NCBI GenBank assembly: GCA_018902545.1
Contig: JAHIQM010000011.1
Location: 1 to 64,000 of the forward strand
Origin: Pseudomonadota bacterium
GTDB taxonomy: Bacteria > Desulfobacterota > Desulfovibrionia > Desulfovibrionales > Desulfomicrobiaceae
DNA: 64,000 nucleotides
Reading direction: 5' to 3'
Part shown: positions 1 to 64,000 of the stretch, piece by piece
Position numbering within the stretch: position 1 is the stretch's first letter
Layout of the letters: each line of letters begins with the position of its first letter
Made by a program: the position numbers and the translations under genes
The notes under the pieces: model-generated
Database searches by the model: none
The model's input: the letters and a program-made list of their open reading frames with translations, nothing else
What the model was told of the DNA's origin: nothing

Positions 1-1064
1 CATCTCTTCCGAGGCCGTGGCCACCGTGCCGATGTTGATGGAGAATTCCTCCATGGCCGAGGCCACGGAGTTCATGTTCGAGCTCATCTCCTCCGTGGCG
101 GCGGCCACGTTGGTGGACTTGGCGGTCATGTCGCCGGAGGCAGCGCGCAGGTTGGTGGCCAGGTTCAAGAGTCCTGCCGAGGCCTGGTTGACCTGCGAGG
201 AATTGCCCGCCACTTCGCGGATGATTCCGTGGACCTGCTCCACAAACCTGTTGAACCACTCGGCCAGTTCCTGGGTCTCGGTGCCGGAGTTGTCCTTGAG
301 GCGGGCGGTGAGGTCGCCCTCGCCCTGGGCGATGTCCTTGAGCATGCCGATCATGCGCTTCAGCGGGGTGATGATGGAGCGGATGAGGAAGATGGTCAGG
401 GGCAGGACAAGAATGCCGAACCCCGCGCCGATGAAGGACAGGGCGATGGTCAGGGAACGGGCGGCGGCGCTTTCGAGGTCGGCGGCCACTGAGGCCTGGG
501 CTTCGGCGATGTTGTCGATGTAGACCCCGGTGCCGATCCACAAGTCAGTGCCAGGGATCATGTTCGCATAGCTGACCTTTGGCTGGTCACCTTTGCCTGG
601 CTTGTCAAAAATATACTCGACGAATCCACCGCCTTTTTTGGCCGTCTCGTGTAATTCGCGGATGAGGTACAGCCCATTGGGGTCCTTGAGATCCTTCAGG
701 TCGGTGCCTTCAAGTGAGGGTTTCGGCGGCATGACCCTGTTGGTGGTTTCCTGGTAGACAAAGATATATCCTGATTGGTCTTCTTCAAAAATGATATCGT
801 AGATGAGATTTTTGATGACCCTGATTTGTTCATCCTCGTCCCGGATATCCTTGATGCCCGCGGCAACACTTTTCGTGATCGCCTGGGTCAAGACCATGAT
901 CTTGTCTTTGGCCTCGTCGGTCATGATCACGCCCACGCGATCGATCATCTGATTTTTGGTGCCCGCCCCCTGAAAGACGAAAAATGCGACAACGGCACCG
1001 ATGAAGACAAGCATTACACCAACCAGCAAAAGCAACCTGTTTCGGATTCCCAAGCGCATGCTCA
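1..1064 (-). CDS. Methyl-accepting chemotaxis protein with N-terminal single Cache sensor (C-terminus runs off the window)
   Basis: Reverse-strand reading from ATG at 1064 (MSMRLGIRNRLLLLVGV...): TM segment, sCache-like ...FVEYIFDK...WIGTGVYIDNI..., TM, HAMP and start of MCP signalling domain; open at window edge so absent from ORF track. Confidence 0.85.
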
Positions 1065-1336
1065 TAACGTCGCTCCCGGATAAATTTTTTGGGATTTGTC
1101 ATACATTATCATCATTAAATAAATCGGCGCAAGGTTTTGTATGACAAATCGAAAGTGCAATATTTCACAGAGAGAAATCGTGTTTTATTGCAGGGTAGTG
1201 GATTCTTTTGTATGAATGGCTTTGGGGAGAAATTATCGGGGATTCTGATCGGGAGATGTCACAGCAGAAAGCTATCTACCCTTTGAAGATGTCAGGGGGT
1301 TTTCAACTAGCTGAAATAGATGAATTTCATGCGTGC

Positions 1337-1369
1337 CCTGACACGTCCCGCCTACGCGGGAATGTCAGG
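1337..1369. repeat. Two-tier palindrome CCTGAC-n-CCCGC-ctac-GCGGG-n-GTCAGG (REP-like)
   Basis: Read directly; same architecture and length as 10052-10084. Confidence 0.5.
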
Positions 1370-1439
1370 CTTTCTGGCGACTTTTTGCACCTAAGTTCAT
1401 CAAGCGACCCGTTAGGGCGGACGTGGGTCGGGACAATGA

Positions 1440-3977
1440 TCAGGACGCGTGGGTGTGCTTTCGCGAGTACATGGACTGGTCGGCTTTTTTGAGCAGGGTC
1501 GCGATATCCTCGGGCTGCTGCGGATTGAAGGCCGTACAGCCGTGGGTGAGGCCCATGACGTAGGGGATTTTTCCGGAGGCGTTGATGGCGTCGAGACGGG
1601 CGTGGACCTCGGCCCAGACCCGGCGTACCTCGTCCGGGCCGCAGCCCGGAAAGATCAGCACGAATTCGTCTCCGCCGATGCGATAGATCTCGTCGTCGGC
1701 GCGAACGGAGCAGCGGATGGCGGAAACCGCCTCCTTCAGGTAGGTGTCACCGTGGATATGTCCATAAGTGTCGTTGACCAGTTTGAGCTTGTCCACATCC
1801 ACATAGCAGAGCATGAACTTCTCATTTTTTTCAAGAGCGGCCTTGATGAGCTGCGGCGCTTCGGATTCGAACGCGCCGCGGGTGCAGGCTCCGGTCAGCG
1901 GGTCGAAGCGCACGAATTGTTCCAGGGCCCGGCGTTTGCGATGCTGCCAGCGCCAGACCAGGATAAAGACGCAAAGCAATAGGGCGATGGTCAGGGTCAG
2001 GCCTGTGATCGCCCATATCAGGCGGGTGTGTCCGGACCCGTCCGGTTCATCGTTGATGAGTGTCGCATCGGCGGGAAGCAATTTCGGGTCGAGGCCGTGC
2101 TTTTTCATGGCTCTGGCGTCGAAAATATACGCGTTGGGGCTTATCGTGACGATGGGCAGTTCTGCGGCCTGCGCCCCGCGCAGGATGTTCCCGGTCAGAC
2201 GGCCCGCCTCAAGCCCCTGATGACGTCCGCTGGTGATCATGCCGCCGACGGTGCCAGAGCCAAGGTAAAAGTCCCAGAACGAAAAGACGGGCACGGGGCT
2301 GGCATCCACGATCCTTCTGCCGCTTTCCTCATAGGAGAAAGTATTGCCGTCCCTGTCCCGGTTGAAGCTCATGAGCAGGATGAAGCTGTCCGGCGGCAGG
2401 GTGGGCAGGCGTTCAAGCAGTCGGGTCATGGACATGTTGTCGAGGAGTTCGACTTCCAGAGCGCCCGGCAAAAGGTGGCGGACCTCTTCGAAACGGTTGT
2501 GGTTGCCGAGTCCGGTCGGCGTGGCGTCGTTGATGACAAAGAGCTTCGTGGCCTTGGGCAGGAGGCGGGCGGCGGCCTGCACGGTGCTGACGATGTCATA
2601 GGATTCGAGCACGCCAGTGATGCCCTGGACGGACACGGACTCAGGATCGGAAAGATAGTTTACGCCGCAAAAGACTATGGGCGCATTGTTGAACAGGGTC
2701 TGGCGGTACTGGCGGGCAAAGTTGAAGGCGTTGTCATCGGAGGTCAGCACGACCGTGAAATCGGCGGACCGGTATTTCTCGCGCATCAGAAGGTAATTGA
2801 GATAGGTGAATTCGGGCTCGGGGTGCCGTTTGGTGTCCATGTACTCGACATGAAACTCCACGGATGTTCCCGTTTTGCCGAGGCTTTCCAGGATTCCGGC
2901 CTGGATGTCGTCGGTCCATTTGAATCCTGTGTGATAGGAATGCAGGATCAGGATTTCATGTTCGGTTTCCGATTTGGCATTGAAAAAGCGGGTATCGAAA
3001 GGCAACCGGTCGGGTGTGATCCCGAAGCGCTCCATCTGGAGCACGTCCACTTCCAGCTGAATCCCGTCATCGTAGGTCACGGGCAGGTCCGCAGGATTGG
3101 CCCCGGCCAGGATCCGGCCCGCCATATTGCCCGCGACCCGGCCCTGTTCGTATCCGTTGGTCAGAAAGCCGCCGAACAGACCATGGCCCATGAGAAAGTT
3201 CCACACTCCGTAAACTGGCACCGGGCTGGCCTGTGAAATGGCCGCGATGGCTTCCGTTGCCTCGTAGACGTTTCCGCTTTGATCCTTGAAGTACAGCAGA
3301 AAAAGAAGGCCGGTTTGAGGGCCGATTTCCTGAACCGTTTCCATCAGCCGGGACAGGGGCAGGTCATCGAGTACCCGCACGGGCAGGTCCTCCGGAATAC
3401 TCTTGTGCAGCTCGGCCACGGCCGCGACGCCCGTGGGGGTTTTGTCCGCGATGACCATCAGCTCGCGCATCGCAGGCTGCAGGCTGCGCATGAGTTGAAC
3501 CGTGGCGCTCAGTTCCGCGTATTCGCGCACGCCGGTCATGTTTCTGGGCAGGGCAGGCAGGGGATTGGTGTTCACGCCGCAGAAGACGGTGGGCGTGTCC
3601 GGGAAGATGCGCTGCCCGTGTTCGAGCATGAAGAAAAAGGCGCTTTCGTCCACCGCGATGACCAGTTCGGGCCGCAGGAAGGCGTACTTGAGTTCCATGA
3701 ATTTCGGAAGATTTTCGAGATAGGCGGGATCGAGATTGCGTTTGGTGTCCATGTGTTCGACATGGATGAGCACTTCGGGGTCGTACTGATGCAGGGTCGC
3801 CTCAAGTCCGTGCATGATGTCCGCGGACCATTTGTAGTCCGGATGGTAGGAGTTGAGGATGAAAATCTGTTTGGCCGCCAGGGCGCTTGCCGGGGCGAAG
3901 ACCAGCAGCAGGAGCCCGGCGAGGAACGCGGGCAGTGTCCACTGGCGGCGAAGAAGATTGCGGCCCGTGTCACGCAA
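1440..3977 (-). CDS. Membrane diguanylate cyclase (GGDEF) with two tandem periplasmic ABC-substrate-binding-like sensor domains
   Basis: Signal peptide; ILNSYHPDYKWSADIM...VEHMDTKR and ILHSYHTGFKWTDDIQ...VEYMDTKR repeat units; TM; RIGGDEFVLIF. Confidence 0.85.
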   Translation of the reverse strand: MRDTGRNLLRRQWTLPAFLAGLLLLVFAPASALAAKQIFILNSYHPDYKWSADIMHGLEATLHQYDPEVLIHVEHMDTKRNLDPAYLENLPKFMELKYAFLRPELVIAVDESAFFFMLEHGQRIFPDTPTVFCGVNTNPLPALPRNMTGVREYAELSATVQLMRSLQPAMRELMVIADKTPTGVAAVAELHKSIPEDLPVRVLDDLPLSRLMETVQEIGPQTGLLFLLYFKDQSGNVYEATEAIAAISQASPVPVYGVWNFLMGHGLFGGFLTNGYEQGRVAGNMAGRILAGANPADLPVTYDDGIQLEVDVLQMERFGITPDRLPFDTRFFNAKSETEHEILILHSYHTGFKWTDDIQAGILESLGKTGTSVEFHVEYMDTKRHPEPEFTYLNYLLMREKYRSADFTVVLTSDDNAFNFARQYRQTLFNNAPIVFCGVNYLSDPESVSVQGITGVLESYDIVSTVQAAARLLPKATKLFVINDATPTGLGNHNRFEEVRHLLPGALEVELLDNMSMTRLLERLPTLPPDSFILLMSFNRDRDGNTFSYEESGRRIVDASPVPVFSFWDFYLGSGTVGGMITSGRHQGLEAGRLTGNILRGAQAAELPIVTISPNAYIFDARAMKKHGLDPKLLPADATLINDEPDGSGHTRLIWAITGLTLTIALLLCVFILVWRWQHRKRRALEQFVRFDPLTGACTRGAFESEAPQLIKAALEKNEKFMLCYVDVDKLKLVNDTYGHIHGDTYLKEAVSAIRCSVRADDEIYRIGGDEFVLIFPGCGPDEVRRVWAEVHARLDAINASGKIPYVMGLTHGCTAFNPQQPEDIATLLKKADQSMYSRKHTHAS

Positions 3978-5415
3978 AAACGGTTTCTCCCCGCAGTACT
4001 GAACCGGACGGAATCACGGCCTGGCTGGAGCCGTTGTTGACTAGGCGCACGTCGCCCAGGCAGCCCACGTTATCCTCGAAACGGACATCACCCTCGATGA
4101 CGAGGCTGTCGCATTTGATCAGGGACGGCGGGGTGGGGAAGCGATCCAGAAACATGTCGATCTTCTTGTAGAAATTTCCGTCCAGCGAGATGGACGGCAT
4201 GGTTGTGGTGCGCACCGGGTTGGGCACGATAGTTTCGCGCTCCGTACGCACGAAGCAGTCGGACATGACCAGCAGCAGGTCGTTTGTGGTCTTGACCGGG
4301 GCGAAGCGTTTTCTGGGCACGATCACCGCCTGGGCATTGAGGAAATTGGTGATCGCCGAGCCCATGGCCGTTTCCAGCTGAAAGACCTTGGGGGAGGACG
4401 GGTCGCGCGGGTCCAGATTCTTGGGGTTGATGATCAGGTCCAGTGGCATCATGCGGTGCGACACGAATACGGACTGCAGAACGCGCAGGTCGATCCAGAT
4501 GGAGTTGGTGTTGAAGAACTTGTATTTTTCGATGTCGCAGAAGGATTCCATCTCGTTGTCCGGGCACTGGGCCACCTCGCGCAGGGCGAGCTGTTTCTTT
4601 TGCTTGAGGCGGCAGAGGTGTCCGCCTTTCTTGTCCTGCTCCGTGCGCCGGGCCACTTCCATCAAAAAGGGCAGCTTGTGGTGGACCATGTAGCCCAGCA
4701 AACGGCGGTTCATGATCGCCCCGAGATTGTCGGAATTGGAGATGAATGCGTAATTGTAGCCCTTTTCCAGCAAGGCGTCGAGAATGCCCGAGGTGATCAT
4801 GGCAGTATAGATGTCCCCGTGGCCGGGCGGGTTCCATTCCAGTTCCGGGTTCTGCGGCCAGGAGGCCGGGGTATGGTCCGTGGCCATGATCTTGGGGTAG
4901 CGGTGCTGCAGAAAGGCCAGGTCGATGCCGGTGGTGCCGTTATGGAAATCTCCGACTTTGAGCATGGTGTCCATGTGCGTCTTGAAGCTGTTCATGAACA
5001 CCTGCGGAAACTCGACCCCGTAGTGGGTGCGCACGGTCTTGGCCTGCAGCAGGATCAGATCCAGAAAGCTCAGCCCATCCTTGACCGGAATCAGGGATTT
5101 GGCGGACTCCAGGCCCATGCTGGTGCCCAGGCCGCCGTTGAGCTTGATGACTGCGGTCTTGTCCAGGGCCTGTTCTCCTTTATCCTTGAACTGGTCCATG
5201 GAATCATAGTCGGCCAGTTCCTCGTCGTTCATCGCCAGAACGTCCCGGTCCGAGAGCTTGCCCTGGGCGCCGTAGAGAAATTGGTTGAAGTAGCATTTGA
5301 AGGTATTGATGACGATGGGCGGCAGGCCCTGCTGCTCCATCTTCAGGGCGAAGGGACGGAAGAGATTGGACAACCTGGGGTCGTCGACGCTGACGCAACT
5401 GATATCCTGGGCCAT
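3970..5415 (-). CDS. UTP--glucose-1-phosphate uridylyltransferase (UDPGP family)
   Basis: KLNGGLGTSMGLESAKSLIPVKDGLSFLD and NSDNLGA motifs. Confidence 0.9.
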   Translation of the reverse strand: MAQDISCVSVDDPRLSNLFRPFALKMEQQGLPPIVINTFKCYFNQFLYGAQGKLSDRDVLAMNDEELADYDSMDQFKDKGEQALDKTAVIKLNGGLGTSMGLESAKSLIPVKDGLSFLDLILLQAKTVRTHYGVEFPQVFMNSFKTHMDTMLKVGDFHNGTTGIDLAFLQHRYPKIMATDHTPASWPQNPELEWNPPGHGDIYTAMITSGILDALLEKGYNYAFISNSDNLGAIMNRRLLGYMVHHKLPFLMEVARRTEQDKKGGHLCRLKQKKQLALREVAQCPDNEMESFCDIEKYKFFNTNSIWIDLRVLQSVFVSHRMMPLDLIINPKNLDPRDPSSPKVFQLETAMGSAITNFLNAQAVIVPRKRFAPVKTTNDLLLVMSDCFVRTERETIVPNPVRTTTMPSISLDGNFYKKIDMFLDRFPTPPSLIKCDSLVIEGDVRFEDNVGCLGDVRLVNNGSSQAVIPSGSVLRGETVFA

Positions 5416-5555
5416 GGAGGCTCCTTGTTAGGCTTGGGTTCGTGATCGCAAATGCTTGCCGCGAGGGATTGGTCGCGGTTGAGTAAGAAGCATAGTGCAT
5501 GTGGCTCAATTCGTCCATAATAGCGTGGACCGTATGAGGAAATATTTTCGAAAGT

Positions 5556-7022
5556 CTACAGAGGGTCGCTCGCGTGCCCGCCACGCCCGTCTTTGTCGGC
5601 TTCGAACGCCCCGCCGCATTTGGGCATGGAAATGGCCAGTCTCAACAGAGAGGCGGACTGTTCCATGCGCAGGTGTCCTCCGATGCGTTCGACCATGCGC
5701 AGGCACATGGCCAGGTTCATCTCCGTGTCTTCGAAGGGCATGATGAGGCGGTCATGGTCGGCGGGCGGCGTGCATACGGGTGACATGGATACGTTGACAT
5801 GGACTAGGGAGCCTGATTCCGAGGCTGTGACGTGGAGAATACCGGATTCTTCGACGAGGTCGGCCCCATGCCCGATGAGATAGATAAAGATGCGGTAAAG
5901 GAATTCCTGGTCGGCCAGTATCGGTTCGAGACTGTCGCTCAAGTCGATGCGGCAGGTGATCGATTTGCGCGCCAGACGACTTGACAGGAGCTGCATGACG
6001 AAATTCACGGTGGGCGACAGATGGCAGCAGACGAGGGTGAGGCCGATTGGTTCGAGGTAGGCGTCGATCCGCTCGAGCAGTCGTTCGAGACGGTTGCATT
6101 CCTCCAGCATGATTCTGGTTTCCGTGGCTTCGGGGTAGCGGCTGCGCAACTGCCGGGCGAAGCCGCCCAGAGCGACCAGAGGGTTGCGGATCTCGTGCGC
6201 CACCTCTTCGGTCATGGCGCGCAGCATGCTGAGTTTTTCGTTCTGCAGCAGGAGGCTGTCAATATAGGAGTTGCGGGTCATGTCCGTGATCATGCCCTCC
6301 ACCCGGGCAGGCAATCCGTTTTGTGCCTTGGAAGCGGCGATGGACTGGGCCGACAGGGAAACGGGATAGCCCTTCTTGTGCAGAAACCGGAACCCGAAAT
6401 GAAGCTCGGCAGCTTCGGGTCCGAGGCTATTTTTCAGCGCATCCAGGAAACGTCTGCGGTCTTCGGGTACGATGCGGCGCAGGAAGGAGCGCGGCGATGA
6501 AAGGATTTCCTGCGGGGTGTACCCCAGGATCTGTTCCGTGGTCTGGTTCAGGAACTCGAACTGCAGATCGGAGTTGATGATGAAGATGATGACCGGCAGT
6601 TTCTGTACCAGCCGCAAGAGGTGGTCCTGGGTGTTGCGGACGTGCCGCTGCAGGAGGGACTGGGACAGGCAGTTGCGCAGTCCGTTTATAAATACGTCCA
6701 TGCTTGCGATGGGCTTGGTCACATAGTCCCATGCCCCGGATTTGAAGGCGTCGATGGCAAAGCTGATGTGCGTGTGCGACGATACGATGATCACCGGTAT
6801 GGACGGTCGTTCCATCTTCATGTCGCGCAAAAGTTCCATGCCGTTGTCGCCGGGAATCCCGAGATCAAGGAGCACCAGATCCGGAGCCTGATTCCGGAAA
6901 AGGCGTATGGCCAGATCGGCGTCGGCCGCCTCGATGACCTTGAAATTCGCCGCCTCAAGGTTTCGGGCCAGATCCGCCCGCAGGGGCTCGTCGTCTTCGA
7001 TGATCAGGATGGACTGGGGCAT
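5556..7022 (-). CDS. Response regulator receiver-PAS-histidine kinase hybrid
   Basis: MPQSILIIEDDEPLRADLARNLEAANFKVIEAADADLAIRLF receiver start; PAS; H-box EEVAHEIRNPLVALGGFARQL; start moved from 7310 to ATG 7022. Confidence 0.8.
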   Translation of the reverse strand: MPQSILIIEDDEPLRADLARNLEAANFKVIEAADADLAIRLFRNQAPDLVLLDLGIPGDNGMELLRDMKMERPSIPVIIVSSHTHISFAIDAFKSGAWDYVTKPIASMDVFINGLRNCLSQSLLQRHVRNTQDHLLRLVQKLPVIIFIINSDLQFEFLNQTTEQILGYTPQEILSSPRSFLRRIVPEDRRRFLDALKNSLGPEAAELHFGFRFLHKKGYPVSLSAQSIAASKAQNGLPARVEGMITDMTRNSYIDSLLLQNEKLSMLRAMTEEVAHEIRNPLVALGGFARQLRSRYPEATETRIMLEECNRLERLLERIDAYLEPIGLTLVCCHLSPTVNFVMQLLSSRLARKSITCRIDLSDSLEPILADQEFLYRIFIYLIGHGADLVEESGILHVTASESGSLVHVNVSMSPVCTPPADHDRLIMPFEDTEMNLAMCLRMVERIGGHLRMEQSASLLRLAISMPKCGGAFEADKDGRGGHASDPL

Positions 7023-8353
7023 GATCCCGGCTCCGTCGATGCAGGATTTTTGGGGCAGGGCAGGGTGATGTGGAAGATATTCAAGGGCGCGGCGTAGGTG
7101 TAGCCCACGCGGCCGTTGTGCAGTTCCACGATCTGCTTGACGAAGAACAGGCCATGCCCGGATCCTTCGACATTTTCCGTTGCGCTGCAGCGGAAATCCG
7201 CATCGAAAAGCTGCGGCCAATCCTGCCGGGGAATCTCGTGGCCCGTGGTCGAGACGAAGAGTTTGATCCCCGGTTGTCCGGGACCAAAAGCCTGGGGGGC
7301 GGATTCCCATCCGTACTGGACCAGCTTCTGGGTCCGGCCCGATTCCCCCGGCATGGCCACGGTGTATTTGACCGCGTTGGCCAGCAGGTTGGCGAAGACC
7401 TGGGAGATGAGCCCGAGATCGGCTTCAAGGGTGACGTCCTCGTCGATGCGTACGTCCGGTGCGACGCGGATGGTGATGCCATGGGTGCTTAGCAGCGGCC
7501 GGAAGCGCTCCAGTTGCGGCTCGAAGACTTCGCTCTTGAATTTGCAGGGACGCAGTTGCAGTTCATACCTGCCCTTTTCGAAGTGGCTGCGCCGCAGCAG
7601 ACTTTCCAGAAAGAGGCTTGAGAGCTGGAAGCGCCGGGAGATGCTTTTCTGCTTTGAGCCCAGTTCCTTGACCAGTTCCGGAAGTTCACGGCGTATATCC
7701 CGATCGGGAGAGTCGCCGCGCACGGGGACCAGTGCTTCGAGCTTGTGCGCCAAGCGTTCGATATGCTTTTCCATTTGCAGGAACAGCAGCTTGAAATGCA
7801 TGTTCGGCACGATGACGTTGTGGCCGATGTCGCGCACCAGGGAGTTGATGAAGGTCAGGCGCTGGCGGTTGCTGATGGCGATCTGTTTTACGGCCATGAG
7901 CCGGGCGGCGCTGTGGGCGTATCGCAGGTAGAAGGTTTCCTCGGCGGGATCCAAGTCCTTGTGTAGACAGAGGACACCCAGCAGCTTGGGCTCCGGACCA
8001 GGTTCGCAGATAAAAACAGCGCTTGCGCCTTGAAGACGGATCACGGATTCGGGGGCCGGGCAGACCGGTTCGGGAAAGGTGAGCAGCGCGTTGCCCTGGA
8101 TATTGGTGGTCCGCCGCAGTCGCAGCGTGCCCTTGGGGCCGCGCATGTACAGGGACGCGGCAGTGCCCAGGCAGACGTCGGGCACAAGCACGCACAGCGA
8201 TTTGAGGTCGCGCAGCGACTCGAATTCAAGGCCTGTTTCATAAAGAAGGGTCAGCGCGGTACTGCGCATCGTGTGGTCGTCGCCGTGGGCAGAGGCCAAG
8301 CGTTCGAGAAGGTGGGCTTTGAGATGCTTTCGGTCGTGGGGCGGGGGGGGCAT
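7004..8353 (-). CDS. Sensor histidine kinase (GAF-like plus HATPase)
   Basis: HATPase features (FANLLANAVKYT, GSGHGLFFVKQIVELHNGRVGY). Confidence 0.75.
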   Translation of the reverse strand: MPPPPHDRKHLKAHLLERLASAHGDDHTMRSTALTLLYETGLEFESLRDLKSLCVLVPDVCLGTAASLYMRGPKGTLRLRRTTNIQGNALLTFPEPVCPAPESVIRLQGASAVFICEPGPEPKLLGVLCLHKDLDPAEETFYLRYAHSAARLMAVKQIAISNRQRLTFINSLVRDIGHNVIVPNMHFKLLFLQMEKHIERLAHKLEALVPVRGDSPDRDIRRELPELVKELGSKQKSISRRFQLSSLFLESLLRRSHFEKGRYELQLRPCKFKSEVFEPQLERFRPLLSTHGITIRVAPDVRIDEDVTLEADLGLISQVFANLLANAVKYTVAMPGESGRTQKLVQYGWESAPQAFGPGQPGIKLFVSTTGHEIPRQDWPQLFDADFRCSATENVEGSGHGLFFVKQIVELHNGRVGYTYAAPLNIFHITLPCPKNPASTEPGSCPSPS

Positions 8354-8412
8354 GGTTCATCCTGGGTCGGTGTATTTCACTCCCGCATAGCCCAGGATGA
8401 ACCCTCCTGCAA

Positions 8413-9981
8413 TCAGGGTTTGCGCGGTTTGGTCCGCCCGTCGTATTTTTTGGGATCGAGGTTGTACTTCTTGATCTTGTAATTGATGATCCGGTAGCTG
8501 GCTCTCAGCTCCCTGGCCACCTGCAGCATGTTGCCGCCGCATTTCTGCAGCGCTTCGACCAGGATTTCCTGCTCGAACTTGCCCACGGCCTCGCCAAAGG
8601 AGAGCTGGTTGTCCGTGGCCGAGCTTTCCGCCGTCTGCAGGGTCGGGGGCAGGTGATAGGTGCGGATGGCTTCCTCATTGCAGATGAGCGCGGCGCGTTC
8701 CATGCAATTGCGCAGTTCACGCACGTTTCCGGGCCACTGATACTGGGTCAAGAGGTCGATGGCGGGCATGGAGATGCGCTTGATGTTTTTCGAGTACTCC
8801 TTGGCGAAGAATTCCAGGAAATATTCGGCCAGGGGCAGGATGTCTTCCCGGCGTTCCCGCAGGGGCGGGATGAAGATGGGGAAGACGTTGATGCGGTAAT
8901 AGAGGTCTTCGCGAAACTGACCGGATTTGATCAGGTTTTCCAGGGGCTGGTGAGTGGCGCAGATGATGCGCACGTCGACCTTGATGATCTTTTCGCTGCC
9001 TAGGCGCTGAATTTCCCCTTCCTGCAGGGCGCGCAGCAGCTTGGACTGGGCCTCGGGGCTCAGTTCCCCGATTTCGTCCAGGAACAGGGTGCCACCATGG
9101 GCCAGCTCGAAGCGACCCTTCTTGGTGCCCACCGCGCCGGTAAAGGCCCCGCGTTCGTGGCCGAAGAGTTCGCTTTCCAGCAGTTCCGACGGCAGGGCGG
9201 CGCAGTTGAGGCGGATGAGGGTCTTGGAGCGCCGGGAACTGGCGTTGTGGATGGCCTCGGCCAGAAGCTCCTTGCCTGTGCCCGACTCGCCGCGCAGCAG
9301 GACCGAGGCCTTGCTTGAGGCGACCTGCATGATCTGGCCCATGACAAAGGCCATGGCCTTGGACGTGGCCACAATCTTGGCCTGGGCCATGGCGGTGTCG
9401 CGATCCAGACTCTCGCCCAGAAAACCCATGGACGCCCACAGCTCCTTCTGGGCCATGTTTTCCTGCAGATATGCGGTCTGTCTGGCGATGACAGCGGCCA
9501 GAACCTCCAGAAAGGAACAGTGGACCTGCAGCACCTCGGTGGGTTGGCAGGGGATGTCCGCGCTCAGAACACCAAGGGCTTCCTGGGCTCCGTCCGGGTT
9601 GATCCTGGTGACTGGCACGCAGATGAAGGACAGTTCGGCGAGCTCTTTTTGGGTCCGGCCCATGGCCTTGTTCAGGAACCGCTCATCGTGCTCCATGGCT
9701 GCGACGATAATGGACTTGCCGCTGTCGAGAACCTGTCCGGTCACTCCCTGGCCCGGCATGTATGTGGCCTTGACGGGCCCCTTGTGTCCGTAGGTGAGGT
9801 CGAAGCGGATGGTGTTCGCTTTGGGGTCGAAGATGGCCAGGGCCATGCGCTTGTACTTCATGGCCTCGGCGGTCATGCCCAGAAGGTTGTCCAGGCTCGA
9901 TTGCAGCGGGCTCAAGGGGTCGAGGTGCTGTAACGTGGTTTGCAGCGTGTTCAGATAATGCAGGAATTCGTCGGTCAGCAT
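8413..9981 (-). CDS. Sigma54-dependent transcriptional activator, GAF-AAA-HTH (NifA-like)
   Basis: [21 protein letters not shown] loop ([19 protein letters not shown]), C-terminal Fis-like HTH; start set at ATG 9981. Confidence 0.9.
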
Positions 9982-10051
9982 GGTTTGTTCCCAAATCGTT
10001 TCGAGGCTTGGGCGAACCGTTCGCCCGGGGCTTGCAGTCGGGACTGTGATG

Positions 10052-10084
10052 CCTGACGTGTCCCTGCGCACAGGGCCGCGTCAG
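10052..10084. repeat. Two-tier palindrome CCTGACG-tgt-CCCTG-cgca-CAGGG-ccg-CGTCAGG (REP-like)
   Basis: Read directly; matches architecture of 1337-1369. Confidence 0.5.
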
Positions 10085-10096
10085 GCCAACGTCTGC

Positions 10097-10744
10097 CTAG
10101 GATTTGGATTTCAGGGAGCCGATCTTGTAATCAAGAAAGGCCTCGTTGCCACTTTCCACAGATTTGAGGGCTTCGTACTCGGAGATGGCCAGCTCGATCT
10201 GCCCGGCCTGCTCCGCAGCGAAAGCCAGGTTGGCGGAAATGGCCGCCGCGAATTCCTCGCCGGCATCCTTCTTGAGAGCACTCAGGATTTCCACAGCCTT
10301 GGCAGGTTCGCCGCCGAGGATGAGCGCCTTGGCCTCGCCCAGGCCCGCGATGATGCGGGTGTCGGCGTTCTGCCCCACGGAGCGCCAGGCCTCCGCAGCT
10401 TCAGCAAATTTGTTTTGATCCATGTGGATCCGGGCGAGTTCGAGTTGGGCCGCAGTGCGCAGGGTCTTGGGACCGGACTGGGCGAAGGCCTGCAATCTTT
10501 CGGCGCGGGCGCTTAAGTCATCCGTGGTCATGATGACGCCAAGTTCACTGACGGCCTTTTCGTGTTGTGATTCCTGGTAGGAGTTCACCCCGGTGTACAC
10601 CGCTACCGCCGCGACAATACCGCCGACTGCGATGCCGATGGGTTTTAAATTGTCGAGAATTTTTTTCAGCACGGGATGGACGTCTGAGTCCATTTGCTGT
10701 TCGAGGGTGCTCAAAATATCATTTGTCGGCTTGCGTTCTTCCAT
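10097..10744 (-). CDS. Membrane-anchored TPR-like protein (YfgM-like)
   Basis: MEERKPTNDILSTLEQQ..., single TM near N-terminus, helical repeats. Confidence 0.6.
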   Translation of the reverse strand: MEERKPTNDILSTLEQQMDSDVHPVLKKILDNLKPIGIAVGGIVAAVAVYTGVNSYQESQHEKAVSELGVIMTTDDLSARAERLQAFAQSGPKTLRTAAQLELARIHMDQNKFAEAAEAWRSVGQNADTRIIAGLGEAKALILGGEPAKAVEILSALKKDAGEEFAAAISANLAFAAEQAGQIELAISEYEALKSVESGNEAFLDYKIGSLKSKS

Positions 10745-10981
10745 TGAAGGGCTCCTTTGATTCGAATTGCCATTATTGTAAAAGCCACGTCTGTGTATAG
10801 GCAATCGCGAAAAAGGTCAAAGGGAATGCGGGGAAGGAAAACATGCCGGAATAAAAGGATTTTAAAACCGAAAAAAGGGACTTGGAGGAAGTATTCTTGC
10901 CTGCATCGCGCCATTGGTATAATCTTTGAAAATATAATTTTTCGCCTTTGGATTTCTTTCAACCGCAGACAGGAGCCAACG

Positions 10982-12241
10982 ATGAACCTGGAATCAGATA
11001 TGCGCGATCTGGCCGCCTCGGCGAAGAGCGCTTCAAGGAAACTGGCCACGGCCACGGGACTTGAGCGCAACAAGGCACTTCTGGTGCTGGCCGACCTGCT
11101 TCACGAGTCGCGCCGGGAGATTTTTGAGGCCAATGCCCGCGACCTGGACGCCGCCCGCGCGGGTGGACTGGACGAGGCACGCATCGATCGCCTGCGCATC
11201 ACCGACGACGGCATCGATTCCATGGCCGGGGCTTGCAGGCACGTAGCCGCGCTGTCCGACCCGGTGGGGGAGGTCGAGGGCATGATCAAGCGTCCCAACG
11301 GCCTGCTGGTCGGGCGTATGCGCATCCCTCTGGGCGTCATTGCAATTATTTATGAATCCCGGCCCAACGTGACCATCGACGCGGCCATTCTCTGCCTCAA
11401 GGCCGGCAACAGCGTCATCCTGCGCGGCGGGTCCGAGGCCCATCATTCCAACCAAATCCTGGGCGGCCTGCTGCGCCGGGCCCTGGACGCGGCCGGACTG
11501 CCCGAAGGCTGTGTGCAGGTCGTCCCGACCACGGATCGCGCTGCGGTCAAGCACCTGCTGGCCCTGGACGAATTCATCGACGTGGTCATCCCGCGCGGCG
11601 GTGAGGGGCTCATCCGCGCCGTAGTCAAGGATGCGACCATGCCAGTCCTCAAGCACTACAAGGGGGTCTGCCACATTTACGTCCACAAGGATGCCGACCA
11701 GCAACAGGCCCTGGCCATCATCGAGAATGCCAAGGTGCAGCGTCCCGGCGTCTGCAACGCCCTGGAGTGCCTGCTCGTTCACGAGGGAGCGGCGCGGGAA
11801 TTCCTGCCCCGCCTGGCAGACAGTCTGGCCCCTCTGGGCGTGACTTTCCGTGCCTGCCCCCGTTCCCTGCCGCTCCTGGGCGCTGCGGCCGCGCCCGCCG
11901 AGAGCGATGATTTCGGGCGCGAATTCCTGTCCCTTATTCTGGCGGTGAAGGTCGTATCCACTCAGGCTGAAGCCGAGGAGCATATCGCGCGCTATGGATC
12001 GGGACATTCCGAAGCCATTCTGACCCGTACCCATGAACGCGCCATGCGGTTTTTGCGCACCGTGGACGCCTCCTGCGTGCTCATCAACGCCTCCACCCGG
12101 TTCAACGACGGCGGGGAGCTGGGCCTGGGAGCCGAGATCGGCATCAGCACCTCGAAGATCCACTCCTACGGCCCCATGGGCGTCAAGGAGCTGACCAGCC
12201 TCAAGTTCATCGTCTTCGGCGAAGGGCAGGTGCGTGGCTAG
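10982..12241 (+). CDS. proA: Glutamate-5-semialdehyde dehydrogenase
   Basis: Full-length ProA signature (NVTIDAAILCLKAGNSVILRGGSEA; VQRPGVCNALE). Confidence 0.95.
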   Translation: MNLESDMRDLAASAKSASRKLATATGLERNKALLVLADLLHESRREIFEANARDLDAARAGGLDEARIDRLRITDDGIDSMAGACRHVAALSDPVGEVEGMIKRPNGLLVGRMRIPLGVIAIIYESRPNVTIDAAILCLKAGNSVILRGGSEAHHSNQILGGLLRRALDAAGLPEGCVQVVPTTDRAAVKHLLALDEFIDVVIPRGGEGLIRAVVKDATMPVLKHYKGVCHIYVHKDADQQQALAIIENAKVQRPGVCNALECLLVHEGAAREFLPRLADSLAPLGVTFRACPRSLPLLGAAAAPAESDDFGREFLSLILAVKVVSTQAEAEEHIARYGSGHSEAILTRTHERAMRFLRTVDASCVLINASTRFNDGGELGLGAEIGISTSKIHSYGPMGVKELTSLKFIVFGEGQVRG

Positions 12242-12908
12242 CCCGTTTTCGGGGATGGTGGGCATTCTCGGGGGGTCTTTCAACCCTGTGCACAACGGCC
12301 ATCTGCGCATGGCCATCGAGGCCCGGGAGGCGCTTGACCTTGCGCGGGTCGACCTGCTGCCCGCCAAGGTCCCGCCGCACAAGGGCAAGGCTGGCCTGCT
12401 CGATTTCGGGCGGCGCCTGACCCTTCTGCGACTGGCAGTTGAAGGGGTGGCCGGGCTTGACGTGTGCGCCCTGGAGGGCGAGATGCCCGTGCCGTCCTAT
12501 TCCCATGCGACTTTGACGCGCCTGCACGAGTTGTTTCCGTCCACGGATTTCGTTTTTGTCCTCGGCAGCCCGGATTTTTTGACGTTGCCTGATTGGCGAA
12601 AAGGACTTGAGTTGCCGCTCCTGAGCGACATTGCCGTGGTGGACCGCCTTGGCCTTGCGCAGGACGCGGTGGACCGTTTTCTGGACATGCACTGGGACTG
12701 GCGAGAGGAAGGACCGGGAGTGCGGCGCATTGCCGGGGGCCACAGGGTCGTGCTGGCGACCATGGCCCGCCTGGATGTCAGCGCGAGTCTGGTGCGCGAA
12801 AAATTCTGCGCGGGGCTTGAAATCAGCGGCCTTGTGCCCGACGCGGTCCGGGAGCGGATGCGGGCCGAGCCCCATGTGTTTAGGGACTGCTGGAACCTGT
12901 CATCTTAA
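12234..12908 (+). CDS. nadD: Nicotinate-nucleotide adenylyltransferase
   Basis: GILGGSFNPVHNGHLRMA nucleotidyltransferase motif; overlaps proA stop by 8 nt. Confidence 0.9.
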   Translation: MASPFSGMVGILGGSFNPVHNGHLRMAIEAREALDLARVDLLPAKVPPHKGKAGLLDFGRRLTLLRLAVEGVAGLDVCALEGEMPVPSYSHATLTRLHELFPSTDFVFVLGSPDFLTLPDWRKGLELPLLSDIAVVDRLGLAQDAVDRFLDMHWDWREEGPGVRRIAGGHRVVLATMARLDVSASLVREKFCAGLEISGLVPDAVRERMRAEPHVFRDCWNLSS

Positions 12909-12919
12909 AAGGAGGAAAC

Positions 12920-13222
12920 ATGGTTGGACATATCGTGATGTGGAAACTCAAGGAAAGCGCCGAAGGCCGCAGCGCGGCGGAAAATGCGAAGATCATGAAA
13001 GACATGCTCGGGGCGTTGCCGGGGCTCATTCCCGAGCTGCGCACCCTGGTGGTCAGCACGGACATTTTTGCCTCCGCGCCGGAGACCGAGGTGGTTCTGT
13101 ATACGGTCTTCGATTCTCCCGAAGACCTGCAGGTCTACCAGGTCCATCCGGAGCATAAGAAGTGCGTAACCTTTGTTTCCGCCGTGGCCGCCGAGAGACG
13201 CGTGGTGGACTACATTTTCTGA
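12920..13222 (+). CDS. Dabb (stress-responsive alpha/beta barrel) domain protein
   Basis: MVGHIVMWKLKESAEG... Dabb-like; RBS aaaaggaggaa. Confidence 0.8.
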   Translation: MVGHIVMWKLKESAEGRSAAENAKIMKDMLGALPGLIPELRTLVVSTDIFASAPETEVVLYTVFDSPEDLQVYQVHPEHKKCVTFVSAVAAERRVVDYIF

Positions 13223-13237
13223 GGCCGTTCAAGGCTC

Positions 13238-13284
13238 CGCCCAACGAAAAACCCCCGCTCAGAGCGGGGGTTTTTCGTTGGGCG
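13238..13284. terminator. Bidirectional rho-independent terminator between convergent genes
   Basis: Near-perfect inverted repeat cgcccaacgaaaaacccccgct / agcgggggtttttcgttgggcg. Confidence 0.9.
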
Positions 13285-13285
13285 C

Positions 13286-13768
13286 CTAGCTGGCGAGCAG
13301 GGCTACCGTGATTTGCTTCTTGCCGAACTGCCTGGCCTGGTCCGTGTCCGGGAAGAAGATGTCCATGCGCTGGGTGTAGCGCTTGCTCATCAGGTCGGCG
13401 ATCTCAAAGATCCCGTGACCCTTGACGTAGACCTTTTTGCCGAAGACCCATCCTTCATCGAACAGGTCGCGGCTGACGGCGACTATGCCGGGCCGGACCT
13501 TGCCCATGCTGGCCGTGGTAAACGGGTCTGGGCCGCATTCCTCGATGGTCGGGCTGTAGGCCGTGACGGTCACTTCCTTGACCCACATATTCCTGAGCTC
13601 CGCCACCTGGCGGGCCAGTTCCAGTCGTTCCTCGTCGAGCGCCGTTAGTTTGGCGCCGTAGTATCCGCTTGCCTCCATCCTGGTTCCGTTGTGGGCGGCG
13701 AAGCCCACAAGGACGGAGAGCATGGCGAAAAAAAGCGAGGTGACGACAAATGCACCATGACTATTCAT
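13286..13768 (-). CDS. 3D domain-containing protein
   Basis: VTAYSPTIEECGPDPFTTASMGKVRPGIVAVSRDLF and KVYVKGHGIFEIADLM. Confidence 0.75.
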   Translation of the reverse strand: MNSHGAFVVTSLFFAMLSVLVGFAAHNGTRMEASGYYGAKLTALDEERLELARQVAELRNMWVKEVTVTAYSPTIEECGPDPFTTASMGKVRPGIVAVSRDLFDEGWVFGKKVYVKGHGIFEIADLMSKRYTQRMDIFFPDTDQARQFGKKQITVALLAS

Positions 13769-13989
13769 GTGCGTACCTCATGCTGTTTGGGGTGATGCTG
13801 CCGGCGACGGGAGAGGGGAGGGTGAGCCGAAGAGAATGGAACGGGATAATGCCGGCCGCATGGATAAAAGAGTTCATAACAGTTGAGGTCTCTACCTGAT
13901 GAGGGCCAAGGATGCAACCCCTGATCGCCTTGTCTGTCCGGCAGAGGTGTCCCGGAATAAATATTATTTTATTCCGGGGCATTGCATTG

Positions 13990-14466
13990 TCATTCGGGCG
14001 CCTGGGTCGTAAACCGCAGAGCCAGAGAATTGATGCAGTAACGCAATCCAGTGGGGGCTGGTCCATCGGGAAATACATGTCCCAGGTGGCCGTCACACAC
14101 GGCGCAGAGCACCTCCGTGCGGACCATGAACCACGATCTGTCCTCATGCGTTGCGATATGCGTTTCACCCACCGGCTGGAAGAAGCTGGGCCAGCCCGTC
14201 CCGGAATCGAATTTCGCGTCGGAGCTGAAAAGCGGGTTGTCGCAGCCGGCGCAGACATAGGTTCCGTTGTGGTGATGGTCGTTGTATTCTCCGCTGAAAG
14301 CGGGCTCGGTGCCTTTTTGGCGCAGCACCTTATATTGTTCGGGGCTCAGGATTTCGCGCCACTGGGCATCGGTCTTGATTATTTTTTCCATGGATTGTCC
14401 TCCCATCGGCCACATCAGGATCAGGGCCAGGATCAGAAGCGAACGGATTGTTGTGCGATAGTGCAT
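13990..14466 (-). CDS. msrB: Peptide-methionine (R)-S-oxide reductase, exported
   Basis: [38 protein letters not shown]; signal-peptide-like N-terminus. Confidence 0.9.
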
Positions 14467-14592
14467 GCTTTCTCTCCTTTTCCAGGCAGGTAAGGCCTGT
14501 GCGGAAGCTGTAAAGGAGCTGGTTTCACTCGACGATCTTTTATGCTAGCTTTCATCAACCCAACGACACAGATATAAGAGTTTTGAGGAGGC

Positions 14593-17046
14593 ATGATGAC
14601 GAATCCGGACAGCTCTCAGCACGTGAATTCCCTGAAAGACGACATACAGCGGCATGTGGCCCTGACCCTGGGCAGCGACCCCTTTCCTCCGCGCAAGGAG
14701 CGCTATTATCTCGGCCTGTGCTACAGCGTGCGTGACCGCCTGCTCGAAAAATGGCTGGAAACCCAGCGCTCATATTACGACTCCATCACCAAGCGTGTCT
14801 ATTACATGTCCTTGGAATTTCTGCCCGGACGTTTCCTGATGAATTACATCCAGGCGCTGGGACTGGAGGAGGAATGCCGCGAGGCGGTGCGCGATTTCGG
14901 TCTGGACCTGGACGAACTGCTGGAAGAGGAATGGAATCCGGGTCTGGGCAATGGCGGCCTGGGCCGGTTGGCCTCTTGCTACATGGATTCCATGGCAACC
15001 TGCAAAATTCCCGGTTACGGTTACGGAATCCTCTACGATTACGGCATCTTCTACCAAACCATTGTCAACGGCTACCAGCATGAGGGCTGCGACAACTGGC
15101 TGCGGCAGGAATCGCCGTGGGTACTCAGACGTGGGCACTTCATGTTCCGAATCAATTTCTACGGACGCAGCGAAGCCTACGAGGACAGCGCCGGCCACGA
15201 ACGGTTCCGCTGGGTGGATACGGAGTCGGTCATGGCCATGGCCTGTGACATCATGGTGCCCGGCTACAAAAATGCCCATGTGGTCAATATGCGCCTGTGG
15301 AAGGCCATCTCCACCCGCGATTTCGAACTGGAGCATTTCAATCGTGGAGATTACATCGGCGCGGTTCAATCCAAAGTCGAGAGCGAGAACATCTCCAAGG
15401 TCCTCTATCCCAACGACCAGAGCCCGCGCGGCAAGGAGCTGCGGCTTCGGCAGCAGTATTTCTTTGTGGCCGCGACTTTTCAGGACATCCTGCGCCGGTT
15501 CCGCAAGAACAACTACTCCTCGTTTGACTGCTTTCCGGACCAGGTTTCGGTGCAACTCAACGATACTCACCCGGCCATCAGCATCGCCGAACTGATGCGC
15601 ATCCTGGTCGACGAGGAGGCCCTGACCTGGGAGTCCGCGTGGTCCATCTGCCAGAAGACCTTTTCCTACACCAATCACACCGTACTGCCCGAAGCCCTGG
15701 AAACCTGGTCCGTGGAGCTCATCGGACGCATGTTGCCCCGGCATCTGCAGATCATTTTCGAGATCAACCGCCGCTTCCTCGACGATGTGGGCAAGCGCTT
15801 TCCCGGCCGCGTGGATCTGCAGCGCACCCTTTCGCTCATCGCCGAAGGCGGCGAGAAACAGGTGCGCATGGCCCACCTGGCCATTGTCGGCAGCCATACC
15901 GTCAACGGCGTGGCGGAACTGCATTCGCAGATTCTGCAGACCCGGTTGTTCAAGGATTTCCACCATCTCTATCCGGGCAAGTTCACCAACGTCACCAACG
16001 GAATCACCCCCAGGCGTTGGCTGATGCAGGCCAACCCGTCCCTGTCGGAGCTCATCACCTCGGTTATCGGCGACGAGTGGACGCACGACCTCTCAAGGCT
16101 CACGGACCTGACCGCCTACGCCGACGATACGGAATTCCAGCAGCGCTGGCAGGAGGTGCGCAGGCGCAACAAAAAGCTCCTGGCCCGCTACGTGCTTCGT
16201 AAACTTGGGGTCGGCATCAACCCGTCAACGCTTTTCGACATGCACATCAAGCGCATCCACGAGTACAAGCGGCAGGTGCTCAATGTCCTGCACGTCATCA
16301 CCCTCTACAACCGCATCCGTTCGGAGAGTCGCGAGCACCATGTTCCGCGTACGGTATTCTTCGCCGGCAAGGCCGCTCCGGGCTACGTTCTGGCCAAGCT
16401 GATCATAAAACTCATCAATTCGGTGGGGCAGGCCGTCAACGCAGATTCGGCCGTGGGCAATCTTCTGCGGGTCGCCTTTTTGCCCAACTACTGCGTTTCG
16501 CAGGCGGAAACCCTCATCCCGGCGGCGGACCTGTCCGAGCAGATCTCCACGGCAGGCATGGAAGCTTCCGGCACGGGCAACATGAAGTTCGCCCTCAACG
16601 GGGCGCTGACCATTGGCACCCTGGACGGTGCGAACATTGAAATCAGGGAAGTGGTGGGAGAGGACAATTTCTTCCTCTTCGGCCACACGGAGGAGGAAGT
16701 GCAGAAGTTGCACGCCAATGGGTACGACCCCGTGCGCATCTACGAGAACAACATCGAGCTCAAGAAGGCCCTGGACATGATCGCCACCGGGCATTTCTCG
16801 CCGGAGGCCCCGGACCTGTTCAGGCCCATCGTGGATTCGCTCCTGGCCCACGGCGACTATTATCTGGTCCTGTCCGACTACGAGCACTACATGGAGGCTC
16901 AGGCACGCGTCTGCACCGCCTACGAGGACATCCGTCGGTGGACGCGCATGTCCATCCTGAACACCGCCAACATGGGGAAATTCTCCAGCGACCGCTCCAT
17001 CATGGAGTACGCCAAAAACATCTGGAAAGTTTCCCCCCTGACCTGA
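14593..17046 (+). CDS. glgP: Glycogen/alpha-glucan phosphorylase
   Basis: Full-length phosphorylase; PLP motif EASGTGNMKFALNGALTIGTLDGAN. Confidence 0.95.
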   Translation: MMTNPDSSQHVNSLKDDIQRHVALTLGSDPFPPRKERYYLGLCYSVRDRLLEKWLETQRSYYDSITKRVYYMSLEFLPGRFLMNYIQALGLEEECREAVRDFGLDLDELLEEEWNPGLGNGGLGRLASCYMDSMATCKIPGYGYGILYDYGIFYQTIVNGYQHEGCDNWLRQESPWVLRRGHFMFRINFYGRSEAYEDSAGHERFRWVDTESVMAMACDIMVPGYKNAHVVNMRLWKAISTRDFELEHFNRGDYIGAVQSKVESENISKVLYPNDQSPRGKELRLRQQYFFVAATFQDILRRFRKNNYSSFDCFPDQVSVQLNDTHPAISIAELMRILVDEEALTWESAWSICQKTFSYTNHTVLPEALETWSVELIGRMLPRHLQIIFEINRRFLDDVGKRFPGRVDLQRTLSLIAEGGEKQVRMAHLAIVGSHTVNGVAELHSQILQTRLFKDFHHLYPGKFTNVTNGITPRRWLMQANPSLSELITSVIGDEWTHDLSRLTDLTAYADDTEFQQRWQEVRRRNKKLLARYVLRKLGVGINPSTLFDMHIKRIHEYKRQVLNVLHVITLYNRIRSESREHHVPRTVFFAGKAAPGYVLAKLIIKLINSVGQAVNADSAVGNLLRVAFLPNYCVSQAETLIPAADLSEQISTAGMEASGTGNMKFALNGALTIGTLDGANIEIREVVGEDNFFLFGHTEEEVQKLHANGYDPVRIYENNIELKKALDMIATGHFSPEAPDLFRPIVDSLLAHGDYYLVLSDYEHYMEAQARVCTAYEDIRRWTRMSILNTANMGKFSSDRSIMEYAKNIWKVSPLT

Positions 17047-17055
17047 TTGCGCAGC

Positions 17056-18297
17056 TCAGGCGCCTTGGCCCACGTCCAGTATGGACGCGGCCCAGGCGCC
17101 TGCCTCGCAGTGCATCCGGCGCATGGTCCCCTGCTCCAGATTCAGCTCCTGCAGTACCTTGTCCAGGCTTTCTTCGTCGTGGTCCTCAAAGGCGAGCATG
17201 AGCGCGATGAGCGGCATGTATTCCGTGGTGTTTTCGCCTCGCAGAGCCTTCTTCTGCGCGTCGTTCAGCGGCAGAAAGGCCAGAGCATCAGTCATGGGGA
17301 TACCCAGGATGGCGTCGAGGAGCGAAAACATGCCCAGCAGAAACATCTCGTCAGGCTTGAAATCCCAGTAGTCGTGCCTGGCCACGGTCTGTTCCAGGAA
17401 TTTACCCCTCCACAGCGACAGGTGAAGCAGTTCCGTCTGCACCTCGCCCTGGGCTATGTCCGCCAGCAGCACGGCGCGCAGCCAGTTGCGCACGTTGATC
17501 CAGCCGAGGAGGGTGATGGCCTGGCGGATGGAGTCGATCTTGCGCATGAACCCGAAGGTCGGGGAGTTCAGATAGGTCAGCAGGCGGTAGGAAAGGCTGA
17601 CGTCGGCCTGGATGGTCCGGGCCAGGAGGTCGAGATCGGGCGACTCGTCTTCGATGACGCGCAGGATCTGCAGGCGCGAATTCTGGTGCGAGGACAGCTT
17701 CTTGCCGGGAATGATCTCCGGGGTTTTGAAGAAACGCCCCTGAAACAGGGTGACGCCGAGGCGTTGCAAGCTCTCCAGTTCCTCTCTGGAGGTCACGTTG
17801 CGCGCGATGACGGTCTTGCCGCCGGGGATTGCGCCAAGCTCTGCGCCAAGTTCCGGGGAGGACAGGCAGAGCACGGCGGCCATGTCCATGACCTCAGACG
17901 CGGGCGTGAGGCGTGAGTTCCATTCCAGGGCGATGGTGTGCCCGTCGGCCGCCATCTGTTCCAAGGCCGGTAGCAGGCCGGGGTCGTTCTGCTGTTCAGC
18001 GCTGATGAGGATGGCCGAGGACTGGGAGGGGAAGGCGTAGGGAACCTGCTTGTACAGCTGCTCCCGAGTATAGGAGAGCAGAATTTTCTTGTTGCGGGCC
18101 AGGATGGTGTTCAGGCCGATGTAGTCGCCGGAAATGACCGCCGCCCCTACGTTCGTCTGTGGCACGTCTGGGTGCGGACCAGAGGTCAGGCTCGCGGTGG
18201 TCTGGATTTCGTAGCCCCACACTGTCTTGGCCGCAGTGAAAATCGGGTTTCGGGTCAGCAGATGCAGGTTGGTTGGACTCGATTCAACTGCAGGCAT
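17056..18297 (-). CDS. EAL-like/HDOD domain signalling protein
   Basis: N-terminal degenerate EAL-like region then HDOD-like SYRLLTYLNSPTFGFMRKIDSIRQAITLLGWINVRNWL. Confidence 0.75.
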   Translation of the reverse strand: MPAVESSPTNLHLLTRNPIFTAAKTVWGYEIQTTASLTSGPHPDVPQTNVGAAVISGDYIGLNTILARNKKILLSYTREQLYKQVPYAFPSQSSAILISAEQQNDPGLLPALEQMAADGHTIALEWNSRLTPASEVMDMAAVLCLSSPELGAELGAIPGGKTVIARNVTSREELESLQRLGVTLFQGRFFKTPEIIPGKKLSSHQNSRLQILRVIEDESPDLDLLARTIQADVSLSYRLLTYLNSPTFGFMRKIDSIRQAITLLGWINVRNWLRAVLLADIAQGEVQTELLHLSLWRGKFLEQTVARHDYWDFKPDEMFLLGMFSLLDAILGIPMTDALAFLPLNDAQKKALRGENTTEYMPLIALMLAFEDHDEESLDKVLQELNLEQGTMRRMHCEAGAWAASILDVGQGA

Positions 18298-18628
18298 GGT
18301 CGGCTCCGGGTTGGTGTGGTGGTGTACAGCGCTTCTAGCAGTTTCGTGCCCATTTTTGAACTTTTATTTACGGTACTTTTCTCTTTGTTAACATTTATGT
18401 GCATGATTCGTGGGCCCATTGCGGGCCGGATTGTTTCGCCATCACTGTTTTTCACGCATCCCGAGTCATGACGCGGCTCGCGCCGGGTGGTTCATATTGG
18501 ACAATGGTTAACAAAATTGTAATTTAATTCCCGATATAATCGCCATGGACGGGATTGCATATTTCAAAAATGTAATCTATTTAGTTCTCATGTCGAGCCC
18601 ATTTCAATATTTCAGGTAGTTATGGGTG

Positions 18629-18644
18629 TGGCATCTGAATTGCT
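18629..18644 (+). promoter_or_regulatory. Candidate sigma54 (-24/-12) promoter
   Basis: TGGCAT-N5-TTGCT, 69 nt upstream of the glutamine synthetase ATG. Confidence 0.5.
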
Positions 18645-18712
18645 TGTATCTGTGCAGATGTAATCATGGATCAATGTTCAAAAGCATACATTAACTTGTC
18701 CTGGAGGATAAC

Positions 18713-20896
18713 ATGAACGGAATTTCGGCCCGTCGGGACGCCATCAAGGCCATCACCGATTATAAACCCATGCACGCCCCCCTTAATTTCAGCGAGGCTT
18801 CACTCACCGAGATGTTCGGCTCCAACGTGTTCAATGACCAGGTCATGCGCGAACGTCTGCCCAAGACTGTCTACAAGTCCCTGAAGAAGACCATCGAGCT
18901 GGGCGAAAAGCTGGATCCGTCCGTGGCCGATGTCGTGGCTAACACTATGAAGGATTGGGCCATCGAGAAAGGCGCCACTCACTTCACGCACGTTTTCTAT
19001 CCCCTGACCGGCCTGACCGCCGAGAAGCACGATTCCTTCCTGTCTCCGGACGGCAAGGGCGGGGCCGTGGCCGAGTTCAGCGGCAAGATGCTCATCCAGG
19101 GCGAGCCCGACGCCTCCAGTTTTCCTTCCGGCGGCCTGCGCGCAACCTTCGAAGCCCGCGGCTACACCGCCTGGGACGTTACCAGCCCGGCTTTTATCCT
19201 TGAGAACCCCAATGGCGCTTTCCTGTGCATCCCCACGGTTTTTGTATCCTGGACCGGAGAGGCTCTGGACAAGAAGACCCCGCTGCTCAGATCCCTGCAG
19301 GCGCTGAACAAGCAGGCCAAGCGCGTGCTGAAGCTTTTCGGCGTCGAGACCAAGCTGCCCATCACCTGCTACGCCGGTCCCGAGCAGGAGTATTTTCTCA
19401 TTGATCGCAACTTCGTATTCGCCCGTCCCGACCTGCTCATCGCTGGCCGCAGCCTGTTCGGCGCCAAGCCCCCCAAGGGTCAGCAGTTCGAGGATCAGTA
19501 TTTCGGAGTTACCCCGCGCAGGGTCATGTCCTTTATGATGGAAGTGGACCGCGAGCTCTTCAAGCTCGGCGTTCCGGTCAAGACCCGCCACAACGAGGTG
19601 GCCCCCAGCCAGTTCGAGATTGCTCCCGTTTACGAACAGGGCAACCTGGCCACGGACCACAACCAGCTGGTCATGACCGTGCTGCGCAGCGTGGCCAAAC
19701 GCTATGGCATGGTCTGCCTGCTGCATGAGAAACCCTTTGCCGGCATCAACGGTTCGGGCAAGCACCTCAACTATTCCATCGGCAACGACGAAGTCGGGTG
19801 CCTGTACGATCCCGGCGACACCCCGCATGATAACGCCCAGTTCCTGGTCTTCTGCGCCGCCGCCATCCGCGCCGTGCACAAGTACGGGGCCCTGTTGCGC
19901 GCCACCGTGGCCAGCGCCTCCAATGACCACCGTCTCGGCGCCAACGAGGCCCCGCCGGCCATCATGTCCGTGTATCTTGGCGAGCAGCTGACTGACGTCT
20001 TCGAGCAGTTCAAGAGGGGCGAGGTCAAGGGCTCCAAGCAGAAGGGCATCATGAACATCGGCGTTGATGTCCTGCCGCCCCTGCCCATGGATCCGGGCGA
20101 CCGCAACCGCACCAGCCCCTTCGCCTTCACCGGCAACCGCTTCGAGTTCCGCGCCGTGGGCTCCTCCATGTCTATCGCCGGTTCCCAGGTGGCCCTGAAC
20201 ACCATGATGGCCGAATCCCTGGATTTCATCGCCACGGAGCTGGAAAAGGCCACCGGCGGGAAGAAGGCCAAGTTCAACGAAGCCGTCCAGGGCCTCTTGC
20301 AGAAGATCATGATCGAGCACGAGAAGGTCATCTTCAACGGCGACGGCTATTCCGAGGAATGGCACAAGGAAGCCGAGCAGCGCGGCCTGCCCAACCTGAA
20401 GTCCACCCCCGACGCCCTGCCCATGCTGTCCGCTCCTTCGACCATCGAGCTCTTCACCAAGTACGGCGTGCTCACCGAGGCCGAACTGCGTTCCCGCGAA
20501 GAGATTTACCTTGAGCAGTACTGCAAGACCGTCGAGACCGAAGCCAACCTTGTGCTGCGCATGTCCACGACTGTCATCTTCCCGGCCTCTTTCCGCTACC
20601 AGAGCGAGTTGGCCACGGCCTGCGCCAGTCTCCAGGCCATCGGCAAGGAGTTTGGCACAACGACCCTGGATCAGCTGACCACGAACCTGCGCGCCATGCA
20701 GAAGGTCACCTACGAGCTGGAGACTTTGCTGCAAGCCGACAAGGGCGCGAGCACTTTGGAACACGCCAACTACTTCTGCAAGACCATCCTGCCCGCCATG
20801 AACGAGGTCAGGAAGCATGCCGACCTGCTGGAGACCCTGGTCGCCGACGACCTCTGGACCCTGCCCAGCTACCAGGAGATGCTTTTTATCCGCTAA
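18713..20896 (+). CDS. Glutamine synthetase type III
   Basis: About 727 aa; [55 protein letters not shown]. Confidence 0.93.
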
Positions 20897-20981
20897 CCCT
20901 TTTCCGCCGAACCGGCCTGTCGAAGCGCATCCTCCCCTCGCCAGGTTTTAGCCGAATACCGGCCGGTTCACGGATTTTTTC

Positions 20982-21006
20982 AGGCCGCCTCCGGGCGGCC
21001 TTTTTG
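20982..21006 (+). terminator. Rho-independent terminator
   Basis: aggccgcc-tccg-ggcggcct then T-run. Confidence 0.75.
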
Positions 21007-21155
21007 CGTCGTGTTGACGGAGCGGGTCCGTGTGTCTAGATATATTTGCTGCATGCAGATCTTTCGTCCAATTGCGAGCGGGGCTACACCACGTTTTTTA
21101 AGTTTTGTTTACGTGCATCGTGCGCGACTCCAAAATGACCTTACAGGAAGATTCG

Positions 21156-22151
21156 ATGAATAAATACGACGTCTACGGAATGGGCAACGCCCTGGTGGAT
21201 ATGGAATTCGAGGTGCCCGAAGCCTTTCTGGAGACCATGGGCGTGGAAAAGGGATTCATGACCCTGGTCGATGAAGAGCGACAGTTCGAGCTGCTCGAAT
21301 ATCTGCGTAGCGAGCGCAGCGTGCGTTCGGGCGGAGGATCGGCGGCCAACACGGTGGTGGCCAACGCCTTTTTGGGCGGAAAGTCCTTTTACACCTGTCT
21401 GGTCAGTAATGACGAAATGGGCGATTTCTACGCCCAGGAACTGGCTCACGCCGGGGTGGACACCAACCTGGCCGAACGCCGCGCCGCCGGTGTCACGGGC
21501 AAATGCCTGGTCATGATTACCCCCGACGCCGAGCGGACCATGAACACCTATCTGGGCATCTCCGAATCCCTGTCCGTGGCGCAGCTGTGCCCCGACGAGC
21601 TGCGCGAGTCCGAGTTCCTGTACGTGGAAGGGTATCTGGTCACTTCGCCCTCGGCCCGGCCCGCCGTGGTCGAGGCCATGAACATTGCACGCGCCGCAGG
21701 GGTCAGGACGGCTTTAAGTTTTTCCGACCCGTCCATGGTCAAGTATTTCCGCCTTGGCCTGGAGGAGATCGTCGGCGAAGGGGTGGACCTGCTGTTCTGC
21801 AATCGCGAGGAAGCGCTGCTGTGGGGCGAATGCCGCACCCTGGCCAAGGCCGTGGATGTGCTGCGGCAAAAAGCCGGGGCCTTCGTGGTTACCATGGGCG
21901 GTGAGGGGGCTCTGATCTTCGACGGATACGCCGTACACGAGATCGCTCCCTGCCCGGTCACGCCCTTGGACACCAACGGGGCCGGTGACATGTTCGCCGG
22001 AGCCTTCCTGTATGGAATCACCCATGACATGAATTACGTCCAGGCCGGTGAGTTCGCGAGCCTGGCCGCATCCAAGGTGGTTCAATCCTTCGGCCCCCGG
22101 CTGAGGCCCGAGCAGTATACTCAGGCCCTGGCCGAATTCCGGGCCCGGTAG
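21156..22151 (+). CDS. PfkB-family carbohydrate/adenosine kinase
   Basis: GGSAANTV and DTNGAGDMFAGAFLYGI motifs; start set at MNKYDVYGMGNALVDMEF. Confidence 0.88.
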   Translation: MNKYDVYGMGNALVDMEFEVPEAFLETMGVEKGFMTLVDEERQFELLEYLRSERSVRSGGGSAANTVVANAFLGGKSFYTCLVSNDEMGDFYAQELAHAGVDTNLAERRAAGVTGKCLVMITPDAERTMNTYLGISESLSVAQLCPDELRESEFLYVEGYLVTSPSARPAVVEAMNIARAAGVRTALSFSDPSMVKYFRLGLEEIVGEGVDLLFCNREEALLWGECRTLAKAVDVLRQKAGAFVVTMGGEGALIFDGYAVHEIAPCPVTPLDTNGAGDMFAGAFLYGITHDMNYVQAGEFASLAASKVVQSFGPRLRPEQYTQALAEFRAR

Positions 22152-22157
22152 CACGCC

Positions 22158-22586
22158 ATGCTCGCGGGGCCTGGAGAGTGGGGAGAGGTGCTGGGTTGGC
22201 TGGCCGCCATTTCCGCTTTGATGTTCGTTGGATCGCTGGTGGTTATCCCCCTGGTGGCGGCACGCATTCCCGCCGACTACTTTTGCGCGGACAGGCGGGG
22301 CAAGACCCTATGGCGCAGGCGGCGTCCGGGTCTTCGAATGATAGTGCTGATCCTCAAGAACATATTGGGCCTGGTCCTCTTCCTGGCCGGGGTGCTCATG
22401 CTCTTTCTTCCCGGCCAGGGCCTGCTGACAATTTTCCTTGGCATCATGCTCATGGATTTTCCCGGGAAATATCGGCTGGAGAGATACATCATCTCGCGCG
22501 GGCCACTACTGCGTGGCATCAACTGGATCAGGAAGCGCTCCGGGGTTGCGCCCCTGGAAGTGCAGGAGTGTGAAGGCGGGTTTTAA
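22158..22586 (+). CDS. PGPGW-like small transmembrane protein
   Basis: Multiple TM; FLPGQGLLTIFLGIMLMDFPGKYRLER. Confidence 0.6.
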   Translation: MLAGPGEWGEVLGWLAAISALMFVGSLVVIPLVAARIPADYFCADRRGKTLWRRRRPGLRMIVLILKNILGLVLFLAGVLMLFLPGQGLLTIFLGIMLMDFPGKYRLERYIISRGPLLRGINWIRKRSGVAPLEVQECEGGF

Positions 22587-22787
22587 ATGCCTGTGACCTC
22601 CAATCGCTCGGAAAAACAGGCCGTGTTTGACAGGGCATCGTGACGCTGGGAAGAATATGTTGTCTGATTCAAGGGTATTGCGGATTGCTGTTGGCGAGAA
22701 CGCCCCTGCTCACGATGCTTGATTGAGCTTTAATAGTTTGAAATAATTAGTTTAAATTTCAATTTGAAATTCTCCGAAAAAAAGTCT

Positions 22788-22816
22788 TTGACAGTGGGCA
22801 TTGGTCCCTATAAAGA
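22788..22816 (+). promoter_or_regulatory. Sigma70-like promoter of the tRNA pair
   Basis: TTGACA followed by tataaaga about 15-17 nt downstream, just before tRNA-Val. Confidence 0.55.
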
Positions 22817-22838
22817 CTGTTTCTCGTTGGACGGGACG

Positions 22839-22914
22839 GGGCGGTTAGCTCAGCTGGGAGAGCGTCGGCCTTACAAGCCGAGGGTCATAGGTTCGATCCC
22901 TGTACCGCCCACCA
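22839..22914 (+). tRNA. tRNA-Val (anticodon TAC)
   Basis: Cloverleaf read by eye: GGGCGGT/ACCGCCC acceptor, anticodon loop CTTACAA, TTCGATC T-loop, encoded CCA. Confidence 0.93.
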
Positions 22915-22929
22915 CGAAGACAGAAATGC

Positions 22930-23006
<77 letters not shown>

Positions 23007-23011
23007 ATAGA

Positions 23012-23052
23012 AGATAAGGGATTTCAGATTAAATGCTGAAGTCCCTTTTTTC
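23012..23052 (+). terminator. tRNA-operon terminator; similar copy at 30608-30648
   Basis: agggatttcag-attaaatg-ctgaagtccct then T-run. Confidence 0.75.
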
Positions 23053-23507
23053 TTTGTGGATTCCCGTGTGGGTTTGCAGGGGTACTCTTCGAAGTGAAAA
23101 TACAGGGCCATCCGGTTGCGGGTGACTTTTGTCGTATCATGGGGCTTGCGGACGGATGAAGTTGATGGTGATGATTTGAAGGCGAGACATTTATGGGAGT
23201 CTGTAGGCAACCGTTGTCTCGGTGGGGATTACGTACTTAACAGAACATTGCCGAAAAGACATAAACACGAGTACGTATGGCAAAGTAAGCACTTGCCGTT
23301 ACCGCAAGTTTTCTTGTAGCGATGTGCGAATAATTTCCGGCTCGGAGAATGTGCCGGATGATTGCGAAATTCAAGATTCAAGATATCCCCTTGCTCCGAC
23401 AAGATTCATTCACATTAAAGCCAAAGAATGGTTAACGGAAGACCTGGCCCCGCGCTTGATGACCCCGCGCTTTACCCTTTGTCTTTACACATAAAAGGAG
23501 CCAATTG

Positions 23508-23729
23508 ATGCAAAGATATTCGGATATCGACAGAGATTCTGGAGTACGTGAATTCGAAATACATGACACATCAATTATCATAATTTTTTCTGGCTCCCGA
23601 AAAACATATACGTATAGCTACCAGTCAGCGGGACAACACCACATAGAGCAAATGAAGCGACTTGCCTTGGCCGGAGAAGGATTAAATGCATATATAAACA
23701 AAAACGTGAAACATAAATTCTCCCGTTGA
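23508..23729 (+). CDS. Small protein, KTSC-like (hypothetical)
   Basis: MQRYSDIDRDSGVREFEIHDTSIIIIFSGSRKTYTYSYQSAG...LAGEGLNAYINKNVKHKF; RBS aaaaggag upstream. Confidence 0.55.
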   Translation: MQRYSDIDRDSGVREFEIHDTSIIIIFSGSRKTYTYSYQSAGQHHIEQMKRLALAGEGLNAYINKNVKHKFSR

Positions 23730-23784
23730 TCTGAGTGAGAAACTTTATAATTACTTGCTAGCTATCGAAGATATTGGGGAGCCA

Positions 23785-25173
23785 ATGGAAATTATCAGCA
23801 TCCAGAAAGACGACATCGAAACACTTTTGGCACTGAATGAAGATCACTTCAATGATGTCAAAAGTAAGAGAATTGCTCCGGCAAAACTTCAGGAGACTTT
23901 CGTCGCGTTTGCGAACTCTGATGGTGGCGATTTGTACGTCGGCATTGAGGACAAATCTACCAAGGGCGAACGCATTGCTGGTTTTGCCGAACAGGAGGAG
24001 GCGAACGCGATAATTGCGACCCTTCTAGAAGAAACACTGCCGGCTGTTGAGAATGTTTTTGTAGAGTTTCTGGACACCAATGGAAAAGGGTTGATTCTCC
24101 ATTTTGCTATACCGAAAAGCCCCAAGGTTCACTACACGGCCTCAGGCGATTGCTTTATCCGTGTTAACGCCGCAAAGCGAAAAATAAAGGGTGAGCGGAT
24201 CACTCAGCTCGGGTACTCGAAGGGTGCGGAGCTATATGAACGGAAACCTGTTAATGACGTCGATGTAGATGAAATTGCAGGGAATGATTTGCTTGCTAAC
24301 TATATGCGTCGAGTGGGCACTCATTTAGAGCCTGTTGTATTTTTGAGGAAGCAAAGGCTGTTAACTTTACAGAATGAACGAAGAATCCCAAACGTCGGTT
24401 GTGTTCTTCTGTTTGATGGAGAACCACAGGCCACTTTGGATACACGATGCGCTGTCAAAGTGTATAGGCTTCGCACTACAGAAAAGGAATATAAAAGAGA
24501 GCAACTAGAAGAAATGCCAATCACAATTAACGGAGGTGTTGAAGAAGTAATTCACAAAACCATCGACCAAGTTGCGAAATACATTGATGGCGCTGCGTTT
24601 CAAGACGGGGGACGCCTCGTTAAGCTCAGCTACCCATCCGAAGCCCTAAAGGAAATCTTGGTCAATGCGGTTATTCATCGTGATTACAGCTTAAACGACG
24701 ATATTCATGTTCGCGTGTTCGACAACCGCGTAGAGGTGCAAAGTCCAGGCAAATTGCCAGGCTACATGAATTTAGACAACCTCTACCAAGAGCGATTCTC
24801 GCGAAACCCCAATCTTGTGCGGATGCTTCACAATCTTCCGGATCCTGTAAATCATGACATAGGCGAAGGCTTGGATACTGCGAAAAACGAGCTCAAGAAG
24901 GCGGGCTTGATTGAGCCTATTTTCGAAGAGAAAGAAAACGCCTTCGTAGTAACCATTAAACACCAAAGAATTGCTTCTGTTGAAGAAGTGGTATTGGGTT
25001 ATCTGCAAGACAATCCGGGAGCGGAAATAACCAACAAACTTGTCCGCCAGCTTAGCGGTGAAGACGACATGCAAAAGGTGAAGTCCGCTCTTCAGAGGCT
25101 GCGAGCAAGTGGTCAGATTAAGCCGGTCGATGAGAACGCCCGCGCATTCAACTTCCGCTACGTCAAAGCATAG
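23785..25173 (+). CDS. ATP-binding protein with AlbA_2/Schlafen-like N-terminus and HATPase_c_4-like region
   Basis: VAFANSDGGDLYVGIEDK, ALKEILVNAVIHRDYSLNDDIHVRVFDNRVEVQSPGKLPG. Confidence 0.8.
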   Translation: MEIISIQKDDIETLLALNEDHFNDVKSKRIAPAKLQETFVAFANSDGGDLYVGIEDKSTKGERIAGFAEQEEANAIIATLLEETLPAVENVFVEFLDTNGKGLILHFAIPKSPKVHYTASGDCFIRVNAAKRKIKGERITQLGYSKGAELYERKPVNDVDVDEIAGNDLLANYMRRVGTHLEPVVFLRKQRLLTLQNERRIPNVGCVLLFDGEPQATLDTRCAVKVYRLRTTEKEYKREQLEEMPITINGGVEEVIHKTIDQVAKYIDGAAFQDGGRLVKLSYPSEALKEILVNAVIHRDYSLNDDIHVRVFDNRVEVQSPGKLPGYMNLDNLYQERFSRNPNLVRMLHNLPDPVNHDIGEGLDTAKNELKKAGLIEPIFEEKENAFVVTIKHQRIASVEEVVLGYLQDNPGAEITNKLVRQLSGEDDMQKVKSALQRLRASGQIKPVDENARAFNFRYVKA

Positions 25174-25174
25174 A

Positions 25175-25260
25175 GCTTACAATCGCATGAACGCGGACAA
25201 CCAAACGCTACGCTCCTTCGTCGCTACGCTTTCAGCCGCCAGTTGTGGGCGGCGTTAGAC
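25175..25260 (+). repeat. Candidate integron attC (59-be-like) recombination site
   Basis: Begins 1 nt after the upstream stop codon; ends GGCGTTAGAC (GTTRRRY core); degenerate GCTTACAA at the 5' end; GACAAC...GTTGTG inner arms. Confidence 0.5.
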
Positions 25261-25278
25261 TTTTAATTCTGAGACGCC

Positions 25279-25402
25279 ATGAAAAGGTATTGTAAGTAGC
25301 CCAAAGTTTGAGAGTCTTCCTCAGGGATTAAAGTTCGGCGGCATTGATACTGGTGACCTTAGAAAATATCTTCTTTATTGGGATGAACTTCTAACAAACG
25401 AC
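25279..25402 (+). pseudogene. Truncated ORF with an apparent +1 frameshift
   Basis: Removing one A from ATGAAAAGG gives MKGIVSSPKFESLPQGLKFGGIDTGDLRKYLLYWDELLTND. Confidence 0.5.
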
Positions 25403-25549
25403 AAGGCGGTCCGGCAACGGCTGCCCTTGAGTTGTTTCTTGGGGTGGGGATCGGATTGGGTTTGGTGGTGGTTGCATGCGTGGACGTGGTTGGCGCCAGA
25501 CGCCATGAACGCATCGAAGCGATGTGGGACCCGTGTGGCGGTGCCTATT

Positions 25550-25626
25550 AAATCCCAATTGTTATAGCTTAAAATCCCAATTTGTTCGATGATAAATCCC
25601 AATTTGCAATTGACAAAATCCCAATT
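25550..25626 (+). promoter_or_regulatory. Four exact AAATCCCAATT iterons at 22-bp period
   Basis: Starts at 25550, 25572, 25594, 25616; ends 18 nt before the ATG at 25645. Confidence 0.85.
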
Positions 25627-25644
25627 TTAGATATCAATTCAAGC

Positions 25645-26880
25645 ATGAATACAGAAACTTATCATCGATTTCTGACTGAGCGAATTGATGACGCGATGCA
25701 GGATACGCCGGCAGTTCTTATCAGCGGTCCGAGGCAGGCTGGCAAAACAACGCTGGCACGTCGGATCGCAGGACAGGAGATGCGTTACCTGACTCTTGAC
25801 GACGAGACCGTACTGCTGGCCGCCAAGGAAGATCCCGTGGCGCTTGTCCGTGACGCGGACAGGGTTGTCATCGACGAGATCCAGCGTGCACCAGGCCTGC
25901 TTATCGCCATCAAGAAGAGCCTAGACGAGGACCGGCGGCCCGGACGATTTCTCCTGACAGGATCGGCCAATCTGATGACTCTTCCGACTGTCGCGGACTC
26001 TTTGGCCGGGCGCATGGAAACCGTGACGCTCCTGCCCTTGTCACAGGCCGAAATATGCGGGTCGACGGTAAACTGGCTGGACAGCGTTTTTGCAGGCACC
26101 GTTCCCGTAGTGGATTCGTGCATGGTGGGGTCGGACTTGGAGGAGATCGTTCTGCGCGGCGGGTATCCCGAGTCAGTGCTGCGCTCGACGCATCGGCGAC
26201 GGGCGGCATGGGCGAGGCAGTATCTGAACGCCCTGCTCCAGCGCGACGTGAGGGATATCGCCTCCGTCGGCAATCTTGATCTTTTTCCGCGTCTTGTGCG
26301 CGTGCTGGCGGAAATGTCCGGGCAGATGTGCAACTATTCGCAATTGGGAGGACAGCTTGGTCTCGATCATAAGACCACGGCCCGCTATGTGGGCATCCTT
26401 GAACAGATGTTTCTGCTGACCCGCGTCGAAGCCTGGAGTCGCAGCCGAATCGGCGGGCTGGTCAAGACGCCTAAATTGCACTTTCTGGATTCCGGCCTGC
26501 TCTCGACCCTGCTTGGGCTGACACCCTCGGCGGGCCTGCCTGGGCGAAACCGTTTTGGACACGTTCTTGAGACCTTTGTCCATGCGGAATTGCTTAAACA
26601 TGCCGCCACGACCGATAACGAATATCGGATGTTCCATTACCGGGACCGTGCCAAGTATGAAGTGGATTTGGTCATTGAGAATGCCCAGGGGCAACTTGTC
26701 GGGGTGGAGGTGAAAGCTGCGGCTTCGGTCAACGAGCGCGACCTACGGGGGATACGACGCTTTGCGGAAGCGGCGGGCGACAAAATGCGCCTTGGAGTGA
26801 TTCTTTACGACGGTGCGGAAACATTCTCACTGGGGCCAGACCTCCTGGCCGCGCCGCTGTCTACTCTATGGGGGCGGTGA
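25645..26880 (+). CDS. AAA_14/DUF4143 family ATPase
   Basis: Walker A ISGPRQAGKTTLARR, Walker B-like VVIDEIQRAP, C-terminal YEVDLVIENAQGQLVGVEVKAA nuclease-like fold. Confidence 0.9.
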   Translation: MNTETYHRFLTERIDDAMQDTPAVLISGPRQAGKTTLARRIAGQEMRYLTLDDETVLLAAKEDPVALVRDADRVVIDEIQRAPGLLIAIKKSLDEDRRPGRFLLTGSANLMTLPTVADSLAGRMETVTLLPLSQAEICGSTVNWLDSVFAGTVPVVDSCMVGSDLEEIVLRGGYPESVLRSTHRRRAAWARQYLNALLQRDVRDIASVGNLDLFPRLVRVLAEMSGQMCNYSQLGGQLGLDHKTTARYVGILEQMFLLTRVEAWSRSRIGGLVKTPKLHFLDSGLLSTLLGLTPSAGLPGRNRFGHVLETFVHAELLKHAATTDNEYRMFHYRDRAKYEVDLVIENAQGQLVGVEVKAAASVNERDLRGIRRFAEAAGDKMRLGVILYDGAETFSLGPDLLAAPLSTLWGR

Positions 26881-26921
26881 TTCGGCTGAAGCGCACCTAT
26901 AGCGCCGTCAGCCCCCATCCT

Positions 26922-26967
26922 CCTGTCACGCCGAAGGCCGTGGGTTCGAGCCCCATCGGCCCCGTCA
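26922..26967 (+). repeat. attR-like direct repeat (partial tRNA-Asp duplicate)
   Basis: cctgtcacgccgaaggccgtgggttcgagccccatcggccccgtca. Confidence 0.75.
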
Positions 26968-26975
26968 AAGAAATC

Positions 26976-27008
26976 AAGGGTTTACGTGAAAGCGTAAACC
27001 CTTTTTCT
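26976..27008 (+). terminator. Rho-independent terminator
   Basis: aagggtttacg-tgaaag-cgtaaaccctttttctttt. Confidence 0.75.
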
Positions 27009-27032
27009 TTTGACGGGTGGGGGGCGGTGATT

Positions 27033-27146
27033 ATGGACTGAAATGGACAAAATGGACGGTATGGACTTTATGGACCCCGCCTGGGAACAGGCCAGGGCAT
27101 GTGATGGTTTCTTGTCCATCTGGGCCATGCCGTCCATTTCGTCCAT
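27033..27146. repeat. 9-bp-period ATGGAC array (5 copies) followed by inverted GTCCAT array
   Basis: ATGGAC at 27033, 27043, 27052, 27061, 27070; GTCCAT at 27114, 27132, 27141 with GGCCAT at 27123. Confidence 0.85.
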
Positions 27147-27158
27147 TTTCCCCAAGTG

Positions 27159-27764
27159 TCATTTCCCCCGGCGTGCCGAGCGTACGCGGTAGAGGCGCTC
27201 TGTAAACCCGCCTTCGTCCGTGAAAGCCCGGGCCAGGGCGGATAGCTGGCGGTCCAGCAGGATGCAGGTGACTCCGATGAGGGTCAGGGCCGCGTTGGCG
27301 GAAATCTCCTGGTAGCCGGGGGCTGCCTGTATGTCTCTTCCATTCCGTAGCGCTTGGTTCCTGACATCGCGCACCCAGGCGGCCACTTCGTCAGCGGTTT
27401 CGCAGCGTCTGGCAACCAGGGAGGCGCGGCGCGGGTCGCTTGCAGGCCACTCGGGCAGGCTGCGCTGGCGCAGGAAATCCTCGTAGTCGAGGAGCAGTTC
27501 TTCCAGACTGGCCCTGGCCACACTGGTAAGCTTCAGTTCAGTTTTTTTTGAAGTGCCGCTGGCCTCGCTGCCTTCGGCGATGTTCTGCACCCCGCTGCGC
27601 GCTGCCTGAACCATCTGGTCCCGGGTACGGCTGCCCGAGGCGACATAACGCTCGCAAAACCGCACCGTCACATCGTAACACAGCCGCGCCAGCTGAAATG
27701 TCTTCAGCCTCCGGTATCCGCCATGTTTGGCAATGATCGACTCCAACGCACACCCCGCATGCAA
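27159..27764 (-). CDS. Four helix bundle suffix-domain protein (S23/IVP-related)
   Basis: RTRDQMVQAARSGVQNIAEGSEASGTSKKTELKLTSVARASLEELLLDYEDFLRQR; start uncertain (TTG 27764 or downstream). Confidence 0.8.
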   Translation of the reverse strand: MHAGCALESIIAKHGGYRRLKTFQLARLCYDVTVRFCERYVASGSRTRDQMVQAARSGVQNIAEGSEASGTSKKTELKLTSVARASLEELLLDYEDFLRQRSLPEWPASDPRRASLVARRCETADEVAAWVRDVRNQALRNGRDIQAAPGYQEISANAALTLIGVTCILLDRQLSALARAFTDEGGFTERLYRVRSARRGK

Positions 27765-27790
27765 TGATGAATGTCACCCGGCCACCCGTC

Positions 27791-27832
27791 GTCCATGCGG
27801 TCCATAACGTCCACCCAGTCCATAAAGTCCAT
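27791..27832. repeat. 9-bp-period GTCCAT array (5 copies)
   Basis: GTCCAT at 27791, 27800, 27818, 27827; GTCCAC at 27809. Confidence 0.85.
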
Positions 27833-27858
27833 TCCTATCGGACCCTATTTTTACAATT

Positions 27859-27939
27859 TTTTGCGTGGTGCAAAGAAGCATAGGCGCGCACTTAAAACGC
27901 CGCGCTACCCCCGAACAAACGTTCTGCCAGGGGCGTCAC
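27859..27939 (-). pseudogene. 3'-terminal remnant of a phosphotransferase gene like 32523-33458
   Basis: Reverse strand reads TPLAERLFGGSAAF-stop versus MTTLADRFFGGNAAF-stop; flanking DNA also similar to 32487-32570. Confidence 0.7.
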
Positions 27940-28078
27940 GCCCCGAAAAGGGGCAGTCTTCTTTTGACTTTTCTGCCACCAAGATGTGGCGACGCCAGTT
28001 TCTCAGTCCGGGTTCAACTGAACGCTCCTGATATCCCCATTATATTCCAGTACCTGTTCCCGTATGCCATTGTCAGGC

Positions 28079-28600
28079 CTATTTCGCGGCCTGTGCTATG
28101 ATGGCGCGGCAAAATGCAGGCAGATCATCAGGCTTTCGCGCGGTTATCTGGTTCCGGTCCACGACAACTTCCTTATCGACCCACGTAGCGCCAGCGTTTA
28201 CCAGGTCATCCTTGATGCCGGGGGTGGACGTGCAGGTGAAGCCTTTAACGATCCCCGCGGAGATCGGAATCCATCCGCCGTGGCAGATGTGGGCGACTAT
28301 TTTCCCAGCTTCGTGCATTTCGCGGGTGAGTTCCAGGACCTTGGGGTCACGTCTGAGCTTGTCGGGGGCGAACCCGCCGGGAACGACCAGCAGGTCGAAG
28401 TCCCTCGCCTGCTGGTCCGCAATGGCGGCAGTGGATTTGAAGGGATACCCGTTTTTGCCTGTGTAGACGACTCCCGCCTGAGGCCCGGCGACGACCACTT
28501 CGGCGCCTTCTTCGATCAGGCGGTAGTATGGGTAGAGAAGCTCCATGTCTTCAAAGATGTGATCCACAAACATCAGGACTTTCTGGTCTTTTAATTTCAT
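28079..28600 (-). CDS. DJ-1/PfpI family protein
   Basis: DLLVVPGGFAPDKLR..., nucleophile elbow AHICHGGWI. Confidence 0.9.
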   Translation of the reverse strand: MKLKDQKVLMFVDHIFEDMELLYPYYRLIEEGAEVVVAGPQAGVVYTGKNGYPFKSTAAIADQQARDFDLLVVPGGFAPDKLRRDPKVLELTREMHEAGKIVAHICHGGWIPISAGIVKGFTCTSTPGIKDDLVNAGATWVDKEVVVDRNQITARKPDDLPAFCRAIIAQAAK

Positions 28601-28977
28601 TTTGAACTCCGGTGTGTTAACGGATGATGGGCTTAGAGGGAACAGTTCACCTGTAACGAGATGCCTACCATCCCCTTAAGGCCTGTCAAATCTTTTCCCG
28701 AAAGAAAAGGGGGCGAAAAATGGGTCGAGGTTGCTTTTGACTATTCTGCCATCAAAACCGCACGAAGCATCCGTAGCTGCATCCAAGAACCTGGGTCTGT
28801 CCCGGATAACTCCACTAAATTTTCCAGCACAGTCCGAGGAATGTTGGTGAACTCCGCAATCACAGGATATATTGCCCTTGCAATTTTTCCGTTTTCTTAT
28901 ATATTTTTGTAAATTATCTTATAAAACAACAAGTTCTATATTTTTACGAACAGAATCAATACACAAGGACGGAATGC

Positions 28978-30513
28978 ATGGAAAAAGAAATTGAACATAA
29001 ATTACAGACGCGACATCTTTCCATAGACGACTTCGAAGCTTTGCGAGACCTCCATAAGCGGGTCTACAAAAGCCTCGATACCCCGTGGACGCAAAAGCAG
29101 ATCGCCCTGCTGACCACCATCTTTCCCGAAGGGCAGGTTTGCATCGAGGACAATGGGAAAATCGTGGGCATCGCCCTGTCCGTCATCATCGACTTCAGCC
29201 TGTTCGGCGACCAGCACACCTATGACCAGATCGTTGGCAAAGGCACCTTCAAATCCCACGACCCGGAGGGGGACTACCTCTACGGCATCGAGGTTTTCGT
29301 GGACCCGGAATACCGGGGCATGCGACTGGGACGGCGTCTGTATGACGCCCGCAAGGAGATCGGCGAGAATCTCAATCTCAAGGGCATCCTGCTGGGCGGG
29401 CGCATTCCCGGCTATCATACGGTCTCAAAGGAGATGACGCCCCAGGAGTACATCCTCAAGGTCAAGAACCGCGAACTGTACGACCCGGTGCTCACCTTCC
29501 AGATGTCCAACGATTTCCACGTCCGCAATCTCCTCGACGACTACTGGCCGGGCGACCACGAATCCCGGGGCAATGCGGTGCTCCTGGAATGGATCAACAT
29601 CTATTATCAGAAAAAGACGCGACTGGTGGGGCGCACCAAGTCCATCGTCCGTCTCGGCGTGGTCCAGTGGGAAATGCGTCGCTTCGAGTCCTTTGACGAC
29701 TTTATGCAGCAGGTGGAGTTCTTCGTGAACACGGTCAGCGCCTACAAGGCGGACATCATCCTCTTTCCCGAGCTGCTCAACGCGCCGCTCATCCGCATGT
29801 ATGATGACATGCGTCCCATCGATGCAATGCGCCAGCTTTCGGAATACACTGAGCCCATGCGCCAGGCCATGACCGAGATGGCCCTGAGCTGCAACATCAA
29901 CATCGTCACCGGCAGCGTGCCCCAGGTCCAGGAGGATGGCACCCTGCAAAATGTCAGCTTCCTGTGCAGGCGCGACGGCACCTGGGACAGCCAGGCCAAG
30001 CTGCACATCACCCCGGACGAGGACGCGCACTGGGGCTTCACAGGCGGACACAAACTCAAGGTCTTTGAAACCGACGTGGGCAAGATTGGCATCCTCATCT
30101 GCTACGACGTGGAATTTCCTGAACTGGCCAGGCTGCAGACCATGAAGGGAATGAAAATGCTGCTGGTCCCGTTCTGGACCGACACGAAGAACGGGTATCT
30201 GCGCGTTCGCCGCTGCGCCCAGGCCCGGGCCATCGAGAACGAATGCTTCGTGGCCATCTCCGGCAGCGTGGGCAACATCCCCAAGGTGGAAACCATGGGC
30301 ATTCAGTACTCACAATCCGCCATCTTCACCCCGTCGGACTTCCCCTTCCCCCATGACGCCATTGCCTCGGAGGTGACCCCGGGCATCGAGACCACGCTGA
30401 TCACCGATCTCGATCTCGATCTGCTCAAGGAACTGCGCACCCTGGGCAGCGTGCGCAACGTCAAAAGCCGCAGGACTGACCTCTACGAGCTGCGCTGGAA
30501 AGGCGGAGAGTAG
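28978..30513 (+). CDS. GNAT acetyltransferase-carbon-nitrogen hydrolase (nitrilase) fusion
   Basis: GNAT core VDPEYRGMRLGRRLYDARKE; nitrilase FPELLNAP, GILICYDVEFPELARL. Confidence 0.88.
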   Translation: MEKEIEHKLQTRHLSIDDFEALRDLHKRVYKSLDTPWTQKQIALLTTIFPEGQVCIEDNGKIVGIALSVIIDFSLFGDQHTYDQIVGKGTFKSHDPEGDYLYGIEVFVDPEYRGMRLGRRLYDARKEIGENLNLKGILLGGRIPGYHTVSKEMTPQEYILKVKNRELYDPVLTFQMSNDFHVRNLLDDYWPGDHESRGNAVLLEWINIYYQKKTRLVGRTKSIVRLGVVQWEMRRFESFDDFMQQVEFFVNTVSAYKADIILFPELLNAPLIRMYDDMRPIDAMRQLSEYTEPMRQAMTEMALSCNINIVTGSVPQVQEDGTLQNVSFLCRRDGTWDSQAKLHITPDEDAHWGFTGGHKLKVFETDVGKIGILICYDVEFPELARLQTMKGMKMLLVPFWTDTKNGYLRVRRCAQARAIENECFVAISGSVGNIPKVETMGIQYSQSAIFTPSDFPFPHDAIASEVTPGIETTLITDLDLDLLKELRTLGSVRNVKSRRTDLYELRWKGGE

Positions 30514-30536
30514 TCTGTTTTTTGCAGGGAGAATCG

Positions 30537-30614
30537 ATGCCGAACAAACCGAAAGTTGCTGTCGTTACGAGTGGCGCACAGGGCATTGGCAAGGCGATCT
30601 CCAAAAAAAGATAA
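30537..30614 (+). pseudogene. Truncated short-chain dehydrogenase/reductase N-terminus
   Basis: MPNKPKVAVVTSGAQGIGKAISKKR-stop contains the SDR nucleotide-binding pattern, then ends. Confidence 0.7.
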
Positions 30615-30648
30615 GGGATCTCAGTTTAAACGCTGAAATCCCTTTTTT
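30608..30648 (+). repeat. Second copy of the tRNA-Asp downstream terminator
   Basis: aagataagggatctcagtttaaacgctgaaatccctttttt; about 4 mismatches in 41 to the sequence after tRNA-Asp. Confidence 0.7.
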
Positions 30649-30704
30649 GCGGGTCAAACCATGCTTTCATGGCTGACCTGTCATGTGCTGCCTGGTGGGG
30701 ACGA

Positions 30705-31574
30705 CTAAAATTTGTTGACCGGAAGCTTGATGAATTGCGTTCCTTCAACCTCTTTGCCGAACTGTCCGTTGCGCAGGTTGGCCTGAATGGACGGCAAGAG
30801 CAGTGGCGGCACGGCTTTGCCCTTGTCGTCGCGCTGTCTTTGCTGGACAAACTCTTCCTTGCTGATGCCCAGATGCAGGAGCACATTGGACTGTTTCTGT
30901 TCGCTGATGGTGGTCATGCACTGCGGACCGCGTCTGAACTCCGGCGGGTAGTCGTGACCCACGTAGACGCGGTGGTCATCAGGCAAGGCAAAAAGACGCC
31001 GCGAGGAGTCGTAGGAATGCTCCGCGCTGCCACCGGGAAAGTCGCACCTTCCAGAGCCTACGTCCGGCAGAAAGATCGTGTCGCCAACAAAGACGGCGTC
31101 GCCGATGACGTAGGTCGTGTCTGCGGGAGTGTGCCCAGGCGTATGTAAAATGGTGGCTGGCATGTCGCCGACGGTAAATTTTTCGTCGTTGTCAAACAGA
31201 TGGTCGAACTGGGACCCATCCAGCTTTGTATCGTCCTTGGTCTGGAAAATGGGCACCCAGGTGGCGATGATGGTCAGGATATGCTTACTTATGGCGATTT
31301 TCCCTCCCAGTTTCTCTTGCAGATAATGGGCGGCGGTCAGATGGTCGGCATGGATATGTGTTTCGAGTATCCATTCCACGACAAGCTGTTTCTCTTTGAT
31401 AAAGTCGATGATGACATCTGCTGAACGCGTGCTGGAGGAACAGGACGGAAGATCAAAATTGAGCACGCTGTCGATTATGGCGCAGCGCTTCTGCGCATCT
31501 GTCGCAGACCAGACCACATACGACCAGGTGGCCGTGTCCTCGTCAAAAAAAGCTCGTACTGTGGGCTTATGCAT
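30705..31574 (-). CDS. MBL-fold hydrolase, persulfide dioxygenase/Blh-like
   Basis: ETHIHADHLTAAHYL, HTPGHTPADTTYVIGDAVFVGDTIF, YVGHDY. Confidence 0.8.
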   Translation of the reverse strand: MHKPTVRAFFDEDTATWSYVVWSATDAQKRCAIIDSVLNFDLPSCSSSTRSADVIIDFIKEKQLVVEWILETHIHADHLTAAHYLQEKLGGKIAISKHILTIIATWVPIFQTKDDTKLDGSQFDHLFDNDEKFTVGDMPATILHTPGHTPADTTYVIGDAVFVGDTIFLPDVGSGRCDFPGGSAEHSYDSSRRLFALPDDHRVYVGHDYPPEFRRGPQCMTTISEQKQSNVLLHLGISKEEFVQQRQRDDKGKAVPPLLLPSIQANLRNGQFGKEVEGTQFIKLPVNKF

Positions 31575-31592
31575 GGAATTTCTCCTTTTCGT

Positions 31593-32204
31593 CTATTTGC
31601 AGCTGGCGCCGGGGCTGCCTTTGGGCTTGCCGTCGATTGGGCACACACCGCCCGTGCAGCCGGTTTTGTTCCACGGTGCCCGCGTCAGCAGCATGGCCAT
31701 GCCGCAGGTGTTGGTGATGCCGGCAAAGACAAGTCCCGCGCCCACAAAAAGCGCACCCCAGATAAAGCCTGGCGTCGCGAAATACCCCAGCAGCCCGAAC
31801 AGCAGCACCAGGCTTCCGGCCGCAATGCGCACCTGCCTGTCCAGGGAGATGGGGCCACCGATGTTGGGAGCGGTGTTTGCGCCGATCAAAGGCAGTCCCT
31901 CACGTTCCCAGGCGTCGATACCGCCTTGCAAGACCTGCACGTTGCTGAAGCCGGCTTGCATGAATTTCTGCGCTGCCTTCTGGGCCCTGCCACCGCTGGT
32001 GCAAAGAAGGATGAGCGGAGTGTCCGGCAGGATGCCGCGTCGCATGGCAAAATCCTCAGGGATCAGGTCTGACAGCGGGGCAAAGGCCAGCGACCGCGCC
32101 AGGCGTTTGTTGGCAAACTCCGCCGACGTGCGCACATCGACAAAAATAGTTTGTTGGGCATCCGCCTTTGCGGCAGCGAGAGCCGAAATTTCCTGCAATC
32201 CCAT
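31593..32204 (-). CDS. Rhodanese-DUF2892 membrane protein
   Basis: TIFVDVRTSAEFA..., LLCTSGGRAQKAAQKFMQAGFSNVQVLQGGIDAWE, C-terminal TM segments. Confidence 0.82.
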   Translation of the reverse strand: MGLQEISALAAAKADAQQTIFVDVRTSAEFANKRLARSLAFAPLSDLIPEDFAMRRGILPDTPLILLCTSGGRAQKAAQKFMQAGFSNVQVLQGGIDAWEREGLPLIGANTAPNIGGPISLDRQVRIAAGSLVLLFGLLGYFATPGFIWGALFVGAGLVFAGITNTCGMAMLLTRAPWNKTGCTGGVCPIDGKPKGSPGASCK

Positions 32205-32301
32205 AACGTCTCCTTTGTGAATATTCCTCCTGACCACGGTGCGCTGCGCGAAAAAGCATCAGTGCTGCCTTGATAAGGGATGGAAATATGGAACGAAGTT
32301 A

Positions 32302-32487
32302 CTACTTGATGCGTACATGAAGTGTCAGAATTTCAATGTCCTGCATTCCCACAGGTCTGGCGGAGTGGTCAATGATCTTCAGGCAATTTTCCACATGATC
32401 CAGCATTTCTGATATCCTGTGCGGATCAAACTGCTTGGATTGAACGGCCAAAAAAGGCCTGGCCCCTGCTTTCTTCGTAAATCCCAT
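32302..32487 (-). CDS. Short hypothetical protein (61 aa) or remnant
   Basis: MGFTKKAGARPFLAVQSKQFDPHRISEMLDHVENCLKIIDHSARPVGMQDIEILTLHVRIK. Confidence 0.3.
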   Translation of the reverse strand: MGFTKKAGARPFLAVQSKQFDPHRISEMLDHVENCLKIIDHSARPVGMQDIEILTLHVRIK

Positions 32488-32522
32488 TTTTCGCGTCGAG
32501 CAAAGAGGCATAGGCGCGCGCT

Positions 32523-33458
32523 CTAAAATGCCGCGTTGCCTCCAAAGAACCGGTCTGCCAGGGTCGTCATGTAGAAAATCTCGAATTCGATCATGTCCGC
32601 ATCCTCCCGGCGCAACCATTCCGCCAGCCAGGCGGTGCGCAGGGCCAGGGTCCAGGTTGGCAGGTGCGCCTCCAGGTTGCTGTCCAGCAGGTCGCAGGAT
32701 CGCAAGGTTTTCATGAAGGCCGTGACCAGGGGGCCGCTTAGCGCGGCCTCATCATCGCTGCCCACGCAGCCGAGGATCAGCGCCATGTCGTGCAGCACGC
32801 ACTTGGGGCCGCAGAATTCCCAGTCAATGGCACCAAGGATGCGGTCCGCGCCCCAGATCATGTTCAGCGGATGCGGGTCGCCGTGGCAGAAGACCACGGG
32901 CAGGCTTGGACACGCGGCAAGCTGCCGGTCGATGAGGGAGAAGATGGGGCTGAGCCGTGCAAAGACGTCCGGGTGGCGTTTTTGGGCGTCGCCTGCGATT
33001 CTCGCGGCATAGGCGCGCAGGTCAAAGGTTTCCTCCCCGGCGTCAAGGCCCTGGGCGGCATGTCGCAAGTCCCGCAGAAACCGGGCCAGAGCCTCTCCGC
33101 GCCATGCGTCCCGCCAAAAGTTTTCCGGGTCCGGTGCGACCCCGTCCAGAAATGGGGTCAGCTGCCAGATCCGATCTCCGGCACGCTGCGCAAAGTTTCC
33201 GTCAAGTCCGGTCCGAGGCGCGGCCACGGGCAGGCCACTGGTCGCCAGGTGGGCGATGCGTCCGGCGATGCGTATTTTGCGCGTCAGGGTGCGGGAGTCC
33301 AGTTCTTCGAGGACATGGCGCGAACCGTCTGCGTCTACGACCACCCGGTACAGGCAGCGCTCCGGGCTGCCTTGGAGGGGAATGTCGGGATGGATGTCCT
33401 CGAAAGTTAGGCCCCAGCAGCTCAGTATGTCGTGCAGAAGTTCGGGAGATGGATGCAT
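32523..33458 (-). CDS. Phosphotransferase (APH/choline kinase-like)
   Basis: VVFCHGDPHPLNMIWGADRILGAIDWEFCGPKCVLHDMALIL. Confidence 0.85.
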   Translation of the reverse strand: MHPSPELLHDILSCWGLTFEDIHPDIPLQGSPERCLYRVVVDADGSRHVLEELDSRTLTRKIRIAGRIAHLATSGLPVAAPRTGLDGNFAQRAGDRIWQLTPFLDGVAPDPENFWRDAWRGEALARFLRDLRHAAQGLDAGEETFDLRAYAARIAGDAQKRHPDVFARLSPIFSLIDRQLAACPSLPVVFCHGDPHPLNMIWGADRILGAIDWEFCGPKCVLHDMALILGCVGSDDEAALSGPLVTAFMKTLRSCDLLDSNLEAHLPTWTLALRTAWLAEWLRREDADMIEFEIFYMTTLADRFFGGNAAF

Positions 33459-33478
33459 TACGAGTTAGAGGGAGCCCC

Positions 33479-33652
33479 TCACCATTTGCGATTTACGTAG
33501 CGGATGACGAAAAAGGCCAGGATGGCGATGACCACGACCATGGCCGCCATCAGGCCGTAGATGTCCGAGTTTTTGCCGATGAAGCGCAGGGTGCCCATGG
33601 TCAGCACCGCGACCACGCCGCCGGTCCACAGCAGGATGGTTTGTTTTTTCAT
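33479..33652 (-). CDS. Small two-TM membrane protein (57 aa), not in the ORF track
   Basis: MKKQTILLWTGGVVAVLTMGTLRFIGKNSDIYGLMAAMVVVIAILAFFVIRYVNRKW-stop; RBS-like ggagggcg. Confidence 0.65.
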   Translation of the reverse strand: MKKQTILLWTGGVVAVLTMGTLRFIGKNSDIYGLMAAMVVVIAILAFFVIRYVNRKW

Positions 33653-33707
33653 TTCGCCCTCCGGATTGAAAAATGGCGGACCACCGCAGTGATCCGCCCA
33701 GTCCAGT

Positions 33708-34994
33708 CTAATGTTCCGCAGGCTGGTTAGTCAGGCCGAAGCGTTCGAGGAGATAGAAGATGATGGACATGAGCATGCCCACCACCGTGCCAAGGGCCAT
33801 GCCCTTGAGTTGCACCGTGCCGACGTGCAGGGCCGCGCCGCTCAGGCCCACGATGAGGACCACGGCGGTGAGGATCAGGTTGGCGGGCTTGGAGTAGTCG
33901 ACCTTGGCCTCCACCAGCATGCGGATGCCCGAGGCGGCGATGACGCCAAAAAGCAGGATGCAGATGCCGCCCATGACCGGAGTGGGGATGGACTGGATGA
34001 AGGCCGAGAGCTTGCCGATAAAGGCCAGGCCGATGGAGATGACCGCCGCCCCGCCGATGACCCATACCGAATAGACGCGGGTTATGGCCATGACGCCAAT
34101 GTTCTCGCCGTAGGTCGTGACCGGGACGGAGCCGAAAAAGCCCGACAGGGTGGTGGAGATGCCGTCACCGAGCAGGGAGCGGTGCAGGCCAGGGTCCTTG
34201 ATCAGGTCGCGGCCAACGATGTTGCCGGTGACGACCAGATGTCCAATGTGTTCGGAGATGACCACCAGGGAGGCCGGGATGATGATCAGGATCACGTTGA
34301 TGTCGAACTTGGGCAGGTACACGGTGGGAAAAGAGAGAACGGCCGCCGTGGAGATGGTCTCGAAGTTGACCATGCCCATGCCGATGGACACCAGGTAGCC
34401 GACGATGATGCCCACCAGGACCGGGATGACCGCCATGAAGCCGCGAAAGACGATGGACCCGAAGGCGACCACCAGTAGGGTGACCATGGAGACGACGATG
34501 GCGTCGAAATTATAGGCTCCGGACTCGTCCGGCATGATGCCGGCCATGCCCGTGGCCACTCCGGCCAGTTCAAGCCCGATGAGAGCGACGATGGGGCCCA
34601 TGGTCGCCGGGGGCAGCACGACCTTGATCCAGTCGGAACCGAAGCGGCCGATGATGAGCGCCACAGTGCAGAAAATCAGGCCCGAGGCGATGAATCCGCC
34701 CAAGGCGTAGGAATAGTTTCCGCCCCACAGGGACTGGTCCGCGCCGAGAACCACGAAGACCGGCGACAGAAACGCGAAGCTCGAACCCAGGAACGCAGGC
34801 GCCTTGCCCTTGCAGATGAAGAGGTACAGGAGCGTGCCGATGCCGTTCATGAGCAGCACGATGGCCGGATCGATCTTGAACAGAGTGGGCACCAGCACCG
34901 AGGCGCCGAACATGGCAAACAGGTGCTGCAGGCTCAAGGGGAAGCCCTGGAGTAAGGGAACCTTTTCATCGACTTGAATGATTCTTCTGCTCAT
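33708..34994 (-). CDS. uraA: Uracil-xanthine/uracil permease
   Basis: NCS2 family; LSLQHLFAMFGASVLVPTLF, VPVTTYGENIGVMAITRVYS; start set at ATG 34994. Confidence 0.88.
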   Translation of the reverse strand: MSRRIIQVDEKVPLLQGFPLSLQHLFAMFGASVLVPTLFKIDPAIVLLMNGIGTLLYLFICKGKAPAFLGSSFAFLSPVFVVLGADQSLWGGNYSYALGGFIASGLIFCTVALIIGRFGSDWIKVVLPPATMGPIVALIGLELAGVATGMAGIMPDESGAYNFDAIVVSMVTLLVVAFGSIVFRGFMAVIPVLVGIIVGYLVSIGMGMVNFETISTAAVLSFPTVYLPKFDINVILIIIPASLVVISEHIGHLVVTGNIVGRDLIKDPGLHRSLLGDGISTTLSGFFGSVPVTTYGENIGVMAITRVYSVWVIGGAAVISIGLAFIGKLSAFIQSIPTPVMGGICILLFGVIAASGIRMLVEAKVDYSKPANLILTAVVLIVGLSGAALHVGTVQLKGMALGTVVGMLMSIIFYLLERFGLTNQPAEH

Positions 34995-35261
34995 GCGTTT
35001 CTCTCTTAAAAAAATGATGTGTTGCAAGGCCAAATGGGCCCGTCCCTCGCACACGCCGCACGGGGTCCGCCATGCAGACCCCAAAACTGCGATTTCGTAC
35101 AGGTTGGGGCTGTCGCGGTCAAGAATGTCGTCGCGGGAACCGAATTTCCGACGGAGCGGGCCGCTATAGCGGGTCGCATAAGGTTGGCGTGGGGCGGTCC
35201 GGAAAAGGGGATAGTGTCTTCTGCCATGTCCGGACCGCGAAAACGATCACCAGTTCAGGGT

Positions 35262-36347
35262 TTACTGCAGGTAATGGAAGTCGAATTGTGATTCGGATTC
35301 TTCCGAAAAGGAGCGTGGCAATGTCACGGTGTCAATGCGCTCAAGTCGATCTGTTCCTATAATATTGAACAGATAGGTGAATAACTCGGCATGGATTGCA
35401 GGCCCGGGTTTGCTGGTCGCCGTAAGTGATTGCGGTGGAAGATCCTGTTCGACGGCCGACATGATGGATGGATATCGTCCGAAAACCGAGGAAAAAGAAT
35501 GGATGACTTCGGCAAAAATGGCGTCGTGTCCGTCACCCTGATGCAATTCCGCCAGCACGAGCAGGATTTTGGCCAACTCGATATATACCAAAATGTGGGC
35601 ATCGTGTGTGTCGGCGAGCCGAACAGCATGAAGCAGCTCGTCGGTGAAGACGCGAAGGATAGCCTCTGGACCTCGGGATTCGAGAATGCTTCTGTAGGAT
35701 TTGAAGTAGTAGACGGCATCGCGCCGAACCTGCGCCGCGCGACGGATCTTGCGCGTTTGACGGACAGTGCCGGTTTGGTGAAGCACAATATCATGACCGG
35801 CTTGTGTGATTTTGCGGCAAAGATGCCAATCTTCATGGGTTCGTTGTTCGTACCCTTCAAGACCGTTCACCTTCGTGTAAATTTTTTTCCGCATGAGCCA
35901 TATTTCACCGGATGCGAAGAGCGGACGTGCCGGAACAGACTGATACCGGGATCTGAGATGCAGGGCGCGAGACAGAATGTCGCCAAGATCGGAAGCCAAG
36001 GGCTGCGCTCCCACCAAGGCGACATTGGGGTGTTCGGCCATGACCGACAAGGCGCTCGGCAGCCAGATCCGGTCGCAGACGATATCGCTGTCGATGGAAA
36101 AGATAAATTCCGTGTCCGCATGGCCCAAACCTGTACGTTTGGCTGCGGCTGGACCCAGATTCGTCGGATGACGGAGAACTGTCACGCCGCCGGGAAAGCC
36201 TGGCACGGGTGGCGGGATGAAAGCTTCTTCTGATCCATCGTCGACGACAATGACAGCCTGGACCAGGTTTCCGAAGGACCCAAGCCGATCAAGCTGCGCC
36301 CGCGCAAAGTCGTGATCGTTGTATGTGTAGGTGACGAGGGTCAGCAT
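35262..36347 (-). CDS. Family 2-like glycosyltransferase
   Basis: VIVVDDGSEEAF, LGPAAAKRTGLGHADTEFIFSIDSDIV. Confidence 0.8.
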   Translation of the reverse strand: MLTLVTYTYNDHDFARAQLDRLGSFGNLVQAVIVVDDGSEEAFIPPPVPGFPGGVTVLRHPTNLGPAAAKRTGLGHADTEFIFSIDSDIVCDRIWLPSALSVMAEHPNVALVGAQPLASDLGDILSRALHLRSRYQSVPARPLFASGEIWLMRKKIYTKVNGLEGYEQRTHEDWHLCRKITQAGHDIVLHQTGTVRQTRKIRRAAQVRRDAVYYFKSYRSILESRGPEAILRVFTDELLHAVRLADTHDAHILVYIELAKILLVLAELHQGDGHDAIFAEVIHSFSSVFGRYPSIMSAVEQDLPPQSLTATSKPGPAIHAELFTYLFNIIGTDRLERIDTVTLPRSFSEESESQFDFHYLQ

Positions 36348-36388
36348 TCGTTCTCCCGTCCGGTGTTCATTTCGTGGCTTCTGCCTTG

Positions 36389-37087
36389 TCAGATTTTCGC
36401 TGAGGCCAGATGACCTATCGCTGTCTCAATCACGGCCATGGCTGATTGCGGTGGGGAACTCAGATTCGCGATACGTCCGATGAACCCGTGCACGGGCAGG
36501 CCGGAGTAGTTTTCGATGGCCTCGCTGTTTTCCCTGCGGTCCAGTTCCGCGGTGGCGCTGGCCGGGTCGGTCAGGATTACGCCGAGGCAGTTTGCCTTGC
36601 GGGATTTGATGGCCTCCAGGGTCAGCAGGGTGTGGTTGATGGTGCCAAGCCCCGCCCTGCCCACGACCAGGATGGAAGCGCCGACCGCGCAGGCGAGGTC
36701 GAGCATGGTCCGTTGCGCCGTGATGGGCACGAGGATGCCCCCCGCTCCTTCCATGACGACGATTTCGCTTTGTCGGGCGTGATCGGCGATGAAGGCTTCG
36801 ATGGCCGCGAAATCCACGGCATCGCCCGCGAACAGGGGCGCTTTGGGCAGCAGGCGGCAGGAGTGGACGCAATCCCCCGGCGTCATGCCCCGGGGCAGCC
36901 CTTTGGGCAGGTGGCGGTGCACGAAGGCCGCGTCCGAGTCGTGGTCCGGATGCAGACAGCCGGTTTGCACGGGCTTGAGGTACACAGCGTTGCGGCCTGC
37001 CAAGGCGCGCATGATGAGCAGACTGACCACGGTCTTGCCCACATCCGTATCCGTGCCGGTGATGAAGAGTATTGAGCCTGGAGTCAT
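36389..37087 (-). CDS. bioD: Dethiobiotin synthase
   Basis: FITGTDTDVGKTVVS, YLKPVQTG, VMEGAGGILVPI. Confidence 0.9.
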   Translation of the reverse strand: MTPGSILFITGTDTDVGKTVVSLLIMRALAGRNAVYLKPVQTGCLHPDHDSDAAFVHRHLPKGLPRGMTPGDCVHSCRLLPKAPLFAGDAVDFAAIEAFIADHARQSEIVVMEGAGGILVPITAQRTMLDLACAVGASILVVGRAGLGTINHTLLTLEAIKSRKANCLGVILTDPASATAELDRRENSEAIENYSGLPVHGFIGRIANLSSPPQSAMAVIETAIGHLASAKI

Positions 37088-38232
37088 ACAGTTTCCTCCT
37101 TGCCCGCCGCCGAGAGGGCGTCGCGCAGCAGTTCGATGTCGGTCGCGTTATGCTCACAGGTCAAGCAGACGCGCAGGATGGCCCGGCCCAGGGGCACGGT
37201 GGGGTAGCGGGCTGCAAAGACCAGAATTCCCTTCTCCCGCAATCTTGTGGCCAGGCGACGGCACCGGTCCTCGTCGCCGACTTCCACGGCCAGAATGTGC
37301 GCCTCCCCTCCGATCTGCAATCCGCTTTCGGCCAGCTCCCGCCGGGCCAGATCTCCGAGCTGACGCAGGTGTGCGCGCCGATCCTCCGACCGCCGCACGC
37401 GGTGAAGCATGGCCAGCACCAGATCCCCGTGCCAGGGCGGCAGGGACGTGGTGTAGATGAAGCCTTGGCCGAAATGGATCAGGTGCTCGCGCACGACCGC
37501 GGGACAGAGGATGAAGGCCCCGAACATGCCGAAAGCCTTGCCCAGGGTGCCTACGGCCACGTCCGCCGCCTCGCGTCCCAAGCCCTTTCCCCCGTCGCCC
37601 ATCACGCCGTAGGCGTGGGCCTCGTCCACGACGCATAAAAACTTAAACTCTTGCTTGAGGTTTTTCAGGGTCTGAAAATCCGGGCTGTCCCCGTCCATGC
37701 TGAACAGGGATTCAGTCAGCACGGCCTGGGTCGGGTGGGATTCAAGGAGTGTGCGCAGGTGGCTCAACCGGTTGTGGCGAAAGGTGTGGAAGCGGGCGCG
37801 GCTGTGCCGGACTCCGGCCATGGTGCTGGTGTGGGCGCGCTTGTCGAGCAGGAGCGTGTCTTTTTCAGTAAAAAGGGTGGCGATGAGGGTCAGGTTGGCC
37901 AGAAAGCCGCTGCTCAGGATCAGGCCGGACTCGTATCCGAAATGATCGGCCAGGGCCTGTTCCGCCTCCAGGGTGGAGCGGCTGGTGCCCGTGACCAGGC
38001 GCGAGGCCCCCGCGCCGCAGCCGTAGCGCCTGCAGAGCCCGGCCAGGATCTCGGACATCTCTTTGTCCTGGGCCAGCCCCAGAAAATCGTTGGAAGAAAA
38101 ATTGAGCAGCTCCCGCCCGTCCAGCACCACCCTCGCGCCGTGGCGTTCGGTCATCGGCAGCAATTCGCGGCCCAGACCGGCCTGGTGTCGGGCCTTCAGT
38201 TCGGCGTTCAGGCGAAGGTAGAGCTCAGACAT
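37084..38232 (-). CDS. bioF: 8-amino-7-oxononanoate synthase
   Basis: FSSNDFLGLA, DEAHAYGVMGDGGKG, VGTLGKAFGMFGAF; start set at ATG 38232. Confidence 0.9.
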   Translation of the reverse strand: MSELYLRLNAELKARHQAGLGRELLPMTERHGARVVLDGRELLNFSSNDFLGLAQDKEMSEILAGLCRRYGCGAGASRLVTGTSRSTLEAEQALADHFGYESGLILSSGFLANLTLIATLFTEKDTLLLDKRAHTSTMAGVRHSRARFHTFRHNRLSHLRTLLESHPTQAVLTESLFSMDGDSPDFQTLKNLKQEFKFLCVVDEAHAYGVMGDGGKGLGREAADVAVGTLGKAFGMFGAFILCPAVVREHLIHFGQGFIYTTSLPPWHGDLVLAMLHRVRRSEDRRAHLRQLGDLARRELAESGLQIGGEAHILAVEVGDEDRCRRLATRLREKGILVFAARYPTVPLGRAILRVCLTCEHNATDIELLRDALSAAGKEETV

Positions 38233-38612
38233 GCGAACCTGTTCCGGAAGAGGGTGTCGGGTGCGTCGGTAAAGCCGTGGCGGCCCATGACGATGCGGCC
38301 TGCCGGGTCGTCGTTGACGGTCAGGGAGTAGCTGGCCCCGGCCCTGGTTTCCGCGTCGAGGGTGGCGCTGATGGTCAGGGGCTCGTCTCCGAGTCCCGGA
38401 ACATAGGGCAGGTCGGTCATGGACACAAGGTAGGCCTGCACCCTGAAATCGTGCCGCTGGCGCAGGTGCAGCCCGCAGGTCTGGGCCATGGCCTCCAGGG
38501 CCAGATAGGCGGGCAGGGATTTTGCGGTGCGGGTCGTGATTTGGCGCGCGTCGCAATGCAGGATGGCCTCCAGCGCCCTGGATGGATCGAAGAAGGAGAA
38601 ATCTAGATCCAC
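38208..38612 (-). CDS. Hotdog-fold (3-hydroxyacyl-ACP dehydratase-like) protein
   Basis: LPAYLALEAMAQTCGLHLRQRHDFRVQAYLVSM. Confidence 0.65.
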   Translation of the reverse strand: MDLDFSFFDPSRALEAILHCDARQITTRTAKSLPAYLALEAMAQTCGLHLRQRHDFRVQAYLVSMTDLPYVPGLGDEPLTISATLDAETRAGASYSLTVNDDPAGRIVMGRHGFTDAPDTLFRNRFACLSSTFA

Positions 38613-39763
38613 GGCCGCACCCCCAGGCAGGCATTCTGCCCGCCGAAGCCGAAGCTCTGCAGCAGGAGGCTGCCGGGTCGCAGGAGTGTGCGCTCGCGCA
38701 AGAGAGGCAGGTCCTCACGGCAGGGGTTTTCAAGGCCGGCGATGCCCGGAAATTGTCCTTGCGCGACGCAAATGAGGCCCAGGGCCAACTCGGCACTGCC
38801 GCAGGCCGCCGCCAGGTGTCCGATCCTGGATTTGAAAGCGATGATGGCGAGGGCGTGCGGGACGGTAGCGGCCAGGATTTCGCCTTCCATCGCATCGTTT
38901 AAAACCGTTCCGGTGCCGTGGGCCAGGACACAGAGGCCATCGCTTGGCAGGTATTCCAGGCAGCTTTGCACCGCCATGGAGGCGGCCATTCCCGAGGGGT
39001 CGGGCCCGGTCAGGCTGAATCCGTCCAGGGATGAAGAGGCGCTGACGATTTCGGCCAGGATGCGCGCCCCGCGCCCCTCGGCATGCTCAAGGCTCTCCAG
39101 GGCGAAGACCGCCCCGCCTTCGCCGATGGCGAAACCGCAGCGGGCCCGGTCAAAGGGCCTGCACGCCAGTTCCGGGCGCTCGAATCCCGAGGCCAGGACG
39201 CCCGCCTGCTTGTAGGCGCGGACTCCCTCGAAAGAGAGGCGGGAATCGCCGCCCCCGGCTAGAGCCACATCAGCCAGGCCCGAGGCCACCGTCCGATAGG
39301 CCTGCCCCAACGCTTGGGTCGAGGCTGCGCAGGCGGTGAGGATGGTCAGGTTCTCGCCGTGCGCGCCCAGGATCTCGGCCATGACTGAGGTCACGGTGTT
39401 GGGCAGGTAGTCCAGCAGCCACAGGGCGCGGTCGTCACGGGGGCTGGCCTGCAGGTTGGGGCCAAGGCCCAGGAACAGCCCGGCCCGGTCCAGATTTCGC
39501 CCGTCAAGGCCGGCGTCGTCCACAGCGCGCACGGCGGCGGCCAGGCAAAGCTGTTGGCCCCTGGTCAGGTAACGGGCGTTCTTGCAGCGGCCCACATGGG
39601 ATTTCAGGTCAAAATCAGGCACCGGGCAGACGGCTACGTGCGGATCGACTTCGGAGCGCAGGAAGGGGCCGTGGGACTCCAGCAGGGCGGAGAGCACGTC
39701 CGGCCTGTTGTTGCCAAGGGGCAGGACGAAACCGCTGCCCGTGATGACCACCCGGCGGCTCAT
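38603..39763 (-). CDS. Beta-ketoacyl-ACP synthase
   Basis: VVITGSGFVLPLG, active site ILTACAASTQALGQAY, HGTGTVLNDAMEGE, KSRIGHLAAACGSAEL. Confidence 0.88.
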   Translation of the reverse strand: MSRRVVITGSGFVLPLGNNRPDVLSALLESHGPFLRSEVDPHVAVCPVPDFDLKSHVGRCKNARYLTRGQQLCLAAAVRAVDDAGLDGRNLDRAGLFLGLGPNLQASPRDDRALWLLDYLPNTVTSVMAEILGAHGENLTILTACAASTQALGQAYRTVASGLADVALAGGGDSRLSFEGVRAYKQAGVLASGFERPELACRPFDRARCGFAIGEGGAVFALESLEHAEGRGARILAEIVSASSSLDGFSLTGPDPSGMAASMAVQSCLEYLPSDGLCVLAHGTGTVLNDAMEGEILAATVPHALAIIAFKSRIGHLAAACGSAELALGLICVAQGQFPGIAGLENPCREDLPLLRERTLLRPGSLLLQSFGFGGQNACLGVRPWI

Positions 39764-39764
39764 C

Positions 39765-40139
39765 TCAGCTCCCGGCCCGGTTGGCGGCCAGGGCGTAGGC
39801 CACGAGGTCGCCCACCCGCAGCACCGGTCCGGCGGGCAGGTCGCTTAAAATTTCCCGCAGCCGATCTTCGGACAGGTGGGGGTATGCGGATCTGAGGGCC
39901 TTCAGCGCGTCGGCGCCGTCATGTTGGGCCCGGTTCAGGATCATGCGCACGTTTTTTAGGAAGAGCAGGTCATCGTCCACGGCGATGTCCAGCCTGTGCT
40001 GCATGGCGACCCCGATTTCGAGCAGGTCGATGGATTCGGCTTCGAGCGTACGGATGACGTAAGTCTCGGGGGTGATGTCGGCCGGGTCCAGGTCCAGGAT
40101 CTCGGCCAGGATGGAAGAGATGGTCGCAAAGAGATTCAT
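39765..40139 (-). CDS. Acyl carrier protein (atypical)
   Basis: Phosphopantetheine-like site RTLEAESIDLLEIGVAMQHRL. Confidence 0.78.
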   Translation of the reverse strand: MNLFATISSILAEILDLDPADITPETYVIRTLEAESIDLLEIGVAMQHRLDIAVDDDLLFLKNVRMILNRAQHDGADALKALRSAYPHLSEDRLREILSDLPAGPVLRVGDLVAYALAANRAGS

Positions 40140-40870
40140 GCGTATTTCTGCGCCGTCAGTCCGGCGTCCATGGTGATGGTTGTGCAGGTCAGGGCCAAGG
40201 CCTGGTCGCAGAGCAGGAAAAGCAGGGTTCCGGCCGCCTGGTCCACGGTCACGATTTTGTCCGCCAGCGTCTGCCGCTTGTCGTCCCGGTCCAGAAAGCG
40301 CGCGCCGCGTCCGGCGTCCACCAGCCCCAGGCGCAGGCTCAGGCTGGTGATGCCGCGTGCGCCAAGCTCCAGGCCCAGGCTCTGGTACAGGCCTTCGGCC
40401 GCCCGCTTGGCCGCTCCGTAGAGGCCCTGGCCGGGAGCGGGCAGGGCGGCGGCGGCGGAGGACACGTGCAGCAGACGGCCGAAGCGGCGGGTCAGCATGG
40501 AGCGGGTCACGGCCTTGAGCAGCATGAGGCGGTGAGTGATGTGAGCCTGGAAATAGGCGTCCATGTCGGCCTCCCCGGCTGCCGCCAGGAGCACTTCGTG
40601 GTCGGCCTGGGCCAGATCGACCAGATAGTCCACCGGGGTTTCGAGAATCTTTTCCATGCCCGCCGGATTCGTTTTGTCGCTCAGATCCAGCCGGGGGCTT
40701 GCGGTCGCAAGGTTCGGAAAGAATTGCTTTATGGCGTCCCTGCCCTGTGCGGAGGAATGGGTGGGGATGACGTGCAGTCCTTCCTCCAGCAGCAGGGTGG
40801 TCAGGGCCAGGCCGATGGCGCTGCTGCCGCCGAGGATGAGTGCGGTCTTGCCGCGAAAGTCGAGCTTCAT
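40136..40870 (-). CDS. SDR, 3-oxoacyl-ACP reductase-like
   Basis: ALILGGSSAIGLAL; GLYGAAKRAAEGL (YxxxK); start set at ATG 40870. Confidence 0.8.
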   Translation of the reverse strand: MKLDFRGKTALILGGSSAIGLALTTLLLEEGLHVIPTHSSAQGRDAIKQFFPNLATASPRLDLSDKTNPAGMEKILETPVDYLVDLAQADHEVLLAAAGEADMDAYFQAHITHRLMLLKAVTRSMLTRRFGRLLHVSSAAAALPAPGQGLYGAAKRAAEGLYQSLGLELGARGITSLSLRLGLVDAGRGARFLDRDDKRQTLADKIVTVDQAAGTLLFLLCDQALALTCTTITMDAGLTAQKYA

Positions 40871-41175
40871 GCCGTTATCCTGCCCCGCGCGAAAATTGTT
40901 TCGTCGCGGCTTAAAGTGCACAGACAGCCGCCGTCCAACTCATCGATGCCCAGCATGTATGCGCCGGGAGGGGCGAAGCGCGAAAAGGAAAAACGCTCAA
41001 CGACGAGCCGCCCCGTGCATCCGAGATGCTCCCGCATGGCCTGCATGCACAGGCCCGCGATCAGGGAGCCGGGCACCACAGGATTGCCCGGGAAGTGCTC
41101 GCGAAAGCATGCGTCGCCGGGCTCGAAACGCACGCAAAGGCGCAGCGGAGTGCGGGAGACAAGGGTCAAATCCAT
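40867..41175 (-). CDS. Hotdog-fold 3-hydroxyacyl-ACP dehydratase (FabA/FabZ-like)
   Basis: DACFREHFPGNPVVPGSLIAGLCMQAM. Confidence 0.8.
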   Translation of the reverse strand: MDLTLVSRTPLRLCVRFEPGDACFREHFPGNPVVPGSLIAGLCMQAMREHLGCTGRLVVERFSFSRFAPPGAYMLGIDELDGGCLCTLSRDETIFARGRITA

Positions 41176-42134
41176 CGTCCCTGCTCCAGCATGCGCAGGT
41201 CCGCATCCAGGTTTCGACCCTGGGTGGTCAGGTAGTTACCGATCATCATGCCGTTGGCCCCGGCCAGAGGCAGCCATGACTGATAATCGCCCAGGACCCG
41301 TTCCCGTCCTCCGGCGATGGTGATGCTCGCCCGCGGCAGCATGAAGCGGAACAGGGCCACGGATTTGAGGGCGTCGTGCGGGGACAGCAAGGGACTATCT
41401 TGCAGGGGCGTGCCCGGGATGGGGCACAGGAAATTGAGCGGCACCGTGTCAACGCTAAGCCCCGCCAGGGTTGAGGCCAGTTCGACGCGCTGCGCCCAGG
41501 TTTCGCCAAGGCCCAGGATGCCGCCGCTGCAGATCCTGAGCCCATGCTTCCGGGCCAGGCGGATGGTGCCGATATCCTCGTCGTAGTCGTGGGTCGTGCA
41601 GATGGACGGAAAATGGGAGCGGGCCGTTTCGAGGTTGTGGTGGTAACGGGTCAGCCCGGCGCGTGTCAGGCGGTCGGCATAGTCGTCGCTCAAAAGCCCG
41701 AGAGAGGCGCTCAGTTCAAGGCTTGTGCGCGATTTAAGCTCCACGGCGCAGTGGCAGATGCGGTCGATCTCCGCACTTGAAAGCCGCAGACCGCTGGTGA
41801 CCAGTGAATAGCACTTCGCCCCGGCCTTTTGCATGGAAAGGCCCCGCTCGATCAGTTCTTCCAGCGGCAGCAGGGGATGCGTGGGGCTGCCGGTGTCGTA
41901 ATGGCCGCTCTGGGCGCAGAACGTGCAGTCCTGGGAGCAGGTCCCGGACTTGGCGCTCGTGATGGAGCAGGTGAAGGGCCTGTGCCCCATGGCCCTGGTG
42001 ATGGTATTGGCCGCGAACAGCAGCTCGGTGGTGTGCTCGCTGTCCAGTCCGGCAAGGAGCAGGCCCTGTTCTTCGGTCAGGGACGCGCCGTCTAGGACCA
42101 GGCGGGAAAGACTTGTGATCAGTGGGTGCAGCAT
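41166..42134 (-). CDS. bioB: Biotin synthase
   Basis: Radical SAM CSQDCTFCAQSGHY; ICSGGILGLGETWAQRVELASTL. Confidence 0.93.
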   Translation of the reverse strand: MLHPLITSLSRLVLDGASLTEEQGLLLAGLDSEHTTELLFAANTITRAMGHRPFTCSITSAKSGTCSQDCTFCAQSGHYDTGSPTHPLLPLEELIERGLSMQKAGAKCYSLVTSGLRLSSAEIDRICHCAVELKSRTSLELSASLGLLSDDYADRLTRAGLTRYHHNLETARSHFPSICTTHDYDEDIGTIRLARKHGLRICSGGILGLGETWAQRVELASTLAGLSVDTVPLNFLCPIPGTPLQDSPLLSPHDALKSVALFRFMLPRASITIAGGRERVLGDYQSWLPLAGANGMMIGNYLTTQGRNLDADLRMLEQGRWI

Positions 42135-42154
42135 GGATTTCCTGTGCGAGGCGC

Positions 42155-42182
42155 ATTAATCGCGGGCCGGAGCAGTTGTCAA
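42155..42182 (-). promoter_or_regulatory. Candidate sigma70 promoter of the biotin cluster
   Basis: On minus strand TTGACA-N16-ATTAAT, upstream of bioB. Confidence 0.45.
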
Positions 42183-42259
42183 ATCCGGATGTGTTTTTTT
42201 GGTGTCAGCGGGAACAGTCTTTTGACCTCACAACCCGATTAGGCTACCGACCACGAGAC

Positions 42260-43594
42260 ATGAATGCAAAGAAAAATTCCGAACCCACACCTCTGGACCA
42301 CGCTTCCGTGCAGTGGTTGCATACCTCCCTGGATAGCCAGCATCCGGCCGATACCGCCGATGAGCTGGAAAATCTATCCCTTGCAGAACAGCTTGAATAC
42401 ATTCAGGAAATGGATGTAGAGGACGCCTCCGAATCGATCACTGAAATGGAGCGTCACGATCGCAACGCGCTCATGACCCAGCTCTCCCCGTCTTTTGCGG
42501 CCGCCATTCTCGAAGCCATGTCACCGGATGACGCGGCCGACGTGCTCGAAGATCTCGACGAATCGATCCGGGCCCGCATCTTCAAGAAACTGGAGCGCGC
42601 GGACGCCGAGGAAATTTCGGACCTGCTGCAGTTCGACCCCGACTCCGCCGGCGGCGTCATGAACACGGAGATCCTGGCCCTCGATCACTCCATGAACGCC
42701 CAGCAGGCCATCAACCTGATCCGCGATCGGGTCGAGGAAACCGAGATTCCTTACTATGCCTACATAGTTGACGAATTTCGGCACCTCAGAGGTGTCGTGT
42801 CCCTGCGCGACCTGCTCGTGAGCCCCGGCCGTACTCTGCTCAAGGACCTGTTGCACGATCAGAACCTCATCTACGTGTCCTTCGACGTGGACAAGGAAGA
42901 GGTCGCCAGGCTCATCAGCCGTTACAATTTTCTGGCCCTGCCCGTCGTGGACCACGAGCAGCGACTGCTGGGCATGGTCACCGTCGATGACGTCATCGAC
43001 ATCATCCAGGAAGAGGCCAGCGAAGACATGCAGTCCATGGTCGGCGCGGGCCGGGACGAGACTGTCGACTCGCCGTGGACCTATTCCCTGCAGAAGCGTT
43101 TGCCCTGGCTGGTTTTGAACGTGCTCAATTCAGCGGTGTCCGCCTATGTAGTCCATCTCTTCGAGGGCACCATCGCCCAGATGGCCATCCTGGCCGCGCT
43201 CATGCCCATTGTCGCCAATCAGGCCGGAAACACGGGCCAGCAGGCTCTGGCGGTCATGATCCGGCAATTGGCCATGGAGCGGTTCAACCGCAAGAAAAGC
43301 TGGATAGCGGTGCTGCGCGAGGCCAAGATCGGGGCCGCCAACGGGTTCATTGTTGGCGCGCTGGTATTTTGCGGCCTCTTCGCCTGGACGCATAATCTGG
43401 GGCTGGCCGTGGTCATGGCCGTGGCCTTGGGGATCGACATGGTCATCGGCGCCGTGGCCGGCGCGTCCATTCCTCTGGTGCTCAAGGAACTCGGCCGCGA
43501 CCCGGCCCAGGCTTCGAGCATCTTTCTGACAACTGTAACCGACAGCTTTGGCTTTTTAACCTTTCTGGGCCTGGCTGCGCTGTTTCTGTTCTAG
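42260..43594 (+). CDS. mgtE: Magnesium transporter MgtE
   Basis: MgtE N-domain, CBS pair, TM domain (NQAGNTGQQALAVMIRQLAMER). Confidence 0.92.
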   Translation: MNAKKNSEPTPLDHASVQWLHTSLDSQHPADTADELENLSLAEQLEYIQEMDVEDASESITEMERHDRNALMTQLSPSFAAAILEAMSPDDAADVLEDLDESIRARIFKKLERADAEEISDLLQFDPDSAGGVMNTEILALDHSMNAQQAINLIRDRVEETEIPYYAYIVDEFRHLRGVVSLRDLLVSPGRTLLKDLLHDQNLIYVSFDVDKEEVARLISRYNFLALPVVDHEQRLLGMVTVDDVIDIIQEEASEDMQSMVGAGRDETVDSPWTYSLQKRLPWLVLNVLNSAVSAYVVHLFEGTIAQMAILAALMPIVANQAGNTGQQALAVMIRQLAMERFNRKKSWIAVLREAKIGAANGFIVGALVFCGLFAWTHNLGLAVVMAVALGIDMVIGAVAGASIPLVLKELGRDPAQASSIFLTTVTDSFGFLTFLGLAALFLF

Positions 43595-43762
43595 AATTTC
43601 CTGCAAAAAAGTCGCGAGGCACGGTTAATAGTCATTTGCCAGTCAGGGTAAATCCAGTGTTTCCAATTCGTTAAAAAGCCATGAATCCCCTGACCTTCAA
43701 GGGGTGACGACTTTTTGCAGTGGCAAGGCAGATCGCCATTTTGGGCGGTCTGCCAGGCCGCG

Positions 43763-44194
43763 CTAGTCCTCCGGTTCCACGGCCTCCATGAGGTCGATGG
43801 TCAGCCGCAGGAAATCCGCCTCGGTGATAATTCCGCACAGCTTGCCCTCGCAGATCACGGGCAGGCATCCGTATTTCTCTTCCAGCAGCAATCTGGCCGC
43901 CTCCTTGAGGGACAGGTCCGCACTGACCGTGACCACATCGGTCTGCATGATCTCGCGGATGGGAATTCCGGACTCGATCTCGTCCTGGGTCTCGCGGTCG
44001 ATGCCGGCCAGTTCGGAGATGGTCGCGGCCAGGATGTCGCGGTGCGTCAGCAGACCCGCGAATGCGCCCTGGCTGTCGACGATGGGAATGTGGCGGATGC
44101 GGGCCATGTCCATCAGATCCTTGGCTGCGCTCAGGCTTTCGTTGTGGTTGAGGGTGAACACGTCTTTGGTCATGATATTTTTTACCTGGAACAT
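43763..44194 (-). CDS. CBS-domain pair protein
   Basis: MFQVKNIMTKDVFTLNHNESLSAAKDLMDMARIRHIPIVDSQGAFAGLLTHRDIL. Confidence 0.85.
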   Translation of the reverse strand: MFQVKNIMTKDVFTLNHNESLSAAKDLMDMARIRHIPIVDSQGAFAGLLTHRDILAATISELAGIDRETQDEIESGIPIREIMQTDVVTVSADLSLKEAARLLLEEKYGCLPVICEGKLCGIITEADFLRLTIDLMEAVEPED

Positions 44195-44376
44195 GGCATT
44201 CTCCTTTTTTGAGTATTCTTTCCGATTCCAGCATTGCGGGCAAGAAAAAGGTTCGACCAGATGGTTTGAAACATGCGTAAGTCGAGGTCCGTGTTGACTT
44301 GGGTGGTGAAATCTGGTTTGCAACCTTCTTTCTGGTAATAATTTCCAATGAATCGGGCAGGCGGGAGAGCTTCACG

Positions 44377-45018
44377 TTGAAGGCATTTCTTCGTAATAGA
44401 GACAGGATGGTGCGCGAGCAGATCGAGGCCAGAGGGATCGCCGACGAGCGCGTGCTGTCCGTGATGCGCCAGATTCCACGCCATCTCTTTGTCGACGAAG
44501 CGCTCCAGGAGCAGGCCTACGGCGACCATCCCGTGCCCATCGGTCTTGGGCAGACCCTTTCCCAACCCTATATCGTCGCCCTGATGACCTCGCTTCTCGT
44601 CGTCAGGCCGCACATGCGCATCCTTGAAATAGGCACGGGCTCAGGGTATCAGGCCGCCATCCTTGCGGCCATGGGGGCAGAGGTCTTCACCGTGGAGCGG
44701 ATCAAACAACTCTACCTGACTTCGCGCAGCCGCCTTTTGCAGATGAAATACTTCAACGTGCGGGTCAAACTCGATGACGGCACTCTGGGGTGGCCCGAGC
44801 TTGGTCCCTTTGATCGTATCATTGTCACCGCCGGAGGGCCCGAAGTGCCCAAACCTTTGCTCGAACAGCTCACCGACCCCGGAATCATGCTCATCCCCGT
44901 GGGGGGAACCAAAAGGGATCAGCGGCTGCTTCGGATTTTCAAGAAGGAAGGGCGGATCCATCAGGAAGACCACGGCTCCGTGGCTTTTGTCGATCTGGTG
45001 GGCTCCCACGGCTGGTGA
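44377..45018 (+). CDS. pcm: Protein-L-isoaspartate O-methyltransferase
   Basis: [29 protein letters not shown]; start TTG 44377 or ATG 44407 uncertain. Confidence 0.88.
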
Positions 45019-45129
45019 GCCCCGTATCGCGGGGATAGAAACGGCACCCGTTCAGGGTTGAATACGAAAACACATCCGCGGCGACAAACGACAAGACCAC
45101 CCGCGGGCAGCCATATCTCTGGAGGAATA

Positions 45130-46038
45130 ATGTCAGACGCCACGTCATCCTGCTCAAGCTGCTCGGGCAAGAACGCTCCGGGCACCATAAAGGACAGCCC
45201 GGAAACGCAAATGGAACGCCAGGACCGCGTCATCGCGAGCACCCTGTCCAAGATCAAGTACAAGCTTTTCGTCATGAGCGGCAAGGGCGGTGTGGGCAAG
45301 AGCTCCGTATCCACCAATCTGGCCGCCGCACTGGCCCTCAAGGGGTACAAAGTCGGGCTTCTGGACGTTGACATCCACGGTCCCAGCGTCCCGCACCTGC
45401 TCGGCCTCACCGGCCTGCTGGACATCGACCCGCAGAAAGGCATCCAGCCCAAGCGCTACAGCGACAACCTGGCGGTGGTGTCCGTGGAGTCTCTGCTCAA
45501 GGACCCGGATCAGGCCGTGCTCTGGAAAGGGCCCATGAAAACTTCGGCCATCCGCCAGTTCGTGTCCGACGTGGATTGGGGCGAACTCGATTTCCTGGTC
45601 ATCGACTCACCTCCGGGTACGGGCGACGAGCCCATGGCCGTGCTGAAAACGGTTCCCGACGCCCTCAGCATCGTTATCACGACACCCCAAGAAATTTCTT
45701 TGGCAGACGTGCGAAAATCGATTAACTTTCTGCAGTATGTGAAGGCGAACATTCTCGGCGTCGTTGAAAACATGAGCGGGCTTATCTGTCCGCACTGCGC
45801 CCAGAAGATCGATCTGTTCAAGAAGGGCGGGGGAGAGGAGTTGGCCAGGAAGTACTCGCTGGCCTTTCTCGGAGCCATCCCCCTTGATCCGGCTACTGTG
45901 GTCGCCGGAGATCTGGGCAGACCCGTTGTCATGCTCGATGTCGATTGTCCGGCCAAGATGGCTCTCTTGGAGTTGGCGGACAAGGTCGTGGCGGCCGCAG
46001 AAAACAGTCTGGAAGCCGTGTCGAGCAGCCATGTGTAG
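45130..46038 (+). CDS. Mrp/NBP35 P-loop ATPase (Fe-S carrier)
   Basis: VMSGKGGVGKSSVSTNLAAALA; VVENMSGLICPHC. Confidence 0.92.
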   Translation: MSDATSSCSSCSGKNAPGTIKDSPETQMERQDRVIASTLSKIKYKLFVMSGKGGVGKSSVSTNLAAALALKGYKVGLLDVDIHGPSVPHLLGLTGLLDIDPQKGIQPKRYSDNLAVVSVESLLKDPDQAVLWKGPMKTSAIRQFVSDVDWGELDFLVIDSPPGTGDEPMAVLKTVPDALSIVITTPQEISLADVRKSINFLQYVKANILGVVENMSGLICPHCAQKIDLFKKGGGEELARKYSLAFLGAIPLDPATVVAGDLGRPVVMLDVDCPAKMALLELADKVVAAAENSLEAVSSSHV

Positions 46039-46045
46039 GTGACAG

Positions 46046-46651
46046 GTGGCACAATTGAAATGCGTACTTTTTCTTCTGGTTGCCGTTCAGGTGTTTCTTT
46101 TGGCCGGACATGAGTCCCAGGCCAAAGGAATCTACTATATGGTCAAAGAGGATGGGTCCTTGTGCATCACAGACATTCCGACCTCGAGAAAGTACAAGCC
46201 GTACAAGTTTGAAAGAACGATCAATTACATTCGAAACGCGGTGGTCGCCTTCAAGCGAGACCACCGGAGCGTTGAGGAAGTCAATGCCATAGTTTCGGGT
46301 TTATGCGCCAAATACGGCGTGGACAAGAAGCTCGTCATGGCGGTGATCGATGTCGAGTCCGGCTTCAACGCGGCCGCTGTTTCCACTGCCGGCGCCCAGG
46401 GGTTGATGCAGATCATGCCTGCCACCGGCCGTGATCTCGATCTGGTTGACCCCTTTGATCCTTCAGAGAATATAGACGCGGGCATCCGGTACCTGCGCTA
46501 TCTTCTCGATACGTTTCCGGACAGGCGTCTTGCCGTGGCGGCATACAATGCCGGGCCAAACGCCGTAAAAAAATACGGGGGAATTCCTCCGTACGCCGAA
46601 ACTCAGAACTATGTCGAAAAAGTTTGGGCGCGACTGCAAAACTACGAATAA
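46046..46651 (+). CDS. Lytic transglycosylase (SLT)
   Basis: VIDVESGFNAAAVSTAGAQGLMQIMPAT; AVAAYNAGPNAV; GTG start. Confidence 0.88.
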   Translation: MAQLKCVLFLLVAVQVFLLAGHESQAKGIYYMVKEDGSLCITDIPTSRKYKPYKFERTINYIRNAVVAFKRDHRSVEEVNAIVSGLCAKYGVDKKLVMAVIDVESGFNAAAVSTAGAQGLMQIMPATGRDLDLVDPFDPSENIDAGIRYLRYLLDTFPDRRLAVAAYNAGPNAVKKYGGIPPYAETQNYVEKVWARLQNYE

Positions 46652-46654
46652 AAT

Positions 46655-47197
46655 ATGAAAATCAACGTACCAAACGCTCTGACCGTGTTTCGAATCATGG
46701 CCGCGCCCTTCATTGTCGCGCTGCTGTATTTTCCCTCACGGACCACCTGTCTGCTGGCCACAATTTTTTTTATTGTCGCCATCCTCACCGATCTGGCCGA
46801 CGGGTTCTGGGCCAGAAAATACAACCAGGTCACCAATTTCGGGAAATTTCTCGACCCTCTGGCGGACAAGGTACTCATTGCCTCGGTCATGATCATGCTT
46901 ACCGCATTGAACTGGATTCCGGCATGGATCGCCATCATTGTCATAGTCCGGGAATTGCTTGTTACAGGACTGCGGGCCATTGCCGCGGACAAGGGGCAGG
47001 TCATCGCAGCGGACAACTATGGCAAGATGAAGACAATCATGCAGAGCGTCGCGATGATTCCGCTCATTTATCATTACCCATTGTTCGGCATTGACGTGGC
47101 CCAGGTGGGTTTTCTGTTGCTGCTTGTCGCCGTTGCACTCACCTTGTACTCGGGATGGAACTATCTTTACAGCTTTTACCGGATTTGGGCAGACTGA
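46655..47197 (+). CDS. pgsA: CDP-diacylglycerol--glycerol-3-phosphate 3-phosphatidyltransferase
   Basis: NALTVFRIMAAP; DLADGFWARKYNQVTNFGKFLDPLADK. Confidence 0.93.
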   Translation: MKINVPNALTVFRIMAAPFIVALLYFPSRTTCLLATIFFIVAILTDLADGFWARKYNQVTNFGKFLDPLADKVLIASVMIMLTALNWIPAWIAIIVIVRELLVTGLRAIAADKGQVIAADNYGKMKTIMQSVAMIPLIYHYPLFGIDVAQVGFLLLLVAVALTLYSGWNYLYSFYRIWAD

Positions 47198-47330
47198 AGT
47201 TTGCGTTTTGTTTCTTTTGAATTTCGTGTATGCATTGCTCCGAAGAATCGAATTGAAAGGTGCGACAAGAAACAGCTTTCCCATTTCCCTATCTCGATTT
47301 TGCGAACAGCTCCTTTGGAGGACGGTATAA

Positions 47331-48413
47331 ATGGCTCAAATAGATGCTTTTTTTAAGATGATGCATGAACTTGGGGCCTCGGATCTTCATCTCTCATCCG
47401 GTTCGCAACCAATCATCCGCCTTCACGGCGAAATGCAACGCATCAAGTATAAATTTCTTGAGCACGAAGAACTCAAGAAGATGCTCTACGAAATCACACC
47501 CGAAAACAAGATCAAGACCTTCGAAGAAAGCGGCGATGTGGATTTTTCCTACGAAGTGCCGCATCTGGCTCGCTACCGCGCCAACTTCTTTATGCAGAAA
47601 CGTGGAATCGGCGCGGTTTTCCGTGAAATTCCCCAGAAAATCCTGACCATCGACGATTTGGGGCTGCCCGGCATCCTCAAGAATCTGGCCCTGCTGCCGA
47701 AAGGGCTCGTTCTGGTTACCGGCCCCACAGGCAGCGGTAAGTCCACCACCTTGGCCGCCATCGTCGATTACGTGAACAAGATCCGCAAGGATCACATCCT
47801 GACCATCGAAGATCCCATCGAATTCGTGCACGAACCCCAGAACTGCCTGGTCAACCAGCGCGAGGTCGGGCGCGACACCATGAGCTTCAGCGCGGCGTTG
47901 CGCGGAGCGCTGCGCGAAGATCCTGACATCATCCTGGTCGGCGAAATGCGCGATCTGGAGACCATTCAGCTGGCCCTGGAGGCGGCGGAGACGGGGCATC
48001 TGGTTTTCGCGACCCTGCACACCATCTCGGCATCGAAAACCATCGACCGCATCATCGAGGTCTTCCCCGGCGATCTGCAGGGCCAGATTCGTTCCGGCCT
48101 GGCCGATTCCCTGCGCGCCATCATCGCGCAGAACCTCTTCAAGCGCATCGACAAGCCCGGTCGGGTGGCCGGCATCGAGGTGCTCATCGCCACTCCGGCC
48201 GTGCGCAACCTCATTCGTGAAAACAAGATATTCCAGATCAACTCCGTGATCGAGACCGGACGCAAGTTTGGCATGCAGAGCATCGATGACGCCATCATGA
48301 AGCTTTTGACCGCCGGGATCATCGATGCCGAACAGGCTTACAACAAGGCGGCCACGAAGTCGAAATTCAGGGAATTTCTGACCAATCCGCCCCAAGATTT
48401 CACCGAGGTGTAA
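47331..48413 (+). CDS. pilT: Type IV pilus retraction ATPase PilT
   Basis: GPTGSGKSTTLAAIVDYVN; GEMRDLETIQLALEAAETGHLVFATLHT. Confidence 0.92.
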   Translation: MAQIDAFFKMMHELGASDLHLSSGSQPIIRLHGEMQRIKYKFLEHEELKKMLYEITPENKIKTFEESGDVDFSYEVPHLARYRANFFMQKRGIGAVFREIPQKILTIDDLGLPGILKNLALLPKGLVLVTGPTGSGKSTTLAAIVDYVNKIRKDHILTIEDPIEFVHEPQNCLVNQREVGRDTMSFSAALRGALREDPDIILVGEMRDLETIQLALEAAETGHLVFATLHTISASKTIDRIIEVFPGDLQGQIRSGLADSLRAIIAQNLFKRIDKPGRVAGIEVLIATPAVRNLIRENKIFQINSVIETGRKFGMQSIDDAIMKLLTAGIIDAEQAYNKAATKSKFREFLTNPPQDFTEV

Positions 48414-48414
48414 T

Positions 48415-49590
48415 ATGCAGCGAGCGCATCTTGACCATATTTTGCATCAGGTACTGGATTTTGCTCCGGATACCTCGGACATCCTCTTTACCGTGAACAA
48501 ACAGGTGCAGGCCGAGGTGCACGGTGAGTTGATCAACGCGAAGATAGAGCCGAATCCGGGCCCGCTTCTCCCTATTCAGGTCGAAGCCATCGCCATGTGC
48601 CTCATGGGCCGCAACGTAAGGCTCTACCAGGACCAGCTGCGCAGCGGGTCCTGCGATCTTTCCTACGAGCTCCCCGGACGCTGCCGCTTCAGGGTCAACG
48701 TCCTGGGGCAGAAGGGTTCGCTGGCCATCGTCATGCGCAAATTGACATCCGTGGTGCCGACGATCAAGGAGTTAGTACTGCCGGAAGTCTTCTATGAAAT
48801 GTCCAAGGAGAAGTTCGGCCTCATCCTGGTCACCGGCGCCACCGGAACCGGTAAAACCACCTCTCTTGCGGCCCTCATTGACAACATCAATCAGATGCAC
48901 CGCAAACACATCGTCACCCTCGAAGATCCCATCGAATACGTTCACGAGCATAAGCTCGGCACCGTGAACCAGCGCGAACTCGGTCTTGACTTCGACTCTT
49001 TTGCCTCGGGATTGCGCGCCGCTTTGCGCCAGGCTCCCAAGGTCATCCTGGTGGGTGAAATTCGCGACCGTGAAACCATCACCATCGCCCTGGAAGCTGC
49101 CGAGACGGGCCACCTCGTGCTCGGCACCCTGCACACCAGCGATACCGGACAGACCATCAACCGCATCATCGGCATGTTTGAGCTGGCGGAAGAGCGGCTG
49201 ATCAGGTCGCGTCTGGCCGAGAGCCTGAAGTTCGTCGTTTCCCAGCGACTGATGCCGCGAATTGGCGGAGGTCGCGTGCCCGCCTTTGAAGTTTTAAAGT
49301 CCAATTTGCGAGTCAAAGAAGTCATTTACAACGGCGAAAGCGAAGAGAAGACCTTCTACACCATCGTCGAGTCCGGTGACGCCTACGGCATGGTCACCTT
49401 CGACAAGTACATCGCTGATTTGTTTTACGAGAATGTCATCTCCGAGGAAGTGGCCATGTTGTATGGTTCCGACAAGTCGCGCCTCGCCCAGATGATCGAC
49501 AAAATCAAAACAGCCCGTGGAGAGAAGGTTACGGACATCGAAGGTCTTGAACTTGACCATGAGTATGAACGCAAGAGCTCTTTTTTCTAA
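48415..49590 (+). CDS. pilU: PilT/PilU-family ATPase
   Basis: GATGTGKTTSLAALIDNIN; GEIRDRETITIALEAAETGHLVLGTLHTSD. Confidence 0.82.
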   Translation: MQRAHLDHILHQVLDFAPDTSDILFTVNKQVQAEVHGELINAKIEPNPGPLLPIQVEAIAMCLMGRNVRLYQDQLRSGSCDLSYELPGRCRFRVNVLGQKGSLAIVMRKLTSVVPTIKELVLPEVFYEMSKEKFGLILVTGATGTGKTTSLAALIDNINQMHRKHIVTLEDPIEYVHEHKLGTVNQRELGLDFDSFASGLRAALRQAPKVILVGEIRDRETITIALEAAETGHLVLGTLHTSDTGQTINRIIGMFELAEERLIRSRLAESLKFVVSQRLMPRIGGGRVPAFEVLKSNLRVKEVIYNGESEEKTFYTIVESGDAYGMVTFDKYIADLFYENVISEEVAMLYGSDKSRLAQMIDKIKTARGEKVTDIEGLELDHEYERKSSFF

Positions 49591-49601
49591 AGAGGTGACC
49601 G

Positions 49602-50186
49602 ATGGATATTAACTGCACTCATTGTAAATCCAGTTTTGTGCTGCCGGATGACCGTATTCCCGAAACCAAAAAATTCAAGCTCAATTGCCCCAAATGCAGA
49701 GAGCCCATAATTATAGATAAGGAAAACGAGGGCGACAAGATTGTCGCTCCTGAACACTTTCCCCATGATGCCACGGTGGCGCTGCTCTTCGTCAAGAACC
49801 GGGCGCTGGCTGACAGGATCAGCGTATTCCTGAAATCGCGGGGCATTTTTGTTTCCGAAGCTGGGCTCATCCATGACGCGCTCGATAAGGTGCGCATCAA
49901 CTACTACAATATCATCATCCTCGAAGAATCGGAGCATTCCAAATCCATCCTGGCTGTTGTCAGAAAGTGGAACGGACTGCGTCGCCGGGACGTCAATATC
50001 ATTCTGGTGGAGACCGACTGCAAGAGCCTGCATGCCAACGAGGCTTTTTTCAGAGGGGTTAACGCCGTTATCGGCGCAAAGGATTCCGAGCGGATCGAAA
50101 ACATTCTGGACCTTGCCTTGGGCGAATTCAAAAGCTACATGGAACCTTGGGCTGTCGCATCGCAACGGCTTCATTTGAAAGGGTAA
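49602..50186 (+). CDS. Zinc-ribbon (MJ0042-type) plus receiver-like domain protein
   Basis: MDINCTHCKSSFVLPDDRIPETKKFKLNCPKC then alpha/beta region. Confidence 0.6.
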   Translation: MDINCTHCKSSFVLPDDRIPETKKFKLNCPKCREPIIIDKENEGDKIVAPEHFPHDATVALLFVKNRALADRISVFLKSRGIFVSEAGLIHDALDKVRINYYNIIILEESEHSKSILAVVRKWNGLRRRDVNIILVETDCKSLHANEAFFRGVNAVIGAKDSERIENILDLALGEFKSYMEPWAVASQRLHLKG

Positions 50187-50189
50187 ATC

Positions 50190-50471
50190 ATGATTCATGG
50201 CAAGAAGCGGATCTTTCTTTTCATCTTATGTATCCTTAATATTTTTTTGGTTTTCAAGATTTTTGATGATGAGAGCGGGCTGCCTGTCTACAAAGACCTT
50301 AAGCTCAAGATCGAGAGTGTTCAGGAGAAGATCAACGACGTCGAGCTTCATAACAGACAAATCAGTTCCGAGATCCGCATTCTTAAGAAAAATGATCGCT
50401 ACGTGGAGAGACTTATTAAACGTGAACTTTTCTATGTTGCCGACAATGAACTGATGTACATCATGAAATAA
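50190..50471 (+). CDS. FtsB/DivIC-like septum protein
   Basis: Short N-terminal TM and coiled coil; KRELFYVADNELMYIMK. Confidence 0.6.
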   Translation: MIHGKKRIFLFILCILNIFLVFKIFDDESGLPVYKDLKLKIESVQEKINDVELHNRQISSEIRILKKNDRYVERLIKRELFYVADNELMYIMK

Positions 50472-50472
50472 T

Positions 50473-51225
50473 ATGAACGATACACTACATCTTTTCGACG
50501 AATTGCTGGAACACGATTCCGGCTCGAAGATTTTTTTTCCCTTGGCCCGGCTGTATCGCAAGCAGGGTCATACGAACAGGGCCATTGAGATCGTGCAAAA
50601 GGGGATTGAACATCATCCCGATTATCTTGAGGCCCAGCTTTATCTGATTGAACTGCTGAGCGAGGTGGGAGACACGGCGGCAGCGGAAAACAAGGCTTTT
50701 GCGGTGTTTTCCAAGCTTCTCTCCTACGAGAAATTCTGGGTCTGCCTGCGCGCTCATTATGCCAAAACGCACCAGGCTGACCTTGCCCTGGCGTCGTTTC
50801 TTGTCGAGCGCAGCGCGCACGGTGAAGACGTCGATCTGCTCAAGGTTCTCAATTTCGGCATCTCGCATTATGCTGAGCTTATTTCCACCGATTCCCCCTG
50901 TGTTGAACCGGAGCAGGATCTTGACGCCGAAGAAGTTGCCCAGATCTGCATCAACTCCGGCATAAAAACCAAAACCATGGCCAAACTCCTGGCAGCTCAG
51001 GGTGAGTACACACAGGCCATCAAGATATACGACGACCTGCTTGAAGCCGTGGTTGGTGAGGACGAGCGCAAGGAATTGAGTACCCTACGGTCGCAGGCGC
51101 ATCAGGAGTTGGGCAGTCAGCCGGACCCGGAATCGGAAAAGAACAACAAGCTCTACTATGTCTTGAACACGCTGGCCGACCGTCTGGAGCAGAAATTCAC
51201 ACCTGAGACACCAAATTCCGATTGA
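50473..51225 (+). CDS. TPR-repeat protein
   Basis: FFPLARLYRKQGHTNRAIEIVQKGIEHHPDYLEAQLYLIELL. Confidence 0.75.
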   Translation: MNDTLHLFDELLEHDSGSKIFFPLARLYRKQGHTNRAIEIVQKGIEHHPDYLEAQLYLIELLSEVGDTAAAENKAFAVFSKLLSYEKFWVCLRAHYAKTHQADLALASFLVERSAHGEDVDLLKVLNFGISHYAELISTDSPCVEPEQDLDAEEVAQICINSGIKTKTMAKLLAAQGEYTQAIKIYDDLLEAVVGEDERKELSTLRSQAHQELGSQPDPESEKNNKLYYVLNTLADRLEQKFTPETPNSD

Positions 51226-51360
51226 AATCTGCTCGCAGAAATTATCCTTGATTCTTTTTCTGCACGACTATAATTCGAATCCAATTTTCATGAATTTTCA
51301 TATACGTGTGTTATTTTTCGGTTCTTTCTTATTCAATTCCAATCGATCCAGAGAGACTCT

Positions 51361-52053
51361 ATGAAATTATTGATTCCAATCCTCGCATTAGTGTTGCTCG
51401 CAGCATGCCGGCCAGTGAGAACTACGCAGGACTACTACAACGAGTACGTAAATCCTGTAGCAAGCATCGATTATGAAGACAGTGTTTCTGCGAATGTCCC
51501 TGCTGAATTTTTGGATGACTACTACACGATTGACAGCAAAATTGTACGCCTCGCCGATCAGCTTGATCTTCTGGATGCACGCGTTGATTCATCATGGATC
51601 GATTTTCAAAAGTCCGTTCACCCGTGGATCAAATACATAGCCATCCTTGATCAGAATCAGCTTTTTGTCTCTGGTGACGACGCCCTTGGCTTTGATCCGG
51701 AGGTGCGCACCGGGTTGCTCGACTTGAGTTCCGGGAAGAGCAGGTATTTCCTGTTCAAAAATGACAGGGCGTTTTTTATTCACTATACATTTGCTTCCGA
51801 TGAGCAGTACAAGGCGACCGTCGTTGAAGTCGATTTGACTGCTCTTACCGCAGAAATTCCGAACAACCGCACAATCATTGCCATCGATGATCAAATCTGC
51901 GGACCGGTAATTCCCAATCTGTCGGATGCATGCATCCGAGTGCAGAAATCGAAGAAATATTCCGGCAGCATTAAAATTGACGCCGGTAAATGGTACTGGA
52001 TCAGAAGCATGGGCTCTGACAACCTCGTATATCTCCATCTGAATCAAGAGTAA
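51361..52053 (+). CDS. Hypothetical lipoprotein
   Basis: [16 protein letters not shown] lipobox. Confidence 0.6.
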
Positions 52054-52058
52054 TATTT

Positions 52059-53075
52059 ATGCGCCAAGTAACAGTTGTAGAGCATCTGCTTCTTCGTCAG
52101 AAAGAGCGGCCCATGGCTTCCGGTCGCTTCACCAGACTGCTGACCGAACTCATCCTGTCCGCCAAAATCATTGACCGCGAGGTTTCCAAGGCCGGACTCC
52201 TCGATGTGCTCGGGGCCACTGGCGAAGTTAACATCCAGGGTGAGGTCGTGCAGAAACTCGACGACTTTGCCAACCAGGTAATCATCCGCAGGATGGAACG
52301 GGCCGGTGTGCTTTGCGCCATGGTTTCGGAGGAGAACGCCGACTTCATCGAAATTCCCCGCCAGTTTCCAGTTGGGGACTACATTCTGATCTTCGACCCC
52401 CTCGACGGTTCGGCCAACATCGACGCCAATGTGAGCATCGGCACCATTTTCAGCATCTATCGCCGCACCTCCTTCGAACAGCAGGCCGTCAGCGTTGGCG
52501 ATCTGCTCCAGAAAGGCTCCATGCAGGTTGCCGCAGGCTATATCATTTACGGGTCCTCGACCATGATGGTCTACACCGCCGGCAACGGCGTGCACGGCTT
52601 CACCCTGGATCCAAGCGTCGGCGAGTTTCTTCTCTCGCATCCGGACATAAAAATTCCGGAGCGCGGCCGGATCTATTCCGTCAACGAAGGGTATTCCTCC
52701 TACTGGGACGAGCCGACGCGTAACATCGTCAACTATTTCAAAGCAAGCGACAACGCCACGGGCCGTCCGTACAGCACGCGGTACATAGGTTCCCTGGTTT
52801 CCGATTTTCATCGCAACCTGATTTACGGCGGCATCTTCATGTATCCGGCCGACTCGCGGGATGCACGCAAGCCGTCCGGAAAGCTACGCCTGATGTGCGA
52901 GGCCGCGCCCATGGCCATGATCGCTGAACAGGCGGGGGGCCTTGCCACGGACGGTACCCAGCGGATTATGGACATCGAGCCGCAGGAACTGCATCAGCGA
53001 GTGCCCTTGTTCATCGGGTCCAAGAACGATGTGGAAGTTGTTCTCAAGTTCTACGCCGATGCGGCCAAAAGCTAG
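52059..53075 (+). CDS. fbp: Fructose-1,6-bisphosphatase class I
   Basis: [42 protein letters not shown]. Confidence 0.95.
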
Positions 53076-53117
53076 GACCGCCGTTTTGTCTTCGGCATTC
53101 TTCAAAGACGTGTGCAG

Positions 53118-54188
53118 ATGATTTGTCTTGGCATCGAAACGTCGTGTGATGAAACCTCCGTCGCCCTTTGGCAGGATGGGCGTTTTCTCAGCGATCTCGT
53201 ACACTCGCAGATTCCCATGCATTCGGTTTTCGGAGGCGTTGTGCCCGAGCTCGCGTCGCGTGAACACCTGCGCCTGCTGGACAGCCTTGTTTGCTCCGCG
53301 CTGGAAGCTGCGGGCCGCCCTTCAGGGCAAGGCATTGATCTTGTCGCGGTGACGCGCGGTCCGGGTCTGCTCGGCGCGCTACTGGTGGGTATCGCCTATG
53401 CCAAGTCGTTCTCTCTGGCGCTCAAAGCTCCTGTCATCGGTGTCAATCACCTGCACGCGCATCTGCTGGCCTGCGACTTCACCGCGCCCATCGAGTATCC
53501 GGCCTTGGGCGTTCTGGTTTCCGGCGGACACACGCACCTCTACGATATGCCTCGACCCTGCGAATTCAGACTGCTTGGCAGAACGCTGGACGACGCGGCA
53601 GGCGAAGCCTTCGACAAGATTGCGAAACTCCTGAATCTGCCTTACCCGGGGGGAAAATACATTGATATTTTGGCCAGACACGGCACTGCCGATCCCAGAC
53701 TTTTTTCCAAGCCGTATCTGCACAACGACAACTGTGATTTCAGCTTCAGTGGCCTGAAGACGGCGGTGGCCTTGTACGTGCAAAAGAAATCTTTCGCTGC
53801 CATCGATTACACCGATTTCAACGTCGATACCATTGCCCAGGAAATTAAAGACCTCTGTGCCACGGTGAATGACACCATTGTCGAGACGCTGCTCGAAAAG
53901 ACCAGGCGGGCCTTGCGACTCTGCCCCGGAGTTAAAACATTGTGCCTTGCGGGGGGGGTGGCGGCCAACAGCCATTTACGCCGAAAATTCTCTGCGTTCG
54001 CCGAGGACCAGGGCCTCAAATTTTTAGCTCCCGCTCAAAACTATTGTGGTGATAATGCGGCTATGATAGCGTACGCAGGAGTTACGTGGGCACAGAAAGG
54101 CCTTATGAGTCCGATGGATTTCGAAGCCGTGCCCAGGGGAAGAAATGTTCCCGATGATTTTATTGTCAACCCTCTCTTCAAGGAGTGA
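53118..54188 (+). CDS. tsaD: tRNA N6-adenosine threonylcarbamoyltransferase
   Basis: GIETSCDETSVAL; VNHLHAHLLA; start ATG 53118 or GTG 53112. Confidence 0.93.
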   Translation: MICLGIETSCDETSVALWQDGRFLSDLVHSQIPMHSVFGGVVPELASREHLRLLDSLVCSALEAAGRPSGQGIDLVAVTRGPGLLGALLVGIAYAKSFSLALKAPVIGVNHLHAHLLACDFTAPIEYPALGVLVSGGHTHLYDMPRPCEFRLLGRTLDDAAGEAFDKIAKLLNLPYPGGKYIDILARHGTADPRLFSKPYLHNDNCDFSFSGLKTAVALYVQKKSFAAIDYTDFNVDTIAQEIKDLCATVNDTIVETLLEKTRRALRLCPGVKTLCLAGGVAANSHLRRKFSAFAEDQGLKFLAPAQNYCGDNAAMIAYAGVTWAQKGLMSPMDFEAVPRGRNVPDDFIVNPLFKE

Positions 54189-54191
54189 ATA

Positions 54192-54509
54192 ATGGCTGCT
54201 CAAGTGAACGATGCCGGATTTGAAGCAGAAGTTTTGAAGGACGACCTTCCTGTATTGGTGGATTTTTGGGCACCGTGGTGCGGACCGTGCAGGGCTATTG
54301 CTCCCGTTATCGAAGAACTGGCCCTGGAATTCGAGGGCAAAGTCAAGATCTTGAAGATGAATGTCGATGAGAATCCCGGCACGCCAAGCAAATTCGGTAT
54401 TCGCGCCATCCCCACCCTGATTCTGTTCAAGAATGGCGAGGTTGTGGAGCAGGTCACCGGAGCGGTCTCCAAGGCCAGTCTCAAGCAGATGCTCAGCGAC
54501 AAGGTCTGA
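54192..54509 (+). CDS. trxA: Thioredoxin
   Basis: [22 protein letters not shown]. Confidence 0.95.
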
Positions 54510-54667
54510 TCGTCGTTTATCCTTGAGCGACTGACGAGGGTGGCTGCAAACCCGTGGCGGTCACCCCTTTTTATTTTTGAGAATCTGGAGCAACCCTCCG
54601 GATGAAGCGCCCGGATTCGGGGTCACTCGGCCCATCACTTCCATTTGCCGCGAGCCAGGTAATTGTA

Positions 54668-55381
54668 ATGCGCAAATATTTGATTCTTTTTTCTTTTGTC
54701 CTGCTTTTGAACGGATGCGGGGCCATTGATTACTACTTCTTGACTCCGCCTGAAGACACCGCGCAGGAGCTTTTCGAAAATGCGCGAGGGTTCATGCAGG
54801 ACAAGGATTACCCTGACGCCATTGACTCCCTGACCAAGCTCAACGACAGGTATCCGTTCAGTCCGTATGCAACCGAGGCGCGACTCATGCTTGGCGATGC
54901 CTACGCCCTCGACAGGCAGTATCTCGAAGCTGTGGATGCATACGAGGAATTTTTGAACATGCATCCCCGTCATGAGTCCATTGACTACGTTTTGTTCCAG
55001 ATCGGGGTCAACAAGTTCGATTCGCACCGTTCCATCGACTTGCCGCAAACGCAGCTGGCCGAGGCGGTTGAATCTTTCAGGAGACTTGTCAGCGGGTATC
55101 CGCAGAGTGTGTATCGCGAGCAGTCTCTTGAATACATCGTCAAGTGCAGAACACTCATGGCCGAACACGAGATGTTCGTGGCCGATTTCTATTTCAAGTC
55201 CCAATCATACCGGGCCGCATGGACTCGCTATACGTATATCGTCGATAACTTCCCGGAGCTCGACGAAATCGTGAAGCTTGCCGAGTCCAAAGCCAAGGTG
55301 GCCTATTTCTATGCCCAGGAAGCCGACAACGACAGCAAGCGGCATCCGAGCAAATTAAAGCAGTATTTCGACTGGCTCTGA
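54668..55381 (+). CDS. bamD: Outer membrane assembly lipoprotein BamD
   Basis: Lipobox LLLNGC; LTKLNDRYPFSPYATEARLMLGDAYA. Confidence 0.88.
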   Translation: MRKYLILFSFVLLLNGCGAIDYYFLTPPEDTAQELFENARGFMQDKDYPDAIDSLTKLNDRYPFSPYATEARLMLGDAYALDRQYLEAVDAYEEFLNMHPRHESIDYVLFQIGVNKFDSHRSIDLPQTQLAEAVESFRRLVSGYPQSVYREQSLEYIVKCRTLMAEHEMFVADFYFKSQSYRAAWTRYTYIVDNFPELDEIVKLAESKAKVAYFYAQEADNDSKRHPSKLKQYFDWL

Positions 55382-55405
55382 GCCGGTTCGGTTTTTCGCT
55401 TTGAT

Positions 55406-55433
55406 CGGGGTGCCTTTTGGCACCCCTTTTTTT
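55406..55433 (+). terminator. Rho-independent terminator
   Basis: ggggtgcc-tttt-ggcacccc then T7. Confidence 0.85.
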
Positions 55434-55620
55434 GTCCTTTTCAGCGCTCCCCCAGCGACCTGCGTTTTGCGCCAGTACCTTGGCGGAAAGAATCCGGGTG
55501 CGGCGTATCCATTCTGTCACGTTCCCGTCATCATTTCTCGACATTTTCCGCGCAAAAGGCGTCTACGGCGCTGTAGAACAACTTCGCCTGTCATCCACAA
55601 ATCTCTGACGCAAGGTGCTG

Positions 55621-57672
55621 ATGCTCATGGGAAATACTCTCGGATTTCAGACCAAACTCTCCGTTGTCACTATCGCCATCGTCCTGGTGACGGTTCTGTG
55701 TCTCACGGTTTCGCAGTTCTATATGGCCAACAAGGACGCCCTGCGCCAGGGAAGGGATGGGCTGAGCAGTATTTCAGCCACGCTGGCCGAGTCCGTGGCC
55801 TTGCAGCACTCGCTGATGCTGAACAAGATCCGCATTGACCGGGACATCATGAAAACCCAGTTCGAGCTGAGCGGATTTCCCGTGCCCGAAGTGCTCATGG
55901 AATTGGACATGGAGATTTTTGATCAGGACGGCGGCGAAGCGGAGGTGCGCGTCATCTCGGCTATCAAGCACGGTGTCGCCTACTTGCACGAAGGCAATTC
56001 GGTCATGCGCAAGGTTGCCGAGCTGACCGGCGGCGTGGCCTCGGTGCTTCAGGTTTACGAGGACAGGCTCGTGCGCATATCGACCTCGCTGGAAACGCCG
56101 CAGCCGGCCTGGGGCAAAGGTTCATATATCGGGCCTGATTCGCCGGTGCTGGCCGCCGTGCTGTCCGGACAGACTTGGGAGGGGATGCAGTGGCTGGGGG
56201 GCGCGTGGCGCATGACGGCCTATGTTCCGTTCACGGAGCTCAACGACGGCAGGATCATCGGGGCACTGGAAATTGCCCATCCGCTGATCAGCGATGCATT
56301 TTCGGATTTCGTACGCAATGTGCGCATCGGCGACCACGGCGGAACTCTGGCTTTCGATGCCCAGGGCAGACAGATCGTCGATCTGCCTGAAGTCCGCGAA
56401 GAAGCGGACACCATTGTTCAGGCCGGCAATGGCGTCAGGCACAGGACTCTTCTGACCCCAGACGGCAGGCATCTGGAGGTGTCCCTGCACACCTTTGAAC
56501 CGTGGAACATGACTTTTGCCACCTGGGTCGCCACCGAGGACCTCATGGCCGGGGTCAGGGAAAGGCTGGTCAGAAATTCGCTCCTGAGCACGATCCTTCC
56601 GCTGGCCTTGTCGGTGATCCTCATCGGTGTGGCCGGGCGCGTTCTCATGGCCCCAGTGCGCCGTATGGCCGGATTGGCCGACGAGGTGGCCGCAGGGAAC
56701 TACACCGCGACCATCGTTTACCCGGCCCGTGACGAAATCGGACATTTGGCCGAATCCCTGAACTCCATGGTTGCCGGTAGCAGGGAAGTGCTCTCGGAAA
56801 TCGCCCTGGCGACCAAATCCCTGTCCGGGGCATCTTCAGAGCTTGGCACCATTTCGCACGCCTTGTCCGACAACTCCGCCGGGACAGCCCGCAGGGCCGA
56901 GGCCGTGCATGAGTCGGCCAGGTCGGTGAGCGGGAACATGCATTCCGTGTCGGCGGCAATGGAGCAGACCACGCTCAGCGTCGGCAGTGTGGCCGCATCC
57001 GCGTCGGAACTGGCAGCGACCATCGAGGGCGTGGCTCAGAGTGCGGGCCTCGCCAAACGAACAACCTCGGACGCCGTGATCAAGGCCGGGGAGACCACGC
57101 GCCACATGGAGCAGCTAAGCCGGGCCGCCAAGGAGATAAGTTCCGTGACCGCAGTCATTTCGGCCATCTCCTCCCAGACCAACCTTCTGGCCTTGAATGC
57201 GACCATCGAAGCCGCCAGGGCGGGAACCGCCGGCCGGGGCTTCGCCGTGGTCGCAGGAGAGATCAAGGAATTGTCCCAGCAGACCTCCGCCGCCACGGAA
57301 AACATCCGCCGCATGGTCCTCGCCATCCAGAACGTGACCGACGTCACCGCCAGGGAGATTGCCGAGACCATCAACGTCATCGAGGAGGTGAATGACATCG
57401 TCATCTCCATCTCTGAAGCCATGGAAGAACAGACCGTCATGACCCGGGATATTTCGGAGAACGTGAGACAGGCCGCGCAGGGCATCTGTGAGATCAACAC
57501 CAACGTCACCTCGGGCACCGTCATGACCCGCGAGATCAGCGACGAGATCGAGGGCGTGCTGAACGCTTCCACGGTCATGCAAAAGGAGAGCAAGGTGGTG
57601 CTGGACCGAGCGCAGGGGCTGGCCGAGCTGTCCTCGCGCCTGCAGGACCTCGTCGGCCGTTTTCGCTTCTAG
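55621..57672 (+). CDS. Methyl-accepting chemotaxis protein
   Basis: Periplasmic sensor, HAMP, TNLLALNATIEAARAGTAGRGFAVVAGEIKELSQQ. Confidence 0.92.
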   Translation: MLMGNTLGFQTKLSVVTIAIVLVTVLCLTVSQFYMANKDALRQGRDGLSSISATLAESVALQHSLMLNKIRIDRDIMKTQFELSGFPVPEVLMELDMEIFDQDGGEAEVRVISAIKHGVAYLHEGNSVMRKVAELTGGVASVLQVYEDRLVRISTSLETPQPAWGKGSYIGPDSPVLAAVLSGQTWEGMQWLGGAWRMTAYVPFTELNDGRIIGALEIAHPLISDAFSDFVRNVRIGDHGGTLAFDAQGRQIVDLPEVREEADTIVQAGNGVRHRTLLTPDGRHLEVSLHTFEPWNMTFATWVATEDLMAGVRERLVRNSLLSTILPLALSVILIGVAGRVLMAPVRRMAGLADEVAAGNYTATIVYPARDEIGHLAESLNSMVAGSREVLSEIALATKSLSGASSELGTISHALSDNSAGTARRAEAVHESARSVSGNMHSVSAAMEQTTLSVGSVAASASELAATIEGVAQSAGLAKRTTSDAVIKAGETTRHMEQLSRAAKEISSVTAVISAISSQTNLLALNATIEAARAGTAGRGFAVVAGEIKELSQQTSAATENIRRMVLAIQNVTDVTAREIAETINVIEEVNDIVISISEAMEEQTVMTRDISENVRQAAQGICEINTNVTSGTVMTREISDEIEGVLNASTVMQKESKVVLDRAQGLAELSSRLQDLVGRFRF

Positions 57673-58811
57673 TCCGCAGGTTCCAGACGCAGAAGCTGGC
57701 CCGGATCGTGGTCCGTCAGCAGCCAGAGGTTCCCGTTGGGACCGACCCGTACGTCGCGGATGCGCAGCCTGAGGCTCTCCAGCAGTAGCTCTTCCTCGAC
57801 AACCACGTCTCCGGACAGTTTCAGGCGGGCCAGATGGCGGTGGGCGAGGGCGCCGACAAAGAGATCTCCTTTCCAGCGCGGAAAAGCATCGCCGATGTAG
57901 AAGGCCATGCCCGAGGGGGCGATGGACGGAGTCCAAGAGTGCAGCGGGTCATCCATGCCCGGCATGTGTTTGAGTCCGTCGCCGATGGTGAAGCCTGTGT
58001 AATCGATGCCCAGGGTCACCACGGGCCAGCCATAGTTGGCACCGGGGCGGATGATGTTGATTTCGTCGCCGCCACGGGGGCCGTGTTCGTGAGTCCAGAC
58101 TTCCCCGTTTTGCGGATGCACGGCCATGCCCTGGGAGTTGCGGTGTCCGTAGCTGAAGATTTCGCTCCACGCGCCTGACTCGCCCACAAAGGGGTTGTCT
58201 TCGGGGATGCGGCCGTCATCATGGATGCGGATGATTTTTCCGGCGTGGTCATCAAGCTTCTGGGCGCGCCCCATTTCCCCCCGGTCGCCTACGCTGATGT
58301 ACAGGAATCCCTGACCGTCAAACGCCAGCCTGGATCCAAAATGCACCCGGCCTGAAGAAGCGGGTTCGGCCTTGAAAAGCACTTCCACGTCCTTGAGCGC
58401 GTCGCCTTCAAACCTGCCACGGGCCACATGCGTGGTCACCCCGGAGCCGAAGTTGGCGGCGTAGCTGAAGTACAGGAGCCGATTGGCTGCAAAGTCCGGA
58501 TGCGGCAAGAGATCGAGCAGTCCGCCCTGGCCCAGGGCCCTGATCTGGGGCAGCCCCTGCACGGAGCCTGGCAGCAGAACCCCGTCGCGGATTATGCGCA
58601 GTCGCCCCGGCCGTTCGCTGACCAGGATGTCGCCGCCGGGAAGAAAGGCGAGGGCCCACGGATTTTCCAGCCCGTTGGCCACGACGGTCAGGCGCATCGT
58701 GTGCTCTTTGGATGCGAATTCTCGGGCCGATGCGGGCGCGGCCGCAAGGATCAGCATCAGGGCGGCGGCATGAATGAGCAGGGTGCGAAAAATGATGGTG
58801 GACGTGTACAT
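57669..58811 (-). CDS. PQQ-dependent sugar dehydrogenase (aldose sugar dehydrogenase-like)
   Basis: GLENPWALAFLPGGDILVSERPGRLRII; NSQGMAVHPQNGEVWTHEHGPRGGDEIN. Confidence 0.88.
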   Translation of the reverse strand: MYTSTIIFRTLLIHAAALMLILAAAPASAREFASKEHTMRLTVVANGLENPWALAFLPGGDILVSERPGRLRIIRDGVLLPGSVQGLPQIRALGQGGLLDLLPHPDFAANRLLYFSYAANFGSGVTTHVARGRFEGDALKDVEVLFKAEPASSGRVHFGSRLAFDGQGFLYISVGDRGEMGRAQKLDDHAGKIIRIHDDGRIPEDNPFVGESGAWSEIFSYGHRNSQGMAVHPQNGEVWTHEHGPRGGDEINIIRPGANYGWPVVTLGIDYTGFTIGDGLKHMPGMDDPLHSWTPSIAPSGMAFYIGDAFPRWKGDLFVGALAHRHLARLKLSGDVVVEEELLLESLRLRIRDVRVGPNGNLWLLTDHDPGQLLRLEPAD

Positions 58812-58891
58812 ATTGCCTCCTGTCACGGGTCTGTATGTCGCCCTCAGCCTTCACCGGCAAGGATTCCGGGCGAGGAGTTGTCAAAAAAGGA

Positions 58892-61800
58892 CTAATGCCC
58901 CGGCCATTCAGCGCCACCCAGAAAGTCATAACCGACTTTTCTTTGCAGCGATTCGATCTGAAGAAAAGCCTGTTTGAGCATGGCTTCATCCATATTTCCG
59001 AGTTCGTTCAGCACAATGCTGTTATCGAGTGGTCGGTCTTCCTGGATGGCATTCAATTGCGCCTGAAAGCGCAGCCGCATCATAAAATCATACGAGGCAG
59101 ACACTGCGTCACAAGCGGCAGGCTGCAATACTTTTTTCCAGACCAAAGCCTCTATGCGTTCCATGGAATGGGTATACGGGAGTTTGTGTTTGAGTGCATA
59201 CAGCCTGCCGAAACTGATGAGGGGCATCAGCGTTTCCTTCATGTTCAGACGCCCGGCATCCTGCGCAGAACCGCTGCTTTTGATGATTCTGCCCAAAAGC
59301 CTGAATGGCGGCTTGAAGAGCAGTACGTTCTGCGCCAGATGAGGAAAAAAGCTGGGGCGACCCTGCAACTCCTTGTATATGTGTATGCGGAGCTTATCGG
59401 CCAACTCGGCGTCGCCGTATACGGCCCTGAAATCAAGACAGATGCTGAAATCCAGGATTTCCTTGGGTTCGGCTTTCGTGATCCAGGCCGTGAATTTTTC
59501 TTTCCATTTCGGTAAGGAATGGCACCATTCAGGGTTGTTGGCCATGACCAGACCATCGCACAGGGCATAGCCGGCCTGGTCCAGCCAGTGGCAGACCCGC
59601 TGGCCCATGGAGAGAAAATACTCTTTGAGCAGTTCCGCGGAGGCATCACTCTGCTCGTAGATGATGGCGTTGTCCTGATCGGTCAGCAGGGTCTGTTCCT
59701 GACGCCCCTGGCTGCCCATGGCGATAAATGCAAAAGCCGTTGGCGGCGGGCCGATTTCCTCCACGGCAAATTCGATGAATCGGATCGTCGCCGCGTCGCA
59801 CACGGCGGTGGTCATATAGGCCACGGTACGCGGACGGGCTCCGGCTTCGATCAGTGCCCGGACCAGGGCTGTAGTACGATGGCAACATTGCAGCACCTGT
59901 TCCACGGAAGTCGCCCGGGCGATTTCACGGGGCAATACTTCCGGGCCGTAACGGTGAAATTGCAGTAAATTCTTTGCTCGAACCACACTTTTGATCTGTC
60001 CTCCGCCATCGTGCACCACCAGGTGCTGGACCTTTTTTTCCTCCATGAGCATCAGGGCTTCATAGATCATGGCATGTTCGGAGATGGTCACAAGGGGCTG
60101 GCTCATAAAGGTTCTGACAGGGACCTGCATATCCGCCTCCGGCTTTCCGGCCAGCCTTTTGCGGAAATCACGGTCGGTCAGAAACCCGGCCCCTTCTCCC
60201 GCATCGTTTTTGACCACAATGGACGTTGTGTCGCGTTCTACCATAAGGGATGCGGCCTCATGGACAGGCGTGTCCAGATGGCAGGATACGGGCTCGCTTC
60301 CCAGTTGCCCGACGGGCTCCTGGAGAAAGAGCAGGGATACCCGCAGTTTTTCGATCAGCGTCTCCCGTTCGCGTTCCCGCCGCACACGGTCAGTGACATC
60401 GGAAATGACGCAATTGACGGTGGCCGGTTCGCCAAGTTGTTCGGGAGCAAGGACCGCCGACAACGAAAAGGTGCGCATGATCCCGTCGTTTCCGAGTTTT
60501 TGGATCATCCGTTCCAAAGGCGTTTCGGTCCGCCGCAGATCTTTGTTGAACAGGTTGAACTCTTCGCCATCATCAAACAGATCCTCGAGAGCAAACCGGT
60601 CGTCCTTGGTCGGGGATATGCTCTGGAGCAGCTGCAGGGCAGGGGCGTTCATGGCCATGATCACTCCCCGTCGCTCGGCCTTGGCCAAAAAAATGCCAAT
60701 GGCAGCAGCCTGTGCCGCCTGGCCAAGCTTGATGATGGACCCGGCTTCCAGCACCGAGGGGTGAATGTCCTTGAGCAGGACGATGAGACCGGGCAGTCCG
60801 GCCAGGATCATGGGGTTCAGGGTGACAAGGCACTCCCGTTTCTCTCCGTCTGCCCGTTCAAGCATGGCTTCAAAACTTTTCGACCCGGCGGCGCCGGTCT
60901 GCAGGCTTTCAATATGCGCCCAAACCTGCGCGTTGAATGGCTCGTGAGGAATGAGATCCGCCAGTTCCAGCAATTCGAGCCTGTCGGCGGTGTAGCCCGT
61001 CAGGTTCAGGGCGGTGGGGTTGCCGTAACGGCACCGTCCGCCGAGGACCAGAAGGGATCCTTCGGTAGTAGCCTCAATGAGCGTGCGGTAACGCTGTTCG
61101 GCCTGCTGCAGGTTGGTCTGCATGTCCCGGCGTTTTCTCTCCATGGACAAGACCTGCCGGACATTTGAGAGCAGCACGGCGAAGACCAGCGCGACAATAC
61201 CCACCAGAAGATACACTATGTTCTGTTCGATCCGCTTTATTTCCAGCTCGACATCATCGATGTACATGCCGGTGCCGATCACCCAGCTCCAAGGCTTGAA
61301 ACCACGGACATAGGACTCTTTGGCAGCCATTCTCTCCGGGTCGTCCTTCCACTGCCAGACATACTCGACGAAACCCTCGTCCTGCTGGCGAACGATCTGT
61401 GCAAACTGGACAAAAATTCTGACCCCGCGCGGATCGGTGAAGTCGGACACGTCTTTGCCGTCCAAATCCGGCCTGTAGGGATGCATGAGCATCTGCGGTT
61501 GCAGATCCTGAATCCAGAAATAATCTTTACCGTCTTTCCCGTAGCGCAGGGACTGGATATTTTCCTTGGCCTTTTGCTGGGCTTGTTCGCGGCTGAGCAG
61601 TCCTGCCCGTTCTTCCCGCTCTGCCGTTGCGAGCAGGCTGAGCGCGGTGTTGGTCAATTCCCGGATCATGTCCCGTTTGCGGTCCACCAGTGTCAGTTCG
61701 ATGGTCGGGAGCAGCATGCCCCATATCGACACGATGAACAGCACAATGGCCAGCAAGGAGGGCAGAATGATCCGGGGAGGAAACGACGACCAGCGCCGCT

Positions 61801-62596
61801 GTGTATCTACGCTTTCAAGATCCTCCTCGTCGCTGATGTCATCAAGGAGCGGAGCCGCCTGTCCGCCTGAAGCCCCCATGGCCCGCACCAGGCGTTTCCA
61901 ATCGTCAAGAGGCATATCAACGCCAAGTACGGCCGTGTCGGCTTCCACACCGTGGAAATCAGTGCCCGCGCAGGCCAGCAGTCCAAGATCGACAGCCAAT
62001 TCCCGGAGCATCCCATTTTCACCGGCCGCGCCGTGGGGACCGGTCACTTCGATGCCGTCCAGCCTCAGGCGTTGCAGATCGGTGACGAGGGCGCGCAGAT
62101 CGTTGGGCTCAGTCTCATATGCCAGGGGATGGGCCAAAAACGCCAGTCCGCCAGCGCGATGCACCAAGGCGATGGCGTCCTGTGTATCGATCTTGCCTGT
62201 TTCCGCCACCCCAGGTGCGGGATCGGCCAGCAGCTTCGGGGCCTGGAGCTGGGAGGGCATGCGCCGCAGGGGGCCCTGATGCCTGGAGATGCGGTCGTGG
62301 CGCAAGACCTGCAATGTTGTGCGGAATTCCAAGTGCTGTGGATCGAAGCCATAGGCCAGAATATGTATTTCGCGGCCGTGGAATTGCGTAGAGATTTCCG
62401 TACCGGACAGGAAGCCGATGTTGCGTCGTTTCAGCGCCGTGTGAAACCGGTTCAGACCTTCTATGGAATCGTGGTCGGTCAAGGAGGCATAAACCACACC
62501 GGCCGTGGCCAGACGGTCGGCCAGAACTTCGGGGCTCAGTTCTCCGTCGCTGAAATGCGAATGACAATGCAGGTTGACGCGAATGCTCGTGGTCAT
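58892..62596 (-). CDS. PHP phosphoesterase-TM-Cache_2-TM-PAS-CBS pair-DUF294 nucleotidyltransferase fusion
   Basis: NLHCHSHFSDGE, LTDHDS, AHPL, GTDFHG (PHP); DYFWIQD...WSWVIGTGMYIDDVE (sCache); PAS; CBS pair; AMGSQGRQEQTLLTDQDNAIIYE (NTase); start set at ATG 62596. Confidence 0.85.
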   Translation of the reverse strand: MTTSIRVNLHCHSHFSDGELSPEVLADRLATAGVVYASLTDHDSIEGLNRFHTALKRRNIGFLSGTEISTQFHGREIHILAYGFDPQHLEFRTTLQVLRHDRISRHQGPLRRMPSQLQAPKLLADPAPGVAETGKIDTQDAIALVHRAGGLAFLAHPLAYETEPNDLRALVTDLQRLRLDGIEVTGPHGAAGENGMLRELAVDLGLLACAGTDFHGVEADTAVLGVDMPLDDWKRLVRAMGASGGQAAPLLDDISDEEDLESVDTQRRWSSFPPRIILPSLLAIVLFIVSIWGMLLPTIELTLVDRKRDMIRELTNTALSLLATAEREERAGLLSREQAQQKAKENIQSLRYGKDGKDYFWIQDLQPQMLMHPYRPDLDGKDVSDFTDPRGVRIFVQFAQIVRQQDEGFVEYVWQWKDDPERMAAKESYVRGFKPWSWVIGTGMYIDDVELEIKRIEQNIVYLLVGIVALVFAVLLSNVRQVLSMERKRRDMQTNLQQAEQRYRTLIEATTEGSLLVLGGRCRYGNPTALNLTGYTADRLELLELADLIPHEPFNAQVWAHIESLQTGAAGSKSFEAMLERADGEKRECLVTLNPMILAGLPGLIVLLKDIHPSVLEAGSIIKLGQAAQAAAIGIFLAKAERRGVIMAMNAPALQLLQSISPTKDDRFALEDLFDDGEEFNLFNKDLRRTETPLERMIQKLGNDGIMRTFSLSAVLAPEQLGEPATVNCVISDVTDRVRRERERETLIEKLRVSLLFLQEPVGQLGSEPVSCHLDTPVHEAASLMVERDTTSIVVKNDAGEGAGFLTDRDFRKRLAGKPEADMQVPVRTFMSQPLVTISEHAMIYEALMLMEEKKVQHLVVHDGGGQIKSVVRAKNLLQFHRYGPEVLPREIARATSVEQVLQCCHRTTALVRALIEAGARPRTVAYMTTAVCDAATIRFIEFAVEEIGPPPTAFAFIAMGSQGRQEQTLLTDQDNAIIYEQSDASAELLKEYFLSMGQRVCHWLDQAGYALCDGLVMANNPEWCHSLPKWKEKFTAWITKAEPKEILDFSICLDFRAVYGDAELADKLRIHIYKELQGRPSFFPHLAQNVLLFKPPFRLLGRIIKSSGSAQDAGRLNMKETLMPLISFGRLYALKHKLPYTHSMERIEALVWKKVLQPAACDAVSASYDFMMRLRFQAQLNAIQEDRPLDNSIVLNELGNMDEAMLKQAFLQIESLQRKVGYDFLGGAEWPGH

Positions 62597-62723
62597 GGCT
62601 CGGTGGCTGACGTCTCGCAGGTTAAACGTTGCGGCTGAGTGCCTGGGTTGCAAGGCATTGTTGCCTCTGCCTACCAATCATGGGAACGGAAGCATAGAGC
62701 TTTCGCACAGATTGGGTTGGATA

Positions 62724-62763
62724 CAAAAAAAACGCCGACCTTGACAAGAAAGGTCGGCGTTCG
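62724..62763 (-). terminator. Rho-independent terminator after the symporter
   Basis: aacgccgacc-n-ggtcggcgtt with T-run on the minus strand. Confidence 0.85.
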
Positions 62764-62784
62764 GGTTGATTCTCAAACTCGATG

Positions 62785-64000
62785 TCAGTCGGTGTCCGGC
62801 CTGTGGGCCTGGGCCAGGAATTCTTCGGCATTTCTTCCGGTGTCGGAGGTCATCATGGTCACCACCAGCAGCATCAGAGAGGATGCGACCACACCGAAAA
62901 GGCCGGGACCGCCGCCCACGGGCAATCCGAGAATGGTAAATGCGGGTCCCTTGGCGAAAAGTAGGACGATAAAGACCACCGAAACGCCAAGCCCTGTGAG
63001 GATACTGGCGATTATGCCCTGACGGGTTGCGCGCTTCCACCACAGCGTGGCGAGCATGGCCGGGAAGATTGCGCTGGCCGCGATGCCAAACGCGAGCATG
63101 ACCAGCCAGGCGATGTTTTCATCCTTGAGCAGGACCGCCAGTGATACAGCGATGGTGGACATGAGCAGCGTGGTGATCTTGGCGATGCCCAGTTCCTGCT
63201 TTTCCGTGGCGTTGGGGTTGATGTAGACTTTGTACAAATCGTGGCTGACCGACGATGCCACGGTTATCATGAGCCCTGCCGAGGTCGAGAGAATGGCTGC
63301 GACCGCCCCGGCTGCGCCTATGGCCATCAGCCAGGTACCGCCAACACGGAAGCTCATCTCCAGCACGGCCATGTTCTTGGCCAGTCCAACTCCCACCGGA
63401 CCCTGGGAGATCCATGTCACCAGTTGCGGGTAGATTCCGGGAAAGAGCAGAAAGCCAAGTATGATCGCACCAAGATAAAAAATGCCCAATGCGACGATGC
63501 ACAGGGCCACGCTTTTTTTGGCCGCCCTTGCGCTGGGGACAGTGAAGAACATGATCAGAATGTGCGGCAGACCGGCAGTACCGAAAACAAGGGCAATGAC
63601 TGTGCTGACCATGGCCAAGGTGCTGGCGGTTTTGACTCCGATGGTCATGGTCGTGTCGGCTTCCGGCAACATCTGTCGTGCGGTTGCGATTGCCTGATCG
63701 GCTGGCAATGCTTTGATGGCTTCGACCACGGCCGGGTCGGAAGCTGCGATAAGCGGCGGCACGGTTCGGTCAGCGATGGCCAGAATTTCATAAATCGACC
63801 CGTTGCCGACCATGAAAAAGGCCAAGGTGACCAATATGACCATGGTGCCCCAGAGGAAAAGACCCTGAATGACCTGATTGTAGAGCGTGGCCTTCATTCC
63901 GCCGAAAATGATGTAAATGCTCATCAGAATGCCCAGGCCAATGGTCACCCACACGAAATTCCATTTGAGCAACATTTCGAACAGCAGGCCGGCACCAAGC
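62785..64000 (-). CDS. Sodium:solute symporter (cation/acetate symporter-like), N-terminus beyond window
   Basis: SSS-family TM pattern; AAGAVAAILSTSAGLMITVASSVSHDLYK. Confidence 0.88.
   Translation of the reverse strand, partial: LGAGLLFEMLLKWNFVWVTIGLGILMSIYIIFGGMKATLYNQVIQGLFLWGTMVILVTLAFFMVGNGSIYEILAIADRTVPPLIAASDPAVVEAIKALPADQAIATARQMLPEADTTMTIGVKTASTLAMVSTVIALVFGTAGLPHILIMFFTVPSARAAKKSVALCIVALGIFYLGAIILGFLLFPGIYPQLVTWISQGPVGVGLAKNMAVLEMSFRVGGTWLMAIGAAGAVAAILSTSAGLMITVASSVSHDLYKVYINPNATEKQELGIAKITTLLMSTIAVSLAVLLKDENIAWLVMLAFGIAASAIFPAMLATLWWKRATRQGIIASILTGLGVSVVFIVLLFAKGPAFTILGLPVGGGPGLFGVVASSLMLLVVTMMTSDTGRNAEEFLAQAHRPDTD

Follow-up and report, generated by a model that had tools for sequence, protein, structure and literature searches.

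A widespread family of PHP-Cache-PAS-CBS-DUF294 fusion proteins adjoining SSS symporter genes, with a possible role as a carboxylate-sensing nucleotidyl writer/eraser

The window, a 64,000-nucleotide stretch of contig JAHIQM010000011.1, encodes a protein in which an N-terminal PHP phosphodiesterase domain is joined to a membrane-anchored Cache sensor, a PAS domain, a CBS pair and a C-terminal DUF294 nucleotidyltransferase (NTase). It belongs to a PHP-Cache-DUF294 family that is real, widespread and, as far as the searched literature shows, undescribed, and which is a variant of the SSS-linked CBS-DUF294 module. Whether this single polypeptide acts as a covalent nucleotidyl writer/eraser under carboxylate sensing is, in our judgement, about evenly balanced; such a writer/eraser would probably act on the co-encoded transporter. 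A fuller version, put forward more tentatively, is that the protein senses acetate-type acids outside the cell and turns its partner SSS transporter off and on by covalent modification, with DUF294 adding and PHP removing AMP.

The ORF runs from an ATG at position 62596 to a stop codon at 58892 on the minus strand, with 1234 codons and no internal stop, so that the single continuous frame of the preliminary description was borne out. Pfam matches, all above curated cut-offs, were obtained for PHP (aa 9-78), for sCache_2, PAS, DUF294 and DUF294_C (boundaries in Table 1) and for two CBS stretches from aa 767; these are the domains for which a search had been proposed. Every motif quoted earlier was likewise found in the ORF, namely HCHSH, TDHD, GTE, AHPL and GTDFHG of the PHP domain and GSQGRQEQ...TDQD of the NTase. 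Hydropathy analysis showed the Cache domain to be bracketed by two hydrophobic segments, which together with Pfam confirms the earlier order of two transmembrane segments around Cache_2 followed by PAS and CBS. This is consistent with a predicted topology in which Cache faces the outside and PHP, PAS, CBS and NTase are cytoplasmic, in agreement with the positive charges located right behind the second hydrophobic segment. The interval between PAS and the CBS pair weakly resembles a PAS domain in one homologue (PAS_4, under its curated threshold), and a second PAS domain may be present there.

Table 1. Features of the fusion gene and its upstream neighbours (window positions unless marked as contig)
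Feature	Position	Strand	Basis
PHP-Cache-PAS-CBS-DUF294 fusion gene, 1234 aa	58892..62596	-	ORF, Pfam, full-length homologues
PHP phosphodiesterase domain without cap, aa 1-245, all nine metal ligands intact	61862..62596	-	Pfam, conservation, AlphaFold model
First transmembrane segment, aa 276-297	61706..61771	-	Hydropathy
sCache_2 extracytoplasmic sensor, aa 305-456, C2/C3 carboxylate pocket	61229..61684	-	Pfam, alignment to 5g4y
Second transmembrane segment, about aa 459-478	61163..61222	-	Hydropathy
PAS domain, aa 502-611	60764..61093	-	Pfam
CBS pair, about aa 767-880	59957..60298	-	Pfam; missing from some homologues
DUF294 nucleotidyltransferase, aa 907-1045, catalytic residues intact	59462..59878	-	Pfam, conservation, model
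DUF294_C helical domain, aa 1082-1225	58922..59353	-	Pfam
SSS acetate/monocarboxylate-type symporter gene, first in transcription order	62785..63999, past window edge	-	Pfam, contig
77-aa hydrophobic ORF ahead of SSS gene, outside window	contig 64500-64733		

A scan of 85,462 species genomes identified 59 loci, 54 of which encode PHP plus the remaining domains; several are cut at contig ends and nearly all derive from metagenome-assembled genomes (MAGs). More than fifty homologues share 34–57% identity with the window protein, most of them over its full length, the nearest belonging to a Desulfobacteraceae MAG (L116, 57%). According to the labels in the genome records, the family spans about a dozen phyla, mostly Anaerolineae (Chloroflexota) but also Armatimonadota, Omnitrophota, Acidobacteriota, Spirochaetota, Planctomycetota, Verrucomicrobiota, Myxococcota, Gemmatimonadota and others. 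That the ORF is not a chance or chimeric product follows from the alignment of most of the 59 loci over the full length, with the domain order preserved. The earlier concern that a sequencing error had fused two genes is excluded in the same way, and an assembly chimera, refuted by dozens of independent homologues of identical architecture, retains virtually no probability. The preliminary description had regarded the combination of PHP with DUF294 as unusual: it is no one-off, although no paper assigning it a function was found. Literature searches for DUF294 with PHP or Cache, or with DUF4212 and an exonuclease, returned nothing relevant beyond a domain survey.

Within the sets of 22 family, 349 class and 396 phylum genomes, the fusion occurs in the window genome alone; the others instead carry free-standing PHP proteins of about 300 aa, one of which is also encoded by the window genome (contig C5). 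Its acquisition by the window genome was therefore likely horizontal, and the patchy distribution of the family as a whole suggests horizontal transfer of one old fusion. A fusion private to this genome was rejected given the homologues in other phyla. In phylogenetic analysis the fused PHP domains form one clade relative to 23 free-standing PHPs (support 100/100), and the NTase domains form one group with moderate support (93/92, recovered in 90% of bootstraps). This NTase group includes a protein lacking PHP (L142), whose contig begins about 1.1 kb upstream, so that it says little. The CBS pair is missing from some members (L143 and L128). In Eisenbacteria (L138) and Gemmatimonadota (L141) loci the PHP domain is encoded by a separate gene that ends in a stop codon, and the Cache–…–DUF294 gene starts within a 4-bp overlap with it (GTGA or ATGA), indicating that PHP is a separately encodable partner, as the exonuclease described below is. 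Three further candidates for a separate PHP ORF (L109, L119 and L136) were rejected as cases of frameshift or assembly gap, and L145 was rejected as a family member, being a chemoreceptor.

The nine PHP metal ligands are identical in all 45 rows of the alignment covering every one of them, and the AlphaFold model of the domain has a mean pLDDT of 89. Structure comparison showed this model to be closest to RNase AM (YciV; 7ug9, E 1e-16) and CV1693 (2yb1), which possess the same barrel and the same nine ligands. In these enzymes an insertion domain, or cap, lies over the active site, where it binds the 5' phosphate as well as the base (PMC9410882). The spacing between ligands H78 and H156 is 41–80 residues among fused PHPs, in contrast to 114–116 in 28 of 29 free-standing ones, showing that the cap has been lost from the former. 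The residue equivalent to R201 of RNase AM, a phosphate contact, is unconserved in fused PHPs, and the position paired by spacing with R110 is mostly acidic. The domain also scores far below the NCBIfam equivalog cut-offs for RNase AM and nucleoside 3',5'-bisphosphatase. Because of the cap loss, the fused PHP is not an intact RNase AM or pAp-phosphatase module, and an ordinary RNase AM fused by chance was rejected, as the fused domains lack a cap and form a clade of their own. A capless and open site would suit a bulky substrate.

The NTase is likewise intact, with the GSxxRxE...DxD motif present ahead of DUF294_C. Residues G961, S962, R965, D973, D975 and D1055 are invariant in all 47 rows that cover them, and E967 is kept in 47 of 48. 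No solved relative was identified by sequence search alone; the AlphaFold model (mean pLDDT 94) gave its best PDB matches to DrrA and to the adenylyl-removing and adenylylation domains of GlnE (both halves of the E. coli protein), all of them protein adenylyltransferases. Messenger synthases gave no significant match to this model (CdnC at E about 1). The GlnE family itself (PF03710) scores 17.1 bits on the fusion protein, under its cut-off of 24. In the searched literature, no measured activity or target was found for any DUF294 protein.

The sensor domain points to the kind of ligand. In PscD of Pseudomonas syringae, a seven-residue pocket accommodates acetate, glycolate, propionate and pyruvate (PMC5062169). 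Alignment to 5g4y maps these contacts to Y359, W361, H372, F395, Y412, W414 and K426; all seven propionate contacts are identical in the window protein, and they are the same across the family bar one exception at H372. Based on this conservation, the Cache ligand is very likely a C2/C3 monocarboxylate, which fits the type of the neighbouring transporter. The seven contacts are common to the single-Cache chemoreceptors PscD, McpP and Adeh_3718, in which Cache drives chemotaxis signalling domains, whereas in the fusion protein it adjoins enzymes.

The SSS gene lies directly upstream of the fusion gene on the same strand, and in the full contig it encodes 584 aa (62785-64539). An acetate/monocarboxylate-type SSS gene was found in 45 of the 54 family loci and a small DUF485-like gene at 36; against the transporter as target, five family loci with upstream sequence have no SSS neighbour. 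Canonical operons (pp_0354/pp_0353 of P. putida, the actP cluster L161 of a P. aeruginosa plasmid and a second DUF294 locus of the window genome on contig C18) share with the fusion the same NTase, DUF294_C and CBS pair, and likewise adjoin an SSS symporter that has a small DUF4212/DUF485-type subunit. They differ in having a soluble cNMP-binding input and a separate DEDDh exonuclease, in place of the Cache/PAS transmembrane input and fused PHP. An exonuclease gene is present in the operon at 27 of 32 canonical SSS-linked CBS-DUF294 loci (11 of 12 annotated plasmid loci, 15 in relatives of the window genome and its own C18 locus; the set also counts four ActP-type loci without exonuclease and one Skermanella locus). 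None of the 39 PHP-fused loci flanked by over 1.5 kb on each side has one, nor does the window locus. That an exonuclease had been overlooked was rejected, as an HMM built from 12 operon exonucleases found none in the PHP loci up to E = 1. Conversely, no stand-alone PHP gene occurs in the canonical loci L147-L163 or in those of the relatives (L033-L057). Fisher's exact test gives P = 7e-15 for 27/32 against 0/39, a value that overstates independence, since the loci share ancestry and the contrast reflects fewer independent events than appear. The simplest reading of these gene contents is that the NTase has exchanged its exonuclease partner for PHP; against it, five canonical loci have neither exonuclease nor PHP nearby.

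Genetic data exist for the canonical module. The CBS-NTase gene pp_0354 of P. putida KT2440 shares an operon with the exonuclease gene pp_0353, and the acetate regulator MxtR/ErdR (CrbS/R) targets this operon; deletion of pp_0353 slows growth on pyruvate, as does deletion of actP-I, while deletion of pp_0354 has no effect on it (PMC9927547). This pattern fits what would be expected if the NTase turned ActP off and the exonuclease turned it on again, a reinterpretation of the phenotypes by the present analysis that draws on a distant relative with a different remover. For the related Pflu5625, nucleotidylation has been suggested as a means of regulation, and its deletion barely affects growth on acetate (PMC5715377).

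From these features we infer the following catalysis, nucleotide, target and direction of control. Outside the cell, the Cache domain would bind acetate, propionate, glycolate or pyruvate, and this signal, together with intracellular ones received via PAS and CBS, would set the balance of two cytoplasmic active sites. The GlnE-like NTase would attach a nucleotide, probably AMP, to a partner, and the capless PHP phosphodiesterase would take it off. The likeliest partner would be the SSS symporter encoded alongside, or else its small membrane subunit, with ligand favouring removal and hence uptake, so that uptake would be matched to supply. In the usual module the remover would be the separate DEDDh exonuclease; here PHP would take its place, fused to the writer. 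The preliminary description had likewise proposed that the protein senses a ligand, can both attach and take off a nucleotidyl or phosphate group, and has its two enzymes in the cytoplasm. This is still the best-supported reading given the conserved active sites, the GlnE-like fold, the carboxylate pocket and the PHP-for-exonuclease swap, with the amendment that the PHP is no intact RNase AM module.

Against a writer/eraser, the substrates of the nearest characterised PHP enzymes, and of DEDDh exonucleases in general, are nucleic acids or small nucleotides and not nucleotidylated proteins. As this is the substrate class common to enzymes of the RNase AM/CV1693 kind and DEDDh exonucleases (PMC9410882), the NTase could instead produce a free nucleotide or short oligonucleotide in response to carboxylate, to be degraded by PHP or by the canonical exonuclease. 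Such a messenger cycle appears rather unlikely: the NTase fold is nearest to protein adenylyltransferases and not to messenger synthases, most of the nucleotide pocket has gone with the cap and the R201 equivalent, and a receptor for the signal is not evident in the operon. An improbable alternative is that the NTase adds nucleotides to RNA and PHP or exonuclease trims them, controlling mRNA of carbon metabolism or tRNA. In its favour, RNase AM acts as a 5'-3' exoribonuclease and RNase_T-family proteins as 3'-5' exonucleases, tRNA is tailed by other polymerase-beta NTases such as MenT, and mRNA decay was suggested by the authors of the P. putida study (PMC9927547). However, PHP and DEDDh enzymes work from opposite RNA ends and would thus not reverse the same 3' addition, Pfam found no RNA-binding domain in the fusion protein, and a membrane-fixed RNA enzyme beside a single transporter gene is hard to motivate.

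It is also conceivable that the two enzymes are not antagonists, in which case PHP would hydrolyse a by-product or an unrelated phosphoester and the two functions would only be co-localised by the fusion; fusion and neighbourhood are no proof of a common substrate, and the five canonical loci mentioned above do without any recognised remover. This has a low probability in our view, as the strict swap of one phosphodiesterase for another beside the same NTase, and the split PHP genes overlapping their partner, argue that the roles are linked.

CBS-DUF294 proteins beside acetate-type symporters are common and co-regulated with acetate use, and no biochemical function for them was found in the searched literature. 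The present family shows that a dedicated phosphodiesterase, of whichever fold, accompanies the NTase, both being here tied to a defined extracellular ligand pocket, and it offers the putative writer, eraser and sensor in a single expressible chain. A writer/eraser acting on the symporter, if correct, would mean reversible nucleotidylation of a membrane transporter, adding to the known bacterial controls on carbon uptake, and would explain the role of the whole SSS-DUF294-exonuclease operon family. It would also mean that the writer-plus-eraser design of GlnD was re-invented from other parts.

GlnD, the bifunctional uridylyltransferase/uridylyl-removing enzyme, combines a polymerase-beta NTase, a metal phosphodiesterase and sensors in one chain by the same logic. 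It is soluble, possesses HD and ACT domains and modifies PII; Pfam found neither HD nor ACT in the fusion protein, which would work like GlnD without being GlnD itself. GlnE, the glutamine synthetase adenylyltransferase/removase, is among the closest solved folds to the NTase and C-terminal domain (1v4a and 3k7d) but has two NTase domains, in contrast to the single one found here, and neither PHP nor membrane sensor. PolX also joins an NTase of the polymerase-beta superfamily with PHP. It is a DNA repair polymerase that has its PHP at the C-terminus and lacks a sensor, and in comparisons with the PHP model it is a weak fold match only; the fusion protein has no Pfam match to the DNA polymerase X core and carries its PHP domain at the N-terminus.

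The window genome encodes, in addition to the PHP-fused form, a canonical operon on another contig (C18, locus L151), in which genes for an SSS symporter, a cNMP/CBS-DUF294 nucleotidyltransferase and an exonuclease are found together; a single cell therefore holds both forms. Among relatives of this genome, four loci (L152, L153, L154 and L155) possess CBS- or plain DUF294 genes adjoining symporters, with neither an exonuclease nor a PHP gene nearby.

Coordinates of the genes discussed
Gene	Location	Positions	Strand
Chemoreceptor with Cache_3-Cache_2 sensor	Window	55615-57672	+
Glucose/sorbosone dehydrogenase-like	Window	57669-58826	-
SSS symporter	C18 (L151)	7675-9462	-
cNMP/CBS-DUF294	C18 (L151)	5710-7671	-
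Exonuclease	C18 (L151)	4982-5773	-
Cache-PAS-CBS-DUF294 without PHP, Solibacter	L142	1124-3970	
Free-standing PHP-like (N-terminus MHDLHIHTHHSCDSK), Clostridiales MAG	L143	2152-2934	

In the alphaproteobacterial operons L148, L156, L157, L158, L159 and L162, the exonuclease is expanded to approximately 464-662 aa and its N-terminal region is membrane-like. The membrane sensor of these operons may thus be carried by the putative eraser (the exonuclease) and not by the putative writer (the nucleotidyltransferase).

For the PHP-less Solibacter protein, a separate PHP gene may lie beyond the upstream contig end, as the contig starts only ~1.1 kb upstream of its gene. In the Clostridiales MAG, the SSS gene and the PHP-fusion gene have the additional PHP-like gene upstream of them. 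In the window, the chemoreceptor gene is the second one downstream of the fusion gene and is convergent with the dehydrogenase-like gene.
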